Source of the DNA: Desulfosporosinus sp.
Lineage (GTDB): Bacteria > Campylobacterota > Campylobacteria > Campylobacterales > Arcobacteraceae
Length of the DNA stretch: 40,041 nucleotides
Direction of reading: 5' to 3'
Assembly: GCA_020719775.1 (NCBI GenBank)
Contig: DYPS01000015.1
Coordinates: 1 to 40,041 of the forward strand
A program made the position numbers and the translations under genes. The notes under the pieces are model-generated. The model made no database searches, was not told the origin of the DNA, and saw only the letters and a program-made list of their open reading frames with translations. Shown one piece after another: positions 1 to 40,041 of this stretch (within the stretch, counting starts at the first letter, position 1; the number at the start of each line of letters is the position of its first letter).

Positions 1-42
1 AACCCCAACCCCAACCCCAACCCCAACCCCAACCCCAACCCC
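1..42. repeat. Left telomere, seven CCCCAA units
   Basis: Seven perfect tandem AACCCC hexamers start at base 1 and end abruptly in unique AT-rich DNA. The C-rich strand reads 5'->3' into the chromosome, as expected for a left end. Together with the G4T2 tract at the other end this makes the molecule a complete linear chromosome. Pure C4A2 is the telomere type of Tetrahymena-like oligohymenophoreans, whereas spirotrichs use C4A4. The native tract may be longer than what was sequenced. Confidence 0.98.
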
Positions 43-232
43 TTAATTAGCATAAGATATATCTAATGATCAATACCGTTTTCATGAATGAAGCTAATCA
101 GATGAATTATTATTCAAATAACTCTCCATAATTGGCTATCTTCTCCATCAAATCAAAACCTAAACACTATGTTCTTTCTCAGTAACTTAGTGTTAAATTC
201 TCAATCCATTTTTTGAATTGATAATATATTAC
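43..232. other. Left subtelomeric spacer / 5' flank
   Basis: About 190 bp of AT-rich unique sequence separates the telomere from the first start codon. I see no subtelomeric repeat, tRNA or other feature. It must contain the promoter of the first gene. Confidence 0.6.
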
Positions 233-667
233 ATGAAATCGATCTTCCTGTTGTTGGCCTGTTTGTTGGCACTTACCTCTTGCAGCTTCCTCAGAAGCCA
301 TAACTATTGGTACACTGCTGGTAAAACCGTTGCAACTTCTGGTGCTCCTATGGCCGATGTTGCTTGGGGATACTGTGATATGAAATGCACCTACCTTTAA
401 AAGTATTACCCTAATAGTGATTTTGTCGTAATTACCTTCACAGAATCGACCTTTAAGCCAGATTTCGCTGCCTGCTATATCGCTAAAGCTACAAATGGAA
501 CTTCATCTTATACTCTTTGGAACACCGTAGCTCAAAATACCTATTTTGAATCCAACTGTGGAGGAGACAATGAAGATTATTTCGCTCAAACTCTCGGAGC
601 AACACCTAAATATAAAATTAGTGGAGATATTTTGGGAGTTGGAATCGGAACCGAGATCACCTATTGA
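233..667 (+). CDS. Small secreted protein (144 aa), function unknown
   Basis: A single exon from ATG 233 to TGA 665-667. The in-frame TAA at 398 is read as Glu. Residues 1 to about 20 (MKSIFLLLACLLALTSC) form a clear signal peptide. The mature part is rich in aromatic residues and contains several cysteines (WGYCDMKC, AACYIA, SNCGG), which suggests a disulfide-bonded extracellular or cortical protein. I do not recognise the family. An upstream in-frame TTG would add a few residues, but the ATG placing the hydrophobic segment at the N-terminus is preferred. It is the first gene inside the left telomere, 97 bp upstream of the MIR-domain gene on the same strand. Confidence 0.75.
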
Positions 668-763
668 TGAGATAATCCAAATCATTCATAAACTTATTGA
701 TCGGACTGAATATATTAATGAGCGTGTGCAGTATGGGTTGTTAAGTTTTAGGCCATAATTTTA

Positions 764-1555
764 ATGGGGATTTGTTACTCTTAGTAATAATAATGGGAGG
801 CCTACAAGCAGAACCGTCGTGAAAAAAGCAAAAAAAGGAGAAAAGAGAAGAATGCATCTGTTATCTACGAAGAGAAAAGTATATATTAGTCCAGTTTTGC
901 TTCCAATGTTTATAACTCATTCCGCGAGGACCTTCACAATACCATTTCGGAGATAGCCAACGAGGGAGGGTCAGTTTTTATGGGAAGTATAGTCGAAATG
1001 AAAGAAGATGAATTGTAAATTCTGTACAAATCTCTTCATAAAATAAATCCAAATGGATAAAGGCATGGCTTTAATGACCCAATTATCCTCTGCAATCTGA
1101 AAACTAAAAACTATCTACATACTCATAAAATTAAAATACCAGAGTACAAACTTCTGAATGAAATCAGCTGCTGCCCTTACAACTCCAACCATATAGCTTA
1201 ATACGATATTTGGAAATTTGTTAAGGCCGAACAGGAAGAAATAATATTGTCGTAATAGCAAATTTAAAAAGAAGATGAGGTTGTTTCGGTTTACATCTAT
1301 CATCCATTCACGCAACGCTTTCTCAACTATTAAAAAGGATTTGTTGTTGGTTCATAATAAAAAAAAGTTTGGAATGTTCATAGTTTTGGAAAAAGAAGGA
1401 ATGGTGGTTTCATTAAAATTTACTGCTAATAAGGAGAACTTTGTATGTGTTAGCACAAGGGTTTACTTCCCAATCATCGCAAATTATAAGTATGTCAAGA
1501 AAAACATGTAAGCCACATATGGGAAGTAATGTTTATTGACCCATAGTAACTTTGA
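764..1555 (+). CDS. MIR-domain-like protein (263 aa)
   Basis: A single exon opening with ATG 764 and closing with TGA 1553-1555. It is open only if TAA/TAG are sense codons. The N-terminal ~60 residues are basic and Glu-rich. Residues about 98-153 look like a MIR repeat (the beta-trefoil repeat of IP3 receptors, protein O-mannosyltransferases and SDF2). Visible features are PIILCNLKTKNYLHTH, then EISCCPY, then DIWKFV, matching the family pattern of basic strand, YLHSH, VTCYPH and W-V. A second weaker repeat may follow (IYHPFTQRFLNYEKGF...VWNVHSFGK). No signal peptide is visible, so unlike SDF2 it may be cytosolic. Its 3' end lies 57 bp from the convergent kinase gene. Confidence 0.7.
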
Positions 1556-1612
1556 GTATTTGATTGATATGTATGCTTATCTCTGAATTAGTATGTACCA
1601 ATATTAAAATGA

Positions 1613-3075
1613 TCATTCGTTGCGTGAAAGCTTTGTCCAACTGTCCCAAATTTACTTTGAAATCATACGACCAGTCTAGTTTTCATATTTTCGCATCCAT
1701 TCATGAGATTACACCTATTACAAATTCATTCGTTTACTTGGTTAACGATTCAATATTTTTCCAATGAAATCTACTATCTGAGAGGATAAGTAAATAGGAA
1801 AGTCGATTTAAACTTTTAGAATTTTGTCGTAAGTTTAATTTTAGTCAGATTTTGATTAGAATGGGGCTCTTCCAGTGCATAACTAATAGCAAAGAACACC
1901 TAAACACCAAACATCTGCTTTTTAATCATAAAACTATCCAGTTACAATTTATGGAGGAACATAATCGAGTGTGCCACAAAAAGTTTGTCTTTGACTAAAT
2001 AGTGAATGAATTACTAAATTGGAGAGTAAATGGCCCAACCAAAATCACAAATTTTGAGTACATTAAAACAGTTTAAAATATTTTCAGGTTTGATGTCACG
2101 ATGAATTACAAAGTTACAATGCAGATATCTGGTGCCACTCACTATCTGTCGAAAATAAAAAGAAGCTAAGTTTTATTAGAAATAGTTTTTATTTCTTATT
2201 TATTTAAAGAGACAGCCGTTTGTTGCCAGTTCTAAGAGCAAATATATCTTATAGTTGTCATCAAAAAATCCATACATTTTAAGAATGTTTGGATGGTTAG
2301 AGAATATCTGAATTTTAATCTATTGAATGAGCTGAGTTTACATTTGAGACTCTTTTAATTACTTTTTGTTAATTATTTTTATGGCCAATGCAAAACCAGT
2401 CTTTATCTCACGAGCCATATAAACATCTCCAAATCTGCCTTTGCCCAATTTTCTCCCAACTTCAAACATATTCAAATTAATATCATCCTCTTTAATTGGA
2501 GTTAATATGCAACTAAAATTTAGTAATGACTACTCAGTATTTTTCCTTCGCTCTAAATGCTAATTTTTCTAGTTAAATAGTTTTTTGTCAACCATAAGAA
2601 TATTCTTTTTGATATAGTCACAAGAGTTTTATTTTTATGATATATTTTTATTATTGACTTTGAGAGGATGCTGAATTATTGAGTCGTTGATTCCTTTACC
2701 AACTATTTTTTGTTTGATGTTCTTGACAGGGATGGCTGCAACACCTTTCTTCTCAGTTTGAGAGCTCATCGGCTATATTTTTCGCAGATTTTGCTTTTTA
2801 CTGGAGTCGTTGTTTAATGCTGATGTGACATCGACGAGGGCCTTGAAGCTTTTATTGCTTTGGCTTGATTGACTGTTTGATTTTTTATTGCTTTTAGAGT
2901 TAGTATTGAGTCGGCTTTGTTTGATGGAGTAAATCATGGAGTTAGGTGATGAGGTGATTTGACTCTTAATTTTAGTGGAGAAGGCAGAGGTAATCGATTT
3001 TTTCATTTTATTAGCTTATTGAGAGTTGGAAGTAGAGCGGCTGCCTAGTAGACCATTCACATGACTTTTCATCAT
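1613..3075 (-). CDS. Aurora-like serine/threonine protein kinase (480 aa, one 20-nt intron)
   Basis: Starts at ATG 3075-3073, with an in-frame TGA upstream, and stops at TGA 1615-1613. One intron lies at 1995-2014. Removing it restores the activation-loop frame and gives 1,443 nt. A basic, Ser-rich N-terminal extension of ~200 residues precedes the kinase domain (~203-470). The domain has [13 protein letters not shown], alpha-C ETQLIQEIKIQ with its Glu written TAG (2320-2322), [12 protein letters not shown], then [14 protein letters not shown] with the PPE Glu written TAA (1949-1951). DFGW plus the T-F-C-G-T activation loop and YVPPE place it in the Aurora family, mitotic and basal-body/cilium kinases. 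It shares a 78-bp divergent promoter with the clathrin light chain gene. Confidence 0.9.
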
Positions 3076-3153
3076 CTTAACGAATTATAATTTTAATCAA
3101 TTCTCAACTATCCTCTTAAATACACGATTTGATATTTAAAAGGGTATATCCAC
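3076..3153. promoter_or_regulatory. Divergent promoter, Aurora-like kinase / clathrin light chain
   Basis: Only 78 bp separate the two start codons, so both promoters and 5' UTRs must fit here. The sequence is AT-rich. No element can be assigned by eye. Confidence 0.5.
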
Positions 3154-3710
3154 ATGGAAGACTTCTTCTCAGACCCACAGCCTAACACTTACTCCCCTCC
3201 TTCTCATTAACAAGAATTCGAAGAACAGCAGTAGCAACCTCAGCAAACATTCTTCGCTTAAAGTAATTTTCACATAATTAAGCTCAATAGACAAATCCAA
3301 CATTTAACTATAATCCTCAATTCAGTTACGATAATCCTGATGATGATGAGTTTCATCCGGCTGAGGAAGATGAAGTCACCAAACGAATTCGATAATAAGA
3401 ATAGACGATGCAGAATAAACTTCGAGCAAAAGCTAACTAAGAGTATGAATTAAAACAAAAAAAGAAAGAATAAGGTAGTAATCAACTCTAGTAATTTGTG
3501 AGAGTTAAAGAAAGATAAGTTTAATCTCGCAAAAAATAAAATTGCTAAACTTAAGAGCGACATGTTGAACAACTTAAGAAAGAAAATAGCGAAGGAGGAT
3601 GGGCAAAAGTAGTGTCTAATATCAAAACCAAACAAGGAGAACATCCTGGAAAGAAAGATGTTAGTAGAATGAGATAAGCCATTCTACACAGGAGAGAAGA
3701 TTAAAAATGA
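3154..3710 (+). CDS. Clathrin light chain (178 aa, one 20-nt intron)
   Basis: ATG 3154 to TGA 3708-3710, with an intron at 3263-3282. Splicing joins the two frames and gives 537 nt. The N-terminal ~65 residues are acidic and Gln/Pro/Phe-rich (MEDFFSDPQPN). The centre is a long Glu/Lys-rich amphipathic helix (EDEVTKRIREEEETMENK), which becomes convincingly helical when TAA/TAG are read as Glu. The C-terminus has GGWAKVVSNI followed by GKKDVSRMREAIL, matching the clathrin light chain C-terminal signature (W-x-K-V... K-D-x-S-R-M-R). It would coat endocytic and trans-Golgi vesicles by binding the heavy-chain hub. Overall length is close to typical light chains, if slightly short. Confidence 0.88.
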
Positions 3711-5249
3711 AGTTTGATGTATATCGCACAAACACAATTCAATAGTCTTAGTTTCATTAATTGTTCTATCTCGTAAACCCATCACTTAACCACAAATCAA
3801 TTGAGATAAACATCAAAGAGAAGTCTCTTAACTGCTGAATCAATGAGTTAAATATTTATTGCATTGATGTAGTAGTCTATTTTTTTTTTGCAAAGTCTCC
3901 TTTTGTTTTACTTTGATTTCGGAATATTTGACTGCTGGATTTATTTAATTTGAAAATATTCCTCAATATATCTAATTTTAAGTCATAGCTCAGTTCTAAA
4001 AATAATCATTTTGATTGAAGTAAGATGAATGAGCCAATTCTTTCACAAATCAATTCAATTTTTTATATATTTAATGTTTTTTACCCAAATCATTTGTAAG
4101 TCTTATTTTTGGTGGTGACTCCCAAAAATAACAGCCTTTCTTCCCGGAATATTTTTCATATTAGTTGTATTTTTATTATTTTTGATTGTTTGAATGAACT
4201 ATAAAAATAGTTATGTCCAATTTTTAAAAATCATATCAAAATTACAAATTGTTTTGATAGGATCAACTATAATGGCTGAATCATATTTTTTTTGGAATAA
4301 CTTCTTGAGCATTGACATTAATTCCGGAAAGTCAACTCTCAAAATTATGATGAGAGTGATAACAACTGAATATATTGTATGTATTGATCTCTTTTTTCCG
4401 AAATGTTAGTCTGATTCACAAAATAATTATCAGCTATCGGTTTATAAGTCTCTTCATCTGCGGGTTACCATAGTTTCATATGGCTCTACAGACAAGTTTA
4501 TGACTTCAGTTATAAAATTTTTCATGATGAAACTATTAATGATAAAATTCTGTCTCAAATGAAATGTACATTACAAAAATTCTTTGACTTTAAGATGCTG
4601 TACACAATTAGAATAACTCAGCATTTTGGATGCTGCAATCATATTGACGTAAACCTCGTCGAAATATCTTATTTAAACTCTATTTCTATTTCTATATTTC
4701 TATTTATCTTCTTCAGTTATTGTTCGTTTATAATATCGTTTACTCGTTATCAAACTAATATATATATTTTTTCGTATAAAAAATACTTTTGCATTTCTTA
4801 TAATTTCATAATTGATTTTTTCGCAATTGCCAAAAAATCACTGATGAATATTTGTTAGAATATTCTTACTTAGTTTATTATTGAGTTGCCAATATTAACA
4901 GAACAATATTATTAACTACTTACAGCAGAAAGTTTGTTAAAACATAAGATTTCAATCTTTTGGAATACCAAATATGAAAATATATTGATTTAAAATAAAG
5001 GCTGCCAATTATTTGGATCATTATAGACAATTATTTAAAAAATCTTTCACTTAGAATAGTAAATGAGCATTTTCAAGTTAGAGACAAAGCAAAAGTCAGA
5101 CAATAAAAGGGTTAATGGTAACCTGCCAAAAATCAAAAAAAATTTAAGTCATGGACCAAAGATGATAATTAATAGTTCGATAGTAAAATTCTAAAAAAGT
5201 AGATTGATAGTGAAGAGTGGTTGGTAAATTATAAAACTATAATTTAATA
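3711..5249. other. Gene-poor AT-rich stretch (1.5 kb)
   Basis: This is the longest interval without a confident gene. On the minus strand, several protein-like blocks of 45-95 codons occur in successive different frames between about 3,790 and 4,700. For example, one block around 4,350-4,060 contains VDFPELMSMLKKLF and IPGRKAVIFGS. The blocks cannot be joined by the 20-nt introns used elsewhere and are interrupted by TGA. With TGA the only stop, AT-rich random DNA commonly gives open frames of this size, so they are not proof of a gene. They could also be a decayed gene or transposon remnant. A plus-strand frame at 4194-4562 is equally unsupported. Confidence 0.4.
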
Positions 5250-5435
5250 TCAATGGTTAAGTAGGCCAAGGGCGGGTCTGATGATGGGTTGCCCCTCATC
5301 ATTGTAAATAAGTGTAGCTGGCACTAAAGCTCCCATCTTTTTGTCCCTAAGCAGGGCCTTCATCATATCCGGGGTGACTTTAACTAGTTTAGTAAAAGTT
5401 GGTTGATTTTATTGCTCTCGTCTGACAGTTGGCAT
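5250..5435 (-). CDS. Small conserved-looking protein (61 aa), unknown function
   Basis: A complete frame from ATG 5435-5433 to TGA 5252-5250, with one internal TAA read as Glu at codon 9. It encodes MPTVRREQENQPTFTKLVKV followed by TPDMMKALLRDKKMGALVPA and ends in RPALGLLNH. It stands out because its base composition and third positions are much richer in G/C than the surrounding intergenic DNA, like the strongly expressed genes here (centrin, OB-fold protein). There is no signal peptide or membrane segment. I do not recognise a family. It could be a stand-alone microprotein or the last exon of a longer gene, though no upstream acceptor is obvious. Confidence 0.5.
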
Positions 5436-5912
5436 CTTATTTTCTATTTAATTATAAACTATCATATTACGTATTCATTAATATATCACCAACCAGTAAG
5501 CCAATCTTGTTTAACTTGAAACACTTTTTGTTTATCATCTATCCTTCCGTATAGTTTTCAACTTCTCAATCCTCTCCTAATCAAGCATTATTAATAGAAA
5601 TATGGTCTATTTTTTAACTTTTCTATTTGAGTTCAGCGGAAAATCTAAGCTATTTAACATGTTTTTTATATACCGCTGATCATTATTTGTGACAGATTCT
5701 GATACCTGCAACTCAATATTCACAACGAAATGTCCTCTTAACTGTATTATACAGCTATAACGCTCACTATATCGTCACATCTATTAATACTGCAGGCGAA
5801 ATGTATCGACATTATCATGAAGTCAATCATGAGAGCTATACAAAACATTGATTAGTTGTCGAAATTGAATGGGATAGGCAAAAGATACAAATGAATTTAT
5901 GATTAACAGAAA
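5436..5912. other. Intergenic, no feature seen
   Basis: 477 bp of AT-rich sequence with only short frames interrupted by TGA on both strands. It lies between the 61-aa gene's start and the 3' end of the OB-fold gene. No tRNA-like cloverleaf or repeat was recognised. Confidence 0.5.
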
Positions 5913-7298
5913 TCAGTCGATAGGAACCCATGCTTTTTCAGAAAGGTTGAAGTCTTAACTTACACTGTTTAATGGCTTTCTAGCTATGTCGATTCTTCCT
6001 CCGGTTCTTGGAAGTTGTATTTCGATATGTTCCTTGACAACTTCAGCTTTAGCGTTGAAGATAGCAAGAGATTCTCCTTAAACGATATTCTTATCGTCGA
6101 AAAAGAAGGCGTTTGAAACACCAGTGTTATCACCAATAACAACTCGAACATTCTTTCCAACTGGAGTGACTGAAATCACCTAAATTTATTAAATATGTAC
6201 CTTAACGATGAGATTGAGTTTAAAATCTCCAGGAGTGATTTCCTTAATTGAAGTCCATTGCATGGGAGCTCTTCTTTCTCCTCTGTTTTCCTCTCTCTTT
6301 TCTTGATATCTTGATGTGTTGCCAGTTCCCTCATTTCTATTGTTTCTATCGTAATCTCTGTCATAAGTTCTCTCGTTGTTTCTTCTGTTGTCTCTTCTGT
6401 CGTTGTTGTAGGGTTTTCTTTCTTCGCCTCCATTTCGATTATCATTTCTTCTATCAAGATCTCGATTATTGTTTCGTCTATCATCTTTTCTGTCATCATT
6501 TCTTGGAGGTCTTTCGGCTTTAGAATCATTTCTATTATCATTTATTCTAGGTCTATCCTAATTTCTAGGTTTTTAAGTTCTATCCTCTCTATTAGGTCTC
6601 TCAACTCTATCTTATCTTTTTGGTCTCTCGTCTCTATCTTCTCTCTTTGGTCGCTCTTCTCTATTATCTCTTCTGGGCTCTCTTTGTTCTCTTTGTTCTC
6701 TAGGTTCTCTTGGTTCTCTAGGTCCTTTTGGTTCTCTTGGTTCTCTTTGTTCTCTTGGCTATCTTCTATAATCACCTTCTCTTCTATTGTTACCTTATCT
6801 TCTATTATCTCCTTATCTTCTGTTATCATTGTCTCCTCTAGCTCTGTTGTTATCTCTTCTAAGTCCTCCTCTATTGTTTCCTCTATTGTTTCTTACCTGA
6901 TTTCTACGTGGTTTATCTTCAAGTTTGTGTTCAACACTTGAGATATTATAAGCTTCTGAAGCATTCACAGTCACATCCTTTTCTAGAGTAACTCTTCCAA
7001 AGAGATCAATTTCGAGGGAAATATGATCTTTGATAAATCTTTTAACACCATTGCGAATAGCAACGACGTTACCTTTTTCAATGTGTTGGGCATTCTCTCC
7101 TTTAAAAAAAGCTTTTGCTGATCCAGTTTCATCAGCAACAACACAATCAACCATAGGGATTTTCAAACCATCTCTAGTGTCGATGATTTTTTTTTCAGTG
7201 CTGACAACTTTCACATAGACATTGTATCCACTGCGAGAAGTCTCAATATCCTTGACTTTGATGAACTTCGGAACTTGAAGTTGAGGTTTTTCAGACAT
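5913..7298 (-). CDS. Double OB-fold protein with Arg-rich mixed-charge linker (454 aa, one 21-nt intron)
   Basis: ATG 7298-7296 to TGA 5915-5913, intron 6180-6200 (21 nt), spliced length 1,365 nt. Residues ~1-110 form an OB-fold (PKFIKVKDIETSRSGYNVYV, KIPMVDCVVADETGSAKAFF, LEIDLFGRV), resembling the plant At4g28440-type ssDNA-binding-like family. A second OB-fold at ~355-450 has the same order (LIVKVISVTPVGKNVRVVIG, DNTGVSNAFF, IQLPRTGGRIDI). Between them lie ~190 low-complexity residues rich in Arg, Asn, Asp, Glu and Pro (RREGDN, REPREQ, RPKRED units). This suggests a nucleic-acid-binding protein with a disordered, possibly condensate-forming linker. Exact substrate (ssDNA or RNA) is inference. 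Confidence 0.82.
6230..6850 (-). repeat. Low-complexity Arg/Glu/Asp/Asn-coding tract
   Basis: Degenerate tandem coding repeats inside the OB-fold gene. On the plus strand they appear as long runs of TCTCT/TTCTCT-like pyrimidine repeats. They encode repeated RRE, REP, REQ, DNR and EDR units. The strand asymmetry (purine-rich coding strand) is striking and extends for about 600 bp. Confidence 0.75.
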
Positions 7299-7589
7299 TA
7301 TTTGTTGAAACAAAATTAATTAGAATCTAATTCTTTGACTCACTAATCAAATCAATAATTTTTACAAAATTAATTACAATATTTCTTATTTTATTTTTAT
7401 TGTTCAATGAACAACTAAGAATTATCTATTTTTTTAAAATAATTTATAAATGAAATACATCTAATCATCAAATTAAAAATTATTTACTTAAAACTTCTGT
7501 ATTTTTATTTATTCTATTTTATGACATTAAAATTGATTTGTTATGTGTTGTTTTCTTCGAATATATAAATTTCGATTCTATTTCTGTGA
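7299..7589. promoter_or_regulatory. Divergent promoter region, OB-fold protein / Cys-rich protein
   Basis: 291 bp of AT-rich DNA between two divergent start codons. No specific element can be named, but both promoters must lie here. Confidence 0.4.
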
Positions 7590-10500
7590 ATGAAGATCAT
7601 CACTATCGTACTACTGTTAAGCTTGACACTTGCTCAACAGTGTAGCAAAGGAGGACTACTTTGCACTGAAGGAAAATGCCATTATCCTCGCTATGTGGAA
7701 GGATGTCTTAACTATGGACTTGATGATTCATGTTCAGAATGTTAATACAGTATTTATTTCTTCATGTAGATTATCAACTCAAAAACGGATTATGCTTTTA
7801 TTCCCCTAATAATTATGGACTTGATTGTTGTACTAAGTTCGACAATAGCAGTTTTTGTATTCAATGTTCTAAAGGTCTTCTCTCCAATCCAACAACAGGG
7901 CTTTGTGAAGATAAAAAGATTGTTGGATGTATTAGAAAGGACCAAAATGGATGTACAGTTTGTGCTTCAAACTTTGATTTGATATCTGGAAATTGCGTTA
8001 AAACAGTAGTAGGATGTACAGCATTCGATAAACAATTTAACTGTATTTCTTGTGATAACACTTCAACTCTACTTAATGGGGTATGTGTTCTCATAACCAA
8101 TGTTGTTAGCGTACAAAATTGTCAAACTAATAACTAATTTGGCTGTGCCGAATGTATAGTTGGATATAGACTTGATATTGATGGCTCTTGTAAACCAAGT
8201 GGAATCGTTGGTTGCATAAAATACAATTTGAAAGGAGAGTGCCTTCAATGTTTCAATCCATATTATCAACTCTTTAGTGGAAGATGTGCAATTGTAGGAT
8301 GTCTTCAAGCTGAAGGTTTGGCTTGCAAATTATGTGACTCATCCTTTGGGTTTATTCTAAATAATCAAAGATGCTAAATTCCCAATTGTCTCTATTTTTC
8401 TTCAACAGGTTGTTCTAATTGCAAAAATGGATTAATTGCAGGTTCTTGGGGTTGCAAAACAGGCGGAGAAAAAGTATGCCTTATTTGCAAAATTGATGAA
8501 TTTTTAGGAAAAGATGGTATTTGCTACAAAAAAGATGTTCATTGTAGTCAATATAAAAATGGAATTTGTCAAAAATGTTGTGATACTTACTTCTTAAATA
8601 CCAATTTTGTTTGCGAGGCCAAACAATATGGATGTGTCTATGCAAATGGACTATGTAGCTCTTGTCTAGTTCCTTTCATTTTCAGCTCAAATAAGTGTTT
8701 AATATAAGGATGTCAATAATATTGTGATCAAGGTTGCAAAAAATGTGACTCCAGATTAATCCTTAACAATTTTATTTGCAAATTACCAAATTGCGATCAA
8801 ATTTCAGGAATATCTTGTGTCAAATGCTCTGACGGATTTCAATTTGACTCCAATAACAATTGTGTTTCAGTTGATCCCTATTGCTCAATTAAAAATTCCC
8901 TCAATCAATGCTTAAAATGTCAAGATGGTTATCAGCTAAATTCTGACGGAAGATGTATCGTTTCTAAGTTAGGATGTAATTATGTTGATGGTCGTTGTAC
9001 TTCCTGCAGAGCTCCTTTTATGTATACACCTGAAAGTGAAAGTTGCCAAATCGATGGTTGTCTTACTTATTTTATTGGTGGTTGTAATAAATGTACTGAT
9101 GGATATAATTTTTTATATAATAGCTGTAAGATTCCAAACTGTTTGGTTTCAAAGCTTGGAAAATGTCTTCAATGTGACCCTGACTATGTTTTTAGATCGG
9201 ATGGAGTATGCGTTTCAAAAGATTAGTATTGTGATAAAATGGATGAATATGGAACCTGCATTAAATGCATGAGCAGTTATTATTACAGTCAAAAACAACA
9301 TAAATGCCTTAAAAGATCCCCAGGATGCAACTATGATGATCAAGACAATTGTATAACTTGCTAATCTCCATTTTCATTCAATAGTGGAAGATGTAGCATT
9401 GCTGGATGTTTAAATATGATTGAAGATGGTTGTGCTCAGTGCGAATATCCCTATCAATTGACTTCTTCAAAAATATGTAATATCCCTAATTGCCAAGCTT
9501 ATAATAATGGAAAGTGTGTTGCTTGTGTTGCTGGTTTTGTACTCAGTCAAAAAAATCTCTGTGAAACACAAGATCCCTATTGTTTTACCTACAATGATAA
9601 TAGAACTTTTTGTCAAAAATGTGTGAAAGGCTACAGGCTCGATTGCAATGGAAAATGCTAATATGCTGATGAGCATTGTTGGGATTTTGATTCTTTTGGA
9701 ATTTGCATGAACTGTGATAGACTTTTTTACCTGAATTCATACGGAAAATGTCAACTAAGAGACCCTCAATGTTTTACATATACAAATGGATTTTGTTCTT
9801 CATGTAAATCTTACTATTTTGTCCAAGGAGGAGTTTGTATGGCCAATTTAAAAGGATGTCAAATTCAAAAAAGTTACAGTCAATGCCTTACATGTGATGA
9901 TGGTTACACTCTAAAAAATGGAGTTTGCTCAGCTTCAATAACTCAACTATCATGGAATTCTGTTGATATGAATTTTTATGAAGGGGATACTGAAAAAGAG
10001 CAAGAAGATTCTAGAAATACATTTACTGTTAGCTTTACAAATGTAAGTAATTTAGTTCAAGCTCTCGGAACTGGAAAAGCAAGTGTTTTCTATAGTGTTT
10101 CAACCTTGAACAATGCCCAGTACCAAATTGATACTGTTGGAACCAATGGTTGGTCAACTAATAGTCAATCTATAGGATAATTCATTGGAATTCAAGTTAA
10201 AAATTTGCGAACATTTTATGCTGTTGATGTAAAATCATTGACAGGAAGCACCCTTAAAACATTTACAGTTCAATATTCACTCGATGGAAAGAATTTCATT
10301 ACAATTGGAGATTTCAGTCTTCAAGGAATATTTTTAAATGTGGCTACAACCTTTTACTTTAAGCCAGTTGATGCTTATTTTATCAGAATTGTTGTAAAAG
10401 AAGGTGTTCCAAATATAAAATTCGATTTTTATTTCAGTGACTATCAAAAAATAAGTAAGAGCGATTCATTCGATAACAGCTCCTATATTAGCAAAATTGT

Positions 10501-10831
10501 TACTTAGTCCATTGATGGTATTTCTGGAGGAGTTTCAACATGCAGTGATAATGAACTTTGTTGGGCTGGTGTTTAAGCCTGTGAACCAAAAAAAATCAAA
10601 GGATTCAGCCTTGTTTACACAGCTAATTCAACAACTGATTTCGTGACAGAGGTTAAAATTGATTCATCTATTGATGGAATTCATTTTGACTGCTGGAATT
10701 CTTGTAATAGCGTTGCTTTATCAGGATCATCTTTTGTCTTCCCTGCTCCAATTCTTGCAGAAAAGATGCATGTTCATTTTTCGAAGTACACTGGACATCC
10801 CAAATTTGGAATAAAATTCGACTGGGCTTGA
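7590..10831 (+). CDS. Large secreted Cys-rich repeat protein with C-terminal discoidin-like domain (1,073 aa)
   Basis: ATG 7590 to TGA 10829-10831, with one 20-nt intron at 7750-7769 (spliced 3,222 nt). Residues 1-16 are a signal peptide (MKIITIVLLLSLTLAQ). Residues ~17-775 are about two dozen Cys-rich units of ~35-45 residues with a recurring C-x2-C...G-Y...C...GC pattern, as in furin-like/growth-factor-receptor Cys-rich repeats that are abundant in ciliate surface proteins. Residues ~785-1073 lack this pattern and contain a beta-sandwich-like stretch (GFIGIQVKNL-type motif, FTVQYSLDGKNFITI, FKPVDAYFIRIVV) typical of F5/8-type C (discoidin) domains. A second related segment follows. No C-terminal membrane helix is seen, so it is probably secreted or cell-surface associated. 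Confidence 0.85.
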
Positions 10832-11056
10832 ATTAATATTTTGATTATCGTCATTTTCATTTTAAATTAATATTTTTCTAGATTTTTTTATTATTACTTC
10901 CTATAATTTCAATGAAATTGTATCATGCCTTTTTTATATTTCTTGATAACAATTGATTATTGTATCTCTATGCTAAAGTGTGAAGAAAGACTGCTGATTA
11001 TTTTTTATTCAATCAAATAAGATATTAATTGTTTATAATAACTCATAATATTCGAT

Positions 11057-11800
11057 ATGTCGATGTCCTCCTCGCTCTTTAGGCAAAAGGAATCAGATTT
11101 TTCTGCCGACATTGAAGATTTAAAACAGCAAAATCGTTTGCTTTACTAATAAAATACTACGTTGAAGAAATCACTTTAAGAACTCATCAATATTAATACA
11201 TAGTTGACCTAGTCAATTGAGTAATTTAACAATTCTCATGTATAAAATTTTCCTCATATCAATCAGCAGTAAATTTAGCAACTTGCCCATCAAGTGATCT
11301 AACTTCAGCAGGAACTTGATCGAGAAAAGAATGAAAGACAAAATGATAGAGCACAGGCCAACATTAACAACTAACAAAATAATACAGTGGAGGAAACTTT
11401 GAAGGTAATCGAAGAATTGGTAAATTCCTTCAGAGTTATGCAGTAGGAGTATCAACAGGAATTATAGAGAATAGAAGGAGAACTTGAGGGGCAAAAACAT
11501 TAATGGTTAAAGATGTCTGATACCATATAATAAAAACTTATTAAATTCTAAGGTGAATATAGCAAATTGCTATCTGAGTTACGTCGATCTTAAAATTTAA
11601 TAAAATCACTGGAGCAATAAGTGCAATAAAAAAGTAAGGGAGTAATGCTGAGTAAAAAGTAAATGAAGATATCAACTACTATTGAAGACCTGCGTCAAAC
11701 ATTAGATAAACAAATAGAAGAGAAAGACAAAATAATTAAGGTGTACTAAAACTTAATTGAAAGTATTAGATTAAAACTTAATTAAAAAATAGGAGCTTGA
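11057..11800 (+). CDS. Coiled-coil protein (247 aa)
   Basis: A single exon, ATG 11057 to TGA 11798-11800, with roughly twenty in-frame TAA/TAG codons read as Glu. Read this way the protein is a nearly continuous heptad-rich coiled coil (SADIEDLKQQNRLLYEENTT, VIELQQELDREKNE, TIEDLRQTLDKQIEEKDKII), with a break near residues 60-75 and a short Ser-rich N-terminus (MSMSSSLFRQKES). No enzymatic motif is present. It is probably a cytoskeletal or basal-body scaffold component, but no specific family is recognised. It converges on the Gly/Asn/Gln-rich gene with a 144-bp gap. Confidence 0.75.
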
Positions 11801-11944
11801 TGATTTCATATTTTGCATTCATTTTTCATTCGGCAACAAATTATGATATCCATTAATATATTTCAGGAATATACAAATAAAGACCTGTCTTACTATCAAT
11901 CGAAACAATGAAAATCAATGTATTTAATATGATTGGATCAAACA

Positions 11945-12745
11945 TCAATCACTTGAGCTACTACTTGAGCTTCTGTGACCTTTTCTTCGACCCCATTTAC
12001 CACCTGTACATTTTTTACAAGGTTTGTTATTGAAGTAGTTTACTCCACTACCATAGCATTTTGGACAAATTTGATTACGTTTATAGCATCGACGGCAAGG
12101 AATATTAGTACCCCTTCTATTCACACAGCCAGTTCCATGACATTTTTTGCAATTGCCTTCAAACATAATTGGAGGAATATAGGCATTAAAAGGATTACTC
12201 CAGTTTGGTTTTAAAATGAAACCATTATTTCCCCAATTTTGATTAGCTTTAAACCAAGGATGGCTCTGCCATTGCACGTTGTTTAGTCCACCAAATCCTT
12301 GTCCTCCTTGCTGGTTTTGCCATTGATTTCCACCCTGATTTCCCCAACTTTGATTTTGATTATTTCCGAATCCTTGATTCTGATTGAGGCCTTGACCTTG
12401 ATTTTGATTTCCCCATCCTGATTGTCCTTGCTGTCCTTGATTTCCCCATCCTTGCTGCTGACCTTGTTGTCCCTGATTACCCCAACTTTGCTGACCTTGG
12501 CCTTGATTTTGATTTCCCCACCCTGATTGTCCTTGCTGCCCTTGATTTCCCCATCCTTGATTTCCTTGACCTTGATTATTAAATCCTTGGCCTTGATTTT
12601 GATTTAAGCCTTGCCCTTGATTTTGATTGAATCCTTGGCCTTGATTTTGATTGAATCCTTGCCCTTGATTCTGATTAAATCCTTGGCCTTGGCTTCCCCA
12701 ACCTTGATTACCTTGATTGCCCTGATTGCCCTGATTACCCCACAT
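11945..12745 (-). CDS. Gly/Asn/Gln-rich protein with C-terminal CXXC zinc-binding domain (266 aa)
   Basis: A single exon, ATG 12745-12743 to TGA 11947-11945. Residues 1 to ~150 are a prion-like low-complexity domain of W-G-N-Q-G and G-F-N-Q-N-Q-G-Q units. A linker with NVQWQSHPWFK and PNWSNPFNAYIPP follows. Residues ~200-250 contain four CXXC pairs (CKKCHGTGC, CRRC, CPKCYGSG, CKKCTGGK), resembling the DnaJ-type CXXCXGXG zinc domain but without a J domain. It ends in a basic patch and a Ser run (RRKGHRSSSSSSSD). All ~57 Gln codons are CAA/CAG, a useful internal control showing that TAA/TAG do not mean Gln here. RNA-granule or stress-related roles are only inference. Confidence 0.8.
   Translation of the reverse strand: MWGNQGNQGNQGNQGWGSQGQGFNQNQGQGFNQNQGQGFNQNQGQGLNQNQGQGFNNQGQGNQGWGNQGQQGQSGWGNQNQGQGQQSWGNQGQQGQQQGWGNQGQQGQSGWGNQNQGQGLNQNQGFGNNQNQSWGNQGGNQWQNQQGGQGFGGLNNVQWQSHPWFKANQNWGNNGFILKPNWSNPFNAYIPPIMFEGNCKKCHGTGCVNRRGTNIPCRRCYKRNQICPKCYGSGVNYFNNKPCKKCTGGKWGRRKGHRSSSSSSSD
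12593..12688 (-). repeat. Four 24-bp tandem coding repeats
   Basis: Four consecutive copies of a 24-bp unit encode the octapeptide GQGFNQNQ (Leu for Phe in the fourth copy) at residues 20-51 of the Gly/Asn/Gln-rich protein. The near identity at the DNA level suggests recent tandem expansion. The region around it holds looser WGNQGQQGQ repeats. Confidence 0.8.
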
Positions 12746-13157
12746 TAATATAAAAAATCTTATTGATAATAGAAGTAAAATCTACGAAAATTAATAATAA
12801 AGATCAAAATTACAATTAGGTAATCTTTAAATATCTTAAGATTTATCTTTAATTCTGCAGCAACTTCTTTACATTTCTATGATTTTGATATTTTTCTCTT
12901 ATTTAAACCTTGGTAACAGCATGTATGAGTGATTGTGTATTTTTCATATTTTTATTTTTTCATATATTTTCTAACTGTTTTGGATATTTTTATTTATTTT
13001 TCGTTCTTATTTTTTGATTTAGGTAATGATTTTTCATTTTATTTTCATTTTTTATGTTCTTATTTTTTGAAATGAATTTTAAATAATTTAATTTATCATT
13101 TATTAATATTGATATCAATTTGTGTTGATAATTTAGAAGCAAAGAAATAGATGCATA
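12746..13157. other. Intergenic, no feature seen
   Basis: 412 bp of very T-rich sequence between the start of the Gly/Asn/Gln-rich gene and the 3' end of the C2H2 gene. It contains repeated TTTTTATTTTTCAT-like runs and only short frames. No RNA gene was recognised. Confidence 0.5.
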
Positions 13158-13652
13158 TCATTTTGATTTAGAGTTTGCGTATTTTCTTTTATTTTATTTA
13201 TCTTTGCTATGTTCTTCATATTCCTCTTTTACTTGGCAGAAGTTAGATTGCACATTTGGAAGTGCAACATATATTTCAGGGTGTTTTAACTTATAATGTT
13301 GATTTAGACTGCCCTCAGAACCATAGGATTTGCCGCAGCTTTTGACTGTACACTTGTAGTACCTCTCGATTTAATCTGCATTTCTTCTCATACGCTTATT
13401 CTTTTCATTCATTCGCTCGCTTTGACTACCAAACTCTTAATCCTTTATTAGCAAAGTTAATACCTCATATTTACTGAGTCTATTCATCAAAGAGTTTTTA
13501 TCTTAAATTAGTTATTTGACTTGAGTAGTTAAAGCAATGTTGGCGAGGTAGAGACGACAATACTCGTGATAATATCCGTCTTATTGATTGTTGCTTCTAG
13601 GTTAGTGAATATCTTACATTTGAAATTCCTTATCAAGTTCGAAAGAGTCCAT
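13158..13652 (-). CDS. Single C2H2 zinc-finger protein with coiled coil (164 aa)
   Basis: A single exon, ATG 13652-13650 to TGA 13160-13158. Residues ~30-75 are helical/heptad-like (LYLANIALTTQVKELIEDKN). Residues ~103-125 form one C2H2 finger: YKCTVKSCGKSYGSEGSLNQ, then HYKLKHPE (C-x4-C-x12-H-x4-H). Basic residues flank it (KNKRMRRNADEIERY). This is likely a nucleic-acid-binding, possibly transcription-factor-like protein. A second, shorter gene with the same layout lies 3 kb away at 16638-17009, suggesting an old duplication. The gene starts 66 bp downstream of the kinesin stop codon, so the two are in tandem. Confidence 0.82.
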
Positions 13653-13718
13653 CTTTATCCGTTAAAACCTTTATTGAAAAATTAACTTATACTCTAAAAA
13701 TAAAAGACCTTATTAATA

Positions 13719-16026
13719 TCAACGTTTTCGGATCTCTTATCGAGCAGCCAAAAAGGACTGAAGATGATTCATGACATCTTTATCTTTTATGTTCGATGTT
13801 AGTAATGATGAGTCAATACTTTGAGTCATGTTCGATCTCTATCGCTGTTTCAGCATGTACCACTTTGTAAAATCTTTCTTTAACTGCTACATTTGTTTTT
13901 TTTGCATGACTTGAATGCTTTCTATATCGTTTTTTAAGTTTTTAAGTTCGCCAGCTAAAGGCTTTGATTGTTCTTTCAGTCTCATTATTTCATTTTAAAG
14001 CATTTCCTGTTCTGGAGCTTATTGCTATTTTCCTTCTACTAAGTTATTGACTGCATTCTCTCTTTTAATATTTTATAGTTTTTATTTGTTCATTTGAATT
14101 TTAGAACGAATTTCGTTCATTACCTTTCCTAATTCTTTACCTTTACTCATTTTTTATTGAAGTAGTACCATGTTTTTTTACATGGCCTATTGTCTTCTAT
14201 AGGATCTTCTGAATTGTTCAAAAGCTTGAGCTTCATCGAGCATTTGCTAAGATGTTAAATTTACAGGTTTGGTTAGCATTCTCTAAATGTCATCTGCATC
14301 AATTTAACTAAATTGTTTTGTATTATTCAATGTGCTATTATTAGCTTTGGACTCCATCATACTCTTTTTTTCAAATTTGCTTTGCTACTCTTATTTTCTG
14401 ATCATATTTACTTCCTCCTAACTGGGAAATATCATTGGCTTATCTCTAACCACACTTCTCAGCAAATTTTATTATTAATTATTTCTCCGAACAGGGATAA
14501 CTACATCATTGCTATCTCCACTCTTTTTTTTAATTAAACTCACTAATAATGCCAACTCATTATCTCTTTGCTGAACAAGTAATTTTAATCGTTTTATTTA
14601 TTCTCCTGCCCGAGAATTATCTTCTTCATGAAGAACTTGAGATTTCTCCATTCTTTTACTTTCATTATTCATTATATTTTTCTCCTCATTCATACCTTTA
14701 CTTCCTCCTCCTCTCTTTACTATATTTTTTAGATAATAAAAACATTAATTGATTTTCAATCTGTCACTGAGTATGATTGCGGCTGCAGGATCTTCCGATT
14801 CCACATACTAATCAACCATTTTGTGACACTCCTCAATGTCATATTTATCTAACTCATCTTTTACGTCTTCTCCTTTCAACAAAGCTATTTCAGCTTTTAA
14901 CTGGGCATTTTATTTTTTAAGTCGAGCAATAATTATTCCAGGATCGACAGTTTCATTTCTCAATAAATCATTTTTAATTAGAGCAACTCTCATGGCGAAT
15001 TTGCATGTTGCGATGGATTATAAAATATCTTATTCTTTCGGACTCATTGTTGCCACCATTCTCGTCTTACAGTTACCTCCTAGTGAATCTCTAAGCACCA
15101 TTGTCATTAATGATTCTCTATACGGAATATGAACATTTTATCCTCTTGCCTTCTTGTTCAATTATACAATAACTCTTTAAAGAAAATGCAAGCCTAAATT
15201 GATATTAATTGCCTATTTTTAAAGTAATCCTTATACTCCAGTTGTTTTGATTCTTTCAGAACCTGACAAATCCACCAAATGAACTGAAGCCACTGTTCTA
15301 ATGTCAGTGCCTGGCTTAGAAGTTTACAAATTTATTATAAAGATACAATGTGATCGAGTTGACTCATCGTTTTTTGGAGTTTTACTCACAACTCTGTTAG
15401 TATCTCCAATGAACAAATAATTCAAGGCATCTTCTTATGAACTACAAGGAAAACTCAACAAATTTTATAACTGTACTTCTCCATTGGGACCCTCTCTAGG
15501 TGTTACTTTGGGCAAATCTTCCAATTTCTTTGTAACATTTTCGACAGCCAGCAAATCATAACCAGTTGATTGATAAATTTGCAAATAACTAATGTTAACT
15601 TTAATAGTTTCTGATCTTTGCTTGCATTAATTGAATATGTAGCTCAATGTTCGTGGAATCAGTCCTCTATCTTCATAGCTTCCAACTCCTCCCGTCATTG
15701 TGAATGTTTTACCACTACCAGTTTGACCATATGCAAATATAGTGCCATTAAAACCCTCCATTGCTGAGTCTATCACATCTTTAGCTACTTTATCAAATAT
15801 TTTCTCTTGCCTAGTATCCATATCGAACAGCTGATCAAACCGAAATGACCTTTTTTCTTATTTGTTATTAATGTATCCCTCATCACTTTCTTTTGGTATA
15901 AAAAATTCGGCTCTGTTATCCTCCTTGTTAATACCTAGGTAAACTCAATTACTTACTGAATCCTTTATATACGTTTTTATGCGGCCTTATCCTAAGAATG
16001 ATTTAAATGGCAGAATTTTTAGACAT
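13719..16026 (-). CDS. Kinesin-9 family motor, KIF6-like (761 aa, one 22-nt intron)
   Basis: ATG 16026-16024 to TGA 13721-13719, intron 15935-15956 (22 nt), spliced 2,286 nt. The motor domain (~5-370) starts [13 protein letters not shown], then the P-loop [14 protein letters not shown] near residue 88, NDESTRSHC (switch I), [10 protein letters not shown] (switch II), [20 protein letters not shown], and [12 protein letters not shown] leading into a neck. The insert and wording (YINNK before the P-loop, [16 protein letters not shown]) match KIF6/kinesin-9A. The switch-II-proximal KEA Glu is TAG at 15213-15215. Coiled coils follow, with a C-terminal FEQFRRSYR segment shared with KIF6/KIF9. Kinesin-9 motors act in cilia, on axonemal doublets or central pair. 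Confidence 0.93.
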
Positions 16027-16637
16027 GCTCAAAATTTTAATATTCTAATTCAAAAATTAAAAATTATCAATAAGCATTTGGTCAAGAAAATAAAACAAAA
16101 AATAATTGTAGCAATTTTGTTATGTTTGATATTATTATTATTGAGATGTAAAAGTAAACTTTATTTTGTGAAATAATTGAAAAATTTATATATGAAGGGA
16201 ATTCATTTAATCGGACGGTGAATAACCCCACATTTGCAGTTAGTCCAATATAAGAAAATAAAAAATAAATAAAAAACAGATAACTTCACAAACATTTCTC
16301 TGATCAGCTTCATTAACGAAACTAAAAATCTATATTATAAGTTAAAGGCGATTTCTATTTCTATTAAAGCAATCCAATTTATACTCAATTTTTACTACAA
16401 ATAGTTTGTTTCAATTTACTATTTAATTTCATTTGATAATCGTAATTTTTATGCCATAGCCAATAAATCAGCTTATAAAACTTAAAATACTTAACATTAT
16501 CTCTCACTTCAGTTGATTTAATTTCTATATTATCAATTAAAATATCAAAAATAAAACAAAGTTGTTATTATTTATTAGAGCGAATGGTAGATAATAAAGT
16601 GAAAGGCATAATTAGCATTTTGTTCTAAATAAAAATA
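16027..16637. other. Intergenic, no feature seen
   Basis: 611 bp of AT-rich DNA between the kinesin start and the 3' end of the second C2H2 gene. It must hold the kinesin promoter. No coding frame with a recognisable motif, tRNA or repeat was seen. Confidence 0.5.
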
Positions 16638-17009
16638 TCAATTTTTGGATTTGTGTTTTATCCTAATGTGACAGTTTAGAGCAATTTTAGATGAATATTT
16701 ACGATTACAATCTGGAAATGTGCATTTGATAATTTTACCAAATCTCTTTTTGTTTCTTTAAAACTGATGAGTTGTGTTTGTTTACAGCTGCAAATTGAAT
16801 ACAGGATGATTAAATAGTTGTTGAGTATTGGTCCTAATTTATAGTATTGTAGATTGCAACTATGTTACTTGCTAGATAAGCCACTGCTGCTGAATAGATA
16901 GAGATTGAATTGCTTGAAGAGTATGAAATGTGCCCTCAGAAAAAGTATGCTACTCGAGTTTAATCAAATGGTTTGTGACTTATTGGTGAGTCTAGTTAGA
17001 ATTTCGCAT
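16638..17009 (-). CDS. Second single C2H2 zinc-finger protein (123 aa)
   Basis: A single exon, ATG 17009-17007 to TGA 16640-16638. The N-terminal ~80 residues are predicted helical and Gln/Leu/Glu-rich (LQAIQSLSIQQQWLIEQVTE). They are followed by a basic stretch (FERNKKRFGKIIK) and one C2H2 finger (KCTFPDCNRKYSSKIALNCH, then IRIKHKSKN). The stop lies just after the finger, so the protein ends with its DNA-binding module. The layout (helical region, basic linker, one finger) parallels the 164-aa protein at 13158-13652. An in-frame start further upstream is possible. The gene was found by motif, because TAA/TAG codons break it in the standard code. Confidence 0.72.
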
Positions 17010-17296
17010 CAAATTTTGATAAATTGTAGAGTTATTTATTTATTAAAATATTCAAAATATTTATCATACTTTCTCGTTTTGCAGCTATAATTTTCATTAT
17101 TGAAAATCTTTGATATGAAGAATTAGATTCGAAATAGTTCATATTGAATCACAATCAATGAAATATATAATAACAAACCTAATTAATAATTAACAAACAA
17201 TTGGAAACTATTAATATTCTTTTACCTTTGAATTTAATTTATAGCTTCGTAAACACAATAAATATTAATTTATTTCATAAAATAAATGAAATCACA

Positions 17297-18688
17297 TCAT
17301 TACTGAGCATATTTCATTTCTCCTAACTTCGACCAACATTTGTAATAATCTTTATCCACTTCTGCGAATTCATTTAAGGCATATGTAGTTGTTTTCAATA
17401 GATACCCTGATTCAAACATGAAGGCCAAATTTGTGTCAGGAATCTTATAAGGCTTTTGCTCACTCAGAACGAATTTTTAATAAGAATCAGCATCAGGACC
17501 ATGAGGAGTCATTACTGAGTGAAGAGAAGAACATCCAGGAGCAAAACCTTATCCCTTTGCATCATATTCACCACAAATATTGCCCATAAATTCAGTCATA
17601 CAATTACGATGATAATATGGTGGCTTGAAGGTATGTTCTGCTACAAGCCATCTGGGGGGAAAAATGACGAAATCCAAAGTGGCAGTGCTGTATAGTAAAT
17701 AATGTACCCTTCCATGGCTGATTTAACAGTCATCACAGTGAAAATAGAAGGATCAGGATGATCATAAGAGATTGAACCAATTGTGTTATAGAGTTCTAAG
17801 TTATATTTATAGGGAGAATAGTTGCCTTTCCATCCAACAACATCATAGGGACTAAACTCACATTTGCATTCATATATCTCACCTAAGTATTTGTTGTAAA
17901 TCTAAATATAAGTAGTTATACTTTCCATTACTCCTTCTTATCTTCGAACCAGGCCACTGGAAATTAAAAATCTCCGGGGTTGGCCATTCCATTAGCTCCG
18001 ATTGGGCCTAATTATGGAAGGGAAAAGTGATGTCCAAATATTTATGCTACCCACCCTTTTATTTATCCTTACACATCAACTGAGAATTTTATTCCTCTAG
18101 GTATAACTAAGATCTCCTTTGGTCTCACTGTTAGCAGTCCATTTAGAGTTCTGATGTGCATGATACCTGCATGGGGCACGATTAAGAAATCACCATCGGA
18201 ATTGTAAAACGCTGACTTGCCCATAGATGCATTGGCACTATAAGCATAAATAGAAATTCCTTGCTTTAAAGTGGGCTCTCCAGCTCCCATCAATGAAGTT
18301 AAGCCCTATACAAAGTTAACAGATCCTTCCTTAACGGAAGGGATGGCTTTCCATCTCAATTGGTTGGGGTGAGATTCAATGTTTTCATTTTGGAGATAAC
18401 TGGCGATAATTTTGAAAGGGTATTTTGATTTCTCATACTGCCCCTCAACGGCAGAAGGCCTCAATTTATAATACCACACTTTTTGGTTCTCAGCCCTCTT
18501 AACTGTAAAGGCGGTTCCTGTGAGCTGTTCAGCATAAAGTCCATACTTAAGCTTGATGGGGCTATTTTGACCTAAATAGAAAGAAAGTTACCAAAGGGCA
18601 CAGCACCTGCAAGGGCTTCGGTGCTGAATGAGTTTCCAAGTCCATTTTGGTACTTGATGTTTGCGTAAAGATCTGAGGTATTATCCAT
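17297..18688 (-). CDS. HGD: Homogentisate 1,2-dioxygenase (443 aa, three 20-nt introns)
   Basis: ATG 18688-18686 to TGA near 17299-17297 (last base uncertain by one). Introns at 18572-18591, 17902-17921 and 17688-17707 give 1,332 nt, almost the length of human HGD (445 aa). It opens the aromatic ring of homogentisate in tyrosine/phenylalanine catabolism to give maleylacetoacetate, using Fe2+. Clear blocks are [54 protein letters not shown] and [12 protein letters not shown]. The iron-ligand regions [14 protein letters not shown] (His and Glu) and [11 protein letters not shown] (His) are present. The Glu of LPELGPIG is TAA at 18012-18014. Only 57 bp separate it from the divergent POC1 start. 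Confidence 0.97.
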
Positions 18689-18745
18689 TTGTATAATAGG
18701 AAAGCTTATATTTATGAACTATAAATATTTTAAATCAAACAGTCA
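18689..18745. promoter_or_regulatory. Divergent promoter, HGD / POC1 (57 bp)
   Basis: Two unrelated, well-supported genes start 57 bp apart in opposite directions. All core-promoter and 5' UTR sequence for both must lie in this AT-rich gap, unless promoters extend into the coding regions. Confidence 0.55.
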
Positions 18746-20348
18746 ATGGAATAAGCCAAAGGCTTGGTACGCACCATCGCCACAGCAGAAGACCCTTCAC
18801 TTGTTAGATGTTTTAGAGGTCATGAAAAAGCAGTAGCCAGTGTTGGATTTTCCAAATAAATGTACAAATTCAAATAATTAAGGAAACAAATTGTGTCAGG
18901 CGGAGCTGATGGTCTTGTAGAAGTATGGAATTTTAAACCACAAATTAGACCCTTCAAGTTTGTTGGGCATAAAGGACAAGTCAATGATGTGCTCTTCAAT
19001 GCAGACTCAACCAAAGTTATTTCTTGTGGAGATGATCGCGAGATAAGAATTTGGAAAAATTCAGTGTATTTTTTGTTTTATTTAGAAATGGCAAGCACAA
19101 AGCCGTGAAAGCTCACTCAGGTCCAGTTTTGAAATTGAGTTTATCTCAACAATAAGATTTTTTAATGAGTTGTTCTTCTGATAAAACAATCAAAATGTGG
19201 GATTTATAAGGAAAATTTAAGCAATCTTTTGTAGGTCATACAAACTGGGTTAGATAGTGTCAAATATCTTTTGATTAAAGACTATTGCTTTCTTGCTCTG
19301 ATGATAGAAGTGTTAAACTTTGGGATATTACCAAAGCAACAGTTTCAGCGACCTTTTGTTAGCATAAATCCTAAGTTCTCAGTTGTAAATTTACTCCAGA
19401 TGGAACCTGTATTGCAGCTTCAGCGATTGACGGTACAATTAAAATTTGGGATACACGTCTTGGCAAAATGATCCAACATTATAATGCTCATGATAGACCA
19501 GTTAATAGAATTGCTTTTCATCCTCTTGGATATCATATGGCTTCTGTATCAAGCGATAATAAGATTAAAATATGGGAGTTGAAGCAAGGAAGATTAGGTT
19601 GGACTGTATTTGGTCATGAAGGATAAATTAGAACAATTTAATTCAATGAAAAAGGAGATTATTTTGCAACTGGTGGTGATGATAAACTTGTAATGATTTG
19701 GATGAGTAACTTTGATAGAGAACTAAACAATGGAGGACGTGGAGTTTAAAATAATTTTAAAGAAAAGGCAAATGGAGATGGAGTCCAACCATTGTTCAAA
19801 TCCAATAAATTGGGTCTGGATATTAATCCACCTTTCAATGAGACACAAAATTCAATTGATAACAGTAAAGTTAAAACTTCAACTCGAAGTTAGCGATCTG
19901 ATGTACTGATTAATTAATTTAGAAAATTTCAGAGTTAATGTCATTTGAACTTTAGAAAATAGTCAATCAGTTAGAACTGATTACAAAAAGCTTGGATTTC
20001 ATTGATCGCAATGTTTCTGACCATTAAAAAATAATAGATAAGCTACTTAATACTTAAAAAGTTGACAATATTATGAACGAAATGGAGGAAAAGAATTTTA
20101 TGAACAGCCAAATTTATAATTCAGCTTGGGAAGCTCACAAAAATCTTGAAGGATAGGAGTATGTAATTTTCAAAAGCGAGCATTCAGCATCCAAATAGGA
20201 TTTAAAACTTTAAGGAGATGAGGGGGATTATTAAAGGTTTATGGCAGAGTAGTAGGCCAAGCTGCAGCAGTTTAGACAACAATTACAGTCTGAATAATAA
20301 GGAATTTAATTCCAAATTGGAGAGATGCATGTGCAAAATGAATTTTGA
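18746..20348 (+). CDS. POC1: POC1 centriole/basal-body WD40 protein (520 aa, two 20-nt introns)
   Basis: ATG 18746 to TGA 20346-20348, with introns at 19066-19085 and 19903-19922 (spliced 1,563 nt). Seven WD40 repeats cover residues ~20-330 (FRGHEKAVASVGF, FVGHKGQVNDVLF, VKAHSGPVLKLS, FVGHTNWVR, YNAHDRPVNRIAFHPLG, FGHEG..FATGGDD). The last repeat ends VMIWMSNFD, as in POC1 (VMVWKSNFD). A linker is followed by a C-terminal coiled coil (LMSFELEKIVNQLELITKSL), the conserved POC1 box region. POC1 stabilises triplet microtubules of centrioles and basal bodies. The tail is longer than usual and Glu/Gln-rich. A further 20-nt-like intron in the tail cannot be excluded, but the frame is open without it. 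Confidence 0.93.
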
Positions 20349-20770
20349 TAATCTTTTTGATATAGTATATTATTCTTTTGGAATTAAACTCAGAGTGGAA
20401 AAACAGTCTAAACATATTAAAAATATCAATAGGATCAATATTAAAAGTCTTCTTATAAGAAGCCATCTAAATATTCTCTTTTTAACATCACCTCCATACA
20501 CTACTCACTCATTCATGAGACTCAGTTTGCAGAATTAGTTGATTTTTTTATGATATTATCATAAACTTTTTACTTTTTTATTAAAAAAAATTAATATCTA
20601 ATAAATTTTCTACTTTACTTGTTCAAAGAGGTGAGCACTCTATATTTTGTGAGACTAGAGAAAATTTAATCAAAACTATTGATGAAAGTTGTTGGTGGAG
20701 TTATTATTTGTTAAAAATAAAATAGCGAAATTCAAACAGATTTGAAGGAAGTAGCTCATAGATAATTTAG
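20349..20770. other. Intergenic, no feature seen
   Basis: 422 bp of AT-rich DNA between POC1 and the SAPS-like gene on the same strand. It holds short frames without motifs and the downstream gene's promoter. Confidence 0.5.
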
Positions 20771-22873
20771 ATGGAAAAACCACGTTCTCTGTAAAGTATG
20801 CTTCGAGATCACAGCATTACTGCTGACGAATTCTTCCAAGTTCAAGGTATTGCCCAGCAGATCAGGAGCAATCTTGATCGCTTTGTTACTTATTGTCGCA
20901 AACATCGATAATTCACACACCGCATGATTACTCTCGCACTTAACATCACCTACTCAGAACTCGAAGACAAAAATCTCAAATCTGCATCTTATGCTATCAA
21001 TGAAGTCTTGGGTAATGAAGAGACAGCCATCGCTTAGCTCTTTTTTTAATCTGATATAAAGAATACTTCATAGGCCAGTGACATTCCTGAAGAATTAGAT
21101 GGGGGCATTCAAAGCGAGGCCTAACGGCTTTTTAGGTTCGACGATGATGAATAAAATGAAATGCCTTAATAATAGAGAGCAATTGAGCTTGAAAAATATT
21201 AACTTGTAGGTCTTAGTTTACAAATTCTAAGAGCACCTTAGCGTAATGAGACTTGTCTTGGCCATTTGCATAAAATATATTCTTTTTTGATTAGGCACAA
21301 TCCACGTCCAGTACTTGTTTATTTTGATGAAAACAAGGAAAAGAGATAACTTCTCTTAGGAAATTTAAGATATTCTTCAGTAAGCTCTTTGGTTGCTCAA
21401 CTCCTTACATCTGAAGATAAGTCTAAGGTTTATGAACATGAAGGATTTAAAAAATAAATTATTGAGTTTATCATAGTTGAAATGTTTCGGAATATTGAGG
21501 ATTAAGGGTACTTTGATGGGCTTATGATTTTGATCTAGGAAATAATTAACACCACCAAACAATCTTATTATGATTACTTCTAGGACTTTAAGAGAGTATC
21601 AAATTTGTTGGTCAGCAAAGACATCATGAAATAATTTTACAACATTATCATTAAAAAAGAATAAAAATCCTTTAGAAATGCATCAAAATTTTTAGAATAT
21701 CTTTTCATCAGAATAAATACTGAAAGAGAGGATAATAATTATTACAATCGAGGCGAATAAGCATAGCCCTCTATGAACTTTTAAATCGATATATTCTATG
21801 AGAATCTCAATCAACTTATCAGCACAATTCCTCATATTCAATCCTTCGTAAATAAAATATAACTCAGCAAAGTTTAACTAAAATATCTTATTTGTCTTTC
21901 CTCGATGCTATATTCAGCAGCACAAAAATCAAATCCTACCACTACAGTTTAAAAGAGTAGTCTTTCATCGCACTACTAGTAAATACCAAATTATTTAGGA
22001 TTGCTATAATAAACAAGAAAAAGCTGGTGTATACAAAAATAAGTTATATACGCTTGTAAACGCTATTATATCCAAAGCTGACACTGAATAAACTACTGAA
22101 TTTTTGAGTAACAATCAAAATTTATATTAAAAATATTTCAGCAATATAAAAGCTGCTAACTACTCTAACTCAAAAATTTATAATAAAAACGAAAGCTCTG
22201 CGTTCGATATTTCCATCATCAAATAATTCAGTAAAAAGAACGATTCTGTCATAGTAGATGCCTCAAAAGCCATTGGAAAAGATTTTAAAAGAATTTGCAA
22301 AAAATTTGAAACAAAAATTGCTAGCTTTCAAAATAATTCTTTTTCACTTGAAGAATAATCTAATTTTTATCAGTATAATGTAGGCTATAATTAATATAGA
22401 ATTAAGTACCAATTGGTAAACCCAACGAAAATACAAATCCAACTAATTTTTCACTAAATTTGGTAGGGAAAAATAATATATCAATTCCAATTTTACATCT
22501 ACCTGAAAGAAACCATACTGAATCAGATGATAATAAAGAAAGAGAAAATAGTCCCAACAGACGCTAATAAACTTAGTTTAAAATCAATGGAGTGAAAGAA
22601 GTTTACTAGGTCGAAGAAGTAGTGGTGTTGACGGACAGCTTTCAAAAACTAAATTTAGAGAATTGTTCTGGTCATATGAGTTCACCTCCAGAGTTGAATC
22701 GAATCTAAAACGATGAGATGAGAAGAATTGATGTATCTCCAGTGAAGCCAGTCGCAATTTAAGAGCCTAAAGTCAATCAACCTGAGAAAGTGAAGGAGAT
22801 TAAGAAATGCGGGTAGCAAGATAGTGAAAATAAAGTTCGTTTCTATTCCCGTCATCTCCACATCTTTGCATGA
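20771..22873 (+). CDS. SAPS-domain-like protein, probable PP6/Sit4 phosphatase regulatory subunit (680 aa, three introns)
   Basis: ATG 20771 to TGA 22871-22873, introns at 21848-21867, 21979-21998 and 22380-22399, all 20 nt. The spliced length is 2,043 nt and only this combination keeps one frame. The protein is largely helical. The start (MLRDHSITADEFFQVQGIAQ then NLDRFVTYCRKHREFTHRMI) resembles the SAPS N-terminus (LLDKEHVTLQELMDEDDILQ...LLDFL). IYSFLIRHNPRPVLVYF and NLRYSSVSSLVAQLLT resemble the NPLLASFFSK...TSALMDLLLRL blocks. An acidic patch (FDDDEENEMPEEER) lies near residue 125, and the C-terminal ~150 residues are disordered with Ser-Pro sites. The family call rests on weak resemblance. 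It could be another helical-repeat protein. Confidence 0.6.
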
Positions 22874-22973
22874 TTGATATCTTTTTTATGACATCTCGAT
22901 TAATAACTTAGGATATGATGCACAATTCTCAATTCATCTTTCAAATGACTGATTAATTATATAACTATTATAA

Positions 22974-23839
22974 ATGGCTGAGAAGCACGAAAGGATTGAG
23001 GAAAGCGACGATTAAGACTTTGAAAACATGAAAGGAGAAGTTTTCTAAAGCACCTGTTATTAATCTTGCTTAGAATGTTGTGGTAACTTAACCGGATGCT
23101 TGAAGATTTGGTGTCCTTGTATGTGCTGCTGCTGCAACTCGCCTGTCTATCAGATCTAAACAGCCAAAGTTGGAGTTCACCAATCATTTGGTCGTTTCAA
23201 AAAAATTCTGAAGCCAGGATTTCACATAATTAATCCTATCAGTGAAAGTGTTATTGAGGTTGATCTCAAGACATCCATTTTTGAAATGGCCCCACAGCAG
23301 GTTATCACCAAAGATAATGTAACTATGCTCATTCAAACCGTTGTCTACTACAGAGCTATAAATCCATTTAAGCTTGTATATAAATTAAGGAATAACACAG
23401 CTCAAATCAGAGAATTTATCAAATAAATTTCATACTCAGCTTTAAGAAGTGTCATTGGAGAGAATATCTTTCAAGAGTTACTCTAGCATAGAGCTAAATT
23501 AGCACTCTAACTTGAAAATTTTGTAAAGGAAAAAGTATATCCTTGGGGTTTATTTATTGAAAACATTTTCATAAAAGGTATTTTTCAATTTATGTAGATG
23601 TTATTCTGTCCCCTTAAGTTCAACGAAATCTTCAATCTGCAGCCATTCAAAAACGAATTTCATAAGCTACCATTATTTCAGCAAAGGCTGATGTTGAATC
23701 TGCAAAGTTACTGAAGGAAACTTCTTAAATTTTGAATTCCTCATCCGCCATGCAAATTCGATATCTCGAGGCCATCCAAAATATTGTGAACAAATCTGCA
23801 ACAAAAACTATCTTCATGAGTTTGAAGGGAAAAGAGTGA
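22974..23839 (+). CDS. Stomatin/SPFH-domain membrane protein (281 aa, one 20-nt intron)
   Basis: ATG 22974 to TGA 23837-23839, intron 23578-23597 (spliced 846 nt). An acidic N-terminus is followed by a striking Cys cluster at residues ~28-56 (CYESCLECCGN, CLKIWCPCMCCCC), a likely S-acylation and membrane-anchoring region in place of the usual hydrophobic hairpin. The SPFH domain (~60-210) has VGVHQSFGRFKKILKPGFH, VIEVDLKTSIFE, ITKDNVTMLIQTVVYYRAIN and the SYSALRSVIG helix. A coiled-coil tail (AKADVESAKLLKETSEILNS, then MQIRYLEAI) is typical of stomatin/prohibitin-like oligomers. It probably scaffolds membrane microdomains or regulates channels. It lies 100 bp after the SAPS-like gene. Confidence 0.9.
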
Positions 23840-23878
23840 TTGCTGATTTATATAATTTTTAGAATAATAGCAAATTCG

Positions 23879-24647
23879 ATGATGGAAGATTGGAAGAAAG
23901 AAGTCGATCACAGTGATACTGCTACTTCTGGTATATTATAACTCATTCAGATTTCTACCCTCAAAAAAATCAAGAAGAGAGAAAAACAAACAGTCACACT
24001 GCAAAATTGGAGAGCGGAAATAGATCGTACATTGAAGTAAAAAAATATATAACTTAGGGACTAGAAGAACAAATAGCTAGGATCAAGGAGTGCTTGAGAA
24101 CAAATCGAGATTGGACAAAGGTTATTCTACAATTATTTAGAGATTAGAATCGAAATAGGATCTAAAGAACTATGCAGATGAAACTCACGAAGAGTTAGTA
24201 ATTTTACATTCTAAAAACCAAGCTGAATTAGGATTAACTAGGGATCATTTTTAAAAAGGTATTTCTCATCTTGAGAGATAATTGGCTTGTTTCCGTAAAT
24301 AATGGAAGGAGACAAAGGATAAAAATTAAGTAGAATTAATTGAAACTGTTGATGATCTCAAAATTCTAAAGAGAGATAATGAAACAGCAATAAGTGCATT
24401 AGTCAAAGATACAAGTCTTCAAGTTAAAACAAAATTTGCTATTTTCAGTAAAGATTTGAAATAGATGAAAAAAATGAGAAATGATAGAAAAAATGGAATT
24501 ATGCAACAAATCGAGTGTTTAAGGGGAACTATTGACGATCAAATCGATCAATAGAGAAAGAAAAGATCAGAGTATGAATAAATTGTTGTTAAATTATTGG
24601 ACAAGACATGTGAACAAGGAGAACGTCTGCTGAGAAGAATTTGTTGA
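23879..24647 (+). CDS. SF-assemblin-like coiled-coil protein (242 aa, two 20-nt introns)
   Basis: ATG 23879 to TGA 24645-24647, introns 23931-23950 and 24121-24140 (spliced 729 nt). Without both introns the frame breaks. A ~60-residue non-helical head is followed by a continuous coiled coil with frequent skips (KRLESKEDLKNYADETHEEL, then SLQVKTKFAIFSKDLKEMKK). It ends DEERKKRSEYEEIVVKLLDK, then TCEQGERLLRRIC. The terminal R..SE...LLD.TC pattern resembles SF-assemblins, the striated-fibre proteins of flagellar rootlets and ciliate kinetodesmal fibres. Head plus ~180-residue rod fits the family size. The alternative is an unrelated coiled-coil protein. It converges on the next gene with a 42-bp gap. 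Confidence 0.66.
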
Positions 24648-24689
24648 TCAGAAACAATTACTATAAACATTTATATATTAATCAATTAT

Positions 24690-25760
24690 TCAATGCATAT
24701 TAGCGACAATGGACTGAGCTGCCAAGTTGAAAGATAAGTTAGTAGGATTATGCTTCCTAAATTACTTTCTATCCTGCAGCTGATTCTTAGATATTTAGTC
24801 CATCTCCATTGTTTTTGAATACTAGTCTCTTCTTTTGAGCCATTCTGCATCATAAGCATTATAATACTATGGGTTACTCTTGTGTCTATTGTTGGCCAAA
24901 ATAGGGTAATGATTTTATTCTCTTTAACTAGGCTATTTTTATCGATTACTATAGCTTTATGATCTTTTGCTTTATTATTGATTTGTGAGAGTTTGATATT
25001 GTTGATTTTATAGCTGATGCTGCTGGTATTGTTGAATATATTTATTACTTTGTTATTAATAATTTGAATACTTTTGAGATTGTTTTTCTATTTCTGCCTT
25101 TAAATTTTGTTTTTATACATGTCCTTGATCAATATGTGAATAGTATGGCTTTGGTAATAAATTTACATATTTACTGCCGTAGTTTGAAGTTTGTTGTGCA
25201 TATATTGGCTGTTCCATTTGATTTTGAAGTCTTTCTTTTTCAGGATTGTTGCTTATTCTGCTTACATTCAGACCTTCTCCACTATCAATAGGTTTATTTC
25301 TTTTGTCATTAATAGTTTCAAACTGTTTAATCGCCATCTATCTTCTCTTTTCATCATAAGTTTTTTATTTATGCTATCGCATATCTAGTGACTGGTTGTA
25401 TCTTCTTGCTAAATCTTATTGGGCTTTGAGCTTGTTTTTTATTGATTGGTTCATTCTCGTCCCACTTGCAGCACCCTCAATGTCGATCGTATCCAAATTT
25501 CTCATATAAGTTTTATCAAGAGCCAGTCTGTTTTAGAAGGGATAGCGTTAAGGACTCTTCAATACCCCACATTACTCGATTTCAGAATGATTAAATTTTT
25601 GAGCATAATGTTTGCGACCGTTGTCTGTAAAGTATTATTGACCAGTGGGTATCTCTGAGGGATACTCTTTAGGCTTACGATTGTACCAAGCCCTATCAGG
25701 GAGATAATCTTGCTTATAAAAAGGGTTAGCTTTGTGATAAGAGAGCTCGTTATATCTCAT
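24690..25760 (-). CDS. Gln/Asn/Tyr-rich hypothetical protein (356 aa)
   Basis: A single exon, ATG 25760-25758 to TGA 24692-24690. The N-terminal ~180 residues are charged and Tyr-rich (FYKQDYLPDRAWYNRKPKEY, then KLKAQEDLARRYNQSL). The C-terminal half is a low-complexity Gln/Tyr/Asn region (IQQYQQHQLENQQYQTLTNQ), then a short conserved-looking tail (EFRKHNPTNLSFNLAAQSIV). There is no signal peptide, membrane segment or enzyme motif. Such proteins are common among ciliate basal-body and axonemal components, but that is only suggestive. It shares a 56-bp divergent promoter with the cyclin gene. Confidence 0.75.
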
Positions 25761-25816
25761 AATAAATTTATGAGATGCTTTTTGACTAATTATAATAAAT
25801 TGTTTAACAGACATAT
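25761..25816. promoter_or_regulatory. Divergent promoter, Gln-rich protein / cyclin (56 bp)
   Basis: 56 bp of AT-rich DNA between two divergent start codons. It contains an ATAAATTTAT palindrome-like stretch close to the Gln-rich gene's start. No named element is recognised. Confidence 0.45.
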
Positions 25817-26827
25817 ATGGAGCATCGCATCTTCGGCAAAGAGCTGACTAATCTACAAGAAGCTGACCCAAATAGATACAAACGCAATTACTCTTTTCTA
25901 CATGGAGACCGCCTTCGCGATCATAGCCTCAATGCCAACAATCTCAACAAGGGCAACGTCACCAACAGACTCTCGAACCGCAGTCAAATCGTGCGTGAGT
26001 AAAAGAAAGCTCCAGAAGCGCGAATTTAATTGACCGATCCTCAAATGGTTCCATAATATTTCTTTGAGAATATGCAATTCATGAAGCAAAAAGAGAAAGA
26101 AACCTATACTCTCACTAATTATATTCCAACCCATAAGACCATTTCCGAACAATCAAGAGCCAAGCTAATCGACTGGCTCAGTGAACTTCATTACAAATAT
26201 AAAATGTTCCCTGAAACAATTTTCACTATAGTTTCTCTTGTTGATCAATATCTTAGTCTTAAAGAAATACCACTTAGTGAACTGCAACTAGTAGGTGTTG
26301 CTGCTTTGTATATTGCTGCTAAGTTTTAATAGACTTATCAAGTTCCTCAAGTCAAACAATTAGTTTCATGTTGTGCTGGTCAATATACTTCAACTCAAAT
26401 TTTATAAATGGAAGCAGATATCATCAAAATGCTTAATTTCGAATTGATTGTCAACTCAACTTATAAATTCTTTGAGCCTTTGGCTAAAATTATAGGTCTC
26501 TAGCCTAAAAATCAGCATTTGGCTCAATATGTACTTGAGTTGGCTATTCTTCAACCTCGTTTCCTAAATTACGCTCCTAGTCTGATGGCTTCTGCTTCGA
26601 TTTATTTGATAAAAAAGATTCGCAAAAGCTAAACTAATTGGAGTGATTTAATGACATCAATGGTTGGCTACAAATAAAATGAACTAAAGTCTTGTGCAAA
26701 AGAGCTTTGCAACTTACTTGAAGGAGCTGCTGATATCTAAAACAGCAAATCAATCAAGAAAAAGTTCTCACTTCCTGCTTTTCATGAGGTTACTAGAATT
26801 AAGCTTGAGAGAAAATAGAAGAAATGA
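25817..26827 (+). CDS. Mitotic (A/B-type) cyclin (336 aa)
   Basis: A single exon, ATG 25817 to TGA 26825-26827. Residues ~85-210 are the cyclin N-box: Y-F-F-E-N-M, then RAKLIDWLSELHYKYKMFPE and TIFTIVSLVDQYLSLKEIPL, containing the MRAILIDWL-like signature and the Lys/Glu pair that contacts the Cdk. Next come LQLVGVAALYIAAKFEETY and ILEMEADIIKMLNFEL. The KFEE Glu pair is TAA TAG at 26327-26332. The C-terminal cyclin box follows (YVLELAILQPRFLNYAPSLM). The arrangement fits cyclin A/B-type partners of Cdk1. An N-terminal RxxL destruction box may be present (NRLSNRSQ is the closest), which I cannot confirm. Confidence 0.92.
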
Positions 26828-26941
26828 TAATTAAATTTAATATTGTTTGAATTATTACTAACAAATAGTATATTGAATAGAATCAAAATAAATAGTTTAA
26901 AAAGATATAATAAAGGTAATACGGATAAATTACAATCACAA

Positions 26942-29900
26942 TCAAAGTTTAGACAATGTTTGCACTTCTTTTAAAGATGACTTGGCCACTTCCATTGGAC
27001 TCAATACTGAACTATATACGCTTTTTCTGAAGAATTTAATATTGTTCTACAAGCCCTACAACATTTAGATAGAACATATGACTTCCACAATTGATTCTTT
27101 CTTCTTACCCCCTGCAATTAATTTGATTATTCCTGCTTTTTTATAGGCCTAAAAAGTGTTTTTAATTGATTCCAAAGAGCAAGCTTCATAATCCTAAATC
27201 ACCTTTTCTTAATATAAAGATTCCATAAACCACTGAACTGTATCAAAAAATTTATTTAAAGAAGCAGTTTCATGCTTTCTCTATTGACTGCGAGCAATCG
27301 TAATGATATATACCAAAGAAGCCCAATAGCATTCTATTTGAGATTTTAAGAGGGAACAGAAGAAAGCAATCATTCTGGGGCCTGCAGAACTTATAACAAT
27401 TTTATTTTAATTTTTAAGCTCAAGGATTAGGTTGTCTTGCATTTTTTGGATGACATTCATGAAATCGTTATAGTTATCAAGACTATAATCAATATAGTAT
27501 TAATTCCGGAGTAATTACATCAGAAATTTAGTTTGCTCATGAATTCTGGAAAGGGGGATACCTTCTTTTGTATTAAGCTGCTAGCCGAATGAAGCAATGA
27601 CGCAACCAACAAAAGCTTATGGTAAAAAGGCATGAGTTAAAGTATTTCTATAGTATGATAGCATTAATATTTTTTGAAACTCATCTCCAGCGCTGATAGT
27701 CAGTTCAAAAATATTTTTCTTTGTCTTAATTGTGATACCACTCAAATATCCAATTGCATTTCTGACTGCAACAGCTGAAGAATTTTAATTAACTCCTCCA
27801 ACTTTGTATCCCTTTTTGAGAATATACTTTGCTAATTCATTCACCATTTTAATTAATAGATCTTAGCTAATTCCCTTTCGATACAGAAGCAATACTGATG
27901 AAACAATAGCTGTGGACATTATTACAGTTCCATTTGTCATTCTTGTAATTATTTCTTTACCAAGTTTGCCAACTAATAACTTTCTGAATTATGGTCCTTC
28001 TCCTGTTCGGCCATTATTAATTTATATGTTTCTTATTTAATTTGCAAATTATCTTGCCATCATTGGCTTGCAAATCTAAACGTAAACGCTACCATGGTTG
28101 ATCTTCAACTGAGGCATTGCTTTTATAACTCTCCATAAAGACTCTGCTACTTTTTATTATCCTAAAAGCTATCCGGGGAATGTATCACCTTCAAGAACTT
28201 TTTAATAATTTACAGTCATTGGGATTAAACAAACTTCTGGTACTTTACCATGAACTAAGGTGTCTAATACAATATTAAGTATTTCAAATCTGGGAGCCAG
28301 TATTTTACCTGTTCTGGAACGAGTTCCTTAAATAAAAAACTAAAGAGTATTTCCTTCTCTTAATAATAACTAGACATATTTATCGAAAATTATGTGGTAG
28401 AGTCTTGATTCTTAATAAATATTTTTTTGGAAAAAGAAGGCTCCTGAACTGCGAACCAAAAATGGCAATAAATGAGCTTGAAGTAGAACTTAATCAGCGA
28501 CAAAGTTAGGTAGCCTTAGTTTATAGATAAAAAAAATGTAAGAGACTACTAAAAAATCTAGATAGGATCGATGTGTTGGAAGTAATACAATTGGAACATC
28601 ACTATTTTGTTAAATTTATCGAATTTGTTCAAGCATTTCCATATTTATGTTTATTTTTTAGAAAATACTTTTGAATGCTTTGTGGATTGTCCAAGCCATT
28701 GTTCGAATGACTGGAGCTTTAACTTCTCCAATAATATATTATATTAATTTTTAAGCTTAAAGTTTAGTTGAAAGAGTTGCTTTTTCAATTGTAGTCTTGT
28801 TTTTTTAGCTAAATTTCAAAGCCTCAGATTATATTGCTTTGAGTACTCTACTTGATGATAGAATTTTAGTTTTCATTTATGCAATAATTTTTTTGCGATT
28901 GAAAGGAATCTAAGTATTTAAGGCCCATTTTAAATCAGCAAAATAATCGTCTTAAGAATGGAGTCTTAGTGGATTCGAATTCAAAGAAGGCATTTCTACA
29001 TTTTCCTTGAGGATATATTTTTGAATCCCATAATTATTGATTTGAACATATCGTCTTATGTCTATTTCAGCAATATCAATCAAATATTATTTTCTTTATT
29101 ACGGAGTTAAAAAATCCCAAAGTTTTTTGAAATTTTTGCATTAATAGATCCATTCATTTCTTACAAAAAATTAAAATATTTTAGCTACTTATTATCCTCT
29201 CTTTATAGTTTTATTCATTTTTTGAGCATTTTTTTCATGCTGCTTGCCTAAAAATGGAGCAAGTCTCAGGTAAGCTTGAACAGGAATTTGCCTTTGAAGC
29301 TTTTTCAATCTAATTATCCATTCATTTTCTGTTACTGTGACGTATGCCTTTCCAACTTTCGATTGAGAAACATTAGAGTTCCAAAATTTAATTACTTCTT
29401 CTTTAATCTCTCCCCACGTCAATGGATTTCTATCAGATGATCCAACATGATATATAGGCAAATTTTTTGCCCCGAAATTCAATGCACTTGCAACAATAAT
29501 AGTTGCAACTACAACATCAACAGGAACAGTATCTCCTATTTTTTTTAAATTTCCCTTTAGCTATTTAACTATACCCAATCCTACAAACATGAACAGAGCA
29601 GCTGCAGCCGCAATACTATCAATCCAACCTGGAAATGGCTAAAGAAAACTTGTATTGATAATTGCAGGGCGAACAATACAGACAGGTAGATCTCCTTGTC
29701 TTTTTCTCATAAGTCTTTCACATAAATTTTTAGTGTAAGTATAAGTATTTGGATACTATCCTAATAACTTAGGAGTGTTAGCAATAAGTTAGCTGAGGGG
29801 CAAAGATTACAGATATTTAATTTGTTGTTCAGGGTCAACATCTAAATATATTTCTAAGTACCTTTATCATAAATTTATTATTTAATTAGTCCTCTTTGAT

Positions 29901-30410
29901 CACAGTTGACATAGCAAGTTGAAATATGCGTGAAAATATGAAGTTTCTTCACTTTTCTGGCTAATTCTAGCATTCTTAGAGATCCCCTAATATTACTATC
30001 GATAGCATGATCAATCCTAGCATTGAAATCTATGCTGGCAGCGCAGTTAATTATGATGTGGCAGTTCTAAATTAGCTATTCGAGGATAGCTTTGCTTAAG
30101 CCTAACTACTATTTTTGAAGATCACCTTGACTAAATAGATGTTTGAATACATCGGTATAATTTTATTTTGAATAAATTCGTCAAATCTTCCCTTGTGGAT
30201 GTTGCGAAGTCGATCGAAACAAGGACTACTCACTATTTCCTTCTTAAATCTTTAGTGCAAATTAGAACCTTATTTGGCTCTAATGAGAACATAGATTTTG
30301 TCGACGCAGCTTAGGGAATATAGAAATTTTTAGAGTAAAACTTTACCAAGAAAGCCTGTCGTTCCTGTAATGAGCACTCTTTTGCCTGAAAATCTTTACT
30401 TGATTGACAT
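26942..30410 (-). CDS. FARAT: Bifunctional fatty acyl-CoA reductase / DHAP acyltransferase, ether-lipid synthesis (1,142 aa, PTS1)
   Basis: ATG 30410-30408 to TGA 26944-26942. Introns at 30131-30150 and 29842-29861 (20 nt each) give 3,429 nt. N-terminal half: fatty acyl-CoA reductase with Rossmann GTTGFLGKVLL (~15-25), NCAASIDFNARIDHAID, the active-site Y-x3-K in YPNTYTYTKNLCERL (~210) and PIYHVGSSDRNPLTWGEI (~310). C-terminal half: GPAT/DHAPAT-type acyltransferase with LPTHRSYLDFL (~593) and FIEGTRSRTGK (~680), its Glu being TAA 28328-28330. The last three residues are SKL, a peroxisomal PTS1 signal. A fused FAR-DHAPAT (FARAT) is known from Tetrahymena thermophila. It supplies fatty alcohol and acyl-DHAP for ether lipids. 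Confidence 0.93.
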
Positions 30411-30672
30411 ATATTCAACACTGACAATAACAACTATAAAATATATCCATCGACGTATTAATCATAAACAGCTGTAAACAGCATCCAGTTGGCTAAAATT
30501 ATTTTTATTTATTAAAAAATAAGATTTTATTTATTAAAAGAGATAAATACACAAAAAAGAAAATAGTTGTCCAATTTTGTTTTAGTTCGACAATATCCTG
30601 TTGAGTATATTTTAAAAGCAATTGATACTATCTCTTGAATATTAGTAGGACAATTGTGTTAAGTGTTTACAA

Positions 30673-30757
30673 CCGACCATAGCTCAGCTGGTAGAGCGGA
30701 GGACTGTAGAGTTGCGTGGTTATCCTTAGGTCGCTGGTTCGATTCCGGCTGGTCGGA
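30673..30757 (+). tRNA. tRNA-Tyr (GTA) with a 12-nt intron
   Basis: Acceptor stem CCGACCA (30673-30679) pairs with TGGTCGG (30750-30756), discriminator A at 30757. The D-arm contains A-box TAGCTCAGCTGG and the T-arm contains B-box GGTTCGATTCC. The anticodon GTA is at 30706-30708. A 12-nt intron (30710-30721) interrupts the anticodon loop after position 37, the canonical eukaryotic site. Excising it gives a 73-nt tRNA with anticodon stem GAGGA/TCCTT. A T-run terminates transcription immediately downstream. Confidence 0.95.
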
Positions 30758-30758
30758 G

Positions 30759-30764
30759 TTTTTT
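30759..30764 (+). terminator. RNA polymerase III terminator of tRNA-Tyr
   Basis: Six consecutive T residues one base after the discriminator base, the expected Pol III termination signal. Confidence 0.85.
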
Positions 30765-30942
30765 ATAAATCTTCATTTTTTGTTGTTGATGTAAAAAATC
30801 AGTAAATCAAATAACAAGACATCAATATTCAATTAATGTAAGACATTTACTAGCATAACTTTCTTTTATTGATGATAATTTTAGTGATACTTATAATTTT
30901 GTGTCCTTGACAAAAACTTTAATCATTAAATCTTTTTGTTTC

Positions 30943-31458
30943 TCAGTCAAAAGCATAGTACTAGTCTATTCTTGGTAGTAGCAGACTTTTATTTTAACTG
31001 CGTCTAGCTCTGCTTTGAGAATGAGACAATTATGGGTTCGTAATGTTGCTGTTTGAGTTATTATAGCTGCGCATTCTGACTATCCTTTCAACAATTATAT
31101 CATTCTCTTGCTGAAGATTGCGATCCTTACGTTCTCGTTGCATTTTCCTCGAATGCATGTTCAATGTGAACAATTTCTTTTGCAATTCCTCGTCAGTAGA
31201 GTGTCCGAAAGAACTCTTTCTTTGACTTATTTCTGCTATTCTACGAATGAGGCGCATGTTCTACATTTCCTGTCTTCTTTTTTGTTATTTTTCATATGCA
31301 TTAATGTGTTTTTAAAGCTTTACTTTTCTATTAAGATATTCGGATAATGAATTTTTGGGTGATTTTCTATCTATTTTGAATTGAAGAGGAGAAGCTTCGC
31401 CTTAAGGATCAGTTCTATCGATGTCACTTGCTTTTTCATGATGAGTGTCACTGCTCAT
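30943..31458 (-). CDS. Small charged protein, possibly CFAP97-like (171 aa)
   Basis: A single exon, ATG 31458-31456 to TGA 30945-30943. The central ~100 residues are basic and helical. Two helix segments share an E-N/M-x-x-I-x-R-I pattern (EMENMRLIRRIAEISQRK and LQQENDIIVERIVRMRS), reminiscent of the repeated EN..LL.RI motif of CFAP97/hemingway-type ciliary proteins. The tail is Ser/Arg-rich (SHSQSRARRSENKS). No membrane or enzyme motif is seen. The family assignment is tentative. A ciliary or cytoskeletal role would fit several neighbours. It lies 178 bp downstream of the tRNA terminator, on the opposite strand. Confidence 0.62.
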
Positions 31459-31943
31459 AAATAAAATAATAACTAAATTAATAATAATTCACAAGATAGC
31501 TTCGACAATTATTATTTTTATTTTTTAATTAAAATTATTACTTAATCTTCATTTTAAATAGAAGAGGATGTATTTTTATGGTTTGAACAAAGCAATTGAT
31601 GCTGAGAAGTAAATGCATCATTGACTCATTAATTTTTAATTTAGATTCAAAATGTGATGAATCCACTATAAACAACTAAATATTGTGGGTTTGAACCATT
31701 TTTACAATAAAAAGTTTACACTTTAGTATTTTCGTTTTTAAGACTCAAAAATAATTATCGTGAAAAATGATTCAAAAAAAATGAAATTTTGATAATAAAG
31801 TTGATATTGTTTGTTCTGCAGAGCCAATTATGTCAAAGAGAACATAAAAAATGAAGATAAGAATTGAACAAAATGATCATGAAATATTGTCATTAATTTT
31901 GAATAGAAATCAGCGAATTATAATTAATTTTATAGCAAAAGAT
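31459..31943. other. Divergent intergenic region, no feature seen
   Basis: 485 bp of AT-rich DNA between the CFAP97-like and secreted-protein genes, which diverge. In-frame codons exist upstream of 31944 from 31851, but they would bury the signal peptide, so they are treated as 5' flank. Confidence 0.45.
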
Positions 31944-32594
31944 ATGAAAGATCAAGTAGTGATACTCTTTCTTCTGATTGCTCTCATTCACTCTCAAGTC
32001 TATGGCCGCTATAGCACATCTTATTTACCAGTTTGGGGACCAATATTAGATAAAGTTCCTGTTTCTACTGACAAAGGAATGACTTTTCATAGTACAGCTA
32101 CTCCTGCATCTGGTAATAATTTTGTTCAAGAATTTAGCTGCAGTGGTTGTGATCCCTACAATGGAGACACCTCTTGCTCAACCTCTCTGCCTCTTCTATG
32201 CATAGTGAACCCGAAATCCATCCCAAGAACATTTTACAGTTTTCAAGATCATTATACTTCTTCTGCCTATGATGATGGAGGATACTACAATGGATGGACT
32301 GGAGGTATATTTGTTGTCACCGAACCAATCATCGGAATTAGTATTGATACTTATGAGGCTGGAGATAGTATGTGCAAACAGAGATTTGGATCAAATACAA
32401 AATTTGCTTAATTTCATGACGGATTTTACATGAATTACATGAATCAAAGTCCTATCAAAACATGGAATACATGGAGTTGGGATTAAGCGGTACCAGGAGG
32501 ATGGAATATATGGGGTCTCTCGAATACCAACTAAACTGGAAAAGTATGGGTATGGATTAACGACCAACCTTATGGAAATTGCAACAATTATTGA
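31944..32594 (+). CDS. Secreted Trp/Tyr-rich protein (216 aa), unknown function
   Basis: ATG 31944 to TGA 32592-32594, single exon, with TAA read as Glu at three places. The start is chosen because MKDQVVILFLLIALIHSQVY forms a good signal peptide. An in-frame ATG at 31851 would put 31 polar residues before it. The mature protein is rich in Trp, Tyr, Gly and Asp, with a Cys motif (FSCSGCDPYNGDTSC). It ends GKVWVWINDQPYGNCNNY, a pattern suggesting a compact beta-rich extracellular domain. I do not recognise the family. It may be a surface or secreted lectin-like or adhesive protein, but that is not shown by the sequence. Confidence 0.75.
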
Positions 32595-33115
32595 CCTCAT
32601 TTATTCAAACTTTATTAATTTATTTCTTGGTATTATCAAAAGCACGAAGAACATGTATTTTGTAAATAATTTTATTAATACTTATCATAAATATTCAATT
32701 ATAAAATGCTGTATTTCCAACAATAAAATGAAACAATTCTAAAAATGCGATTGAAGTAAAATAAAAATACAGCTATTTTATTGAATCATTTGCAAGTCAA
32801 ATATTCGCAATATTTTTAAAAAATTATTGCATTGGCTGCTGCAATATCTATCTCAATAATAAATAGCAATGAAAATGTAATGAAACAAAAAAGGACATAT
32901 ATTTGTTTAGTTATGAATGGCTTTGCTTTTGTATTTAAAAATATTATAAGGCATATTTGATTAGATTCCTTAAAAAATGAAGAATTTTTAAAATATATAA
33001 TTGCTCTGTTGAAAAGCCAGCTTTAAAGCTAACTTTTTTTCATCAGCTGCCTATTATGATAAATTGAATTTGAATTAAGTTTTATTTAATAATATTTGAG
33101 TAAAATATCTTAGAG
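32595..33115. other. Intergenic, no feature seen
   Basis: 521 bp of AT-rich DNA, including several ATAAAAT-like motifs near 32,700-32,770 that could be polyadenylation signals of the upstream gene, and the centrin promoter. No coding or RNA gene was recognised. Confidence 0.5.
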
Positions 33116-33635
33116 ATGTCATTCAACCCCAACGATTACGTTACCCCCTACTGTTCTCTCGAAGAAGTTCTTGAAATCAAGAAAGCTTTCGATTTGTTCG
33201 ATCGCGATTTGGGAGGAGCCATTGATCCTAGAGGTATAACTTTACCTATACAGAATTGAAAGTCGCCATCAACTCCCTTGGTATTGAAGCCAAAGCCCAA
33301 GCTGTCTATCAAATGATTGCTGAGCTTGATAAGGACGGCAGTGGACAAATCGAGTTCCCTGAGTTCATCTACATGATGACCACTCGTCCCTCAGACAACG
33401 AGAGCAGAGATGAAGTTCACAAAGTTTTCATTACCTTCGACAGTCAAAAGACCGGTACTGCTTCAATTATTCAGGATTCATCGCTCTTAAGGATTTGAGA
33501 AAAGTCGCTAAAGATTTGGGTGAACTTACTGATGATACCGTTCTTCAAGAAATGATTGAGAGAGCTGATTTGGACCTCGACAACCTTGTTTCAGAGGAAG
33601 AATTCTACAATTTAATTACCAAAAAAGCCCATTGA
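33116..33635 (+). CDS. Centrin-family EF-hand protein (159 aa, two 20-nt introns)
   Basis: ATG 33116 to TGA 33633-33635, introns 33234-33253 and 33455-33474 (spliced 480 nt). There are four EF-hands in centrin spacing. EF1 (DRDLGGAIDPRE) lacks acidic residues at several ligand positions. EF2 (DKDGSGQIEFPE) is canonical. EF3 (DSQKTGFIALKD) is degenerate. EF4 (DLDLDNLVSEEE) looks functional. EF2 is preceded by VYQMIAELDKDGSGQ and followed by FIYMMTTRP, as in centrin (EFL.MM). The N-terminal tail is short, unlike canonical basal-body centrins. It may be an infraciliary-lattice or contractile-fibre (spasmin/myoneme-type) centrin, plausible in a peritrich but unproven. Third positions are GC-rich, suggesting high expression. 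Confidence 0.88.
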
Positions 33636-33880
33636 TAGTCCATTATCCGCATTTGATTAATCATTCATCTTATAAAACGCACGACTGTCATTAATTCTCA
33701 AACTCAAATTTATCATTTATGAATTTAATCACTACAAAAACCAATTCTGAATTAAATAAATTTGTAAATTGGCAGTAAATGGGTATGATTAAGAACATTT
33801 AATTTGAGTTCAAATAATGTTATTATTTAAGAAAGAAGATATTTTGATGATAGTTATAGATTGGATATATGTAGTAGGGT

Positions 33881-34194
33881 TCATACCAATTATTTTTGAA
33901 GATCATAGATCTTCTTCATTTCCTAAAATAGCTATTTTTCCCTGTAATCTTCGCATTTAAGCCACTTCTTTCTGTATATTTTACAATTCGAAACTGTTTC
34001 ACTCAGTGGAATAGAGTAAACAAAACTATTCTCAAATACTCTTGGATGAGTTCGTACACATGAAATGTAATCTGCATAGTCCTACTGGCAGAAATCCTTA
34101 TATTTATAAGGAATATCCAAGTTATTGATTTAATCTCTGACTATAAACACAATTACTGCGAGTATTTCTTGGATTTTATGTAATCCTTGTCCAT
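33881..34194 (-). CDS. NDUFB7: NDUFB7-like twin CX9C complex I subunit (97 aa, one 20-nt intron)
   Basis: ATG 34194-34192 to TGA 33883-33881, intron 34137-34156 (spliced 294 nt). Two exact CX9C pairs are visible: C-QEDYADYIS-C and C-KIYRKKWLK-C. Both are followed by charged helix, the second by EDYREKELFEEMKK, which matches the C-E-x-x-D-Y context of NDUFB7/B18 in mitochondrial complex I. The protein would be imported by the MIA40 pathway and fold as a disulfide-linked helical hairpin on the intermembrane-space side. Size is near that of other small CX9C proteins. Another twin-CX9C protein is the main alternative. Its start lies 47 bp from the stop of the next gene, in tandem. Confidence 0.75.
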
Positions 34195-34241
34195 TAATAA
34201 TATTTATATTTTAATTCAGAAACAAAATAGCTTCAAATCAA

Positions 34242-36160
34242 TCATTCTTTTTCCACCACTACTATTCTCATATGTGGGTTAGGATCAGGCTTGCCGCTAA
34301 AGAAATCAATTACTCTTCTCATCAACTCATTCCAGTAAGTGGAACTGTATTTTTGAAAATGGTTACCTATTTCGACTATTAAAGCATCTAGACGCTATAT
34401 TCTTCCATCGATATAACATTTTTTGGGATCTGCAATTGAACGGAATTTATGTTCTTATTCAATTACTTTTTAAAAATTCCACAATTATGGAGGTCTTCTC
34501 ATATTTTATCCCTTTTGAGCATTATCCATAGTTTTCATATGTTTCAATGTTTCTGCTGCGCTCTTTAATTATTCGTTTTGTCTTTCTTTTCTTGGGAGCA
34601 TACCATCTCTAATAATTGAATCTTCAATATCTTGATGAACTGCTTTATTGATATGTTTTAACAGTTCAACAGCCTCTTATATAACTTTATTTTTAAACTC
34701 ATCATCACAATAATTTTACCAAATCCAATATCTACCAAGAGCTTCGATCTCTAACTCAAAAGGAGTTTTTTCCTTCTCTTCAACTTTGCTCAGTTTAGAT
34801 TACTGCTTTTGATTGATTGTCAATCCAAATGATTGTTTTGTTTGACTGACATTAGCATTAAAAGTTGAGTTATTCCCAACTTATGATTATTTGTAGCTTA
34901 TCTGAGTTACTCCAAGCAATTTATTATGCTACATTTATTTTTATCTTATTTTTATCTATTTGTCTCTATGATCCCTCATTCTTTGGATTGTTTTAAATGC
35001 AATCAATCGAGGGACTGCAATTTACATTGAATTTGGATCTCTGTTAATAAGATATTTTTCTGCTTGGCCGTTAGCTTTATGAATACAGTTCAACACTTAA
35101 GCTGCAAAATTGATTTGATCTCTTTGAAGTTCATTACCAAAAAATCCTTCAACAATCAAATCCCATTTGATTAAATTGTCATAATCTTTCACAAATTTTT
35201 AATTATTTTCAATTGGAACTTTCCAAAAATTAATACCTGTTGAAAAAAGGGCACATAATCCTTGTTTCATCTTATCAAATGCTTATTTGTAAGGAGTTAA
35301 ATAACAGCTCTAAATTTTGGTCAAGTTAGAGTATGCTAATTTTTTGAAGATATTTCGTGGCTTGATTAAAGTAGTTAGAGGAGGTTTAGGAGGTTATTTA
35401 GGTTATTTTGTATCCTTAAGATCCTTTGCATCCTTTGGGGCATTCAAAATATTTTGAACTTTTTAAAGACAAACACAATATCGATCTACAATTGCATTGT
35501 ATTTAAACTAATGAACGAATTGCTCTTCCTTTGTTGTATATTTCAGTTAATGAAGACAAAGTTTCATATTTATTTCCAAAAGATCTGAAAATGGTTGCAA
35601 CACAATAAGTAATTTTTCCTCATAGATAATTTTGAACGATTTTTTTATGTGAGCCTTCATCAAATTGAAGAATTCAGTAAAACCTTTTTTTAATTATCCT
35701 CTTGATTTGCTATAGTTATCGGCATCGAAATTGTTATCAAGCTGAGTAAATTAAAAAATACATCGTCGATAAGATTGTATACCTTTTTTATTAAAGCTTG
35801 TCTCAAATTATGCTGAGAGTCTCCTTCCACTGGATCAAATTCACATAGAACTCCATCTATAACGCATGGAGGTTATTTATTATCTGATTTTCTTTTTTCT
35901 CCGAAGTAAATACTACGAATCCATTCATGTTCTATCTTTTTGAAGGGAGGTTTGACTTTCATAAAACTCGCCAACTCATAATAATGATCCCATAGTACTT
36001 GATATCTGCCATCGATATCATAATCTTTTGAAGTCTCACTAATGTATTTGAGACCCTTTTGTTATCGATGTGCCTATTAAATCTTGCGCCATTCGTCACT
36101 TTATTTGTAGACTTAGAACTCTTTCTTCTGAGCTTCGAGATCAGGTTTTTTCGGAGGCAT
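34242..36160 (-). CDS. Hypothetical helical protein (632 aa, one 20-nt intron)
   Basis: ATG 36160-36158 to TGA 34244-34242, intron 35742-35761 (spliced 1,899 nt). The N-terminus is basic and charged (MPPKKPDLEAQKKEF, EWRKIEEAHREQKG). It is followed by a cysteine-containing segment (PPCVIDGVLCEFDPVEGDS), a long helical middle, a Pro/Lys linker (KEPKEPPKPPLTTLIKPRN) and a C-terminal region with DPKKCYIDGRIERLDALIVE and MRRVIDFFSGKPDPNPHM. There is no signal peptide, membrane segment, coiled coil of note or catalytic motif. I do not recognise a family. The coding frame is long and unambiguous under the peritrich code. It starts 36 bp downstream of the Ca2+-ATPase stop. Confidence 0.8.
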
Positions 36161-36196
36161 AAATATAACTTATAGAACAAATTAAAAATGAGTATA

Positions 36197-39100
36197 TCAT
36201 ATAAACCCAATAGGAGTTTCAGTTCCTGTTGTGGGTTTGACCATAGGATGAAATTTAACTTCTGGGAATGAGTTAACATTTCGAATCTTAATAACTGCCA
36301 TAGCAGACTGCATTTCTTCTCCCTGTTGTTCTTATCTTTCCCCTTCACATCCCACAGTGACTGATTATTATTGTATGTTTTATCTTTCAATATTGAAGAA
36401 TTTCAATACAAAGTTCACAGGAATGGATATTGATCCCAAAATTAAACAAATAAGCCATTGTTGAGGAGTAAGCCCGTAATTAGAGTAGACATGAAAGGCT
36501 CCACCTGTGAAAGTAATCAACAGAATTTGAAGAACGAATATTGCAATAACTATAATGATAAAAAATTTATTAGTTGTTATTCCACTAAAAATGTTGATTT
36601 CTTCATGATTTTTTCTGCAATTAATGAAATTAAAAATCTGAAGCATGACAAAGGTGTTGAAGACAAATGTTAAATGTCTCGAATAAATATCAGTCTCATC
36701 ATAAACTGATTGATAGTCATATGATCCTGATATTGTAATTAATCTTCCACTTCTGACTGTACCACCGACAACTCCGTTGTGCCATTTCCATTCAGGTTTT
36801 AAAGCAAAAATACCTGAATCATAGGAATCGACATATTCAGGAATAATTTTTTATCCAGCAAATATGACAACTGAGAGAACAATTAATTGAAGAATAGCTT
36901 GTCCTATTATGTGTTTCATCATAGTTTTAGTAATTATATGCTAATTTCTTTTGTGAGGTTTACGCTAAAGTAATTATTCAGTCGGAGTTTAAGTTGCCAA
37001 GGCAAGTGAAGCCAATGTATCCATAATCAAATTTATCCAAAGCATTTGAATAGGGGCCAATATTTGCTGTTTAAGGAGAGCTGCTCCCATTAGAGTAATT
37101 ACAACTGCCACAATATTCACAGTCAGTTGAAATTGAATGAATTTACTAATTGAGTCATAGATGTTACGACCCCACATTACTGCCTTTACAATTGAATTGA
37201 AATTATCATCAAGCAGAATGATAGCTGCTGCTTCTCTGGCCACTTCAGTACCTGAAATACCCATTGCGAAACCTACATCTGCTTTTTTCAAAGCAGGAGC
37301 GTCATTAGTACCATCTCCAGTTACTGCAACAACTTCTCCTCTTTATTTCAAACCAGTAACGAGGGCATATTTATCTTCAGGGCGAGAACGAGCAAGAACA
37401 AATAAACGATCTTTTAGTTTATCAAATTATTCAGCATTTTCAATTGTATCAATTCTAATTTATTTTCCTTCTGCTTATGCCTGTTTTCTGTCCTTTGCAC
37501 AATTGCAAGTTTTGGTTCTACATTTTTTGCACACAACTCCTCCAATTAAATTTATAAAGTCGACTCCTTCCATTACCAAACTATTGTCTCCATCCTTTAT
37601 AATGCCTACATCTCTTGCAATAGCTCGAGCAGTAATAATATTGTCTCCAGTGACCATACGTACTTTAATTCCAGCTCTATGGCATTTAATAATTGCTCCA
37701 GAAACTTCTTTTCGAGGGATATCTTTAACTCCAAATATATTCAGCATGATCAGTTAGGTTTTTTAGATTTAGAAGATACCTTTTTCATCTTTTGTTTCCA
37801 AATCACAAGTTTGACTTACTTTTTTATATGCCAAGCAGAGCGTTCTTAGCGAATTTTCAGCCATTTTTTTAATGGCCTCTTCCATTTTGGCTTTCATTGA
37901 ATGAGAAATGACTTCAATTTTGTTTGTATTTAAATCATGCCATCTATTACAGCAATTCAAAACCATTTCCGAAGCTCCCTTTACAAATAAGTAGTACTCC
38001 TGATCTTTTTATATCAAAACAGACATTCTTTTTCTGGAAGAACTAAAAGGATACTTTAGGATGGTTGGATATTTTTATCTATAATTGTTATAGTTGATTC
38101 CCATCTTTTAGATATATTTCAATAGGGCTATTTCAGTTGATGAACCTTTTTCTTATGGTTGGAGATTAGCAGTGCTATCAACGCAAGTACCTATTTTGAA
38201 CAGTTAAATCCATTATTCATTTTTAGTTAAATCATCAAAGTTCAATTTTTATTTATGAGTATCAATATCGATGATATTTCCATTCCACATCTGAGTCAAA
38301 GTCATCTTATTCATAGTTAAAGTTCCTGTTTTATCTGAACAAATGTTATTAGCTCCTCCCATCGTCTCACAGGCTTACAATTTTCTGACCAAATTATTAT
38401 CATTCAACATTTGCTTCACTGAAACTGCTAAAGATAAAGTCACAGAAAGAGGAAGTCCTTCAGGAATGGCAACTACAATGACTGTTATAGCCAATATAAA
38501 ATAATCAATTATTTATTTTAAATCGTGACCAGTGCTCCAATTTTTATTTATTCCCTTTTCAATTGCGAATCTTACGAGTAAAATAATGAGAATAATTAAA
38601 GCAGAGTAAAGTCCAAATTTACCAATATCCTTTGCTACAGATTATAGCTTCTATTGCAAAGGAGTCATTGTTTCTTCATCTTGGGTCAAAAGTGCTCTGA
38701 TTTTACCAATACAAGAATTTTCTCCAACAACCAGTATAATCATTTTTCCTTATCCAGTTAAAATTTTGGTGCCACTCAGAAGGATAGGAGAAGGAACTTA
38801 ATGCTTTTCACTCAGATTCCTCTCTCCACTTTGTTAAATTTCTGTTTTTTTCTTTATACAATTTTGCAATATGTTTTTATGCAATGGATCAGTTTATCCA
38901 GTCATTGCACTTTCATCTGCAGTAATTTCATTCGATTCTAGGAGAATGGCATCTGCTGGAACCTCCATACCCTCAGAAATATTGACCACATCTCCTACCA
39001 ATACATCATCTTGATGAATTTCCATTAACTCTCCATCACGGCGTATGGTTACTCTTTTTCTTTAATCTGCTACTCCGTTGAGTTGTTGGAATTGCCTTTA

Positions 39101-39529
39101 CTTTGAATAGTTATTGACAGCTGTAACAAGAGCGCAAATAGCAACGGCGATAAGTACTACAAATCCTTCAATCCAAGCTGTTTTTCTGTCAGTTTAATCT
39201 GCTGTGGCAACTTCTACAACAATAGAAAAGATGCTGGCCACGATTAGAATTTTTAAAATAAAATCATCGAGTGCTTCTTTGAAGAGTTAGCAAAAAGATG
39301 ATAAAGGGGCTTGATACTTTTGATTTGTTCCAAACTTAAGCTTCCGTTAATTGATTGATTAAGGTGCAGAAGAAATTCCTTTTTTATCGTTGGTTTTGAG
39401 AGCTGCACAAAGCCAATGAATATCGTTTCCTCTGAGTGTAAGCAGTTCGATTTATTATGCGAAAGTTCTTGTTTGTGCGCTGGATACGATGCTAATTAAA
39501 TGTTCTTTATCGACATCTAGTTCTACCAT
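36197..39529 (-). CDS. Plasma-membrane-type Ca2+-ATPase (P2B, 1,110 aa, intronless)
   Basis: ATG 39529-39527 to TGA 36199-36197, one uninterrupted frame. It pumps Ca2+ out of the cytosol (or into alveolar/contractile-vacuole membranes in ciliates) by ATP hydrolysis. In order: [20 protein letters not shown] (M1), actuator ADESAMTGE (Glu 212 written TAA, 38894-38896), PEGLPLSV (M4), the phosphorylation site [13 protein letters not shown] with Asp399, FVKGASE (ATP binding), [34 protein letters not shown], and [20 protein letters not shown] (M6) typical of PMCA. An unusual Cys-rich insert ([11 protein letters not shown]) follows [12 protein letters not shown]. The C-terminal tail is ~65 residues, shorter than in animal PMCAs. 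It is the last gene before the right telomere. Confidence 0.96.
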
Positions 39530-40004
39530 TTTCTATCTGGTAATTCTATTTATTTTTAAAAGTGATTCCAACAGCAATATGATCTAAAAAGATCATCTCA
39601 AAATTTGAATTTGAATTATCAACACACTCCTAACAAATAATTGGATGTTTAATTTAGGATTGGATTAACTGAAAAATATAAGCTTAAATCAATGATATTT
39701 ATCACATCTTTATATAATTTCATCGCATCTCTGGTAAATTAAATACTCGTCATTTATTTAACTCAAAGCATTCAACAGTTTTCTATGTATGGAGTGCTCA
39801 AGTTAAAAATGATCTTTTACTTCAACAAACGTGATTAGTGATATTAATTTAGTAGGAGAAATTTTATTATGCTAGTTAGCAGTCTTTACTTAAGTATATG
39901 ATTTAAAATATTTTTGATTCAATGCAAATATGGATCAATAAATTTGATTCAAAATCATTTTATAGAAAGCTATTCAATTATTTCATATTTTATGAACAAA
40001 ATAC
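39530..40004. other. Right subtelomeric spacer / Ca2+-ATPase 5' flank
   Basis: 475 bp of AT-rich unique DNA between the ATPase start codon and the telomere. No subtelomeric repeat family or gene is seen. It must contain the ATPase promoter. Confidence 0.55.
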
Positions 40005-40041
40005 GGGGTTGGGGTTGGGGTTGGGGTTGGGGTTGGGGTTG
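40005..40041. repeat. Right telomere, GGGGTT units
   Basis: Six perfect GGGGTT hexamers plus one base run to the end of the window. The G-rich strand ends 3' outward, as required for a telomere. It is the complement of the repeat at the left end, proving that both ends of the molecule are present. Confidence 0.98.

Follow-up and report, generated by a model that had tools for sequence, protein, structure and literature searches.

In the synthesis of ether lipids, fatty acyl-CoA reductase (FAR) converts acyl-CoA to fatty alcohol, dihydroxyacetone phosphate acyltransferase (DHAPAT) yields acyl-DHAP, and alkyl-DHAP synthase exchanges the acyl chain for the alcohol. The two reactions feeding the synthase (AGPS) are encoded in animals by two genes, FAR1 and GNPAT/DHAPAT. 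A fusion of the two activities (FARAT), the TtFARAT of Tetrahymena thermophila, is reportedly the subject of a 2014 study by Dittrich-Domergue. An account from 2011 had already presented the fusion in T. thermophila under the name ART1 (EAS00429; PMC3143110) and also listed it in Paramecium tetraurelia, Dictyostelium, Polysphondylium, Phytophthora infestans and Naegleria gruberi, an odd distribution that was taken to suggest several gains or losses (PMC3143110). Both activities have been shown, for the respective halves, in the Tetrahymena enzyme (reviewed in PMC9113324). The FARAT of Dictyostelium discoideum (fatA) has the FAR-then-acyltransferase order and a C-terminal SKL, is located in the peroxisomal matrix and initiates ether lipid synthesis; when it is knocked out, MDG, a neutral ether lipid, falls to ∼13% (PMC7375469).

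The gene analyzed here lies on the minus strand at 30,410–26,942 of the window (the whole 40,041-nucleotide stretch of DNA that was analyzed) and is a well-formed, largely ordinary member of this already known fusion family. Judged from its homologues, it is very probably the FARAT orthologue of a peritrich ciliate, encoding a bifunctional peroxisomal matrix enzyme. TtFARAT/ART1, compared by description, is likewise a peroxisomal ciliate protein with an N-terminal FAR and a C-terminal DHAP acyltransferase, whereas TAA and TAG are read as Gln in Tetrahymena and as Glu in the peritrich gene. The amoebozoan D. discoideum FARAT shares the domain order and the SKL but is longer (1,279 residues, with poly-Asn blocks, against 1,142 residues and no poly-Asn). 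FAR1 carries a C-terminal membrane anchor where the peritrich FARAT has its acyltransferase, and bacterial PlsB and human GPAT1 share the acyltransferase and GPAT_C domains and motifs I, III, and IV but have neither the reductase nor a type 1 peroxisomal targeting signal (PTS1), and retain the Arg of motif II.

Gene structure and genetic code

The gene comprises three exons and two 20-nt introns, giving a 3,429-nt coding sequence of 1,142 codons followed by TGA. Exon 1 (30,151–30,410) contains the start codon and the GTTGFLG Rossmann motif of the reductase, exon 2 (29,862–30,130) continues the reductase domain, and exon 3 (26,942–29,841) holds the remainder of the reductase, the junction, the entire acyltransferase and the stop codon. 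The frame shifts twice near the 5′ end, and each shift is accounted for by one GTA...TTTAG intron: removal of intron 1 (30,131–30,150; GTATTC...ATTTAG, GTATTCAAACATCTATTTAG) rebuilds the conserved IIPI/QGDL, and removal of intron 2 (29,842–29,861; GTACTT...ATTTAG, GTACTTAGAAATATATTTAG) rebuilds the conserved IYDK/DVDPE. The sequence-only reading had proposed one 1,142-residue frame, of which the length was exact but the single open frame gives way to three exons. A scan of GTA...TTTAG spacings across 207 kb of contigs from the same ciliate (the window and L046–L065) gave a peak at 20 nt (35 occurrences, compared with 15 at 19 nt, 9 at 21 nt and ∼8 elsewhere), and both FARAT introns are therefore of typical size for this genome. 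The sharpness of the peak also implies an unusually uniform intron size in this peritrich.

Both sets of domains are found in one reading unit, all on the minus strand, and the fusion of a FAR to a GPAT/DHAPAT-type acyltransferase, of the TtFARAT kind, is as the sequence-only reading had proposed. The reductase half comprises the catalytic NAD_binding_4 domain (Pfam PF07993, residues 14–291, E 7.6e-70; 29,498–30,371) and the C-terminal Sterile domain (PF03015, residues 377–456, E 1.6e-15; 29,003–29,242), and matches the fatty acyl-CoA reductase structure 7eoz, with the Rossmann and YxxxK motifs present (GTTGFLG at residue 16 and YTYTK at residue 210). The other half comprises an Acyltransferase domain (PF01553, residues 580–719, E 2.8e-17; 28,214–28,633), with motif I (HRSYLD) at residue 600, and a GPAT_C domain (PF19277, residues 733–1083, E 3.5e-54; 27,122–28,174). 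It is of the PlsB/GPAT1/DHAPAT type, aligning with human GPAT1 (8e4y, E 2.4e-54), the bacterial GPAT 9vuq and E. coli PlsB (23% identity over 564 columns), and its nearest NCBIfam models are PlsB, far below the cut-offs. Motif III (FIEGTRSR, residue 679; 28,313–28,336) was identified by direct reading and in the alignments, and motif IV is also present (LIPMTVNYEKVLEG). The protein ends ...VQTLSKL, so that the claimed SKL (26,945–26,953), a PTS1, can be read directly before the TGA; from the composition of the protein itself, its occurrence by chance has P ∼6e-4.

Under the standard code, there are no open reading frames of 100 residues at 26,000–31,500, and the long minus-strand frame appears only when TAA and TAG are taken as sense codons, of which the coding sequence contains 43 and 18, respectively. 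When the FARAT protein and a calcium ATPase from the same chromosome were aligned to PDB proteins, the ATPase with X at these codons, 59 aligned TAA/TAG columns faced 14 Glu, 7 Asp, 7 Lys, and 3 Gln, with a slight lean toward Glu arising from the FARAT alignments, which carried Glu at TAA/TAG. In those alignments, GAA behaved like TAA/TAG, and CAA stood mostly opposite Gln and Arg. The share of TAG is just 13 columns (2 Glu, 3 Asp, and 0 Gln). Three invariant Glu are written TAA, namely that of the TGES loop of the pump, that of LATEPPTE and, in motif III, that of EGTRSR (Glu681), so the peritrich FARAT writes a catalytic Glu as TAA. On this sequence evidence the code is table 30, that of peritrich nuclei, in which both TAA and TAG are read as Glu and TGA is the sole stop; it is borne out in that TAA/TAG face Glu most often and that invariant Glu sites are written TAA. 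The four motifs claimed earlier (GTTGFLG, YTYTK, HRSYLDF, and FIEGTRSRTGK) were all recovered, the last requiring TAA to be Glu.

Table 6, in which TAA and TAG are Gln, was rejected since it would give FIQGTRSR and since conserved Glu sites are TAA. A Glu-to-Gln change at the Glu of EGTRSR abolishes AGPAT1 activity (PMC4280512). The motif III Glu is kept only if TAA is Glu, and code and predicted activity are thus mutually supportive. Among sampled ciliates, UAR as Glu has a single origin, in peritrichs (PMC10553269), which makes a peritrich the most likely host. A search of 167 kb of other contigs with telomeres gave no suppressor tRNA.

The acyltransferase half and its motif II

Motifs I, III, and IV of the acyltransferase are intact, and the substitution lies in motif II (28,424–28,444), which reads GAFFFQK in the peritrich FARAT compared with GAFFIRR in PlsB. 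Gln648 (codon CAA) stands where human GPAT1, the 9vuq GPAT and E. coli PlsB (Arg354) have Arg, and the residue that follows, Lys649, is the only basic one. At the equivalent Arg in AGPAT1, a change to Ala leaves the enzyme dead and a change to Lys leaves it mostly active (PMC4280512). Because the Arg is Gln here, the DHAPAT activity of the peritrich copy is predicted with a caveat. The motif II change is the sole feature of the gene deserving follow-up, and Gln648 provides a testable detail on how DHAP acyltransferases hold their acceptor.

Motif II has been linked to binding of the acceptor and is one of the places to which DHAPAT deficiency in humans maps (PMC4280512). These observations, together with the replacement of an Arg present in all three comparison proteins, would suit a protein that is FARAT in shape and altered or inactive in its acyltransferase half, with weakened acceptor binding and an output consisting mainly of fatty alcohol or of products of another acceptor. 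Such a protein is unlikely, as the other motifs and the whole of GPAT_C are conserved in a long open frame, which argues that this half is under selection, and Lys649 may provide the needed charge. It is distinctly unlikely that the Arg-to-Gln change has, in the peritrich lineage, given the acyltransferase an altered acceptor site serving another acceptor or holding the phosphate in a new way, in an enzyme that would still be fused and peroxisomal.

The acyltransferase half might instead be a GPAT that uses glycerol-3-phosphate rather than DHAP, with the fusion serving ester lipid synthesis, given that the top structure matches are GPATs and that PlsB models, although far below their cut-offs, are the nearest in NCBIfam. 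The matches included no solved DHAPAT, however, so that a GPAT as top match is little informative, and fusion to a FAR and a PTS1 suit the peroxisomal DHAP route, as in TtFARAT (PMC9113324) and the Dictyostelium enzyme (PMC7375469), making a glycerol-3-phosphate enzyme highly improbable. That two separate genes, or a mis-assembly, have joined a reductase to an acyltransferase is scarcely credible: the junction lies inside exon 3, a single exon of 966 codons free of TGA (P ∼2e-10 in Markov sequence), the chromosome is continuous from telomere to telomere, and other ciliates have the FAR-acyltransferase fusion too (PMC3143110).

Proposed function and distribution of the fusion

As a bifunctional FARAT, the protein would reduce long-chain acyl-CoA with NADPH to fatty alcohol in its N-terminal half and, as predicted from homologues, acylate dihydroxyacetone phosphate in its C-terminal half. 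Fatty alcohol and acyl-DHAP would then be available as both substrates of alkyl-DHAP synthase, the maker of the ether bond. The SKL would direct import into peroxisomes by PEX5, and the placing of both supplies on one SKL-tagged protein could fix their proportion inside the peroxisome. The earlier proposal that the fusion couples the two supplies is favored by the characterized homologues, with Gln648 as the caveat on the DHAPAT step; its placing in peroxisomes agrees with the SKL that is present, the location itself being established for the homologues. The suggested check for an alkyl-DHAP synthase partner gave no ciliate copy in the partial assembly, where a search for the FAD_binding_4 domain returned a sole match, which lacks in-frame TAA/TAG and is taken as bacterial.

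The claim that the fusion predates the split of peritrichs and hymenostomes points in the right direction, but it understates a distribution that had already been published for a wider list of species (PMC3143110). With ciliates, amoebae, an oomycete and Naegleria on that list, the fusion predates the ciliates, arose repeatedly, or was transferred. The addition of a peritrich places it in three oligohymenophorean lineages (hymenostome, peniculid, and peritrich) and leaves the present view of ether lipid synthesis unchanged. A 2025 paper comparing seven peritrich genomes makes no reference in its main text to ether lipids, peroxisomes or fatty acids (PMC12411067), and the gene described here may be the first peritrich FARAT to be singled out, on a non-exhaustive literature search. 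A scan of genome and viral contig collections with a 922-residue exon stretch returned no relatives, a null result that says little since the scan patterns were built from standard codons and relatives written with TAA/TAG could be missed. When the whole protein was searched against 397 genomes from the phylum of the associated bacterium, a narrow test, there was no FAR-GPAT fusion and weak acyltransferase matches were the only result.

Chromosome and assembly setting

The window begins with CCCCAA repeats (1–42) and ends with GGGGTT repeats (40,002–40,041), and these telomere repeats at both ends identify it as a complete macronuclear chromosome. The assembly that holds it (2.85 Mb in 228 contigs) is rated 100% complete by prokaryote markers and includes at least about 20 other telomere-capped contigs, ∼6 to 45 kb in length. 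In almost all of these, long frames appear only with TGA as the sole stop. The assembly is most likely a bacterium together with a sample of ciliate macronucleus, its ciliate chromosomes being apparent contamination. A pattern search of the assembly returned no 18S match, and the assembly probably covers part of the ciliate genome only.

Several other features were observed on the chromosome. A eukaryotic-type tRNA with an anticodon-loop intron lies at 30,673–30,757, a short way upstream of FARAT and on the opposite strand; it is probably tRNA-Tyr(GTA), and a similar call was made at 7,532–7,616 of contig L048. The calcium ATPase, of the plasma-membrane type, is encoded on the minus strand at 36,197–39,529, with the Glu of its TGES loop written TAA. 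A homologue of kinesin-9 (KIF9) lies on the minus strand at 13,719–15,821, its 5′ end probably in an additional exon. The protein encoded at 5,913–7,298 has an Ssb-like OB fold near its N terminus followed by long Arg/Asp/Asn-rich repeats, and that encoded at 7,730–10,831 is a Cys-rich repeat protein with an F5/8 type C domain at its C terminus.
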